Assembly: GCF_964204645.1 (NCBI RefSeq)
Contig: NC_134031.1
Coordinates: 19,093,307-19,157,306 of the forward strand
Source: Tubulanus polymorphus
Lineage: Eukaryota; Nemertea; Palaeonemertea; Tubulaniformes; Tubulanidae
Direction of reading: 5' to 3'
Length of the DNA: 64,000 bases
Shown here: positions 1 to 64,000 of the stretch, piece after piece
Layout: the number at the start of each line of letters is the position of its first letter
Numbering within the stretch: position 1 is the first letter of the stretch
The notes under the pieces: generated by a model
Told to the model about the DNA's origin: nothing
The model's input: only the letters and a program-made list of their open reading frames with translations
Database searches by the model: none
Translations under genes and position numbers: made by a program

Positions 1-954
1 ACCAAACCTTCCCGACGATGAATTCCATTCTATACAACTAGAAAGACATTCGATTAATTAATCTTTTTGGTTAGAAAATGAAACCTTGTTTCTCCTATTC
101 GGCCGCATCACTTTTGTTAACTGCAATAAATTGTCAAACAGTTCATTTCCATAACTGCCATGTCTGTTATTGTTAGCTGTCATGATTTTTTTTAAAAGTT
201 ATGTACAGGGTAGATAGGGGCCGGCCGGGTCAACTGTAAAGCTCAGCAGAACGGAGAAACAAGGTATCAATTTAGCCTTAGCTCTAGTATAATTTAGATA
301 AAATATCTGTTGCTATGAGGTGTATGCTAGTCTGTGTAAAGGGCTCGGGGGGGGGGGGGGGTTTAAGAAACTGAGTCTATTGATGCTTGAACTGCCCCCA
401 AATTCGGACAATTTCGCTACCGGTAAATCTATGATAATTAGAAACGCTTATAGAAATTCGAGAAACATGTACACGATCAACTATGCTTCTATAAGCTGGA
501 ACTGGCAATAGTACCGGTATGGTATAACCGTGTAATAGGTGAACTGAAGATATTCATCGGGACCAAAATACAATATAAACGTTTCTACGATGTATGCAAT
601 GATGATATAAGCATAGTGACTTAGAAAGATTTAAGGACCAATTTATGCCAGGTAAACATGTATACTCAGTCTCGGTATATTACACTTGTATCCTTTAGTC
701 TTATTCTTCCTGGGCTGGGGTAATGTTTTCTATATTTTTTTGTATTGTTTTATGACAGATCGTTCGACACTATTTGTATTTTGCTACTGCTCAATGTAGT
801 GTCAGTCTTTTAGGGGCTTGTGATAACTTCAAACTTTTGATTCGTATACGACTGCCTTTGATTTGTAAACTGTAAGATGTTCAATATTATAACAAATAAA
901 ATCTACGTTTAGCATTAAACCAGCATTTTTAAGACAATATTCGGTTGTTCACAA
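1..954. other. Non-coding left edge, possible 3' UTR of an upstream plus-strand gene
   Basis: No open reading frame here resembles a protein family. The stretch contains a 13-base G run near 349-361 and ends in an AATAAA at 895-900 on the plus strand. It faces the NSUN5 3' end. A 3' UTR of a gene outside the window is an inference from that signal only. Confidence 0.35.
895..900 (+). terminator. Possible poly(A) signal AATAAA
   Basis: Canonical AATAAA on the plus strand within AT-rich DNA, about 60 bp from the convergent NSUN5 signal. No upstream coding exon is visible in the window, so its use is unproven. Confidence 0.3.
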
Positions 955-960
955 TTTATT
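955..960 (-). terminator. NSUN5 poly(A) signal AATAAA
   Basis: TTTATT on the plus strand reads AATAAA on the minus strand, about 15 nt after the NSUN5 stop codon. It implies a very short 3' UTR unless a more distal signal is used. Confidence 0.45.
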
Positions 961-974
961 TATTTGACAAACAA

Positions 975-4863
<3,889 letters not shown>

Positions 4864-5031
4864 TATTAGTTTTTAGTAGATTTGTACATGTTACTTGTTC
4901 GACGACCTTGAGAGAATTCGTGGGATATTGAACCGTATTTGCGGGATTCGAACCCACCCACGTCTTGACATAAACCCGGAAGTAAAACAAGGCTCCTTTC
5001 ATTTTTTCTTCGTTTCACCTCTCTTAAAACG
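4864..5031. promoter_or_regulatory. Bidirectional promoter between NSUN5 and the SHP2-type gene
   Basis: Only 168 bp separate the NSUN5 start codon (minus strand, 4863) from the predicted SHP2 start codon (plus strand, 5032). Both 5' UTRs and a core promoter must fit here unless an untranslated exon lies elsewhere. I see no clear TATA box. A GGGATTCGAACCC palindrome-like motif sits near 4942. Confidence 0.55.
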
Positions 5032-8000
5032 ATGGAAATCGAAACGGTTTCAGCGGTAACCTCTAACGGAGAAGCAGATTATGAGAACACGTTGACTGGT
5101 GCTGCAGTAAAATGGCAACATCGCAGTTATACGCGGTAAGGGCAACTCTTCTTCAGGTCACCGCCACGACGGGCGGAGATTTCACTTCAATCTTCCTCCT
5201 CCACCACCAACCAGCACTGATAGCAGCAGACCAGCAGTGCGATGCCATGGTGCCATCCAATTTAACAAAAAAATTACGAATTAGAATAGGATGTTTTGTC
5301 ATTCATCTTTTTGATATGATATTCATAAACATATGGTAGAAAAAGTGACGCTTCATAAAAAGTAGAAAATACTAAAGTGGCTATATGTACGGCGTCGTTA
5401 AGCAGTTGCATATTCTATATTTACGACAGTTCTATATTGAATTTAGGATTTGCCTTGAATTTTCTAAGTCGCGCACCCTAGTGGGCATGCGCAACCTGAG
5501 ATAACCAATCAGAATGAAACGTCGTAAATATAGCTGGTGTTGTCCGTCTACGGCGTCGTAACAATAGCCTGAGCGTAGAAAATACTTGTGGTTTTGAAAT
5601 AGGGCCTAATATGCAAGATAGGTTGGCCTATCGATTAATCACCCAGTCCTGGCAGTGATCTAAACTTACCCTACGACATCTTACGTTTGTTCATTATATC
5701 ATTTTGACGATAAATCTGGTTTTTAGAACGATTAAATTTAAGATACAAAAATGATGCAGGGTTTAGCGATGAGACACGCATCGCTCAAGTGTCTTGTTGG
5801 TAACGAACTACATTGTTACAATGCCAAGTTTCAAAGTGAAAAAATGGTGTCATTTTTGCTATTTCTGTATTTATATCGCATCAAGCTTGGATTATGATGA
5901 AAGAACCTCCGAAAGAATATAATAATAAGAAAAATGAATATTTGAAGTTTGTAATGAGAGTTTATTTTTCACAATCGGTTTGGTGAAACTGGATATCTGG
6001 TGGTTTAAAGTCACAGTGATTGAAAAGTATTGAGAAAATGTCGTTCGTGTCTTTAGTGTCTGTGGTACATCAGACACTAAGGTTCTTGGTGAAATCAATT
6101 ATTGATGTATTTGTAACTGTTTTCCATTGTGTAGATGCTATCATGCGAATATTAAAAGCAGTCAGGATGCTGAACGAGTTCTAATTGAGAAAGGACGAAT
6201 CGGCAGTTTTCTGTTGAGACCGAGTAAGAATACGCCGGGAAACTTCACTATCTCCGTCAGGTACGAAACATCGTAATATTGATAATAAGATTGAGCCCTT
6301 ATTTCCAATGGGATAGCCGCAACACTACTGAGGCAAGCGAGGATTCAGTGACAATCCACCAGATGTCACTACTTCTGCATTTCAATTAAATTAGAATCAA
6401 CTTTTCTCATTATTCAATCAATTTTCAATTACTACCGTAGCTGAGTGAGAAAGTCAATCTTATACTTATCCGCTGACTTCTTTGATGATTTTCGCATTTG
6501 GATGCCTAAAAATCAAGTTCAAATTTCATCGAAAATGAGCTGATTTTCACTATACGCATGACCCAGTGTTTTGTTACGCCATCTGGTGGTGCTGGTATCC
6601 CATTAAATTCATCCAGTTCACTGTTGTTATAAGTGGGAGTTAAAGTGAGTTCATTTTAGTCGATTTTCGATGAGTGAAATCTTAAGTGACACAACCTGTA
6701 GTACTGGATCCATTGTAATGTGTATTGTATATGACTAATGAATGATGCGTTTATTTCAGGCTCCCAGATAACAGTATTTTGCACATACGCATTAACAATG
6801 GCGGTGATTTCTATCAGATTTACGGCAGCACGCTCGATCAACTGGCATTCGCTAGTATCAACGATTTAATGGAGTACTACTCCAATCCCGAACATCCGCT
6901 AACACAACGTAATCAAACCATTGAATTGAAATATCCGCTCAATTGCGCAGACACTATAAACGAACGGTAAGATCAGGGATATTTATGTCCTGGGTCGGAT
7001 CCTGGTGGAATTCTTTAGGGCAGATTATATTTTAGAAAAGGTGCGCTAGCTGTGGTGCAATTTTCACCGCAAATAATAATATGATGATTTATTTGCATAA
7101 AAGATTGTTACGGAGTTAACGTATAAATACGTAATTTAAGCAAAACAATGTACCAATATATACGCGAGGAATAAGGAGAAGCCAAAGTTGGATAAATTTA
7201 GTCGTAATCCCCCGTCCTTTTACGCTCCACACAGACAAAGCCCACACCAAATCACATTCATTCCTAATTTACCAAACAACACAAATATCAATGTAAATAG
7301 AAATTGGAAAAGCGATTTTGAAATAAAAAGGGCACTCAGGATTTTGAGGATCTTAATCTTATGCAAGTCTCATAAAACATAAAACATTGATTGTTTTGTA
7401 TTCTAAATTGTGAAAATAGTTTACTGTAAATTCCGTCATTCAGCAAGATTTAACATAAATGGAATTTCAACATGAAGACTTGATATTATATAAACTAAAC
7501 GAGGAAGTTTGCTAGACGTATTGAAGCGATATTTAGAGATTTAAAAGCATGGGTATCTATTTATAGGATATGACGTAATAGAAATTTTTAAGTTGTTTTT
7601 ATTTCATAAATGTTTTGGGAAAAACCGGTTTTAGAAATTACTGGTTTGAAATATTTTGTTGATCTTGTAACCTGACGGACAACTCCTCCCAAAAATGTAT
7701 CTCCATTCAACAAATTGACATCTCTTAATTACCGAGTTGCATTCGTTAATTGAATCAACTACACACGATTACTATAACTCCAACGCTACTGGCAATCAAG
7801 GATTCACCAGGTGTCGCTAGTAATTACTCAGATTTCCACGTATAATTCCTTCTAGAATTCTGTTAAAATCGAATGAACTTTTTTTCTTGACCGAATCAAT
7901 TATTATCCATTAATTACCGAGTAGAAAAAATGAATTGAGAATACGTTTGATGGGTCCTTTGATAAATGTATTGATTCGCGAGCCTAAAAATACACTTTGA

Positions 8001-11000
8001 AATTCATTGATACCGTAATTAAGATCGAACGCTCATCTGGCAATTTTGCGGTCCCAAATTTGAAACAAACTTCAATATTAATCATGTTATATTACTGGAT
8101 TCATGCATGGATTGTTGCCAGTTGAAATTTCTATTATTATTTGTCTAATCTAGGTGGTTCCATGGTCTCCTATCGAATAAAGATGCTGTTGAACTATTGA
8201 AAGACGACGGTGATTTTCTGGTGCGAGAAAGTAATAAATCTCCCGGTAATTTCGTCATCTCGTTACTTATGGATGAAAAACCAGTTCATCTTCTTGTTGA
8301 ACACAAACCAGCGGTACGTGGTCTAAAATTTGCAAAATTATAAGATTTGTTCCTTAGAAATTATTCATAATGCTAAATGCTAAATTTCTCGTTTTCAGTA
8401 ACTTCAACGATTCAGTGAAATTATGATTAGTTACTGATGACGACTTTCTCATTCTCATTAACTTCAATGATTCAGTAAAATTATGATTAGTTACTGATGA
8501 CGACTTTCTCATTCTCATTAACTTCAATGATTCAGTAAAATTATGATTAGTTACTGATGACAACTTTCTCATTCTCATTAACTTCAATGATTCAGTAAAA
8601 TTATGATTAGTTACTGATGACAACTTTCTCATTCTCATTAACTTCTATGATTCAGTAAAATTATGATTAGTTACTAACAACTACCTTCTCATTCCGGATG
8701 ATTTCAGTAAAATGATAATTATAACTGTAGTGTAGAGAATTAAGCTTTCAATGATGACTTTTCTATATCTGTTTCAGGAGGGTGTGTTTAATATGTCGGG
8801 AAAATCATACAATTCAATGAGCGAAATCATCGACATGATGACCGAATCGGCCTTTTATACGAAAGATGAAACCGCCATCTATCTGAGAACTCCGATCTAC
8901 ACGTCGACGGTTTTAAACGCGGCAGGAATCGCGAACCGCGTTCAACAACTTATCAGCACCGGCGTGAAATACGGTTTGAAAACCACTACAGAAATCGGTT
9001 TTATCGAGGAATTTCAGGTCGGTATTTTTATGAAGAAGTGCCGGAATTTATACCATAACAATTCCGTCAACAATGAGAACCCCCGGGTGTCACTAACTAT
9101 CTCCATCACCTGGCGTGATCAACAGTGCGAAAACTCGATCAAAATTTGACGAATCACGACTCTGGATAGAATCAGTTTGATCCGAAAGTTTCATTCGTAT
9201 CGACAATATTTATGAAATGAAGCGGCTAGAGGGTTACCGAGCCCGATGACATGCCTGTATATTACTACTATATGAGTTGAGTTTATATGAAAAACGGAAA
9301 TCTGGAGAAATCTGGTATCGTCGATCGACACAGTTGACAGCCGAGTCAACGCACTGAAATACAGGGTCCGATCTAAAGGAATGAAAGCCACTTGTCCGGG
9401 GGCCAGCATATCTGAAATTTTGCTTGCCCCCCCTCCAAAAGGCTACTCGCCCTACACAGGCAGTCCGATTGGTGGCACTATCATCTGTTGTATCGAGTTG
9501 GAAAAAAGCTTTGTGACATGAAATTGCACTAGCCCGGGGGACAAGTGATAAATGATAACCTACTTGCCCTGATGAGAATATACTTGTCCCCGGCAATCGG
9601 TGCTTAGATCGGACCCTGGAAATACATGTATTGTATTGATTATTTTTCTAGGCACTTCAAACGATGGATACACGCGGTTATAACCAGGCGATCGCGAAAG
9701 CCGACTTCAATCGAACGAGAAATCGATACAAGAACATTCTACCGTGTATTTATTATCATTTAGTCTACCAAATATTATGCGTGAACTATTTTTGCAATTC
9801 GGATTTAAAAAAAAAACAAATTAATCGTCATTTTCAGATGATCATTGCCGGGTGGTTCTTAGAAACAGCGACCCCAGCACGAAAGGATCTGATTATATAA
9901 ACGCTAGTTATATCACTGTAAGTAAGATACTAAACTCACATAACAAGCCCCACTTGTGTAGTTTTTGCCTATTGGGTTTTAAAACATCGGAAATGAGCTA
10001 ATTTTTACTTGAGGGTCAACTGTGGAACTCGATTCTATACATTTTCACGGTAATTTAACTGTGAAACTGGGGGCCAACTCACAAACTGACTTAACACTTA
10101 TTAAAGTTTCATTACTATAGTGTAATCATGACTACAAAACGCCCCCTAAAATACTAAAATCAAAACTATTTTTGTTAGGTAAAAATTATTGATTTTACAT
10201 ATATCACAGCTTGAAGATGATACTTGTAAACACCAGCGAGTAATCGCCGCTCAAGGTCCGTTACAAGGAACGGTGACTGATTTCTGGAGAATGGTCTGGC
10301 AGGAGAACTCGCGTGTTATTATCATGGTTACGAAAGAGGTCGAATTAGGGAAAGTAAGTGCGGTGCCTGATAAACTCGAACAGCTCCATGTTAGATCAAT
10401 TGAGATTGAGTTGGAATTCTATTGCCAATCTAACCTTACCGGTATGATTTAAGACCACTTTTAAACTTAAGTCGCTACTGGGCCCTGGTTAGAAGTTATA
10501 TTTGATCTAAAAAACTAGCTCTTAGTGACTAAATTTTAGGAAAACAAAAACCATGTTGGTCATTTGCTCAAAACATATTAATGATATGAAACATTTTAAA
10601 GCATAGTTCCCCTATTATATTCACAATTGTTGTTGTGTTTTAGAATAAATGTGCGCGATATTGGCCTGAGGTAGGCGAGACAGCGAACTACGATGCGCCT
10701 AACGGAACGTTTATCATCAGAACCAGCGATGAACAAAATATGCCCGACCTCGTTGTACGACATTTTTACTTATCGATGGAAGGAGAGGTAAAAATCATCG
10801 ACGGTTTCTGATCGTTTTAAAAATTGTTGTATTGGGATTTTTCTGATAAACGTTTCTCGTATTGTAGAAGGCGTCTCCGCGAAAAATCACGCAGTTATTC
10901 TTCAAAGTTTGGCCCGATCACGGAACGCCCACCGATCCCGGTGTAGTGCACAATATGTTGTACGAAGCGAACCAACACCAGCTGCCAAACGCTGGACCTA

Positions 11001-12800
11001 TGGTCATACACTGCAGGTAAACACATGTATTTACCGTGTATCAAATATTTGTAAACATGAACAGTTGTCTGTTTGTCTGTATCTGTAAATGTCTGTAAGT
11101 TATCGTCTGTATCGAAGAAAAACCCGCGATTGAAAGAAATACTGCAAGTAACTATGCTAAAAGAAATGATACCTTGTTTCTCTAAATCGGCCGGTCATTT
11201 TCTAAACCACAATAAGATTAGTAAAAAAAAAGGCAGACTAGCTCAATGATGAACGAATAGTAGTAATAAGGTTGAGTGTATTATCGTTTCAGCGCTGGAA
11301 TTGGTCGTACCGGTACCGTCATTATGATCGACTTACTTTCGAATAAAATTCGCCAGTTGGGTAAGATGTTGAAAACGTATCCATTTCAGGCTGCAGTCGG
11401 TAGAACCCACTTAATTCAGATTCCTGGATATTAATCCGGTTTATGATATATCCAGATAAAACATACCTTAGAAGCGTTTATGTATAAATGGACGATAGAT
11501 ATCCAGATTAGATCGACTTATTGGTGTTTGATTGTAGTTTATTTGAAATTGATTTATTTAAATCACTGATAACTGATGAAATGTTTGTTGATATATATAG
11601 GTTTAGAATGTGAGATCGATATACAGAAGACGTTGTGTATTCTGCGTAGTCAGAGACCGGGAATGGTGCAAACCGTCGACCAGTATCGATATATTTATCT
11701 CGCGATGGCGAATTACGTAGACATGATTAAAGTCCGTCTGGAAGAAGAACAGGTTTGTGAACATGACTCGGAGGGTACGGGTTTATGCGGACACCGTTAT
11801 CTTGACTAACTACAATAGAATTCCGGAAAGACAGTGTCCTGTCTTCATGGCTTGATTGATGGGGTGTTTGACTATGAATCGAGAGTTGTTGGGTTCAAAC
11901 CACAGTGAACCCATGCTACTTTTCGGTCAGGACACAAAATTCCCCAGCTCACTGGTTTAACAACCCAATTCCGGATGCAAAAACATCAAATTTGATCTCA
12001 GCAGCGCACAGAATACAGAATACTGGTTTTTGTCATATTGGTTGAAGGACTGGTACAATTTTAAGTAGTTCAGATAGAATCTGTTTAAGATTCTGAGAAA
12101 ATGCTCAACAGTTGAATCTATATGTGAGATCCTGATATAACTGTTTTGTTTACAGAAAAGTCGAGAAGAAGATGGTAATGAATACGCTAATGTGATGTGT
12201 CGGGGAGGTGTAATAAACGTTATCAATGAAACACCAGCAGCTGCTCCTGCGGCTCCTATAGCTCCTCAACGGTTAGTTATTACTGGTTTATATTCACTGT
12301 CCACTGGGCCCATTCATGAGCCAGGATCACACGAGTGTTTTTGACCCGGAACAATTGTTCACGCAAGTGCCAAATTGGGCTGGCACCAAAGCACAGGACA
12401 ATCGATTGCGCGTGAATTGCAACTGGATCAAGACATGAATTTGTTTGAGCATTATTTAGTAACAAGTGAGTGGTTCGGGTGTGAGCGCGCTCTATAGGCA
12501 CTGGGCCAAATCTGACTCAGGCTTGATCCATGCCAATCTGACTCAGGCTTGATCCACGCCAATCTGACTCAGGTTTGATCCACGCAAATTTGAATTGGCC
12601 TGGGCCAAATTGTCTCAGTGTGACCGTGGCTTTAAAGTACGTACATATCAATGATGGGAGGTTGGAATAGGCCACTTGGTGCTTAAAATCACCTACAGTG
12701 GGTTGAAAATCGGCAAATATCAAGTAGAAATCAATTTCCTTTGAAAAGAAGGATTCATATTTAACTTGGTAAAGTTTTTATTAATTTCAGGAAAAAGTGA
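5032..12800 (+). CDS. PTPN11: SHP2/corkscrew-type non-receptor tyrosine phosphatase, complete, 14 exons
   Basis: Exons: 5032-5135, 6135-6260, 6760-6966, 8154-8313, 8778-9017, 9652-9745, 9838-9917, 10210-10353, 10644-10787, 10868-11016, 11293-11360, 11601-11752, 12156-12271, 12791-12800. All are GT-AG and phase-consistent, giving about 597 aa, close to SHP2. Domains: N-SH2 about 36-145 (GSFLLRPS phosphotyrosine-binding Arg; [10 protein letters not shown] linker); C-SH2 146-250 ([11 protein letters not shown]); PTP about 285-555 with [16 protein letters not shown] near 448, the catalytic P-loop [10 protein letters not shown] near 480-489 and Q-loop MVQTVDQY. The tail carries EYANV (Tyr near 566), a pYxN Grb2-type site like SHP2 Tyr542, then ends quickly. 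SHP2 acts in the cytosol downstream of receptor tyrosine kinases to promote Ras/MAPK signalling. Oddities: the nearly invariant first SH2 Trp is Cys, and the 34-residue N-terminus is longer than usual. Exon 1 was chosen because its phase-2 donor gives R before the SH2 domain, as I recall for vertebrate PTPN11. Exons 2-13 are secure; exon 1 and the 10-nt last exon are less so. Confidence 0.92.
5640..6085 (+). mobile_element. Dispersed repeat family D, copy 1 (in SHP2 intron 1)
   Basis: About 440 bp that matches, in reverse complement, 43800-44420 in a CAMTA intron, and more weakly 20010-20700. Shared blocks include the GTCTTGTTGGTAACGAACTA region and the TGATGTACCACAGACACTAAG end. This copy lacks an internal block present in copy 3. 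No coding capacity is seen, so it is a non-autonomous element. Confidence 0.7.
6303..6608. mobile_element. MITE-like family C, copy 1
   Basis: About 300 bp in SHP2 intron 2, bounded by ATGGGATAGCCGCAACAC on the left and CGCCATCTGGTGG...TATCCCATT on the right, which are partly inverted to each other. Related copies lie at about 7770-8060 and 23424-23712. Confidence 0.55.
7770..8060. mobile_element. MITE-like family C, degenerate copy 2
   Basis: In SHP2 intron 3. It shares the CACCAGGTGTCGCTAGTA block and the following AT-rich body with 6303-6608 and 23424-23712. The ends are too degraded to place exactly. Confidence 0.4.
8400..8715. repeat. 60-bp tandem repeat, about 5 copies
   Basis: Units start at about 8400, 8461, 8521, 8581 and 8641, each containing ATGATTAGTTACTGATGA and CTTTCTCATTCTCATTAACT. 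Middle copies are nearly identical. It sits in SHP2 intron 4. A 94-codon minus-strand reading frame across it is a by-product of the 60-bp (20-codon) period, not a gene. Confidence 0.9.
11838..11912 (+). mobile_element. Possible tRNA-derived SINE head
   Basis: Within an SHP2 intron. It has a box A-like TGGCTTGATTGATGGGG and, about 35 nt later, a box B-like GGGTTCAAACC at the spacing expected of a tRNA. I could not fold a full cloverleaf, so a degraded SINE or tRNA pseudogene is the most that can be claimed. Confidence 0.3.
12490..12628. mobile_element. Family B-related element with a 28-bp tandem inside
   Basis: In the last SHP2 intron. CAATCTGACTCAGGCTTGATCCA(T/C)GC recurs three times, framed by CTGGGCCAAATCTGAC and GGCCTGGGCCAAATTGTC and ending in TGTGACCGTGGC, the family B end. 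Confidence 0.55.
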
Positions 12801-13092
12801 ATACTGAATGGTGCTACTAGGTGCGGCTGTTGCTGTGTGTATTTTCTCTGAGTATCTCATGGTGCTTTTCTTTCAAAAAAAGTGATAGTAACATATTATT
12901 ATTATTGTGTACAATATATAAAGGGAGATGATTCGTTGAAGAAGAAATGAGTTCTCATTTTTCCTCGTATGTGTATAAACCAAGAGTGACGCCAGATTAT
13001 AATATATCAGATATTAATGAAAGAGTTCATAAAACCGATACAGGAATCTATGACTGGAGACGAGGTGGGGCAGGGGAAGAATTGTGTTGTAA

Positions 13093-13098
13093 AATAAA
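13093..13098 (+). terminator. SHP2-type gene poly(A) signal
   Basis: First canonical AATAAA after the predicted stop at 12798-12800, followed by GT/T-rich sequence. It implies a 3' UTR of about 310 nt. Confidence 0.5.
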
Positions 13099-13119
13099 GT
13101 TAGTTTTATGTTGTGCGTT

Positions 13120-14830
13120 TATATAATCAAGACATAGTTTTTGCGCTTGGTTTTATAGACTTTTCTTGTTGTCGGGTTCCTACCACTCCTTGAAAACTAA
13201 ACCTCGATATTTTTGCCTGAAAAACTCCTTGTATTCAAGAATGACCTGGCTACGAAAAATCACCATCATTACTTAGATAAATTTCCATAGTTGAATAGTC
13301 ACTTAATAATCTCTTATTTCTTGCATTTAGTTACTTACGTATTATCAAACGTGAGATGCTCCGGGACCAGTTTTCTTGTAATTGTTTAGATGAATACCTC
13401 GACAGTTCTTAAATTATGATTCGCTATCTTTCTCACGAAAATCTCATTACCAATCACTTTGTTGATAAGCTGTACTGGTCACTGCTGAGGGAGGATAAGC
13501 TACGCTGTATTTTTGGGTATTTCTTCAGCAGTGAAGAAGTTCTGTTTCACAGGTTCATTCATTCACAAATTGTTCGTTTTCTCCACTGCAAATGTATTAT
13601 AAGTGAGAACCCACCAGTAACTATAGAGTACTTAATTTTTGTATGATGGAATATTTTGTATTACAATAATCAGCTAATTAATGATTAGTTAAAAATCATT
13701 TATATTTTATATACTTTGATATATAACGCATGAAAGCAATGAAATACTTCTGTTTTTACAATTACTCCAGTGAAGAGACTATTCTGTGTAACTTAATGAA
13801 ATGTAATAATCATTTATAAAAACAGTTTTTGATATATTAATATATTTGAATTATTAATTTCCTTTCTGGGACATGTTCATGATCCGATTAGTGGTTAGAT
13901 TTTCTACATTTTCAAACAGCTGAGAATTAAATCCTTTGCCGTGTTTACCCTAAACCCGGCATCTGATTGGTCAGAGCTGGTCACATGGTATTGTCAACGT
14001 TGTTAATCCTAGCTCTAACTTCAGGTCAAGAGTTGACAACTCATTTGAAAGAATGGGCCACACCAAAGGGTTATTATGATTTACTAATTCCTGGTTCTGA
14101 TTGGTCTAGAGCTGGTCACCTGGTATTTATACTAACAGACCACATTTGCAGCATGGCCAAATCCAACAGGTTGAATTTTCATTCCATCATTATAGAATAT
14201 CAAATGAATGCTTCATATTGTCCTCTGGTTATGTGGGGAACGAATGGTTTTTAGCGAGTCTATTTAAGTGCTACTTAGTGATTTTGGTAGGGTCAGTCTG
14301 TCCATGAAAATGAGACCAGTGGTACTATACAGGTTAACTATAGTTTATATAATGCACAAGCTTTCGCCACTTATGTATATTAGTTGCATCACGTGAATGA
14401 GATGAAACTACTGTTAGTAGCGAAAACTGGTGCGTCAAATAAACTATAGTTAACCTATGTTGTATTTATTCTACAACCGGTTAACACGGCTCCTCTACGA
14501 AGTGATCGCGATGGTTTGGCAAATCATGATGAACAGTTGCAATTTCGTGATCGTGACTTTTTTTTCTGCAGCAGAGGAGCTGAAAATTGCCTTACTTTTG
14601 TTAAAGCGTTACTTCTACCAAACCATGGAATAAATATACATCCAAACAATGAATTATGAACAATAGAATATGCACTTTATTTCTATCAAAAAGTAACGCA
14701 ACCGCAAAATAACAAAATATACATGTAGTCAGAAATGCATCGATACACAATGAGTTCTTTTATGAAAGCACCATTACAAATATAGTTCCAACTAGATTCA
14801 AACTATGCCCTGATCTAGAATGAATCCTTA
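13120..14830. other. Intergenic region, no gene seen
   Basis: Between the SHP2 3' end and the MYND gene. Reading frames at 13416-13646 and 13967-14254 have no family signature or convincing exon structure. The stretch has a short degenerate duplication (TGATTGGTC.AGAGCTGGTCAC at about 13959 and 14098) and the inverted-repeat element at 14329-14460. Confidence 0.5.
14329..14460. mobile_element. Small foldback element
   Basis: AGGTTAACTATAGTTTAT at the left end is the reverse complement of AAACTATAGTTAACCT at the right end, about 130 bp overall. An inner pair around CTTTCGCCACT / AGTAGCGAAAACTGG extends the fold imperfectly. It is MITE-like. Confidence 0.6.
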
Positions 14831-14848
14831 ACACAGATCTTAGAAAAT

Positions 14849-15280
14849 TTCATCTATTACTAATAAATGCAGTTCAGATATTATGATCAATTACTTATGT
14901 ACCAGTATTCAAAATTAAAATCATAGAAAATATCAATTTCAACTTGAATTGCTTAACTACTAAAATTTCAAATCTGGCCTCGGTCAGAAACTAAACATAA
15001 GAGAATAGAATATTCATCTATTACTTATAAATGCAGTTCAGATATTATGATTAATTACTACAGTACTCAAAAATAAAACTTAGAACATATCAGTTTCAAC
15101 TTGAATTGCTTTACTAAGTGCTACAAAAATTTCAATTCAGGCCTCAGTCAGATACTTAACATAGAATAGAATATTCATCTATTACTTATAAATGCAGTTA
15201 AGATATTATGATTAATTTCTATATTACTCAAAATTAAGATTTTAGAAAGATCAGTTTTAACTTGATTCATAAATGCAACT
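14849..15280. repeat. About 162-bp tandem repeat, 2.6 copies
   Basis: The block beginning TTCATCTATTACT.ATAAATGCAGTT recurs at about 14850, 15012 and 15174, with diverged bodies containing CAGTTTCAACTTGAATTGCTT. The third copy is truncated. It lies just downstream of the MYND gene and may overlap its 3' UTR. Confidence 0.8.
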
Positions 15281-15642
15281 AAACACCACTGGGCCCAGTC
15301 ATCGACGGCGGCCGATCCAGGGTCAACGAAAAGGAGGTGTCCGTTTAAAGAATTTCGCTGCAATTTTGTGGTTGCTAACATACACACTGATTTTTCATAT
15401 CTTCTTTAATCGTAAAACAGCGAAATTGCCAAACAAGATATTGATTTTCGGGTAATACAACCTTGACTGGACCCCCATGGAGATCCCCAGATCCGCCACT
15501 GATTGCCTGGTTATGTTATAATTCATTAGATTGGCCATACGACCAAAAATGGACTTCAAAAGCTCATGATTGAAGCTAAATGAACACCATCAATATATAA
15601 GTCTATTCGGTAGAATGTTTGAAGACAGGTGAGTTTGTTTTT

Positions 15643-17877
15643 CTACCAGGCCTGTAGCGGTTTCACCTCATCAATCATAATACGAACTAAACCATCAGCA
15701 GTAATGTATCCGGACAGGTAAGCCTTTACACCGGCGACATCTATACCTCCGCTGAAAATTGATAAACGATTCATCAAGAAAACAATCATTTATTCTACAT
15801 AACAGTAGAACATCAGGCATTCCATCGGATTAATGTATATCTAATAGACTCAAATCCACAGATTCTACAGTTAAAATCAGTTCATTTACAATGTATTAAC
15901 CTTCAGAGTCAAATTTGAAAACTACGTAACTGGGTCGTACTCGCCAGTTAACCATCGGATAAATACCAGGGCCCAGTTCCACAGTTCTGAGTTAAGATTT
16001 GACTCTGGGTTAACTCATCGAAAATGAACTAACTTTAACTCAAGGTTAACTCTAACTCACGACTGTGGAACTGGGTTCGGTGTATTTTAACTATGCCGTT
16101 TAAATTGTCACTATATCAACTATCCATTGGTTAACTTCACAGCTGACCGTCTGCTAGCTGATCTATTATACATGTAGCACTTACTTCGAACCAAATTTGC
16201 GAACCATTTCGAACAGTTTACAGTATTCAGCAATGCCACCTATGACGTTTTCGCTCACAGCCATCACCTGGAACTTCTTACCTGAAATAACGCGTTTAAA
16301 GATAAACGAAAAATCGTATGATGACTTTTAACGAATGTGTTTCAACGTCAGTTACGAACCTTGTGGGTAAATCATAATCGGTTTATTATCAGCGACGCTT
16401 GAGAACGGAGGAACCTGAATCTAAAATCAAGAGATTCCAGGATTATAAAACAATTCAATGGAAGGGCACTGTACTTCATTAGATAACCGACAAAATTTTA
16501 CTTAACCCGGTATTTCAATCAGTCCCCCATAGAAAAGTAGGTACCCCCTTCTAGCTTCCTTTTTTACACCCTCTCCATCTAACTCTTCCAGTACCCCTCC
16601 CCCAGTTACCCTCCTTCCCTCTAACTGTTCCAGTACCCCTCCCCCAGTTACCCTCCTCCCCTCACTCCTCCAGCCCCCTCCCCAGTTACCCTCCTCCCCT
16701 CACTCCTCCAGCCCCCTCCCCAGTTACCCTCCTCTCCTCACTCCTCCAGCCCCCTCCCCAGTTACCCTCCTCCCCTCACTCCTCCAGCCCCCTCCCCAGT
16801 TACCCTCCTCCCCTCACTCCTCCAGCCCCCTCCCCAGTTACCCTCCTCCCCTCACTCCTCCAGCCCCCAGTTACCCTCCTCCTCTAACTCCTCCAGTACC
16901 TTTAAAATCATCATTTTATCTTTTTTACGTTGTAAAACATCCTCTTGAACATTTTTAATTCCATCTTTCATGGCTTTTCTCATCGTATGCGCAAACGAAC
17001 CTTGATTCGAGATCGTGCTGACAAAACGCATCTCATTCGGGGTCCGCTGAGGGTCGATGTCCACCCATAGTTGATTCGCGTTAATATCCCCAGTTGCCAC
17101 GCCGAGGGTGTTCAGTTTCTTCTGCGCTCGTGCCTCCGGTGATGAACACGTTTTCTTGTGGCTGTCTTTCCAATCCGTACGCTGACATTCCTTACTGCAA
17201 TAACGGGCGACCTTACATCGCGAGCAGACGTGTTTACCCGGTTTCATACGGCACGCCGAACACGGGTCAATTTCTTTTTTCGGCTTCGGCGTCAAAAGCG
17301 GTTTGAAAAAACTCGTAAAACCGTTTTCTAACATCAGCAAACGCGGCGGTAACTTCGATTCGAGATTCTTTAAATATTTCTTATCCAATAAATCGTGGTT
17401 CTGCTTGAATTCTTCGATTAATATTTTCATTTCCTCAGCCGAAGCGGCCGTCACTGATTGAACGCCATTTTTCGGCGATGAACTCATGAATAGTTGCGCG
17501 TGGCGTAGCGAATCTTTAGACTTTCTGTGATGAGCGACACGCACGAGAATCATCGGGTCGGCAGAATCGGGCAGCAGAAACGCTTTCACGCCATTTGTCG
17601 ACGTCCTCGGTACGAGGTCGATGGTCAACGCCCGATCTTGCGATCGCGGCTGAATGAGAGCCCGAGTCGTCAATCCTAAATCAACCATTTTAGCGAGGCA
17701 GTAAATACTCTGTCGGGCGTCGTAATGCGCGTCTTCGCCCATACTAGCCCCCTGCGAGGATAAATTAGCCATCATTTTCTCGTTCAGCGAAAACATACCG
17801 CTGAAACTGTCATCCAGAGTTTTAACTTTTGCCGACTTTTTCCACGGCTTCAGGTTGTCAGGATTTATAGCAGCCAT
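15643..17877 (-). CDS. MYND zinc-finger protein of unknown function, 4 exons
   Basis: Minus-strand exons 17877-16900, 16420-16360, 16281-16185 and 15751-15643, GT-AG with matching phases, about 414 aa. The only recognised domain is a MYND zinc finger at about residues 206-244: CSACRMKPGKHVCSRCKVARYC, followed by CQRTDWKDSHKKTC, with all expected Cys/His ligands. MYND fingers usually bind proline-rich protein partners. The 200 residues before it are mixed charged/hydrophobic with no known enzyme motif. The C-terminal 85 residues (from VPPFSSVADNKPIMIYP to the end at ...KPLQAW) look like a compact alpha/beta region I do not recognise. There is no SET domain, so it is not an SMYD methyltransferase. 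The start at 17877 was chosen for its strong AAGATGGCT context; an in-frame ATG 42 nt upstream is possible. The exon 1 donor (AAAG/GTACTG) is the one that keeps the frame. A 38-bp minisatellite begins just beyond it. Confidence 0.82.
15965..16082. mobile_element. Foldback MITE family A, copy in MYND gene intron
   Basis: About 115 bp with inverted ends GGGCCCAGTTCCACAGT and GACTGTGGAACTGGG, and an inner inverted pair around GAGTTAAGATTTGACTC / GGTTAACTCTAACTC. Close relatives lie at 30418-30533 and 50909-51020. Confidence 0.75.
16570..16880. repeat. 38-bp pyrimidine-rich minisatellite in MYND gene intron 1
   Basis: About 7-8 units containing CAGTTACCCTCCTCCCCTCA and CTCCTCCAGCCCCCTCC; adjacent units start exactly 38 bp apart (16683, 16721). 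On the transcribed strand it is GA-rich, and each unit carries GAGGAGGGTAACTG, which resembles a 5' splice site. The unit continues in sequence from the last part of the open frame of exon 1. Confidence 0.92.
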
Positions 17878-17949
17878 CTTGAATATCACTCTGCAATGAG
17901 AATTACGCAATGTCAACAATCGTGCTTACTTTTAACGTTAGATGATTTT

Positions 17950-18620
17950 AGGGCTATAATTTTGGGGACATAACATACCCCTGTGCTGGCCAGCGTAGTG
18001 AAGTGGTATACGATAAATCAAATAGATGGCGCAGTGGTGCACTGGTACAAATTACTTTCTTTATCATAATAAAGATTTTCGTTGATAAGGGAATGTACGA
18101 TATTATTATCTAAAGTGGTCATATGTCGAATGATAAACGTCTAATAATAAAAAAAACCTAGAAATAGATTGATAATTCTGGGATTCGAACTTGATGAATC
18201 AGCCGCTGAGTTTCCGGTCGCGCGTGCGCACTTCAGTAGTAAATGTCAAACCCAAAACAGCATTCATTGATGAGCACAAAACACTGAACTGTTTAGTGAA
18301 TATTCAGCTGATAAAGGTAAAACGCCCATTGTTCCCCCAATTGTCATTCTATTGTGGACTGCGACTGTTCGTTTGTCTGGTCGCGCTGGTGTCTTGATAA
18401 TGACTGAGTGACGCTCGTTCAGTGAGTGACGCTCGCTCAAAACTCATTTTCCTTCGATGATTGTCATTTTGATTTTGTCGAGCAGTGCCAGATTAGGCCT
18501 AATATTTAGGTCTTTATGTGACACACTTCGACAATGCCTGAAGCTATATGCATTTCCATTTCCTCATCTTTTTGAGACGATATATAAAGGCGGTAAAAGT
18601 GCAGACTTGCACCTCTGGTG
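17950..18620. other. Probable upstream region of the MYND gene, nothing recognised
   Basis: No coding exon seen. A GGGATTCGAAC box B-like motif sits near 18181 on a possible minus-strand tRNA-like fragment, too degraded to call. Confidence 0.4.
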
Positions 18621-18624
18621 ATTG

Positions 18625-19945
18625 ACGCAATCTACTCACAGGGACTTGTCACAATTGATAGTGAATGAATAAAACCAATATCAATGACCAGGTCCACTAT
18701 CCCTGTATAATATAAAAAACAAGGGTGGCAACAAATTTTAAATCTGACAATGACTTCTCCACTTCAATCGACTGTAATTCCAAAAATTCTCAACCGATTC
18801 ACATGAAATAAGCTTTAATACAACCTAGAAGACTTTCTGCTTCCAACGAGCCTTTAACCACTACTCTAGGACAATTATCTCACAACGAAATCACCGTTTT
18901 TTGACGAGAGATAGCTCAAATTGGAGGTGTACCGATTCTATGGTGGACAGCAAAATGGTCGTATTTTTCACTTCAAACGATGATTTCTATGTGAAATCTT
19001 AGAGATAACCCCAACAAACCATACATTTTTTAAAACTACGCGGTCATACCTGTACGCTTATCTCATTTATTTGTATAATCCACGCGATGGGTGAGCTCGC
19101 AAGCTCAAAATCGAACAAATATACGAAAAAGTCACCTCGCACTATCGCGCTGGCGGCCATTAATCACGTGACGTGCAGGTTCGGGCTATGTTAATAAAAC
19201 CGCGACAAGTCTACGTCTGTAGACTTGAAAAAAGGAAATGTTTGCTAATAATACCACCCCTCAGACGAATGTTGCACTATATTTTCATAATACGGATATT
19301 TTATTAATTAACAGAACTTTTGATAAATTTTGTAATGTTTTTCGAAATCTCTAAGCCAATCAATGCGCGTGAAATATTTAGCCCGTTACTACCATATCAC
19401 GTGATTAATGGCCGCCCAGTTGATGACAAGTTGAACGCCGTGTTCGTCCTCATTTTCGATTTTGAGCTTGTGAGCTCACCCATCGCGTGGATTATACAAA
19501 TAAATGAGATAAGCGTACAGGTATGACCGCGTAGTTTTAAAAAATGTATGGTTTGTTGGGGTTTTCTCTAAGATCTCACATAGAAATCATCGTTTGAATT
19601 GAAAAAAACGACCATTTTGCTGTCCACCATAGAATCGGTACACCTCCATTTTGAGCTATCTCTCGTCAAAAAAAGGTGATTTCGTTGTGAGATAATTGTC
19701 GGAGAGTGGTGGTTGTAGGCTCGTTCGAAGCAGAAAGTCTTCTAGGTTGTATTAAAGCTTATTTCATGTGAATCGGTTGAGAATTTTTGGAATTACAGTC
19801 GATTGAAGTGGATAAGTCATTGTCAGATTGAAAATTTGTTGCCACCCTTGTTATTTTATTATACAGTTGCAGGGATACTGGTACCCCCATCATTGGTCTC
19901 ATCCATTATCAGTCGTGACAAGTCCCTGTGAATCTACTGAATGAC
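18625..19945. mobile_element. Giant foldback element with about 545-bp inverted arms
   Basis: The left arm (about 18625-19170) is repeated in reverse complement at about 19398-19945, around a spacer of about 227 bp. Matching blocks include AACAAGGGTGGCAACAAATTT near 18709 / 19853, AGAAGACTTTCTGCTTC near 18827 / 19742, and GGCGGCCATTAATCACGTG near 19152 / 19398. Arm identity is high with small indels. No transposase frame is present in arms or spacer, so it is a non-autonomous foldback or a recent inverted duplication. Confidence 0.88.
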
Positions 19946-20009
19946 AGAATCCAGGCTAAAATCTTTCTAGTGAAGATTTAAAAGGCATCTGCTTGACCTC
20001 ACCAAACTA

Positions 20010-20700
20010 GTGTCAGAAGAGAGCGCCACAGACACTAAAAACGCAAACAACATTTTCTTGATACTTTGAAATTGCTCACTGGACCGGCTATGAAATATAA
20101 ATTGTCATTACAAATTTCTCCATTGCTGAACCCACTGAATTGCAGAACAACTGATGGGCTTGATGAAATTTAATACATCTTAGCTTCACATTACCCTACC
20201 CCTTTTCTTTCACGCGTGCATATGTGTAGGAGATTCCTGAAACCATAGACAGTTTGTTCAATTGAATGAGCTTTGATCGAAAGCCGTGCGTAAAGCCAAT
20301 GTGAAAATGAAAAAAATTACACCATTTTTCAGTCTTTTTGTATCTTAGATTTGATCGCACTAGAATTTGATTTATCGTCATTACAATATAATGATAAGGT
20401 CAGGGCTCAGTTTCACAAAAAAGTTAAACTCAAATTTTTGGTGTAATTGCCATTGGTTACTTCATGTTTTCAATGCGGACAACTATTCAAACTTAACCGT
20501 TTTAGGCTAAAACTTTTTCGTGAAACTGGGCCCAGTGTAGATAATTTATTTATCAACGTCAGGTTGTTTACTGAGATATTGAAAGTTTAAAAACAGACAA
20601 AAAGACAACTAAAGTTTGGTCGGCAACTGTACCACAGAGTGATTGAAATCAATCACTGCAGATACAACCACTTCCAGGACTGGATGAACTGCTGGACCTG
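20010..20700 (-). mobile_element. Dispersed repeat family D, degenerate copy 2
   Basis: Shares with 43800-44420, in the same orientation, the CACAGACACTAA start, the TTTGTATCTTAGATTTGATCG block, GATTTATCGTCA, GGTCGGCAACTGTAC and the CAGGACTGGATGAACT end. It is interrupted near 20403-20535 by a foldback of the GTGAAACTGGGCCC type, suggesting nested insertion. Confidence 0.6.
20403..20535. mobile_element. Foldback MITE related to family A, nested in family D copy 2
   Basis: Ends GGGCTCAGTTTCACAAAAAAGTT and AACTTTTTCGTGAAACTGGGC are inverted to each other, about 130 bp. It interrupts the family D sequence, which resumes after it with GTGTAGATAATTTATTTATCA. Confidence 0.6.
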
Positions 20701-22300
20701 CTTTTGTTGTGGATAATGATTAACTAATGATTAGAGAGTCCCATGAATTTGTCATTAGTTCGATTGTCTTCATGAAAATGATTTGAAGTATGACACCACT
20801 GTGTTCAGTTTTCTTCAGCATTTGATCCAATAAAGACTGAGGGATTCCCCGGAAAGATTGCAGTACTGGTGTCCCATAGCCTAACCCACAGACTATAACG
20901 GACTTGTCTCAATTGTTAAATGTTACCGTCAGGGTCCAATATCAATTATTGCCACCAGTATCTTAGCCAGCCTACAGGGATACTACTAGATTTGATCATC
21001 GATACTGGTTTTATTCGTTCAAATGCGGCAACCTCTTATAGTTCCCTGCCTGACTCAGGCAACAGTGAAACTAGAAGGGCTACTACAGTGCAGTCTTACC
21101 CTTGGGTTTCTCCTGTGGATAGATAGCTTTCCTAGTCGGTGGACAATGTAAACTATTATTAGCTGACATTGTTATAACTGGCTGCAGTATCTCTTGATAT
21201 TTATTGTAAGTCTCGACTATTAATCAATATTACTAGACTGGAGAGAGATCTATAATAGTCATCATTGTGGAACTTGATACTCAGATCGGACATAAATCGG
21301 ACTATTATTATTGAACTATTGTCAGAGTATTAATGTCAGCCTCATTTTATGGATTGGTTTTAACACATCGATGTTATCCACAATTTACTTGTTCAAGTTT
21401 TCATTCAGCTAAGAAAATTAGCTCTTAAAAAACTTTCTTCAATTTGAACCTGAAAATCTATAAACAATTTTGATTTTTTGATTGCGTCGTCGATGTTGGC
21501 AATGAAAGATCTGTCATCGATAATGTTATATTTTGAAAACACTCAATTTAAGTTGCAAGAAAATTGAAAAACTAGGGGCAATAGACATTCTGCCCAATTT
21601 ATTCTGCCCAATGTCTGTGTCTGTCTGTCTGTCTGTCTACCTCTCTGTCTAGCTATGTGTCTGTGAAACTTTGATTTTCTAGATCATATATATTTCCCTT
21701 GAGTGAGTAGTTAGTGTCCCTGGTGTCTCTGAGTGAGTAGTTAGTGTCCCTGGTGTCTCTGTTTCTGATATACCCGGTAATATCCGTTCAGAGCGTCGAA
21801 GCACGCACACAGATTGCGTATAGTACCTGTCGACTACGTATCCATGGTAACTGATTTGTCGGCACCTTGTTGTCGTTGTTGTATTCGTAGCAGATGTTTT
21901 TTCCTGTTGATCTATGTTTATTATAGTTCTACATTCATCGACGGATCACTGGTCAACGCGGCAGTCGACCCCCCCCCCCCCCCCCGTTTCTTTCTTTGAC
22001 AGCAATTCCTTTTTTACGTCTATTAAAAATGAAAAATCGATTCGTGAATTTGAAGTAACGTACACCGTTGAATGAAGTCAAATGATTGTAAATCAATGTT
22101 TATCGAATGTCGATATTTTGACGAGTGTTGTAACGTATTGGATCAAATATTTAATACTACAAGTTCGAAAAGGTTTAAGACTTTTCTCGAGGTTTGATTT
22201 ATGCAAGGTGCGGTATCGCAGTTCACCTTTGATTTAATATGTTTCTAATCGAGGCAGAATTTAAATGAAACATCTTATATCACGATTGGTAGAACACTAT
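20700..22300. other. Intergenic stretch, no gene seen
   Basis: Contains a (CTGT)n microsatellite near 21604-21635, a 31-bp duplicated GAGTGAGTAGTTAGTGTCCC block at about 21700 and 21732, and a 14-base C run near 21969. None of the short reading frames resembles a protein. Confidence 0.5.
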
Positions 22301-22313
22301 ATCCGTGTTGACG

Positions 22314-22540
22314 CGATGAGGAGAGAATCCCACAATTATAATAAAAAGTCCGAAAATGAAACTTCGAGATAGTAGTTTATTTCAACGTTTCGACTATATC
22401 CTAATAGTTATCTTCAGGAAACTGAAGATGACATTCCTGAAGATGACTATTAGGATATAGTCGAAACGTTGAAATAAACTACTATCTCGAAGTTTCATTT
22501 TCGGACTTTTTATTATCATTGTGGGATTCTCTCCTCATCG
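22314..22540. mobile_element. Long palindromic hairpin element 1 with CTGAAGA...GAAAC core
   Basis: About 227 bp; the two arms of about 105 bp are nearly perfect reverse complements. The ends are ATGAGGAGAGAATCCCAC and GTGGGATTCTCTCCTCAT. Near the centre the plus strand has CTGAAGA (22437-22443), a 6-bp stem GACTAT/ATAGTC (22445-22450 / 22457-22462) and GAAAC (22463-22467). That order resembles the core of the hammerhead ribozymes found in Penelope-like retroelements. No ORF is present. Confidence 0.75.
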
Positions 22541-22599
22541 AAACATCTTATAATAGTGAAATCCGAAATTTCTATCGAGATTATGTGATCTATTTTTTG

Positions 22600-25250
22600 G
22601 TTTTAGTGGATATGATTTATGAATGATAGACGATGTTTATAGAATAACATCATTAAAATTGAACTAATTTTCACCGGTTTCAGTTTGACAGCTGTGAAAC
22701 TGGTTTCAAGCTGTCTAATTAAGAGCTGGGATGTTGTAGTGAGTGTGGAGTTATAGTTTAGTGAAAGGGTTTCGTGTACTCTTTCACCTTCAATGGTTCA
22801 AGGTGATTGATTTATAATTATTGATGGCCGATGCCTTTTAGCTATTTTGATTCCTCTGCTGCAGCGTGTTCTAAAATCTGCCCAGTTACCGGCGAGGCCT
22901 GCAGCAGCTATTACCACGCCACCCTGACCACTATTCAACTCACAACCGACAGGTTGGAATAAGACGTAGCGCTTGAGCAAATTTAGGTATAAAAAAATAT
23001 TTAGAAGTATTTAGAAATATCATTTTTAGGAAACAGGAATCCGGAATAACTGGACTCAGTTCTCCATAGTTGTTGTTGATTAAGTTATTTAAAAAAATGA
23101 TAAATTCCTTTTCAGATAATCACCAAATGATCAGCATTTTTATAAATGTAGATATAAATTGGAGGGTTCTTTGACAATCTGAACATTTTGAAAATTTGTT
23201 ACCACTTATGCTGGAGTACGCTTGGGTGTGGATTTGATACATAAACATATTCTGTGAGTTTTTTTTTCAAATTTCAGCGTCTTATTGGTCAACTTCATTT
23301 GAAAATGGCTTAGAAAGACATCAATTCATACACACGCGCACATGAAGTAGATCAACAGTTATAACGCATTATTCATATGGATTACAATTCAAATTCTAGT
23401 AAGTATTACCACTTGTATTCAATGGGGTATCCGCACTGCTACTGTGGCAATTGAGGATCCACGAGGTGTCGCTAGTAGTCATTCAGTCTTCAGCGTTCGA
23501 TTTCTTCTTCAATTAAAACTGAATGAACTTTTCTCTTAAATGGATCAATATTCCTAATGAAAACTATACCGATGTCTGAGTAGAAGAATGAAATCGTATA
23601 TTTGGTGAGCGCTGTGATGATATACGGATTCGAATGAACTGATTCTGACAATGCAACACTGAGTACTTTGTCACGCCATCTGGTGGGATAGCCGGTGTTG
23701 CGGGTTACCCATAGTCATCAAATATTGAAGTGTCAAATTAAGTAATGAGGACATAATGAAATATGGAGGAAGTTGTTGAAATACTTTACACGGAAGCTGC
23801 ATGAAATTCGATTAATGAAATTAGTCTATTAGAATGAGTTGTATTTCTGATGGCTGTTTACATTATCTCCAGTGAAATATAGGTTATGATGTTATTTTGA
23901 ATAACTGCAAAGAATTGACGATCAATAAAAATGATAGCATTTTCTCGGACCGACATTGTAGGGACTTGTGAAGAAAGGGTTAAACATGCCTAGCTACTTC
24001 CAAAATTATCAAAATACGTCTAAAGATGCTCTAAATCTGTAGGATATCAATATTATTAATTTCTGAACTAGAAAACTTTGAATCAATATCCTTATTTGGT
24101 GTTGTCAATTTTAACGAGGGGCGCGTGATGTTGATGAGTATTCATTAATGAATAATTGATGTTTAGTATGTGCAGAGGTATAATCATCTGAGGTAGAGCG
24201 GATACTCTCCCACCTCTGAAATCTACAGCGACCATTTTGGTTTTAGTAATAACTGATCTCAAAGTTGATCGCGGTTTTCAGATATGAACTAGTTTAATCT
24301 AGAAATGCCACGCTCAGTCCAAAAGTCTCTTCTACATTAAGTGAATGAATTAGTAGTATTTCCGATGATGACTTAGGAGGATATGTCTAGTCAAAACATC
24401 GAAAAGAGGCACAGAATTGTTCTACTCGAAGAGGTGAGGGGGGCAGTTCTGTTAGGTACTACTCAAGAGGTGAGGTCCAGTATTGTTGGGTTCTATTCAG
24501 AGATGAAGGGGTCCGGGTATTGGTGATAAGGATGTGACTAAAAGATGATATGTTTCCCTCTCTCTCTCTTCCCCATCACTGCTGCTGATGCTGCTACGCG
24601 ATCTCCATTCTATCAATTTACTGATGTATCCATGGTAACAGTTTGATATCGGTGATGGATATTGTGTTCACTGTTATTGTTGTCGACTGTGTTTGATGAT
24701 GAATTCTGTGCCACTTTTTGGCATTTTCTAAATCGAGAAAACACCGGTAACAACTAGCCTGAATTGAACATCTTCCATCTGGATGAAATCAGAAATCTCT
24801 TGGTATCCGGTCGGGATAGTTTCATTTCAATTTGAATAAAAATCTAGTACCCTCGGTAGATACTGAAAAGATCAAGCCCTGCATTGATGCTTCAATTCTG
24901 ACCCTCTACAATTTGCAGCACCGAAGTCAAGCGGCTGATATATCGTCACATCACAGACACATTGTTTATAACCGTTCCGTGCTGGTTTCGCGCTGGTTTC
25001 TCGAAGATGTGAAATTTTTTCAGCAGAAATTCTAGATCTCTTCTCTCTCTTGCGCTCTTTACTAAACAGATGGAATCGCGAATCTCTGGTTTAAGAATAT
25101 CCAGCTGAATATATTATTACGAATGATTGTTGTTGTTGTTCGGTAGATTTCGAGGTATTCGTCCGGGATATACCGCACGATATTATCATTTCATGATCAT
25201 TGAAATTATCAATCGGTTTCGTTCGATATTTCATCATCGTCGTCGTCGAT
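22600..25250. other. Intergenic stretch upstream of CAMTA, no gene seen
   Basis: Holds the family C element at 23424-23712, degenerate purine-rich tandem units of about 46 bp near 24420-24520 (GAGGTGAGG...GTTCTATTC), and a CT microsatellite near 24558. No exon recognised. Confidence 0.45.
23424..23712. mobile_element. MITE-like family C, best copy
   Basis: Left end ATGGGGTATCCGCACTGCTA and right end GTTGCGGGTTACCCAT are inverted. The body shares CACGAGGTGTCGCTAGTAGT and GTCACGCCATCTGGTGGGAT with the two copies in SHP2 introns. Confidence 0.6.
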
Positions 25251-25640
25251 GTTCGATTGAATTGATTTTAGATTATTCATGATTCGGTTGTGATGTGTTA
25301 ACTATTTCCTGCCTGAAGGCGGCGCCGGGCGAGTGAGTGAGCGGTGAATGAATGATGCTGGTATCCGCTGACGACTGCTCCGTGCGACGACAACCTCCGT
25401 TTGAATTCAGTCTCTGTCAATTTTCTAACTCGTTCGAACCGGCAGCAGTTCTCTCTCGATAACGGATTTTTTATATCGTCCGGACTCCGTCAGGTCAGTG
25501 TCGCAGGTGTTCGAACCGGCAGCAGTTCTATCTCGATAACGGATTTTCATATGGTCTGGACTCAGTCGGGTCAGTGTGGCAGGTGTTAAGGATTTTGACG
25601 GATCAGGGAAGATCGGAGAATTCTGGATTTCATCTCGGGT
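25250..25640 (+). promoter_or_regulatory. Candidate CAMTA promoter / 5' untranslated region
   Basis: A locally CpG-richer stretch (GGCGGCGCCGGGCG near 25319) about 1 kb upstream of the first coding exon. It holds a 77-bp tandem duplication. There is no TATA box I can place. The call rests on composition and position only. Confidence 0.3.
25433..25586. repeat. 77-bp tandem duplication
   Basis: Two units beginning TTCGAACCGGCAGCAGTTCT at 25433 and 25510, both containing TCTCGATAACGGATTTT and ending CAGGTG. They differ at about ten positions. Confidence 0.9.
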
Positions 25641-26221
25641 AAAGAGAGTTCAAATAGTTGAAAATCCATAATAGGACAAATATCTGATTTTCTAATGAGT
25701 AAATGTTTATGAGTTACATTTCCCTTCATCAGGCGTAGAGCTAGTGATAAAATATTTCGATATTATACTGGTATTTATATAGAAATATGACAAAAGCGAA
25801 TTACAAACAATATTAAATTACCGTGTGACGGACATAATGAGGATAAAAAGTAATTAATTACATATTATCTAAATTACTGAGTAACGAAACCTTAACTAGT
25901 AGGTACCGGTAGTTTTCTTGATTAATTTTCTCTGTTAGAAGATTTTAAAGATTTTGTCTGCTGGCTGTTGCTAATGGAAATGTACTGTACTAGTGTATTG
26001 CGTAATTAACTTGATTGGTCAGTTTACTGATTTGTGCGCTGTAGCTGCTGCTGCTGCTGCTGCTGCAACCTTGGATTCTATCATCAGTAAACAAAATCAC
26101 ATACATCATTACTTACTGGCTCAACACTGACCAGTTGTTCTGTTTACATTCTTAGAACCTTAGAACCATCATTTGAAATATTCATTTTAACAATGTGTAT
26201 CTCTCTCTCTCTGTGTTGCAG

Positions 26222-26333
26222 TATGAGGTATGAGAATGATGGATAACATTGTGCAGCCTTAACGATGTAGAGTCAGATAGACCCTGAATTATGGAAGGGT
26301 CAAATGAAATATCCGTTTCTAAACCTAAGCAAG
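26222..26333 (+). promoter_or_regulatory. CAMTA first coding exon with short upstream ORFs
   Basis: Acceptor TTGCAG precedes 26222 and donor GTAAGT follows 26333. The exon carries 69 nt of 5' UTR and the start codon at 26291, which has an in-frame TGA six bases upstream (26285-26287). Three upstream AUGs occur: 26223-26246 (7 codons), 26230-26262 (10 codons) and a start-stop ATGTAG at 26265-26270. Confidence 0.65.
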
Positions 26334-29300
26334 GTAAGTAACACCTTATATCTATCTATTAGGCATGTTTACACCATTGTAATCGGTGAAAATGTTGTTG
26401 TTTTATATCACTCCTACAGGCATTTTTTTACAAATTCAAAAGTCTTTCCCTCCCGCATAGCCCCCGAGCGTTGCTATAAAGGTCTAAGTTCTACAAAAGA
26501 AAAAATGTTCCTTTATTTATTAGTCATCCCTGATTTTCTGGAATCGTCAGTTATTGGTATCTCTGCAGTCATATCTCTCCCCCCCACCACTAACACTTCA
26601 GGCTCTTATTATTCACGATTTCTTTGAAAACATTTTTTCAATACGGGGTTCGTTTTTTGCCTGCCAGGAAATGGCTGCATATAAAACATCGCGCGCATGA
26701 TCATGTTATCAGATCGTGATTTTCAAATACCGGTAGTCAAATCCCGACCGGTTTTCATGAGCGAAAATGTCTTTGAAAGAATGAATCACTCAAAAATCGT
26801 CGCTCATTTTTTTCTGAAAACATTAACGGCAGAACTTAGTTAAAATAACCCCTTGGAAAGTAATGATTAAACGGTTTACTATAAACCGGAGAATTTCATC
26901 CTCAATTTCAATAATTTCATATTGGATATAATGAACCGTTGATAATGATCTTGTATCGTGCTGCCTTGTAAACCATCGGCTAGAATTTAGAGATTTCTTT
27001 CAATCCCTGCTAAAAATCCCTTGTGTTTTAACACTTAAAATCTAGTCTCAGCTGGCCATAGAACCTTCTCGTACTCTGCCACATAGAACTCAGGGGCCAG
27101 TTGCACAGTCATGACTTAAGTCTAAAAGTGGTCTTAAATCTTAAGACTGGTCTTAAATTGTTAGATTGGCTATAGAACTAAGTCTTAGACTGGTCTTAAG
27201 TCTAAGCCATGACTATGCAACCGGCCCCAGGGGTAGTTGCACAGTCATGACTTAAGTCTAAAAGTGGTCTTAAATCTTAAGACTGGTCTTAAATTGTTAG
27301 ATTGGCTATAGAACTAAGTCTCAGACTGGTCTTAAGTCTAAGCCATAACTATGCAACCAGCCCCAGGAATATATTTTACCTAGTCCGATTAAATCTAGTC
27401 CATCAATCGATGATGTTTTCAAATCAAATCTCAAAACCCATTTTGTTCATCAAAGCTTTTAGTTAAACCATAGTTTTAGTTTTCCCTTTGTAATATGTAA
27501 AGCCAATGAGCATATTTTATATGGTTTTTAGGCTCAATGAATCATTATTATCATGAATTATTATTAAAATGAACAGATTTATCAGATCCCCTGATGTTCA
27601 TCCTCACGTATATAGTGTATTGCATGTTGTTTATTATTTTTAGTTTTTTTGTTTGTATTTTGTGTTTTTAGGTTATTACGCGTTGGTTGAGAATGAATTT
27701 CGTTATGTTCCGTACCGAGAACCGAGAACCCCCGCAGTCACCGGTAGTCGAGCGCAAAAAAAAGGCATGCCGCTTTATATTCATTGATGTGTTGCAATCA
27801 TCGGGAAAACGATGCTTGGCACATAAAAAAGTTTTTTAAGACAGAGTCATTTAATCATTGAATGGTGCGAAAAGTGTTTAGTTTAACATAGGCTATAGAA
27901 ATTTAGTTCTGATCTTGTCACTTAACATTGACAGGGACTGTATGTTGACATTGACAGGGACTGTATGTTGACATTGACAGGGACTGTATGTTGACATTGA
28001 CAGGGACTGTATGTTGGCAGTCTTTGAATGTTGACAGACATTGAATGTTACCGGTCTGTGAATGTCGCCAATCTCTGAATGTTGCCAGTAACTGAATGTT
28101 GACAGTCTCTGAATGTTGGCAGTCTCTGAATGTTGACAATAACTGAATGTCGCTAGTCTCTGAATGTCGCCAGTCTCTGAAAATTGCCAGTAACTGAATG
28201 TTGGCAGTCTCTGAATGTTGACAGTCTCTGAATGTTGACAGACATTGAATGTTGGCATTAACTGAATGTTGACAGTCTCTGAATGTTGGCATTAACTGAA
28301 TGTTGACAGTCTCTGAATGTCGCCAGTCTCTGAATGTTGACAGTAACTGTTCAATGTTATTGAAATCAGAATTGTGTTCATTCAGATTGACGACACTCCT
28401 CAGTCAGTGTTTACACGCTATGTGTATTTCAGTTATATAAACATTGTGACACAAGTTTCAAATGAATTGAATTCCACAGGTCTGTGGTGAACACTGTGGT
28501 GAATTCTGTCGACCGGGTCTCTAATAATAATTCATTCACCTAATTACAGTAAAATGTGTCAAGCATTGTTCGTCAACTCTCCATCACAACCTAACTAATT
28601 AATGGATCTAGGCTGATCTACTAATAAACCTTAACTCCCTTCTGATTACGTTATTTAGAATGTGTTCTAGATTTTAACCAGCATTTACGTTTAGCAAAAA
28701 GTCTGTCCTAAATTGGTCTGGTCGATAAATTTTAGGACGAACCAATTGAGAATGACCAAAATGACTTTATTCTAGAGGGCTGTATTTTGCAGGGAGCAGT
28801 TTCGAAAAGTGTCATTTTCGCAAATATTGTCGTGACGCTATAGAACTGCCCTTTTTCAGGTTTTCTCTGCCCCCCAAAGATGCAAATGCTAGGTACCTGT
28901 TCCCTGTTCTAGAATGCACCGTTTTGCTGTGTGATAAGAAACTTCGCATTAATTGCTGTGTTTTGTTTTATTTTGTTTCATTCTAAATGAGTTCAATTGT
29001 AGCTCAGCATAAGGGTTATATTCAGGATGATACAGGGATAAAAGAGGATGATTTATGATGATACAGGGATAATGCAGGATGATACAGGGGTAATACAGGA
29101 TGATACAGGGATAATACAGGATGATACACGGATAATACAGGATGATACACGGATAATACAGGATGATACAGGGATAATACAGGAAGATACATGGATAATA
29201 CAGGAAGATACAGGGATAATACAGGGATAATACAGGATGATACACGGATAATGCAGGATGATACAGGGATAATACAGGACGATACAGGGATAATACAGGA

Positions 29301-32300
29301 TGATAGAGGGATAATACGGGACGATACGGGATGATACAGGGATTATGATATTGACAGTCATGTGAATTGCTGCAGCGGTGATAATGAAAAAAAGAAATTA
29401 TGCGTATCACGAAATTTTCAGTGATTTGTCGTCATTGAGTGAAGTGAATGTTGTTATTACGAACAAATATAACACTTAGAGTTTGCGTGATGACTGTGTG
29501 AAATGGAATATAGAACTAGGGAGAAAACCTGTCAATACCTGTCATACACTGAATAAACAGTCAGTTTCATGTTGTTCCTGGTTAGAATTTAACTCATAAA
29601 GTACCAGGCCCTCGCCTAATTTTAACGATAGGTAAAATTACTCCAAACGAATTGTGGTAGTGACTCTCCTCACTTGCCACAGCATCATTTTGATAGCGTC
29701 TTAGCGTTTATATATCAACGCACTCTAGACACGCGACAGTTTAACTCAGTGTCTGGTCCAGGCCAGTTTGATCCGGGCCAAATTATTGGGGATGATGCGT
29801 GGATCATTCATGTTTGGCGTCTACCGTGGTGTCAGTGTTTGATGTCTAGGGTGGTATCAGTGTTTGGCGTCTACCGTGGTGTCAGTGTTTGATGTCTAGG
29901 GTGGTATCAGTGTTTGGCGTCTACCACGGTGTCAGTGTTTGATGTCTAGGGTGGTATCGGTGTTTGGCGTCTACCACGGTGTCAGTGTTTGATGTCTAGG
30001 GTGGTATTGGTGTTTGGCGTCTACCACGGTGTCAGTGTTTGATGTCTAGGGTGGTATCGGTGTTTGGCGTCTACCACGGTGTCAGTGTTTGATGTCTACG
30101 GTGGTATCGGTGTTTGGCGTCTACCACGGTGTCAGTGTTTGATGTCTACGGTGGTATCGGTGTTTGGCGTTTACCGTGTTGTGTATCAGTAATGAATGCA
30201 TCGGTTTTAATTGAGTCCTGGTATAAATCATTCTCCTCACTGAAAGAGAGAGAGAGAGAAATCGAAACAATCTATAATTATTGACTACATTCACTGGCAA
30301 TCAAGAGTACTTTACCATGTAGAATAGCGTCAGTATTCATTGTATTGTCCGCAATAGTTTCCTGTTCGCTGATAATGGCTGTACTGTATACAATAAAGCT
30401 GCATTAGAGAAATACCTCAGGACCCAGTTCCACAGTCGTGGGTTAAGATTTGAATCTGAGTTAAAACATTGAAAATGAACTAACTTTAACTCAGAGTTTA
30501 CTCTAACTCACAACTGTGGAACCGGGCCCAGTAGTCTTCACCTCAAACTATTAAACCCCAATTAGATTCGTTTGAATTAAACGTTATTCGAGTTCGGTGT
30601 CGCATGAAAATTGTTTTGATGAATTTCGAGGTTGGAGCGCTATCTCGAATGTAAACTTATTAGATATAAAGCACAGAAATTTAGACAAATCTCTTCGTTG
30701 AGTTCTCATTACATATGATACCAGTTGATTCCGGTTAATTACATCGATAACGCTGTATTTATATGCATTTGAATATTTGATGAATACTTTATTCAGATTG
30801 CAGTAAAATGAGACCCCAGCATTGCTGCTGCTGCTGCTGCTGCTGCGGTCTCTTGGGGTGATGATTGACGATATTTATCAGAATTTATTAAATTTGTCGA
30901 CTTAATTATAGTAATATCGATTGAATCTTTATTGAATTACGGTGAACTGTTGTGGACAGTGATGGAAGTATCAGTGCTTGGTGATATGTAGCCAGCAGCC
31001 AGGTCAATGTGTTCCAAGCGTTTTTATCGAAAATGCCGGTCAATTCCATTTCTAAAACCGACCAATTCGGACCGATCAATACGCCAATCCAGGTCCACAG
31101 ACCATTTGAATCAGTTGAAATTCAGGTTTTTCTGGTTTATTCAAATATTGTATCGGTTAATAGTTATAGTTATACATTAAGTCTTCGAATATGAAATTTT
31201 ATTAGGCTGCCCTAGAATTTAAGTATTTGACGCATATGACTGTAGGATAAACATGCATTGATTTAAAACATACCCGGCCTGGTTTTATTGTAATCTATGT
31301 TTGAAATGATATTTCAGTTGTTTGGATTGGATATGTGTAATGATCGAAATTTGAGCGATGAGTTTGAAATATGACTCGGAGGGCTGTAGAGTTTCATCGG
31401 AAAGTTTCTTAACCAACGAAGATTTAATGTTGAAATCGTCATGGAACAATTTCACTCGTGCGTTTTGATGATTTTGTATTTGATGATTATTTCATGTTTA
31501 AATCAGTTTATTTTAATCATGTTCTCACGATGGATTAGAAAATGATTAATTATTTTTGGCAAATTAATCTCGTTGCCATACGGTGTCCGGCTTAACGTGG
31601 ATTAATATCGACAGAAGATGAATTGCCCTCCTAATAATAACATAATTTCAGTGTCAAGAGAAGGAGGAGATCACAGTTGACTCAGTCACCGCTGGTCTCT
31701 CGTCTATTCACGGTTTAGTTTCATAAAAATGATGAATTCCTAAATCATGAGACGAGAAGATACACAATATCCGTGTAAGATGATAATGAGAGAAATCCCA
31801 CAATAACGAAGCCAAAACGAGAAACTTGAATAGAAGAGTATAATATTTGCGCAACGTTTCGGCTAAAGACTATTAGCCATCATCAGAGTACGCCTGATGA
31901 TGGCTAATAGTCTTTAGCCGAAACGTTGCGCAAATATTATACTCTTCTATTCAAGTTTCTCGTTTTGGCTTCGTTATTGTGGGATTTCTCTCATTCCTAA
32001 ATCAATTTAAGATGAATGAGTTAATGGAATTATCTTCATGTAGTTAATGGGTTAATGGGAATGAGTTAATGGAATTATCTTCATGTAGTCGCCATACAGT
32101 ATTAATATATGCTTGTGTTGTATCAAACTAATGATGATAATGATAAGTTAATCAAATGACCGTTCCGATAATTGATGATGTGAAACGTTTTTCTATTGAA
32201 AACTGTGAATTTGTTCGGGAATGGTTTACATCATGATCAGAGTAGCGACTTACCCATAAATCAGGGAGATATCGGGGAATTTTCTTTTCTTTAAAAAAGT

Positions 32301-35300
32301 CGGGGGATTTTGTAAATAAGCTAAAAATCAGGAAAAAGCCAGCGATATTTGTTGAGATTGCGAGATCACCGTAAATATCGTGCCGGTTATATAGACGAAA
32401 CCAGATCTATCGTGAAAGGGTTAAACATTTTCAAAGTCTTCTTTCAAGATATTTCCAATCACCCGATCTATATACAGTATTTACGTATCGTGAAAACCTA
32501 TTTTCAAAACGAACTTCAATAATTTTCGCTCATTTTTAGAATTGACATTAAAAGCGATTTTAGTGAAATACGATATAGTTATATGCGCGTTTAAAAGTTT
32601 CCCGATCACTTCACAGCGATGTTTATTTTCAAAAACGTTTTCCATTACGCGCACAAATCAATACAGACGTCGATAAAGAGTAGGCGAGCAATATTTATTT
32701 CAGGAAACTGATCTCCGATTTATAGTAAACAACTGAATATTATCTGATTGAGTCCCCAGACATAAATATCGGTTATTTTCAGTTAAGACACATTAAATTC
32801 AAGCATTTCTAAAATGATAATCATAACCAAACTACCGTTTTTGGTATAAGTATTTCATGAAAGATGAAGGTGCCTTCGTCGATGGCATCAGTAGCTGGTT
32901 CCATTGAGACCGGAGTCAAAAAGTGGTCATTGAGTTAAGGGTCGCTAGGTCACTGAGTTAAGAATCGCTAGGTCACTGAATTAAGAGTCGCTAGATCACA
33001 GAGTTAAGAGTCGCTGGGTCACTAAGTTAAGAGTCGCTAGGTCACTGAGTTAAGAGTCACTGGGTCACTGAGTTAAGAGTCCCTGGGTCACTGAGTTAAG
33101 AGTCGCTAGATCACAGAGTTAAGTGTCGCTGGGTCACTAAGTTAAGAGTCGCTAGGTCACTGAGTTAAGAGTCACTGGGTCACTGAGTTAAGAGTCGCTA
33201 GGTGGTCACAGAGTTGAGAGTCACTAGGTCACTGAGTTAAGAGTCGCTAGATCAGCTTGGAAGGTTTACTAGTGTCAAGTCGATAAACTCAATAGTGATG
33301 TCAGATTTTTACGGCGATATAAAAAATGACGATCAATGAAATCAATCCGGAATCAATAATCAACAGTCTCCACCCAGAATTAATCATTGCTCTTTTTCCG
33401 TTATTTTCCGATGTCTGTTTTTGATGATGAATTATTTATAGAGTAGTAATTAAATGTTGGATATAATTCACTGCGTGCACCGGACATTGTTTATCACTGA
33501 TTCGCCTGTTTACTGGTCGTTTACTTTCCCGATGCTGCAGACAATCTGTCGGCTCAGATGACGTAAAGATATGATTAAAACTGAAATCACCAAAAATATC
33601 CCAGTACAGGGGGGGGGGGGCAGTATAGTCATAACATGGTACAGGGGGCAGTATGATAATACCATGGTACAGGGGCAATATAATAATACCACGGTACAGG
33701 GGGCGGTTCAGTGATACCACGGTACATGAGGCAAGTTTAGTGATACCACGATACATGAGGCAAGTTTCGTGATACCACGGTACATGAGGCAAGTTTCGTG
33801 ATACCACGGTACAGGGGACAGTTTAGTGATACCACAGTATTGGGGCGGTTCACCAATACTACAGTACATGTGGCAGTTCACAACGGTACAGGGGCCTCTT
33901 TCTGCTCTCCTCTCTTCTCCTCTGTCTGTTTGTATTTATAGGTAGCACTATGAACTCTGTTCAACTGTTTGATAAATCTCTGTACTATGAAACTGGTTTT
34001 TTAAAATCAATTATTGCACATATTTTCAATGGGAAAAAAACATTTGATTTAAACCTGAATTTTCTGATTGATGGAAACGAAACTAACGAAATACGTTTTA
34101 TTTATAGAAGATGAATGTAAACGCTTTGATGTACCGAAAGCTTTGGATGATATCGTCGTGGCGACCGTATTTCCAACGGAGCAACATCGCTGGAATACTA
34201 ATGAGGTTCGTATTTGACCCCGGCCCTCCACCGGCCCTCCAAATCTTGGCTCTTGTCAAGCAGGTAGGGACCCATTTGACGCTAACGTGAATGGTTTGCC
34301 CGGTTGAATACCCCCAGTGTGATAGCGGTTGAGACCAAAGCCAATTCTGGTTGTATAGATCAGTTCAACGCAAGTCTTAAAAACAGTTGTTAGGCATCAA
34401 CTTGTGAACCCTGGGACAGCTGTAACAGTTACACAATTGGAGAATTCTGTTGGAATGTCTCGGATTGCGACAGACTGACTGTACTAACATGTGTTGCACC
34501 TCTGACGATCCCAGACACTTATATCAAACTATCCATAATTATCTGTCAACCGAACCAATAACTTCTTCTCGGCCAGATGTTACTCGGGAATTTTTTCGAT
34601 GAGTCAATTTTGTATTATATATATTTATATATACACGTCATTCTCTATATATGTATATAGGATAGGATCATGAATTTGTATAGCGCCTTGTAGATAGTAG
34701 ATCTATTATCAAAGGTGTTTGTTCTCCATGAACAGGTAATGACTTCATCAGAAATGTCTCAATCTTTCCTTTCCTGGATGTGAGTCAATATCTCGAATTC
34801 TACCACGATGGATGCGAAATCTTTCTGATGCAGATCATCTGAAATGTGATCAAGTCATAAAACGGACATCAGGCCGGTGCTGAGCTTTTTTTAGGGGCAG
34901 TTCCACTTCAAGAAAAAGGGCCTTTTTTAGATCTTGAATATGATTTTTTGATAGGCTAACCTAAACTTAAACAAAAAACACCTGAGTACATCAATGGATT
35001 AGGCCTACTTTTCATTTTGAAAAAACACGAAAATTTGCTATTATATCGACATTTCGAAAATCTGCGAAATCCCCCGAATCCGAACTTCAAGCTTTCAAGC
35101 TTTTCTTCTGTTACCCAGCGGTGAACTTTATGTGAGTTGTTTGTAAAAGTTTAAGGCTGGAAATGAATATTGATGATGGCCAGAAGCGGCACTGAACAGT
35201 ACTTCATACCGGTGATTTCGTATATAAATCACGATGATTGAATGATTAGTGGTTCGGTTTATCGGTAATCAACATCTTGTATTCACACCTCTCTCTCCCC

Positions 35301-38300
35301 TCTCACTCCTTCTTACGACTGACCTGTTCTTGTTTAATACCACACGAGATCGATAGAGATCAACCATAAATCGGTGAGGAATTCAGTGGATAAAATAGCG
35401 CTCAAACCTTGAAATACAAAATATATTTAAACAGATAGAGAGTTAAACAAGAGCAACAGTTGAAATCTTCATTTTAAATGAATTTTATTTGAATCTAAAA
35501 TGAAGGTTTAGATAGTTTTGCTATTGTTTAACTAACACTGAGTCAGTTGTGTATGTACTGAGGATAAACGTATAATTGCACTGATTAATTTGATGTCAAT
35601 TGATGTGTAATGATAATACACACCGTATCTATTATATGTATATGATGTGTTAATTGCTCGTCTATTGATGGATGTATGATGTATAGAGGTCTCTGGGGAG
35701 GAGTTTAATGAGGTAACGCAGCGTTATACTCCGCGCGCGCGGTGATACGCCGAGTCAAGTGAACATCCTCTCGACTCATCAATTCCGTCTGCCACTCGCT
35801 CCTCGTAATAAATCAATAATATCTTCTGCTACGGCGACGACGACCGAGCAGACGCCAGCCGGTATCGATGGTGATCATCATTTTTCTGCATTATTGAAAA
35901 TCTTTATCCGCGCTCTTCCGTGCGATGTACATCTCGTTAGATCGGGCTTTTAAAAAGATCACTGATAAGTCTTCTGTCGGGGATGATTCAATGGAGTGGT
36001 AATAGGGTCTCGGACCCCCGCCTTTTCATTCAAGTTGCCCTTCTGTCAAAACAAAGCTGCTTTATATGAGCAGTATATATTTCTATTGTATCTCTCATTC
36101 CTTACAATAGGTCTTTCAGCTGAAAAAAAGCTTAAAGCTGAAAATTCAAAGTTCTATGATTGTTACGAATTAATCGATGTTTTAAAGCTTTTCAGTTTCT
36201 AAATTATTCTACCGCTCTATATATGTTTTCATGTTGTTGCTATATTTCAGGAAATCGCGTCTTTGCTGATCGCGTACGATCGACATAAAGAATGGCAGTG
36301 CAAAGACGTGAAACAGTTACCGCACAGCGGTTCGATGTTACTGTACAATCGAACTCACGTGAAATTCCGCAACGACGGCTACTGCTGGAAAAAACGTAAA
36401 GATGGCCGCACGACGCGCGAGGATCATATGAAACTAAAAGTTCAAGGAGTCGAGGTAACAGACACCCGCCGGAAACAGTAGAATATACGATTACAACTGA
36501 ACTATCTAGAAATAAAATATCATCTGTTGATTACACATGAACAATAGCGGTAATCACTGGACATGATTTGACCCGTGCCAAACAGGCACAGACCCATTTG
36601 GTACCCATGCGAACGGTTGGCCCCGGTCAAATTTTGTATGATCTCGGCTATTGTATAACGGACACTGCCAAAACCTAGAATCCCATATTCTTATGATTGA
36701 TCGTGAAGAATGTTTACATCCAGCGAGGGTGGTGAGAGCCACTTCTAGGTCTTTATAATGTATAAAACAGTTCACTTCAGTTAGAATTATGAACCCTGTA
36801 TGTATTTAATGAACAGCCCTCGACTTTTTCTTATCTAAAAGAGATTAGCAGCTTGTATTGGTAATCAATTAGTACCGCCGCGATCGGTTCCATCAAAATC
36901 AAAACATAGAAATATCACCCTAATTTGGGCTGCTCTTCCTATTTCTCTAAGACAGTTCAGCGGTGGCTAATTTTTGTTTTTTCTGTTTCTGTTTTCGTTG
37001 CAGTGTATATACGGCAAATACTTTCATTCTGCCATTCTTCCAACATTCCACAAGCGTTGCTATTGGTTACTACACGTAAGTATTCGCCGTATGACGGTGT
37101 TGTGTCGATGTCAACCTCCTCTATCTCCCCATCCCCCCCCCCCATGGCAGTCTGTCAACGACCCCCCTGTGTGTTCAAGTGCTCTTTTGATGAAACAGGG
37201 AGTGCTGTCTCTCCTCTACTCTCTCTCCTGTCTCTCTCCTCTCTCTCCTGTCTCCTCTCTCTCCTCTCTCCTCTCTCTCCTCTCTCTTCTACTCTCTCTC
37301 CTCTCTACTCTTCTGTCTTCTCTCTCTCCTCTCTACTCTCCCCTCTCTCTCTTCTCTCCTCTCTCTCTCCTCTCTCTGTCTCCTCTCCTCTCTCCTCCTT
37401 GCTCCTCTCTCTCCTCTCTCTCGCTCCTATCTATATAGGCAAACTGGTTTCAATTTTCTGCACGTTTTTCTGTGTCGAATTGCCAAAAAAAAACCGTTTA
37501 AACGATCTCTTCCCCTGAGCTTTGTAAAATAGACAACCTCACAAAGGATCCGGTTCCGTATTGATTGTATTACCCGCAAGCCTGAACGTGTATCATCGTT
37601 TCAAATTTCCTAATATTATAAATATTCGCGTTGTTTTTATTTTTCTCGAACAGAACCCCGATATCGTGTTAGTTCATTATCTGAATGTTCCGTATTCCGA
37701 TGATAATAAACTGTCGATGGCATCACTTCCGATTCTGGGTAAATCTCATTACTGGACGCACGCCGAATTACAAGCTCAATTACGACCTATGTGTGAGTAT
37801 AACGACTGCGAAAATCAAATCTCATGATTCACTGTGACTTTATGTCTTAAGTCGGTTGTAGGTGCGATACCCTCATAACTATGATTTCTTAGTAGAACGA
37901 TGACCACACTCAAACGTGGTGAACGGATAATAAGATAAAATCCCACTATTTACAGATTAAAAGAATTTAAAAACCAGAATTTATTTATTAAATCTAAAAT
38001 ATTTAAAAGACACGACGTTTCGATCTCACCCTAGAAACCCTGTCACACCTGACGATGATCTCTAGGGTGAGATCGAAACGTCGTGTCTTTTAAATATTTT
38101 AGATTTAATAAATAAATTCTGGTTTTTAAATTCTTTTAATCTGTAAATAGTGGGATTTTATCTTATTATGATTTCTTAGATTTCGGAAAAATACTCGTGT
38201 TCATCCTCAGAGTTTCTATTTGAAGATGGGCTGATGTATGAAATGTCACAACTACTGTCAATCTTGTAGTTAAGCCTTACAGTACTGACTAATGCACTGA

Positions 38301-41300
38301 GTCCCTCAAAACTGAAGATTTCAATGAAATCAATTTGAAGGTAGTTTTTGATTGAGTTTTGTTTGTGTCCACTACAGTTTACAGTGTTCATTTCCGACGT
38401 TCCGATCAAGCATCGCCTTCAAAATCTGAACAAGTTGTAAGTATCTCTAAAATCATTATAAGATCTCTCATCCTTCTCTCATAGTGCTAGGAAATCAGGA
38501 TAAGTTCCGAATTTCAAAACATGATTTGCTGATTTGAAAATAAAGGGCAACTTTCTTCAGCAATCTTTTATGAAATCACCTTTATCGTCCAGTCAACATT
38601 GAAATGTTGACTTTCCTGTAGTATGATGGCATCTGTTCATGGCCATCTAAGAAAATTGAAAAAATCTGGAAATTTGATAGTGGGAACAATGAAATCTATT
38701 CTCCTATGAGATGAAGAATATTGTTTGAAAATCTTGTGATGAACATTTTAGCTGCAAATGGAAGAGACGGTCGAATCAATCGTTCAGCAACTTCTCGAAC
38801 AACAAGAACAACGCTTACAACAACAACAACAACACCAGATGGCAGCAGCAGCAGCTCATAAACAACAAGCAGACGATTTAGAGAAATCACGAAATCAGAA
38901 AACGACGAATACAGTTACAGTTTTACCTCAGGGAGCTACAATAGGTAACTTATCATAATTTTACGGAATCATTGAAGTCAGGTCTTCATTAGTGACTAAT
39001 CATAATTTTACTGAACGTAGTAGAGACTCTTAGCTGGTTTATTTTATAGTAACTCGAAGGTGGTTAACAAATTTCAATTTTCTTTACCTATAGGTGGCAG
39101 TAGTGTGTTAGCAGTTAGTTCAGTTCAGACGTCAAGTAGCGGGGGTCAGTCACTGACGGCGGCGACCCCCGGGACAGCAGCAGCAGGCCTAGCGGGCACG
39201 CCGGTCATTTTAAATCTACAAAATGGCAACGGTTTACTCATCTTCTCAGGGCAAACTATTCAAATTCCCATGACGACGACGACATCAATGGCAGCTAACC
39301 ACTCTACTCCACACCATCAGCAACAGCAATCCGTGAGTAACAGTATTCATACTACGTTATTTACAATAGCCGTGATCACACGGAGATGATTTGCTTTGTA
39401 TCAGACCCAAGTCAAATTTGGCCCGTGCCTCATTTTAAATGTAAACCACTCACTCGATACTAAACAATACTTAAAGAAATGAAGTGATTCACTTGCAATA
39501 ATTTGACCCGTGCTAAAATTTGGTTTGGGCCTGGTCCAACATTTTTGATCGGGCCAAACAGGCCATGTGAACAGGGCCGAATTTGGCACGAGGCAAATTT
39601 GGCCCAGGTCTCAATTAAGTTTGTTCTAATTAAAAATGGACCTAGGATTCCCGTGATGAGTCCAAGCTAAACTGGTCCATGCAGGAAACAAAGATTGATT
39701 AACATGATTATGATAACGATAATACATGTAGATATGTTATGTTTGTTCAGGTATCGCCATCTATTGGTAACGATATGAAACTGCAGCGAGACGTCGAGAA
39801 TACCGTCGTCAACAACGGCAGACAACAATCAGCATTTATAAATCACCGAACGATTGAGACTAGCGATACTCGAGCGTATTCCTCGGCGATGGACGTTTAT
39901 AACGACAATAACAAACAAACTCCGGTAACGTGCGACTCTCCGCCGAAAACAGATTCATTCATGGATCTACAGTTAACACACGACGATATCCAGGACGCGT
40001 TATCCGCGAGTCTACCGGAGATAACATCGTCGAATCATTCGATCGCGAACATGGACGGATTAGAGTCGTCTGCTCCGTCGGGCGCCGTGACGACCAACGC
40101 GTCGAACATCGGAGATTTAAACATCGATGCATTTGATTATTTTCTCGATCTCGAGGATTTAGATGCGATCGAACCGGATTTGTTGCCGACTGCGACCGAT
40201 AACAATGATCACGCCGGACAGCAGACGCATCTGTCGGATTCCGATAAAAAGAATCAGGCGGGAATCGCGAATATAACAGACTATAGTCCGGATTGGTCGT
40301 ATCCTGAGGTATGTATCATCAACACCTAATCATTAGTTCCTTTCTATGGTTTACTTGTTTTCTGACCTGCAGCTTATGAACTGACTCCAGGGTCAGCAGC
40401 ACAGTCAACACATAGATTTATCAGTCTAAGCTCAGAGTCTAAGCTTAATCTTACTACTTAAGACCATGGAACTGTTGAACTAAGATGGTCTTGGACTGGT
40501 CGAAAATATAACTATGATGATAGCTATTTGACATTGCAACTGAGCCGCTACTATTTTGCCACAACATTCTAGTTTCAATTTCCATTTATTTGCTTTCAAT
40601 TACCGGTATCTCTAAATTCAATATTCAATTATCAGATTTGATTTATCTCTGCATGGATCTGATCTGAATGTAGATTTAAGGATTCTAGGTTTACAAAATG
40701 TGTTTAGTATATATGATTATCTATATAATGTGTGATGTATTTGTAGGGTGGAACTAAAGTGTTAATCACTGGTCCGTGGTACTCGACCACCTCACCATAT
40801 ACGTGTGTATTCGATGGAGTATCTGTGCCCGCTACTCTAGTCCAAAGTGGTGTATTGCGTTGTGTTTGTCCAGGTATATATCTCAAAACAGAAAACGAGA
40901 TCTCGAAATCGAGTCAATAATTTTCGAGCGTTGTATATATTCGCGATGGTTCTATTTTCAGCGCATGCTCCCGGTATCGTGACATTCCAAGTTGCTTGTG
41001 AAGGTTATGTGATCTCAAACGCTTGTTCTTTCGAGTACAGAATACACGAACGTACGAAGCCGTCTGCTGATAAGAAGGCTTGGGTTATTTCTGACGGTAC
41101 GTTCCGACACAACTTCCTATTATTTTGATAGATTTTTCTCATACCAATGATGAATATTTTCTCATTGTTTTCAGATAAAGAATTCAAGCTAGCTCTGTTG
41201 GATAAGCTCTCTGAGATAGAGAAATGTCTAGTCAAACCGAATTCATCCACTAATTCACAGGTATGTCTACCACTCGTTACTAGTCTGTATTCAGCGGTAT

Positions 41301-44300
41301 GGTCACCACATCAATCCATGGTTCATGGGTTTGAATGAGTTTCTTAGTCAATAGTTTTTTCCTGGCTTCTTTGTTCATAAAAAGAAACCCCAAATAACTA
41401 GTTACAATGACAAAAAGTAAAACTATGAGAGTTATCATCCTGTCTCAATTCTATCATAGCCATTTTCAAAATTGTGTCTATCTAACTGTAAACTTTGAAA
41501 ATCACTCATCGAGTTAGTTGAAATATCAAGGCTCTCGTAGTTTTATTTCATAGTTTCGGGTTTCTTTAATTGAATCAGATGGTCACTTGTCTATGGAAAC
41601 CCTCAAGTCCTTTAAGAGCGGAAAAGAAATAGGAATGCTGAACCTATTAAACCACTGTGTAGTTAGATTCAGGGATGTAAAATTCTAATGATTGGAAACG
41701 AATGATTTTCAGATCTCAAAACCGTTAACTACAATGATTGACGCGTTTGAACAGCACTGTATTGATTATTGCGTAGAGTGTAGTTTAAGAGCGTGGTTAC
41801 CGCTCAGTCAATTACCGATTTCATCATCCGACTATAAAGGAATGACTCTGTTACACCTGGCAGCGGCGTTAGGATACAGTCATCTCATACAAACGCTGAT
41901 TAAATGGAGGAACGAACGTCCGAGTATTGTGTTAGAATACGAGGTCGACGCGTTATCCCTAGATAACAACTCTTCAACACCATTTGTGAGTATAGAAAGT
42001 CTTTTCATTATGAAGTCATAACTTAGTTCATAAGTGGTAATAAATCTTAAGACTGGTCTTAAGATTGACTGTAGAACTAAAAGAGCTTAGACTGGTCTTA
42101 TTTGTTAGACTGGCCATGGAACCAAAAAGAAACTTAGACTGGTCTTTAGGTGTTAGATTGTTTATAGTACCAAAAGGAGCTTAGACTTGTCTTAAGTTGT
42201 AAGATTGGTTGTAAAACCAAAATCAGCTTAGATTGGCCTTAAGTTGTTAGATCAACCAAAATGAGCTTAGACTGGTGTTAAATCCATGTCCTGATTGTGC
42301 AACTGTTTCGGTCCTGGTTGGTGAGGTAGATTTAGGGATGATCATATTGAACTCACTGTTTTGAGGTCTATTCAAATTGTATTTCGTGTATTGTAGGCGT
42401 GGGCGTGTGGTTTGAATAAGATTGAAACGTCAGTCGTTCTGTACAGATGGAATCAGAGCGCTGTTAACGTGTGTTCCAGCGACGGAATGATGCCTCTGAC
42501 TCTCGCTTCAAACTACGGTAATCGCGCGTTGATAGAACGCATTCAAAAACTACGAACTTCAATCGAGAATTCCTCGCGCGATGTGTTCCGTGAACCGACC
42601 GCATTCGGCTTCAGTAAATACACGAACAGTTCTCCGCCGCCATCGTTCTCCGGTTTAACGAGTTCCCGCACGACCGTCGAAGTCGCCGCGACGACCAAGG
42701 GAAAGAATAGTTCGTCGTCTGCCGCGAAATCTAAACGCGCCGAACGTCTGCGAAAACGTCTGTCGGTTGAAATATTCCCGAGCGTCTCGAAAACGACCGC
42801 CGACCCGACCTCGACTGGTCGCAATCTAGACGAGCCGATGTCGGCTAGTCTCCGCTCGGCGAACTCCGACCCGCATCTTACGGCGTCCCTCGACGCGATG
42901 ACCTCCAGAGATAATCCGATGTTTTCGTCATCGAATATGGGCGGAGCTAACGATTTCGGGGGCCTGCCAATCACGTTCATGCAGACGGAATGTCAACAAC
43001 TCGCGAGTAAAGACACCGAACCGAAACACAGCGCGATGGATACAGGTAAAATATTCACATCCTACCTCGACAGGGATTCAAACCTGATGGCATCGATACA
43101 TACTCTTCTATAGCACAAATCCCTGCCTGAATAGACAAAATGAAAAACACCACCCTGATGATGTCAGAAATGTTTCATTATTAGCCCGGGTTGTTTTGTT
43201 TTGTATAAAGAAGCAATCTTACCGATGCTGCATGTTTTTCATGCTGCTAACCTGGCTTATCGGGCAGGAATTTGCAATTGAGAGATAAGAGAAGATTACA
43301 AAGTTCTGAAGAATTAATGATTATATTTTCGTTATAGATCGTAGTGAGAGTCCATTCATCGACGTCGAGCGAATCTCGTCGGACGAGGACGATCTGAAAT
43401 CTCGCCGCGGCGCCGGTGAATCAAGCGCGGCCGGTGATCATAAGAATCAGATGGTAACGTTAGCGAAACAGATTATAGCAGCGATGCCTGAACGAATTAA
43501 ACTATCACCGAGTCGCAGTGACGATAGCGGCATCGTACGGGATCGTAGCTCCTCGTACGGGTCTCTCGTCTCGAATTGTGAAATATCGCAGTCCGTCTGC
43601 ACCGACGAATCAGCCATGTCTGCGCCGCTAGGGGGCGCTGATAGCTTAGCATTTGATGAATATAGGTACGTATCGGTATAAGAAAGAAAACCTAAATTTC
43701 CCTGACACTTGACCAAAACATCCCTCATTACATAATATGATATCCTCAATGGGAAATCCAAAATCCTTATTTTCTATCATCTCTGACCTTCACCAAGAAT
43801 CTTAGTGTCTGATGTACCACAGACACTAAGATGCGAACGACATTTTCTCGATACTTTTAGATCACTGCAGCTTTAAACCACCAGAAATCCAGTTTCACTA
43901 AACCGATTGTGAAAAATAAACTATCGTTACAAACCTCATACATTCAGTTTTCTTATTATTATATTCATTTGGAGGTTCATTCATCATAGTCCGTGCTTGA
44001 TGCGATATAAATACAGAAATAGCAAAAATGACACCATTTTTTCACTTTGAAACTAGGCATTGTAACACTGTAGTTCGTTAGCAACAAGACAACTTGAGCG
44101 ATGCGTGTCTCATCGCTAAACAGCGCATCATTTTTGTATCTTAAATTTAATCGTACTAAAATCAGATTTATCGTCAAAATGTTATAATGAACAAACGTAA
44201 GACATCATAAGGTTAGTGTAGATAGTTTATTCATCAAAATCGGTTGTTTATTTGCTGAGATATCGCAGTTTGAACACGGACAAAAAAGCCGACCAAATTC

Positions 44301-46592
44301 TGGTCGGCAACTGTACAGCGAATTTGAATGCACGCGTCTGGGTGGTTGGTTACACTAGGATCGTAGAGCGACGGAGATCACTGGTGGAGACAACCGCTGC
44401 CAGTGCTGGGTGAACTCTGACCATAAATTCCCTGATTAGATTATAAGATACCGGTATCCTCTATGAAGGCTGTTTCTTATCAAGAGGTTCCTTTTGCTAC
44501 AGCAAGAACAAGATGCCAAAACTTCCCTGATTTAATTATAAGGTATCCTCAGTGGAAGCGGTTTGTTATTGAGAGGTTCATTTTGTCACTCATCACCAGC
44601 AAGAACAACAAGATGCCAAAACTTCCCTGATTTAATTATAAGGTATCCTCAGTGGAAGCGGTTTGTTATTGAGAGGTTCATTTTGTCACTCATCACCAGC
44701 AAGAACAACAAGATGCCAAAACTTCCCTGATTTAATTATAAGGTATCCTCAGTGGAAGCGGTTTGTTATTGAGAGGTTCATTTTGTCACTCATCACCAGC
44801 AAGAACAACAAGATACCAAAAATTGAAATTCCTTGAATCTTCCCAAATTTGAAGCTAAATCGAAAAAACTTCCCGTGTTTTATTCATGTATCGTTGTTAA
44901 ATATTGTCTATTGATGTAGGTATAGCGCGGACATAGGGACTCCGGCTTCGTCGCTGAGTCCTGACTCCTCGTGTCTTCAGAGTCCTCTCAGTTTCCTGCT
45001 CGACTCCCCACCGCCGACTATGTCAGAGTTTCAAGAATATTTCAACGCGCCATCGACTTACATGGAGAAAGACTTTTCGCAACTGACTTTATCCGGTAAA
45101 ACAATCGAAGAATGGAAATCAATGTTCGACGTAATGAGGAAAGAATTTTACAGTTTTACAAAATTTTTCGAATTTTCAGACCACGAACAGAGAAGACTTT
45201 ACGAAGCGGCGAAGATAATTCAGAATTTCTACCGTCAATATAAAGATCGGCAACAACAACAGAATCAACGTATTAAAGAGATTGAAGCGGCCATCTTGAT
45301 TCAGAGTTACTACAGACGTTACAAACAGGTACATATATTACAGTCGTTCCCGCAGTGCCGGGAAATCGGGAAAAACTTTGGAATTTCAAAATTATATTTC
45401 CTGGTTTGTAAACATTTGTAAATATTATATGAGTTTCCTCTAATCTGGGAAATATTCAGAAATATTTGGGAAATTCATTTTACACTTTTTCATGTAGCAT
45501 TGTTCCGGAATGTCCATAACTTTTTCCATGTCTCCATGCCTACCAACTGAAGTTTTTTTCAAATCATCAAAAATTAGAAACATTTGAAAAATAGGCTTGG
45601 AAACATGAACATTCAAATTATGGGGTCACTTTATCTCCATATTCTATTGACGACCAACAAAGTTGAACTAGACATTACCTGTTTGTTGAAATAGACATTA
45701 CCTGTTTTCAAGTTTAATGATTTGATACCTCATTATTTCAGTACGCGTACTATAAGAAGATGTGTCAAGCGGCTGTTCTGATTCAGAGTCAGTTCCGTAG
45801 TTATCAAGTTCAGAAGAAATACAAACGAAGTCGCGACGCGGCGACCGTCATTCAGAATCAATACCGCGCTTACAAAGAACACGAACGTTTTAAAAAGTCA
45901 CGCGACGCCGCGAAAATTATACAACAAAGATTTCGATACAGGTGAATATCAGTCGGATTGAGAGGGAAAAGACATCTGCTGATGCTGCCCTGAGTAGCAT
46001 TCAGTAGATTGAGGAGAAAAACTAATCTTGTTCAGTATCAGTTTGATGAGACTTTGTCAAATGTGATAGAATACGTTTTCATGTTTTGGTTTTACCTATA
46101 CCGTCTGCGTCTGCTTTCTTTTAGTCGGGCCTTTCGGGCTGCTACTGATAGGCAGTGTTACTGCTATGCCCTTTCGAGGAAGTTAACTGACAATGCTATA
46201 AGTCTTGAATTCGGGATAATTGTTGTTTGAATATTTTACAGGAGTCATTATCAGCGTAAACAGGGAGGAGGACAAGACGTGTCTCGATCCATGCAGAATT
46301 TAATGCGACAATCGGTGGATAGGTAAATATAAAACCATCGTTTCGTCCCCTCCAGCCATCGATCCATCGAGAATCACATTTAACAGTGCATCGTGAGTGA
46401 CTGACCTAGCTGGTTCTAACGACAGTTCTAGCATGCCTACTAATTTAAACTATCCCAGAAAGAGAGAACAAAAAATGGAGAATGCCAAGTTTAGTTTAAA
46501 ATCGGATGTGTTTATATTGTTTTCAGTTATTATAACTTCGGTCTATATTCAATGATGAGACCTGAGATTTGGGAGAGGTAAAACACGATATA

Positions 46593-46623
<31 letters not shown>

Positions 46624-49110
46624 GTATATTTAATATAAACATTATTTCCTCAACTAATCGCAGTACTGTATTATTACTACTGTTCACACTATTACTACAC
46701 CACTATCCCTTCAACCTCAGTCAAACAGCTTCAAATATAACCAAGTTATTTGTTGTATTTTATTCATCTATTGTAAAATGGCTGAACTTCAACCCTTGGT
46801 GCTCTAGGTGAAGTCATAATTCTTTGGCTGAATGTTGTATGACACCAGGATTAAAGTTTAGATAACTATTCAAATAGCTTCTAATCTACGTAACTTGCTC
46901 CTGGTCTATAAAACTGGCCCCTACTCTGTAAACTCAAAAGGTTTGGCTAAGATGTCCTGGTATTGTGATAACTTTCTTACTGGTCTGTAGTTCAGAGGGA
47001 TAGATAACAGTCATAACCGGGATCATTTTTTCCCAAGAAGCAGTAAATCCTGCAAAGAGAAAACTTAGTCGATTTTTTTGGTCCTGTTAACTAGAAAAAA
47101 AAACAAGCATTTTAGAAAATACTGAATTAATCTTTTTTTTGTATTTGTTGTAAAGGTTTCATTAGTAGCGGTAAAAATGTCAATATTTTTCCCCCAAATC
47201 TCAATGTGTTCATTTATCAAATGCACCAATTGGACCCACAACAACAACATCTTACAACCCTCGTTTTATATACATTTTTAACTGTTACTTATTTTCTAAA
47301 AAAAAAGATTAACTGAACTTTTTTCTCACTGTGTGTTTTATATTTATTGATAGATTTTAAACAATTTAAGTCAGAAACTTCAGGATCCAGTTCCACATTT
47401 GAGAGTTCGAGTTGACTCAAAAATAGTTCCTTAAACTCTGAGTCAAATTTTTAAACCCTAGAGAGCCAACTCCAAGGAGGAGGAGCAAAATAAATATTGA
47501 AACATACCAATCCCCTTAGAATTAGGTTCGAAAACAAAAACAAGAATAGTAAAAAAAAATTTTACTAATAATGAGAGCATAGAGCGTTGACCTACGTAGC
47601 CAGTAGTAGGAGATAAGATACAAGATCCCCAGGCCCTGGGTTCCAGGGTCTTACAAATGCATTCCCTATTACTTATCTTACTGCTTAATAGACACCTAAT
47701 ACATCCAAATTCACGATAGGCGCTCTAGGGCTAACTCTGGACTGTGGAACTGGGTTCACTATCGCAGCTGTATTAGTTTAATTCCATATTTCAAATGACC
47801 GGCGATGCAACTGAAATGATTTAGTCTTTTAATGTTGCACATATTGATATCACTGAGCAACTGATCGTAAACATGGAAAGGATATTTGGGAAACAACATT
47901 TACGGCCCTAGAATATAATATCTAGAATTAAGGTAGAAACGGAAGCTTTTATCTAAACACTGAATTTATAATGATATTTCATCATATATTCACTTAACGC
48001 TACACAGTAAAATCTGGGAATTAATGCATGCAGTTCGGGTGAGTGAGAGTGATCCCTGCAGCTTATCATATCGACGGCTAGTTAGAAATCATTGACCATT
48101 ATATTAACGCTGACCCATTTCTCAGACAAGATGTCTGCCTATGTAAATCCTCGTCATGACATAATACTCATGATAACTTTTCTTAACGGGTATTAATGAT
48201 TATGTCATTGGTGGAATTGTTATGGCAGCCATCATTGTTGTTTTGCAGTAATGAGTCAATGATTTCTGACCCCTTGTAATCGATGTGATCAGTAACAGTA
48301 TGGTATATATATACATGTAGATACTCAGTAGTCAATGTAGCATGAGTTTTTATTTATGAATTTTGTGGTGATTTTAGTTTTTATTTTAGTTGAATGTTTG
48401 AAGGCAGGTTTTCGAGCAGTTCTATTATTTCATCACGGCTTATTTACTGCTGCCTAGCTTCATCTGTGGTTCAATTCCTGTAAACTGTAAATCTAGTCTG
48501 GTTTTTATATCAATCAATATATGTAGAAAAGTCTTTCTCAGTTCATTTTTTTTAGTTTCATGAGTAGATTGTTGTAATTAATTGATATTTCTTCGAAAAT
48601 TTCTCTTCTTACTCTTATAGTGCATTTATAGTAGCTAGCTATGTGTAGATGGTAGTAAATTTGTAAAATGTCATTTTTAATATGTGGTCCAAAAACTACC
48701 CTCCGTGCCCAGTTCTCGAGTCAACACTTAGGTTAGTAATTTTAGTAAATCATGAAATTAAGAACGAGTAAAACTAAGCTTATAAGTGTCGACTCATGAA
48801 CCAACCCCCGAAAGGTTATTCTTTCACAGTTCTAAATGAATCTATATATCATAAATTGATATATTTTCTTGTCTTTTTTTCCAGCACCGAGAACGAAGCA
48901 AACGAGAACGACTGCAACGACAAAGCAGTAACTCCAGTCAGTGATCAGCAGACGCCGCTTGCTCCAGTCAGTGATCGGCAGACGCTGTCCGCTCCAGTCA
49001 GCGATCGGCAGACGCCTGAACAGACGCAGCCTGACGCGGAACAGACTGTATCAGAGTCACCTCAATCAGAGAGCGGTGAAATTACTGATGAGATTCCCGG
49101 AAATAACTAG
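26291..49110 (+). CDS. CAMTA: Calmodulin-binding transcription activator (CAMTA), complete, 20 coding exons
   Basis: Exons: 26291-26333, 34108-34205, 36251-36454, 37004-37075, 37654-37792, 38378-38436, 38752-38944, 39094-39332, 39751-40308, 40747-40873, 40962-41096, 41175-41260, 41713-41985, 42397-43045, 43338-43665, 44920-45328, 45742-45941, 46242-46322, 46527-46577, 48885-49110. All are GT-AG and every phase agrees, giving about 1389 aa. Domains: CG-1 DNA-binding domain about 17-190 ([51 protein letters not shown]); Gln/Ala-rich region 206-270; acidic segment [18 protein letters not shown] in exon 9, probably activating; TIG fold about 536-620 ([13 protein letters not shown]); ankyrin repeats about 680-810 ([22 protein letters not shown]); [13 protein letters not shown]; then about five IQ motifs at 1175-1270 ([26 protein letters not shown]) for calmodulin. 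CAMTAs are nuclear calcium-responsive activators. Exons 18 and 19 (81 and 51 nt) start and end in phase 2 and can be skipped in frame. The last exon encodes a threefold PVSDRQT repeat. Exons 2-17 are secure; the first exon and the three last are inferred from phase. Confidence 0.93.
26334..27900. other. First part of the 7.8-kb CAMTA intron 1
   Basis: No exon seen. It holds the duplicated foldback at 27098-27366. A (CTG)n run of about eight units lies just upstream of exon 1 (26041-26067), and a second similar run lies later in the intron (30818-30845). Confidence 0.5.
27098..27366. mobile_element. Tandem pair of family A-like foldback elements
   Basis: Two near-identical 135-bp units, each starting AGTTGCACAGTCATGACTTA and ending CCATGACTATGCAACC or CCATAACTATGCAACC, the two ends being inverted to each other. 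The units differ at only a few bases, so the duplication is recent. Inner GTCTTAAG/CTTAAGAC motifs fold further. Confidence 0.8.
27920..28345. repeat. Compound minisatellite: 24-bp then 17-bp units
   Basis: 27920-28020 holds four to five copies of a 24-bp unit with TTGACATTGACAGGGACTGT. 28020-28345 holds about 18 copies of a 17-bp unit close to TCTCTGAATGTTGACAG. Two overlapping minus-strand frames of about 120 codons are artefacts of the repeat. Confidence 0.9.
29025..29345. repeat. 21-bp minisatellite
   Basis: About 15 units close to GATAATACAGGATGATACAG. Because 21 is a multiple of three, long frames stay open on both strands (Tyr/Ile/Pro-rich on the minus strand). They are not genes. Confidence 0.92.
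29650..29800. mobile_element. Family B foldback fragment
   Basis: CACTTGCCACAGCATCATTTTG here is the reverse complement of sequence in the family B copy at 53150-53375, and TCTGGTCCAGGCCAGTTTGATCCGGGCCAAAT follows. The right side runs into the 50-bp minisatellite. Confidence 0.5.
29811..30180. repeat. 50-bp minisatellite, about 7.4 copies
   Basis: Units contain TGTTTGGCGTCTACC and GTCAGTGTTTGATGTCTA, 50 bp apart from 29811. GTGGTATC ends each unit. Variation is mostly CCGTGG versus CCACGG. Confidence 0.93.
30418..30533. mobile_element. Foldback MITE family A, copy in CAMTA intron 1
   Basis: Inverted ends GGACCCAGTTCCACAGTCGTG and CACAACTGTGGAACCGGGCC, about 115 bp. The body AAAATGAACTAACTTTAACTC is shared with 15965-16082 and 50909-51020. 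Confidence 0.78.
31785..31995. mobile_element. Long palindromic hairpin element 2 with CTGATGA...GAAAC core on both strands
   Basis: About 211 bp, near-perfect palindrome with arms of about 100 bp. The ends are AATGAGAGAAATCCCACAAT and ATTGTGGGATTTCTCTCATT. CTGATGA (31894-31900), stem GGCTAA/TTAGCC (31902-31907 / 31914-31919) and GAAAC (31920-31924) lie on the plus strand. The left arm gives the same core on the minus strand. Non-coding. Confidence 0.78.
32935..33255. repeat. 23-bp minisatellite, about 14 copies
   Basis: Units near GAGTTAAGAGTCGCTAGGTC followed by ACT, repeated without spacers and with scattered substitutions. It is in CAMTA intron 1. Confidence 0.9.
33600..33890. repeat. 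About 26-29-bp minisatellite with a G run
   Basis: Units contain GATACCACGGTACA followed by GGGGCAGT or TGAGGCAAGTTT. The array begins with a run of about 10 G near 33610. It sits about 220 bp upstream of CAMTA exon 2. Confidence 0.85.
34206..36250. other. CAMTA intron 2, with a CpG-rich patch
   Basis: No exon recognised. 35690-35960 is unusually rich in CpG (CGCGCGCGCGGTGATACGCC near 35730) compared with flanking AT-rich DNA. A palindromic AT stretch TATATATATTTATATATA lies near 34616-34634. Confidence 0.45.
36548..36670. mobile_element. Family B foldback copy
   Basis: AATAGCGGTAATCACTGGAC at the left and a CTCGGCTATTGTATAACGG stretch at the right flank GATTTGACCCGTGCCAAAC and GGTCAAATTTTG, which are inverted to each other. 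It is in CAMTA intron 3. Confidence 0.5.
37190..37432. repeat. Polypyrimidine (CTCTCTC/CTCTCC)n tract
   Basis: About 240 bp of almost pure C/T on the plus strand in CAMTA intron 4. Long Ser/Leu-rich frames of 154 and 197 codons cross it and are artefacts. Confidence 0.92.
37927..38169. mobile_element. Long palindromic hairpin element 3 with CTGACGA...GAAAC core
   Basis: About 243 bp; arms of about 105 bp are nearly perfect reverse complements. The ends are ATAATAAGATAAAATCCCAC and GTGGGATTTTATCTTATTAT. The central 20-30 bp is not palindromic and holds CTGACGA (38049-38055), stem GATCTC/GAGATC (38057-38062 / 38069-38074) and GAAAC (38075-38079). It is in CAMTA intron 5. Confidence 0.78.
39370..39612. 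mobile_element. Family B foldback copy
   Basis: Between CAMTA exons. Starts ATAGCCGTGATCACACGG. It contains paired, inverted forms of CAAATTTGGCCCGTGCC / GGCACGAGGCAAATTTGG, and CCACTCACTCGATACTAAAC in the body. Related in reverse orientation to 53150-53375. Confidence 0.6.
41262..41345 (+). mobile_element. Possible tRNA-like SINE fragment
   Basis: TAGTCTGTATTCAGCGG followed about 30 nt later by GGTTCATGGGTTTGAATG resembles box A and box B of a tRNA-derived SINE. It directly abuts the donor of the preceding CAMTA exon. Weak. Confidence 0.18.
42025..42310. repeat. Degenerate tandem of about 65 bp with GACTGGTCTTA motif
   Basis: In a CAMTA intron. AGCTTAGACTGGTCTTAA and TTGTTAGATTGG motifs recur about four to five times, resembling the core of the 27098-27366 foldback units. 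Probably an old tandem expansion of that element. Confidence 0.55.
43800..44420 (-). mobile_element. Dispersed repeat family D, longest copy
   Basis: About 620 bp in a CAMTA intron, reverse-complementary to 5640-6085 over most of its length and similar to 20010-20700. It ends near CTGCCAGTGCTGGGTGAACT. Contains a small inverted pair GACCAAATTCTGGTC. No coding potential. Confidence 0.7.
44450..44825. repeat. Exact 100-bp tandem triplication plus a partial unit
   Basis: AGATGCCAAA ends units at 44520, 44620 and 44720, with a diverged end (AGATACCAAA) at 44820, so the period is exactly 100 bp. The three full units (44521-44820) are almost identical. The first, partial unit (44450-44520) is diverged. 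Recent expansion in a CAMTA intron. Confidence 0.93.
47382..47760. mobile_element. Family A foldback split by a nested insertion
   Basis: Left end AGGATCCAGTTCCACA and right end GACTGTGGAACTGGGTTC are inverted, but the element is about 380 bp instead of about 115. The extra middle includes a tRNA-like stretch (47575-47655). It lies in the last CAMTA intron. Confidence 0.6.
47575..47655 (+). mobile_element. tRNA-derived SINE head, degenerate
   Basis: GAGAGCATAGAGCGTTGACCTACG resembles a tRNA D-arm/anticodon stem (the usual ...TAGAGCGTTGRCCTACG form). CCCTGGGTTCCAGGGTC about 50 nt later resembles the T-arm with box B. The variable region is too long for a functional tRNA, so a SINE or pseudogene is favoured. 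Confidence 0.4.
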
Positions 49111-50900
49111 ATTAAAATCTAGAAAGAAAAAAACATTTGTGACCGTTGATTAAGTATGCAAGCAACCCGTAGGTAGGACGTTGCCATCAAAAGTGTATGA
49201 TCTTCGTCCATGGCTAGGTAGCTATTTCAACAAAGCGTATGTACTTAATGAATCCAAATACACCAAGTTTCACTAGTATTTGGTCTTTTTTATTTGACCT
49301 GGCCGACCTGGCAAAATTCCTAATGATTCTAGGGATTTTGTCTACATCCAGCCTTTATGATGGTTATTTTTGCTGACAACCAAAATAACAAACAAGTCAA
49401 ATACATGAATAGCAAAACCTTTATTACACTCAAGACCAATAGACAGATCAATAGCTTGCAGATGTGTATGTTTGTGTTTGTCAATGAGAAGGTGAAATAT
49501 TGTCATAAGGTGTCATGAACGATATAGTGTAAAGAACCTAGAAAAAGCTCTATTTTTTGTGTGCGTACTTAAAGAACGGTCAGTTTTCTACCTATGGTTT
49601 TTCCCTGTATCTGTGTAGATATAAATACATGAATAAACATATATGTGTTAATATGCAATAACTACCAAATAATATGAACAGATGATATTTTTCTCGATGA
49701 ATTCAGAGACCAACGCCTCACATATATCTCTCCTGATACTTTCTGTGACGTGAATGAAGTCGTCATGCTGCTACTGTGCAACTCGCTTGGCGCGCCTTTC
49801 AAGAAACTTGTCCCGAGCATATTTCATTAGATTTTGACGTAGAAATGTCAGAGATGTGATTGTAATATATAGAAAAGGTGTTTAATAGCTGTGTAGAGAG
49901 GTTTATGAGTTGCATTACTTAACGTAGAGTTAGAATCCCTTTATTTTCGATGAAAGTCCCAGCGTCAAAGTTCCAATGTTAAACAACCAGCTCCACGCTC
50001 TACCGCGCGCACTCACAACTACTGAGCACTTATTACATACTAGTATATATATATAGATATGCACCCTTCGCTTGATGCCTGAATACGTATCAGTCGAGAA
50101 GAAGGATCCGTTTTTACGAAATAATCGCTGCCTTTTACATATGTAAGCGGCCTTTCATTAAGTCCATGTACGTAGAGGGTCAAAAGCCTATTTCCCTATT
50201 ACATAGTGCTTGAAATCACGTAAATTGGGAAAAGTGAGTTTGAAATCGGTAAATACATCATGAATGGCCCCTTTGTCCAATATTGTGAATTTAGCCGGGG
50301 TTTTATAAGTATGAATTTTTGTCTGTCGACGGTTGTGAAACTTTTCAATATATTTCCGTTCATGAAAAACGAAATGATCCGCAGACAAAATTTTCATCAG
50401 TGAAAAGCCTCAAATTATTTCATCCGTCTTGTAAAATACGCACAGTAAACGATGATTTTCTCCGATGTATTTTGTCGTCCACAATCAATTATTGTCCGTC
50501 TGCCATACGATGATATGATATATAACGTAGCCAGGTCGATATCTGGTTCGTTTCTCTTTGTTGGCGTTATCGAAATGACTTGTTATGTATCGTACTTAAA
50601 GAAAACCGTTAGATCTTACTGCAACTATGTGTTCGTGTAAATATGATAAAAGGTGTGAGGTGATCGATCAGAATATCTAAATATTTTTCGGCTATTGTGT
50701 TTGAAAAGTGGTTGTTGTTCATTCTGTAAATTCTATTTATGATAAGCAATTATTACACGCGGGGTAGAAATATGAACGCTTTGAGGTCGATTTGTGAGTT
50801 TTGGCATTTTCAATAATTTCTAACTAAGGAACTAAATTTTTGGGACGTAGATGGAACTGAATTCGACATCAAAGTCAAATTAATTAAACTCACAAATGTT
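49111..50900. other. CAMTA 3' UTR and downstream, no other gene seen
   Basis: Non-coding AT-rich sequence. Several AATAAA-like signals occur; the first good one is 49632-49637. Short frames at 50188-50640 have no exon context or recognisable family. Confidence 0.5.
49632..49637 (+). terminator. Possible CAMTA poly(A) signal
   Basis: AATAAA about 520 nt after the predicted stop at 49108-49110. Later signals exist, so this may be one of several alternatives. Confidence 0.35.
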
Positions 50901-50908
50901 AATATCAG

Positions 50909-51020
50909 GAGCCAGTTTTATAGCTCTCAGTTTGACCATTCGGTTAAAAGATCGAAAATGAACTAACTGTTAACTCATATCGTCAATTTGAACCCTATCA
51001 CTGAGGAACCAGGTTCAGTA
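50909..51020. mobile_element. Foldback MITE family A copy
   Basis: GGAGCCAGTTTTATAGCTCTC and CACTGAGGAACCAGGTTC are degenerate inverted ends. The internal GAAAATGAACTAACTGTTAACTC is shared with 15965-16082 and 30418-30533. Confidence 0.6.
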
Positions 51021-52940
51021 TGCTAGATGGCTGTGTATGAAAGTGTGGGCATGATGTGTCTAACACGAGGCATATTCCACAAGTTGTGGATGATTTGAAT
51101 CAAATTTTCTGAAATGATAAATTTGTAATCGGTTCCAGAGGTCAAGAGACTGAAAACTGCTGCATCTAAATTGAATTCAAAAATACTGAACTATGTCACC
51201 ATATTGTTGCCGTTTCAATAACTCAACTCAACTCGCCCACAAGTCGACCTAAGCATTTACCCCCAACAATTTATGTACTTACTGTACATAAAAGTCATAT
51301 ATTTGTATTCAAGTATTTTAAGGATTCGGGCATTATTCGATCAGTCTGATATTACTACTGGTGGTGACGATTAGATATTGTAATGACTGATTTTTGTTTG
51401 TGTTTCTAGTGAGAAAAAAGTGAATATATGTAACTATAAGAACTCTGTGATTCATTCGCGAAAACACGGCAGAAAATCAAGTGGTTGCCCGCCAAATACG
51501 TTGCGTAAAACATCGGCTACTTCGATGCCAAAAACTGTTCACTAGCGACAACTATTATCAATCATGTAATCAATTAGTCGATCCAAATGGACGCGACACA
51601 TGATACCAAATTAGGTGACAAGTTGATGAACGCGGAATTACTGGCGCGCTCGGCGGCCTTGTTGCCGTAACCGCGTGAAATACGCTCGGGTGTATTTGTT
51701 GCTGCGTACTTGTCGCTAGTGTGCGGCCGTTGTCAAACTACTCTCCCGAGTTGTGATGTATGGATATTAGTAACTTGTTCCTCCTCGATGATAGTGTTAT
51801 TTGAGTGTAGATATAGTCTATAAACTGTAATGTTATTTATTGTACATAACTTTAAAAGAATACCAACTTTACCCTATCTCTCAATTTATCCATATCTATA
51901 TATGTATATTGTACGTTCATCCAAGTTTTTCCTCGTACGTCCCGTCTTAAAACTTCTCCAATTTTTCTAACTATAAAATACATAATCGACGTAGTATCAT
52001 ATATTTATACCCGAAAGTGTAAATATCACGATGCTGCCTCCTCGTCAAATATACAGTTATCTATTTATTACATATGCAGGGATGGCGTGGAGGTTCGGTC
52101 TGGATATGTGATCACTCCCGCCAAGTCGAGGGTAAGGGGTAATGTTCGCATGCATGTAATAAATCGATGACACTGCTTATATTTCTATTAATTGCCAGAA
52201 TTCGTAATTGTTTTTGTTTTTCATGTTTTTAATAATTCTACGTGTATTTCTTGTATATTTTTCTCTCTCCCTGTTCTTGTTCCAAACTGTTTTTCCCGCA
52301 TGCAACAGCAGCAGCAGCATCGGAACCGGCGAAATTCATGATTTTGTGATGAAGTTTTTCAATACGTTGTTTTTTTCGTAATTGTGTTTGTACATATACG
52401 ATATATCCATCCATATCTATATATTGAATTATTATTGCTATATATTCAAATTTAAATCCTCGATTTGTTGAAGAATTCGTTGTTCCATAATTCATCAACA
52501 GTCGTTATTTTACTGTATATTGTTTTGATCAGATTGATAAGAATGATTATTTATGATGCCATATTTTCATACCGAGCTTGAATTGACCCAGTTTCATGCT
52601 TGTTAAGTTGAAGATTGACCAGAAACATAAGCCGCGTCTACACTACGTTATTAAGAACGTTCCGAATTAAGCCTGCTCCAACTTAAAACTGGCATTTACA
52701 CACTGGAGATTGATTGAAACTTTCGTGAATAAAATAATTATGACCCTCCTCAGTCAGGCTTTGCTTGTAACTATGGAACTGGGTCCATGAGCTTGATTTT
52801 GAAAATTGTCTCTGGTGTTTCAAAGTTTCTGATATAATTATTTTGTGATATTAATGTGTAATGTAAATACTGTAGAGTTGATTTGATCCATTCTTCTCAT
52901 TTGATAAACTTTTCCTCATCATTGCTTATCGTATCTCACA
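51021..52940. other. Intergenic stretch, no gene seen
   Basis: AT-rich. A GC-richer segment near 51600-51740 (GGCGCGCTCGGCGGCC) has no convincing ORF. A degenerate family A end (CTATGGAACTGGGTCCATG) occurs near 52770. Confidence 0.45.
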
Positions 52941-52948
52941 GTTTTATA

Positions 52949-53118
52949 TGGGGTCATTCATTTATTACGTACGCATTAGGGTAGGGGGAGGGGTCAGTGC
53001 AATTGCGTAATGTAATGCTTAATGTATATGAGAAAATGGCCGATTTTGCGTACAGAGGGGGAGGAAGGGGGTTGAAAAATTCAAATTATATGCGTACGTA
53101 ATCAATGAATGATCCCTA
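52949..53118. mobile_element. MITE with 26-bp terminal inverted repeats
   Basis: GGGGTCATTCATTTATTACG plus TACGCA at the left is mirrored by TGCGTA plus CGTAATCAATGAATGATCCC at the right, 170 bp overall. It is flanked by TA on both sides, the target duplication of Tc1/mariner-type elements. The centre is G-rich (GGGTAGGGGGAGGGG). No ORF. Confidence 0.82.
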
Positions 53119-53149
53119 ATTGAAAGTCACTGTTTCTGTAAAGGATGAT

Positions 53150-53375
53150 TTTCCCCATACCTGCCCGGACCAAACCCGTCAAATTAGGCACATTCACAGG
53201 TAAATGACTCATTCACTATCAAAATGATGCTGTGGCAAGCAAGGCGAGACCAGTTACATGTAGCACGTAGAAACTTGACCTGCACTAAATTTTGAGCAGA
53301 CCAAATATGGCCCTTGTCAGCCTTTGAACAGGTTGATTAGCCATGGTCTAAAATGCTTGTGTGATTGCGGCTTAG
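53150..53375. mobile_element. Family B foldback copy, reverse orientation
   Basis: Starts CCTGCCCGGACCAAACCCGT, contains AAAATGATGCTGTGGCAAGC in common with 29650-29800, and ends GTGTGATTGCGGCTTAG, the reverse complement of the family B start seen at 39370. Confidence 0.6.
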
Positions 53376-56300
53376 GTTTTGTTACCGATATCAAGGAAAG
53401 ATTCTTCTTCAGTGGTTTGATGTCTGAATAACTGCAATCTTTTGTAGAGGTGGTCTATAATTATAGTTTCTCTAGTATCACTAGTTTTAGTGCAATCATT
53501 TCAAAAAGATACCAAAATTTCATCGTGATATCGTTGGCTTCGGTGAAATGTTCGTTTTGGAAACTTTTTGCTTCTTTGTTCGCAATTTTTGTAATAAAGG
53601 TCCTCGAAAGGTTTTTCCACGTGGAGAAATACCAGCACACAGCGTCGACACAGGTCGTCATATTTTAAAATGAATATAAATTGTATAGAATGTAGTTTAA
53701 CAATTAGCAGAGCCTATATATAAATCATAACCATATTTATCGATGAAATTTGTTATTTGAGAAAAAAGTCGTTTGTGGATCTTCTTGATGAAGCCAGAGA
53801 AAATTTTATGTACGTACAATTCGAGGTTAGAATTTGAAAAATTTTGATCTTTCATATTTATTGAAATTTGTAGAAAGCCCTGGTGGCTATATAGCGTTGT
53901 ATTAGCTGAAAATTCATGTAGCGTCGATACTGGTAAATTGTGAACTAATTCTGGGACCAGTTTCACTAAGACTGAGCTGCCGACTGTTCCTAATTTTCAG
54001 TATTTTATAATGAGAAATACTGATTTGATTTGTTCGATGCATACAGAAATATGGAAGAAGTTACTGAGGGTCTGACTGTTGATTATTGATTAATTTGGAC
54101 ACTTTCTTTCATATTTCGATGAAATGTTACTGAAAAAAATTCAATTTGTTACCGATTGCACTTTTCAGAGGTTGGCAGCTCTGCAAAGAAGTTATTGAGA
54201 CTAAGGCAGGTTTTGATTGAATGTATTCCGGTATAAGAATTACAAACTCTGCTGCTTCTATCACGTTTACAGATTCTGCTATTCCGGAATTAGGTAGAGC
54301 ATGTTGTTCCAAGCGATATGGCACCAGCAGAGAATTCCGCAATCGGTAGAGACCAATCGAAACTTGCGTAAATTTTCATTTCCGTTGTTATATCTATTGC
54401 TTTCGTGAAAAAGCGGACCCAGAATTTAGGAAAATTGCATAAATAAAGTCTTCATTCGATACGCAACAATAATCCCGGTGAAACAGGGTTGTTCCGTCTG
54501 ATGGAGCGAGACGGAAATATTTTGGCCTTTTTAGTTTGAAAGAAGTGTCTTAAAAGTTCAACTAGAGCAGAAATCAACTTATGGCAGTGCTCACTTCGGT
54601 AACTATCAGAGACACATATCATTTCTGTTTCAGAGTGTCAGTTGCGTAGTTGTGCATTGTAAAATTGAACTGATTTAAGTGCACTTCATCGTTTAATCGA
54701 CAACAGGCCAAAAATTTGCTACCAGCCATTTATCGCAGACGCGCGAAGTAAAACTCTCTCTGCGATCGGTAAAATTTTGCTCGTTACAAGCAGAAAATCA
54801 AGAGATTATTTCAGATAACCTGGTGAATAGGATATATACCTAATAAACACGAAATATACTGTTACACAAATTCATTTGTAAATTGTAAATAATGAAGAAT
54901 GAATTTTGTGCGTTGTTGTACACTTTGAAGCCTTATCTCGTTATTATAATTATTATAGCTGTAATATCGGCTAGTGTTAGCATTTTTTATATTTTTCTCT
55001 GACATTTATCATTGTTGTTGTTACCGTGGTTACTACCGGGTTATCCGCCTGCCAAATTTGTTCGTCAACTCGTAGTAGTGGTATTTATTAATAGTAGTAA
55101 TCAAAAATTGTAAATGATGATTATGGATATGATTTCATCATTCGAATGAGATTGTGAACTGTGTAAATGCTACTACTGTAGAATTATTTTTGAAGATCTG
55201 TTATTAAAGAAATATTTCGAATTTTTTTCCAGTTCATCGGTATCAATGTACTATGTTATTGTAATTTTATGGATTAATTAAAAGCGATTACGTTCTAAAA
55301 TGTAACTTTGCGGAGTTGAAGTGAATTCTTACGTCGACTGGATATTTGGTCTCAAATAGTAAGCATTGTTCTTGCAATTGAGAGAATCGCGAAGGAGTTT
55401 CTTTAAATCTTACTTCATTTCCTCCTTTGGCATGTGAGTTATCACTACGCTGTCACTTTATCGATGTTAATTACAATCGCTAGAATAGTTCTCAAAATAT
55501 TGGTCTCCTTCAACAAAGCTTTTAAATTGATGGAATAAAATCATATTGATGATTACAATGTATGGAAGATGACAATGTCAATTAAATCTCGCATCGTTGA
55601 CACCATCTAGACCCTGAGATTTTACAAATAAAACAAGTTGATTCCATCCAATAAATATCAAAACATGTCATACCATTAGTCTTATTTGTTAAATTTTTAA
55701 ATTCATCAGCTCAATTTTCTATTAATTTGATAAGAAATAATAATACATAACAAAAATATACATGGTCAGTTGTTGCCCTTTTATGAAATGTCTATCCGAC
55801 ATGATTTTCATTGGAATAACTGTCCTGGTTTAAATACCCTTCAGGATCTATTCAGGGTCAAATACCCAATTCTTATACTTAATAGAGGAGCAAGAGATGA
55901 CAAGGGATGCAGGAACAACAACCGATTTCAACTACAAACTTGTCCCGAAGGATATTCTTCACATCCAAACATTCAACTTAAAACACAGCTTAAATAAATG
56001 ATAACAACATGGATTTCATCTTTGATGAACGTACATGATTACTTCGTGAGTTCGTTGAAAAAATAGGTTATGGGTACAGTCAAGATAAACTTAGTTCTAA
56101 ATTCAACAGCAAGTAAAAACAACACATAAGATAAAATATAAATCAACAAATATCTATAAATATTTGTAGAAAAGCTTTAACTATTCTAATTAAATTGCAT
56201 GAGTTATTGGTATAACTTTACTTTAAAAGCATTGCTCTTTAGTAAAAAATATTGGACGGAATTTCTAGTACATAATACATGCATATTAAATCTCATTGCC

Positions 56301-56400
56301 ACCACAGACATATGGAAGCCTTTTAAATTATTCACCTCAAATGAAAACTATCAGGGACTTGGATCTTGGATTACACTGTTGTGTGCTTTAACGTGACTTC
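53376..56400. other. Intergenic stretch, no gene seen
   Basis: AT-rich with only short frames. Frames at 53450-53966, 54127-54342 and 55770-55997 lack family signatures and splice context. An AATAAA lies near 54441. Confidence 0.45.
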
Positions 56401-56650
56401 AGACCCAGTTGCACAGTTGTGCGAGTTTGATTTGGCTCTGGATCCAGTGGCTTAGTTTGACTTTGAACCCAGTTCGACAGTTCTGCAGGTTGTTGGATTT
56501 TACTCTGGACCCAGTAACATAGCTCAGTGGACTCCGGAGTAAATACATGTATCAGCAAATAGAGCCCTCACAACTGTCGGTCAATTCAGATGAATTCAAC
56601 CCAGATCCAGCGGCAACTTAAACCCACATTTGTATAGAACTGGGTTCAGA
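56400..56650. repeat. Family A-related repeat cluster
   Basis: Three direct occurrences of (A/G)ACCCAGT(T/A) at about 56403, 56478 and 56508 and an inverted GAACTGGGTTCAG at the right end. It reads like an expanded or nested family A foldback. Confidence 0.45.
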
Positions 56651-57790
56651 AGACGTGCATTCCAATCCATCCTAGTAAAGATTACTCGCGACAAACAGAT
56701 AACTTTTGAGTTAAATAAAAACGCCCAATAATCGTCTGACCCGGTGATCAGACCTGGGAGTAATCATTTGAAATGCTTACTCCAAGATCAGACCAAGGTT
56801 AGCCACAACTATTGGATGGTCTATCAGTTTTAGAAGGAAGTTGTAAAGCAGTCAGCAGGTTTTCTAAATAACTGTTATTGCTACCATAACTAATTGCGTA
56901 AATAGTTAATAATCAATATATCAATGATTATCTATATCAATTTTATAACCCTGAGCAACTGTGTATGTGGAGTATCTTTTTATTTAATATAAGCCTCATC
57001 TAATAAGTGATTCATAGATTCAGTTATGCTGGTTGCATGTTTATGATAACATCTTAAAATCTTCTCAATCTTCCTACGTTTAACAAACAGCATAACAAAC
57101 AATTGATTTGAATGTGATAAGTTGATTATTCACACAGCACTGTCTCGTTAATGAGATATTTGATACCGTATTGGTTACGTTAGAAATTGTTTCATTCATC
57201 GAATTCTAGTCTCAACTATCACTGCAAAACACTACCTGTTTTAACTAAACTTCTGACATCCATCTAGAATTCTACGCAAACCAAACGCTGCAAAAAGTAC
57301 TAACTTCTAACACTAACCAAGCTGAAGGTTATGATGCAATATTCTTAAGATGGGAAAAATATGTTCAAAATCTAGTCATGTCTATAAAACCTTTCACTCT
57401 TTCAAATATATCACAGTAAGCTTTGACTCTGAAGTGGTTATTTCGATAGTTATGATCTAAGAAAAGATGACAGGAATGTTTTTAGTAAACTCATAATAAT
57501 AATATCGAGAACGACAACATTGGAAGAAGCGCCAATATGACAGAGGCCTTTGAAAAACAAAGTATAAAACCTAAAAGTTGCTCTATAAGTAAATAGTCAT
57601 CGTATATATGCTGCTATCATTAAAACGCTTGATATTTCAACTATAAAACGTGATGATCATCGGTGGAAAGGTTTAAGTCAAGTACTGGAATGTGCTGAAT
57701 AACGATACTATGATGTGTAAGATGAGATCATTTAACACGTAATCAATTCAATAAATCAGTTGATCGTCAGTAACTGATAAATGGTTTTGT
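56651..57790. other. Intergenic stretch downstream of TTLL10, nothing recognised
   Basis: AT-rich, with no frame resembling a protein and no strong repeat seen. Confidence 0.45.
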
Positions 57791-57791
57791 G

Positions 57792-57797
57792 TTTATT
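57792..57797 (-). terminator. TTLL10 poly(A) signal
   Basis: AATAAA on the minus strand, starting 1 nt after the TAA stop (57801-57799). If used, the 3' UTR would be only about 20-30 nt. Confidence 0.4.
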
Positions 57798-57798
57798 A

Positions 57799-60700
57799 TT
57801 AGTTACCGCGTGAACTGCTATCTGCTTTACTATTCCTTCTACTCGTTTTACCGTTACCTGTGTCACCGTGAGTCATCTTTAATTTGACGGAATCGGAGCC
57901 ACTCCCGCCCCCTGACGACTGAATCGCCGTCGCCTTCGTACTGGTCGGTTTCTCAGCTATAGACGAAGAGGCGTTGCTAAACGACGAACGGGCGTTGATC
58001 TTTGGGAGATTGATGGCTTGATGGTAGGGACTAGAGTTAGCGCGCGGTCGCACGCTCAATTCGACCGGTTCTTTGACCGGTGAAATGCTGCCGCTGCGGG
58101 TTTGCCGAGCCGGAGAGACGGAAGCTCGTCGGGAAGACGTCGTCGAATCGCGACGTTGTTGATCTCCGTTGTAGATCAGTTCGAACGTATGCGACGTTTT
58201 CAGCGGAAGTATCGGCTGGTTTTTACGCGCCTTGTCGAAACATTCCAAACTCATCCCTGCAAAAAACGGACACAAACATTAAATAATTATACAGAAACAT
58301 AAAAACATTGATTATAGAGTATTAGAGTTTGGATCAGGCAATGTGTTATAATAGGTTAGGCCAAGTATAGTTAGTTACCTAATTGTTGGTGGTAAGCTTT
58401 TCTAATCGGATGGGCTTATACCAACATGTGGTTTGTGAAAATATTTGGTCGTGAAACTAAACCACAGACGGGTTACTGACTTGGTGAAAAAGCAATGAGC
58501 TGGTATCTAGTGGGGTCTAATGTTTAGAGCGCTTTGCTAACACTCCCGCGTTTTTGAAGTTGAATTCCGATTTTTGTGAATGTCACTTTAAAGTACAGCC
58601 CATGAAATGGGAGCTAGAAAAGATCGCTCTTCCGAAGTTAAAGTCATAACTTAAGTCGAACTGGATCCACTCACCTATAGTCTGTTCAATAATAGGTGGC
58701 AGCACATCCTTCAACACTTCGCAGTTTATATTCAATGCAGGATTGATATTGATTTCGATCAACCAAACTTTCATGTTGTCATCGATCATAAAATCGAATC
58801 CGTAGATAGCGAAGAATCCGACTTTTGAGCCGAGTTTGTGTCGAACGCACTCAAAACAATGACGCATTATCTTCTGCATTTGTTTCTGAAAATACAAACT
58901 AAGTCTTAACAAAATTTTTCTGGTCTAAAATGTTAAAATCAATTGATTTTTCATGAATCACGTATTGATAAAGAAACACGCGTTCAATGGCAAAATTCCA
59001 AGTTTTCCCTAAGTTTTAGCCAAAATTTGTCAAATTCCCTGATTTTTTTAGAATCACTTAGTTTTCCACGTTTTTGGGAAAATTGGTTAGCCACCCTGTA
59101 TGAAATCAAAAGCCAGTCTTAAATCTAAGCCTCGACCCAGGGCACACAGCTGACACAGGGCACACAGTAGAAGTATGAACTGAATGTCACTAATCATTCA
59201 AATCAAAGCTGAAAACGTTCGTTTTCAAAAGAATTGACATTTTCATGTGTGTGACTCGTTCATAGGAAGTACATTAAACATTGCCTTCCAGTGAAAAAGG
59301 CACTTTAAAACTTAAAGCATTATCACGAGCATCTTCTTCATACTTACGGCTAATACATTAAAAACCCAGTCTTTCTGTAAACCTTTCTCAGGAGCGACTT
59401 TCTCATTGATATATTCATTAAAACGTTCCTCGCTCCACACCGTGTCTTCCTTCATTTCTTTATACATCGGATCTTTCTTTTGAATATACTGTTCAAAATA
59501 CAAAACCACATACAGAATGAATCAGTCATAATAAGACTATTAACCCCTTATAGGTTTTGGACGTATCTTTCACGTCAATAGAAGTTCAATTTAACCCTTT
59601 CAGTGCTCACTAATACCCTAAAGTGCGGGAGATAATTTGAATTTTTTTTAGACATTCCAGCCCAGTGTGTCGAATTACGGGCTGTAGTGCGTCTACACAG
59701 TGCAGTGTATTGTTATTTACTAAGTGTTTGACAGGTACTGCCATCATTCATTAGAGATAAAAAGTAATTACTACTAAAATCTGTCACGGAATGGAAATTT
59801 TCCTCTGATTCAATAGATAAACTCACAATGAGATCGTTATGTCTTTATTACTAGAACAGACCATCGCTGATTTATACACCGCACTGCAGTGTAAACACAC
59901 AGAAAGGGTTAACCGTAGCTATAAATGAGTACCTGATTGGTAAGATGAGTTGTCATATCCGCGTCATCTTTATTATATTTATGAATCGACAGACGTAGAT
60001 ATCCACCGTGGTAGTATAACATGAACGGACTCGTACTGGGAATCATCATATACGCGCGGATATCGAACTTCTTACCCTCAACGAGTAACGGATCGTTGAT
60101 GTACCTCTGAACGATTCGCGGCATTCGTCTGATCGTCAACTTGCGTCCGGGTTGATTCTCCGAACGCTCGTCTCGTTCTTGTATCGTTTTCTTTATTTCG
60201 TCCAAGTTGCGAAACAAATAAATGCCTTTCCCTTGATTCAGACCGGTCGGTTTACAAATCCATATTTCACCATCTGCAGAAATAAACAGTGAACATTCTA
60301 AATATTTACTTTAATCAGTCGAAAAGGTTGGTTACACTGAACATGTAAACAACCAAAATGAGCCAAGACCAGTCTTACATCTTCAAATGGACCCTGTACC
60401 TTACTGATATGAGTGTTGGCTTAATAAAAAAAGCTCAGTTAAACATAAAAAAGTACATTTCGATTTCATCAAAAGTTTAAGCTTAACAAGGTTAAGTTTT
60501 TATTGGTGTCTTCATTGAAATCATGAAGTAACAAATAAACAAATATTCGAAGTCTGCTCCTGAGTTTATTATTTTCTAAGGTGGATTTGATTCTATTCCA
60601 GGAGTGCTATCCAAGTAAGGGTCCGATAAGAACGACTGAACCAGTTGAATATCTCCTAATCTCATTATCACACTCACCATTGTAGGTTTCTAAAAATCGT

Positions 60701-63320
60701 TCCCTCTCATTTTTGTCGTCGATGTTATAAGTTTCCGGGAAGATGTCGGTGAATTTAAGTCGCGCGCGCGATTTTTTCAACGTCGACATCACTCGTTCGT
60801 ATTCCTTCAATGAATTAATCAATCCGAGTTTATTCGTCAGCATTGAACAGTTCGGTATATGATTCACTAATTGTTCACCTACAAATAACGAAGATTTCCT
60901 TCATACCTTTTACATGTACATAGCAATATTTCAACTGTTCCAGCCAAGTTTCACAGTTTTGCGTCAAAATTTGTAAATGTTCAATGAAATCTATGAGCTC
61001 CAAAGACAGAGTGGCCACTTTTAATTGACTAAATGAACCAAATTTAATACTATCTAAGGTATCTTGCATTGATCCAAAATAGGGGACAAAAAAAGAAGCA
61101 AAACTCTGTGAAGTAAAAGTGCTGTAGCTTGATATCATTATAGTAAATGGACCACAGGAGGCGCTTAAGGAAAGAAAATGGTTTAACTGAATATCAGGCA
61201 CTATAGCAACTGAATTTCTGTTCTTGATGTAAAACAAGAGTTCATGATAGCTAGAGAGTTTTTCAATTTTTAAGTTTCAGATTAGTTTAGAGCTGGTTTC
61301 ATTTTCTCGCGTACGCGAAATTACCTTCTTTGAACGTGTTGAAGTTAATAGCACCTTTAGACTCAGTCCATTTGAGTTTGAAATTATCACAGTATTTGTC
61401 GGTTGTACGTTTCCAACCTAAAGCCAGGAGTGGTGTCTCTACCCTGCAGCAGAATGATATACATAAACAAAGGGGTCAATGAATGAAGCCAGGAAAAAAG
61501 TACGACGAATAATTTTGAGATTGAAATGGTTGAAACTAACAGCGAAACTCCATTGTGTCCACCAATATAAAACACCGGTGTCTGATTCGCTGAAATCGAT
61601 ACTTTAGGAGCTCGATCTCGTTGTTTATCGGATGGTTTCGACTGACTCGTAGCGGCAGCAGCAGCAGCAGCAGCTGTCATCGCAGCTGCTGCACCAGTAG
61701 TGGATGATGTCATCATTGTCGTCTGGCGGTCATCTTTCCGCGATGGAGAAGTTTGTAACTTACGTGGAACTGCAAAAACAAAATTAAATGCAATTAAACA
61801 GTTGTAGATGCATCAGGTCCATGTCTACAGTTGCACTTCAAATACAATAATTTGACCAGTGCTCAAATTTGGCTCAGGCCTGGTCACATATTAACTTTTG
61901 CCAAATGAGGCCCGAATAATGCTCATGTAACCACGGCGCTTGACCAGTAATATCATTAATTTCCTATTTCTATCATATATCATCGTCACCTAAATTCAAT
62001 CGATGATAAAATTAATATCAAAATCATCATCATTATTACTATAAAAAATCTATGATGAAAATAATATCTTGAAGTCCTCAAAATATACTATATTCCACTT
62101 GTTTTAGAAAATACAACTTTAAAGTCATTCCATAAGTCAACGTTTATTTGTGATAGGTTTTGTATGGAACTGGCACCTAATCTTCAATAAAATATCTCAA
62201 GCAGAATTAGTTTTGTTTTTAATTTCTGATCGCGTTGACTATTTCAATCGGATAATTGATTACCCGCGGCGTCAATCACAGAATCACGAGTTCATCGGGT
62301 CGAAACGACAGAAATAATCCTCGAGGTCACGCGGAGCCGAAGAAGCGTTTACACGTCGCTAAGCAACTGTGGTAAACAGACGAGAAATCCATCACTGCGA
62401 CGAATGGCATCGAAATGCAATTGCTTTTAAAAATCTCTATTGATCTCGATGTTGAGAGAGAGAGAGAGAAAGAGAGGTATTCGCTGTGACTTTATAATGG
62501 AAATCAGATTGATTAATTTAAATTCACGAAGCATCAATAAAATCACTTTGAATAATAACCTAAATTTGAAATGATCATCAATTACTAGTGAACAATGAGT
62601 CTCATTGTTCACCTGATCCCGGCGACCGGCTGGAGTCATTTCAATTTTGATTCAATTTTCATACAAGAATGCCAACCATTCCCCGCATCAATGAAAGACC
62701 TTCGCGATTCATACTTAGACCAAAGTGATTTTGATTTTGTTTTCCTAATTAGATGAACTATGTATCATTTGAAACATCAAGAGATGAATTGAGTGTTCAG
62801 GTCAGGTGTCCACACAGGTTAGGTGTCCATACAGGTCAGGTGTCCACACAGGTCAGGTGTCCACACAGGTCAGGTGTCCACACAGGTCAGGTGTCCACAC
62901 AGGTCAGGTGTCCATACAGTTCATGTATCTAGAGGCTGCTACCGATGTCACTTCAAAAATAACACGCTCAGTGGATTTCTCACAATATGAATGTTCTCCT
63001 GTCAAACTAATGGCAAGAAAAATATTTTGTAGTAAAACGAAACTAAAAGAGGTTTTCATTGCTAAATATCAGCGGGTCAATCTACATTATAGCCTGCATA
63101 TCATTCAAATCAAACCTTTGTAGTTAAATGCCAAAGTAAGAAGTCTCCCGATCTTCCATAGTTTCAAAGACAATAACAATCTGTTGGCAAGTAACAAGGT
63201 CCGTGTGACCAAATTCACCGAGTTAAAGACAAGTCACAATGTTAATATCCGTAAACTACCTGAAATCACTCCATCATTGAAACTGGTATCCTCCTGAACT
63301 ATACTAGAAGTTGTGCCCAT
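57799..63320 (-). CDS. TTLL10: TTLL10-type tubulin tyrosine ligase-like glycylase, complete, 8 exons
   Basis: Minus-strand exons in coding order: 63320-63260, 61769-61549, 61436-61325, 60878-60678, 60273-59933, 59488-59348, 58885-58675, 58256-57799, about 581 aa. Phases agree throughout; the 61549 donor (GGA/GTTTCG) and the 61436 acceptor are the weakest. The TTL (ATP-grasp) domain spans about 80-450: FYIGGHNG, GWKRT, EQLVNHIPN, DIFPETYN, KPTGLNQGKGIYLF, RYINDPLLVEGKKFDIRAYM, HLTNQ, FMIDDNMKVWLIEININPAL (catalytic Asp/Glu/Asn) and FELIYNG. The order and wording fit TTLL10, the family member that elongates polyglycine chains on tubulin and other proteins, in cilia and testis. Metal/ATP residues look intact, so the enzyme is probably active, unlike the human protein, which is reported to be inactive. 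The N-terminus MGTTSSIV fits an N-myristoylation signal, then a poly-Ala/Ser linker. The C-tail is Ser-rich and basic, with three RRxS sites (RRDST, RRASV, RRNSK). Confidence 0.92.
61815..61945. mobile_element. Family B foldback copy in TTLL10 intron
   Basis: CAGTGCTCAAATTTGGCTCAGGCCTGGTC and ATGTAACCACGGCG correspond to family B blocks seen at 39370-39612 and 63888-64000. The inverted end is degraded. Confidence 0.45.
61950..63259. other. TTLL10 intron 1
   Basis: Contains no visible exon. It holds a GA microsatellite near 62453-62476 and the 17-bp minisatellite at 62798-62925. The frame at 62806-63123 begins inside the minisatellite and is not a gene. Confidence 0.5.
62798..62925. repeat. 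17-bp minisatellite, about 7 copies
   Basis: Units of TCAGGTGTCCACACAGG with minor variants (TTAGG, CATACAGG). Directly adjoining, so it is a minisatellite and not a CRISPR array. Confidence 0.93.
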
Positions 63321-63887
63321 TTTCTGTTGAAATCAATCGCACTCGAACGAACGGTGTAAAATCCGTGCCGTCTACTAAACAAACTCCAATTAAACAAAAC
63401 CATAGCTACAAACATTTATACATACATACCCGATGACATTATTATCGCACATAATTCATCGTGATTTTTTGCAACGATTGAAGAAAGTTAATTCAGTTAT
63501 GGAAGGTTTATTCAGTGTAGCAGTGTGTCGCGGCGAACTGGTTTTAATGATTCTCTATAACGCCGTGAACCGAATGCTAAACTTTGTTTCCTAGTTTTAC
63601 ATTAACATCATTAGCCTATTAAAACTCACTACCTCGCGGTAATCTGTGTCAAAATCTCATTCAGTAATACACCGGTGAAAAATCATTTCGAAATATCGTT
63701 TCACCAAATCGAGCTATAGTCGACATTTGTTTAAAACCCGACCCTTCGTTAACGTTAAATCTTTTATATTTTGCGTACGCACTTTATGAAACTTTTCTAG
63801 TCGCACCAATCACAGTAACGCTTGAATTCAAACCACAACTTCGGGACTTCCGAAATATGTCCTCGTTTTTTCATCAAAAGCTGCCAT
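63321..63887 (-). promoter_or_regulatory. Probable TTLL10 5' UTR and promoter region
   Basis: Upstream of the TTLL10 start codon on the minus strand. AT-rich with some CpG sites near 63527-63570. No clear core promoter motif is visible. The call rests on position. Confidence 0.3.
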
Positions 63888-64000
63888 TACATGACCTGGA
63901 ACACTGTCCACACAGGTGCCAAATTGGCCAGTGTCTGTTTGGCGCTCTCTAATTAGGCACGGACCAAATTTGGCTCAGGCCTGGTCCGTGCCGAATAGTT
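63888..64000. mobile_element. Family B foldback, cut by window edge
   Basis: CACACAGGTGCCAAATTGGCC and GGCACGGACCAAATTTGGCTC are inverted family B blocks; GGCCTGGTCCGTGCCGAATAG ends at the window edge. Confidence 0.5.

Follow-up and report, generated by a model that had tools for sequence, protein, structure and literature searches.

A perfect hairpin in the Tubulanus polymorphus genome is a very short inverted copy of a Penelope-like element

The perfect hairpin at 31785-31995 of a 64,000-nt window from Tubulanus polymorphus (GCF_964204645.1, NC_134031.1:19,093,307-19,157,306, forward strand; the window is the whole stretch of DNA analysed) does not represent a free-standing hairpin family. 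Instead, a Penelope-like element (PLE) has left here a very short, self-inverted insertion, one of hundreds in the genome. Both arms consist of the element's 5' leader (pseudo-LTR, pLTR); the element itself is a canonical endonuclease-bearing (EN+) PLE, and the hammerhead-like core in the arms is, judged by its sequence, the PLE's own minimal hammerhead-type ribozyme motif, located at the predicted start of the PLE RNA. With a probability of roughly 0.6, we read the hairpin as the product of one retrotransposition event of the EN+ PLE, in which two cDNAs, one per nick, were joined at the ends copied from the RNA 5' ends.

The palindrome noticed in the sequence-only reading is real: two arms of 102 nt, 100% complementary, flank a 7-nt loop, making 211 bases in all, and the predicted RNA fold reaches -182 kcal/mol compared with -42 for shuffles (z -33). 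Each arm contains one core (CTGATGAT-stem-GAAAC), with CTGATGATGGCTAATAG at 31870-31886(-) and 31894-31910(+), and TCCCACAAT occurs four times in the window (0.5 expected), exactly at the hairpins 22314 and 31785. The whole element, 31748-31995, is larger than the palindrome alone because it includes a 37-nt tail found on the left side only, and it is bracketed by the direct repeat (A)TTCCTAAATCA (Table 1). The claim that the core is present on both strands stands for the core letters and fails for the 5' strand of stem I (AGTACGC), which is restricted to the plus strand because the left arm ends at CTGATG. The idea that either transcript could fold the core is not supported, as the stem I partner is available on one strand only and the palindrome as a whole would form a single perfect rod. 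Nor is there support for the hairpin as a functional unit, since the core has its place in the 5' leader of the PLE mRNA and not in the hairpin as such. An Rfam search of the hairpin region at E<=10 gave sub-threshold matches only, for example mir-722 (E 2e-7) and mir-633 (E 6e-6) at 31845-31935 on both strands, which mostly reflect the long hairpin. Mir-722 has ..AACGUUU..GC..GAAACGUU.. in common with this region, and some annotated miRNA hairpins may be derived from inverted PLE leaders.

Table 1. Features of the three inverted PLE insertions in the window (window coordinates).
Feature	Position	Strand	Remarks
Target-site duplication (TSD), left copy, ATTCCTAAATCA	31736-31747	.	11-12 bp; first letters common to the pLTR end
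One-sided PLE tail, sense ATCATCTTACACGGATATTGTGTATCTTCTCGTCTCA	31748-31784	-	with ACAC..GTGT stem-loop
Tail-bearing arm, PLE pLTR (5' leader)	31785-31886	-	truncated at the first letter of the core
Hammerhead-like core, minus-strand copy	31856-31886	-	without the 5' strand of stem I
Apex AGTACGC	31887-31893	+	first 7 nt of the predicted PLE RNA
Hammerhead-like core CTGATGAT-GGCTAA-TAGTCT-TTAGCC-GAAAC	31894-31924	+	without helix III
Predicted cleavage site	3' of T31927	+	GTTG, cut after GTT; by analogy with hammerhead numbering
Tail-less arm, PLE pLTR	31894-31995	+	ends at the proximal reverse-transcription start (GGGATTTCTCTC)
Target-site duplication, right copy	31993-32004	.	
Second inverted PLE insertion	22268-22552	.	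TSD 22268-22279 and 22541-22552; tail 22281-22317; arms 22314-22540
Third inverted PLE insertion	37881-38179	.	TSD 37881-37892 and 38168-38179 (12 bp); tail 37893-37926; arms 37927-38169

The window contains three such hairpins (22314-22540, 31785-31995 and 37927-38169). As had been reported, the hairpin at 22314-22540 shows the same architecture with unrelated arm sequence (arms of 107 nt, 98% complementary). The common core and ends beside unrelated arms extend to all three, which have CTGANGATG...GAAACGTYG close to the apex and GTGGGATT towards the ends; in the hairpin at 37927-38169 these take the form of a related core, CTGACGATGATCTC...GAGATCGAAAC, and the end AATCCCACTAT. Stem II reads GACTAT/ATAGTC in the family of the second insertion and GATCTC/GAGATC in that of the third. 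The hairpins at 22314 and 37927 are the same kind of event in other PLE families, in agreement with the earlier suggestion that one mechanism makes hairpins from different source elements: the same event occurs in several unrelated PLE families. Each of the three tails contains a short stem-loop whose two strands change in step (ACAC/GUGU, AACAC/GUGUU and ACCAC/GUGGU), the AC-rich ACCAC..GTGGT being that of the third insertion. Among other repeats in the window, the arrays at 27091-27367 and 42072-42252 have a similar unit (..GACTGGTCTTAAGT..TTAGATTGG..) with periods of 136 bp and 47/94 bp and are probably fragments of one dispersed repeat, and clean minisatellites are found at 8385-8694 (60 bp x 5.2, 95%), 29811-30175 (50 bp x 7.3, 97%) and 44507-44821 (100 bp x 3.2, 99%).

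The identity of the arms was established at tandem elements elsewhere in the genome. At C1:15223974, the core of the 31785 hairpin lies 515 nt downstream of a GIY-YIG match (Pfam PF01541, E 2.7e-7) that is part of an open frame of 817 aa, and the 721 bases of C1:15223440-15224160 contain, in order, the GIY-YIG domain (NIGVYKISCKVCNKIYIGETGRDLHKRIREHK...), a stop, a 3' UTR with TATAAATA, and TCAGTACGCCTGATGATGGCTAATAG, which is this core. On C1, a same-strand core follows 7 of 14 GIY-YIG matches at a distance of 515-586 nt (chance 0.00135 per match). The genome holds at least 150 GIY-YIG matches, many in frames of 817-841 aa, and the second family likewise has 833-aa frames with GIY-YIG; the sequence of the domain is found again at 98-100% in the family of the 31785 hairpin and at about 74% in the other. 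The pLTR of the 31785 hairpin follows the 817-aa GIY-YIG frame in 2,857-bp tandem units, the tandem period being 2,846-2,862 bp in most cases (about 2,857 bp). The adjacent unit, at a distance of 2,857 bp, has the tail immediately before ATGCTTCCC..., where a frame begins with its first ATG and stays open. Adjacent GIY-YIG pairs are arranged head-to-head (-/+) in 22 cases and tail-to-tail (+/-) in one. The element shows these traits of EN+ PLEs: a GIY-YIG domain in a single ORF of about 800-850 aa, pLTRs of tandem copies together with an inverted pLTR, a tail at one end (37 nt here, 30-40 bp in the trait), and a short TSD of 10-15 bp. The 3' part and the start region of the frame were read; an RVT_1 profile search of the genome ranked other retroelements first, and the 1.5-kb flanks of the first loci contained no PLE ORF and 3' UTR only. 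Tandem and head-to-head PLE arrays at C1:15219334-15228597 and C5:7313132-7321005, with units of 2,856-2,857 bp and 817-aa open frames, possibly reflect recent activity.

The hammerhead-like character of the core, CUGANGA/GAAAC with a covarying stem II, is borne out, with the core letters themselves being required by the search pattern. In a comparison of 28 distinct cores, pairing holds in 90.5% of the cells of stem II (slid controls, at most 43%), and five of the six pairs change on both sides. There are 50 double-change cells compared with 17.4 after shuffling (0 of 500 shuffles as high), counts that overstate the number of independent changes because the core sequences are related. Stem I can form 3-6 bp in three families, between the first RNA nucleotides and the sequence that follows the predicted cleavage site, with a predicted probability of 0.15-0.96. 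Helix III is absent in the families seen, where GAAAC-GU-H runs on with no loop. All of them also have an additional U after the CUGANGA box, ahead of stem II (CUGANG-AUG), which the second search pattern required; the canonical hammerhead consensus has no U at this point. At the Rfam gathering score, the canonical type I/III hammerhead had no match in the window, and an RF00008 search of the genome gave no match while its control was equally silent. By its sequence, the core fits the minimal PLE hammerheads without helix III, type I variants that were reportedly described by Cervera and de la Pena in 2014 and by Lunse et al. in 2017.

Genome searches with the core pattern of the first two families returned 840 + 795 matches, and a broader pattern 1,672 + 1,641, with zero control matches for either. 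At least five stem II types occur among the matches listed: GGCTAA/TTAGCC, GACTAT/ATAGTC, GATCTC/GAGATC, GGCTGT/ACAGCC and GGCTAAC/GTTAGCC. The copies comprise palindromes, longer inverted pairs and single 5'-truncated ends, and many of them match the 31785 copy over nearly its full length (nearest, 93%). A set of 30 copies, consisting of 27 further genome loci and the three window hairpins (31785-31995 is L001 and 22314-22540 is W22314), was read individually. A direct repeat of 10-15 bp is present at both outer boundaries in 28 of the 30, and the tail lies on exactly one side in 29, so each hairpin represents one insertion event. The copies' own TSDs and their copy-specific apices rule out an assembly artefact. 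Compensatory evolution of the arms, the check proposed with the sequence-only reading, was not found: comparing arm with arm in the older copies L011, L012, L013 and L016 revealed differences at 4-11 of about 78 positions and no matching changes. The hairpin is not maintained. Copies L002, L006 and L045 adjoin long frames that by eye resemble genes of large DNA transposons (ATPase-like, DNA-polymerase-like).

The restriction of the tail to one end extends beyond the copies read. With exact patterns for the family of the 31785 hairpin, all 26 simple inverted copies, from 115 bp to 5.1 kb, have exactly one tail. In the second family, one tail was found in 30 of 34 adjacent end pairs, or in 31 of 34 by a hand count that takes the outer ends of tandem elements; none is two-tailed, and three have no exact tail match, where the tail may be hidden by mutation. 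One exception is a complex cluster at C1:15223385-15228578 with exact tails at both outer ends. Independent use of two start sites would leave one half of the copies one-tailed. The kind of element and its inverted structure are already known; the strict one-tail rule is the added regularity, and no statement of it was found in the PLE literature compared here.

The apices lie near the predicted 5' end of the RNA. In both families with upstream sequence, the distance from the TATA box to the A of TCAGT/TCATT is 31 nt, a normal spacing for a TATA/initiator promoter, which points to this A as the RNA start (+1); for the apex of the 31785 hairpin, the TATA box is the one of the tandem element and +1 is the A of TCAGT. 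In most of the legible short palindromes, the apex falls on this position or close to it. Given this spacing and these apices, the arms are best read as cDNA extending from near the ORF to the RNA 5' end. Apices extend further in L026, L040 and L046, and less clearly in L021, which read-through RNA from an upstream unit would allow. Both arms of L005 and L010 are complete to +1 with a 1-nt spacer between them; microhomology is seen at the apices of L002, L003, L004, L006 and L011, and filler apparently templated from the arms at those of W22314 and L014. The tail-less arm is the longer one in L001 and L012. Rare variants common to both arms occur within L006, L010, L021, L026 and L040.

In the mechanism we propose, the PLE RNA would begin at an arthropod-type initiator (TCA), with a minimal hammerhead motif without helix III in roughly its first 45 nt. 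The PLE reverse transcriptase-endonuclease would cut both target strands with a stagger of 10-15 bp, and cDNA synthesis on sense RNA would be primed from both nicks. Of two fixed start sites just 5' of the ORF, the distal one would give a cDNA that contains the tail, and the proximal one, 37 nt upstream, a cDNA without it. Both cDNAs would run off the RNA 5' end, and their 3' ends would be joined apex to apex by end-joining with microhomology or filler, leaving an inverted pLTR pair inside a target-site duplication. Joining of two cDNA 3' ends is suggested by the 1-nt spacers, microhomology and filler at the apices, and the scheme as a whole is supported by the one-tail counts, the 22:1 head-to-head bias, the TSDs and the +1-proximal apices. 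The PLE protein of a lizard cuts both target strands and extends them, with starts at two adjacent internal sites that bound the tail (PMC11167929). Against two-ended priming, the arms of one copy carry common rare variants, as snap-back copying predicts; two-ended priming fits them only if both templates came from the same source locus or the arms were homogenised later. The near-absolute one-tail rule also needs each start site to be used once, and no factor enforcing this was seen here. The complex C1 cluster with a tail at either outer end likewise speaks against it.

Snap-back copying on the sense RNA is the chief rival, and we regard it as a real but clearly less probable alternative. 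Here, a single tail-bearing cDNA would reach the RNA 5' end, fold back, copy itself and be opened into an inverted repeat, with copying halted at the proximal site so that the second arm lacks the tail. Besides the rare variants held by both arms, the apices of L002, L003, L004, L006 and L011 speak for it, as they are compatible with a 3'-CTGA that folds onto TCAG, the tail-bearing arm being the longer one. However, the 1-nt gap between the complete arms of L005 and L010 is too short for a snap-back loop, the tail-less arm is longer in L001 and L012, some apices contain filler, and a further rule would be required for the copied tail to be lost so precisely. Self-priming on antisense PLE RNA, the model for rotifer Penelope (PMC3846280), would also yield head-to-head palindromes; because it gives identical ends, it leaves the single tail per copy unexplained, and the apex coincides with a TATA/initiator start on the sense strand, which makes this model improbable.

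Two readings place the hairpins outside ordinary PLE retrotransposition. A short unit with a hammerhead core would suit a retrozyme-like non-autonomous element copied via circular RNA, yet the copy boundaries fall at PLE start sites and close to the predicted RNA 5' end rather than at the ribozyme cleavage site (after GTT in GTTG), and the loci read contain no short tandem monomers of the retrozyme type; we consider this origin very improbable. Palindromic arms and hundreds of dispersed copies would likewise be expected of a foldback or MITE-type DNA transposon with long terminal inverted repeats. Its probability is close to nil: the TSD length varies from 10 to 15 bp, solo and 5'-truncated copies exist, and the asymmetric ends with their one-sided tail, together with arms that are pLTRs of GIY-YIG elements, refute a DNA transposon.

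The one-tail rule bears on how PLEs replicate and makes their insertion mechanism directly testable. The model from 2013 relies on self-priming on antisense RNA, and the biochemical work of 2024 goes no further than the extension of both strands. Hundreds of short, datable insertions record the steps in their ends, apex and duplications, so the models can be separated by counting. Inverted PLE leaders also offer a plain origin for dispersed minimal hammerhead motifs. More broadly, we see about even odds that PLEs insert by a coordinated reaction at two ends that are not equivalent, templated by the same sense RNA or by sense RNAs from the same source, and that the dispersed minimal hammerheads of animals are largely its shortest products.

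The structure described here has close counterparts in known systems. In Penelope of Adineta vaga, flies and fish, pLTRs are present, the insert is completed by an inverted pLTR and flanked by a short TSD, one inverted pLTR may carry an optional 31-bp tail, and palindromes at the inverted junction and a head-to-head arrangement have been described (PMC3846280). All of these features are alike in T. polymorphus, whereas many copies here consist of the inverted leader only, and the tail, 'optional' there, is found at exactly one end in nearly all inverted copies here. According to PMC7761336 and PMC6466107, minimal PLE hammerheads are type I variants (CUGANGA...GAAAC) with helix III reduced to ACGU, present in thousands of dispersed copies and located in the PLE pLTR. 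The core, the reduced helix III, the dispersal and the pLTR location are the same here, and the extra U before stem II distinguishes the families seen here. The Poseidon PLE of Anolis carolinensis (PAc) has an AC-rich tail stem-loop and a hammerhead with stems I and II only; it starts about 110 nt inside the ORF, which begins at stem II, and cleavage by the lizard hammerhead required protein and was dispensable for insertion in vitro (PMC11167929). PAc resembles the present elements in the two adjacent start sites that bound the tail, the AC-rich stem-loop and a hammerhead limited to stem II and, here, a possible stem I, and it resembles our proposal in the extension of both target strands. 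In contrast, PAc starts inside the ORF whereas the tail here immediately precedes the first ATG of the open frame, and the PAc ORF starts at stem II whereas the possible stem I here would start at the predicted RNA +1.
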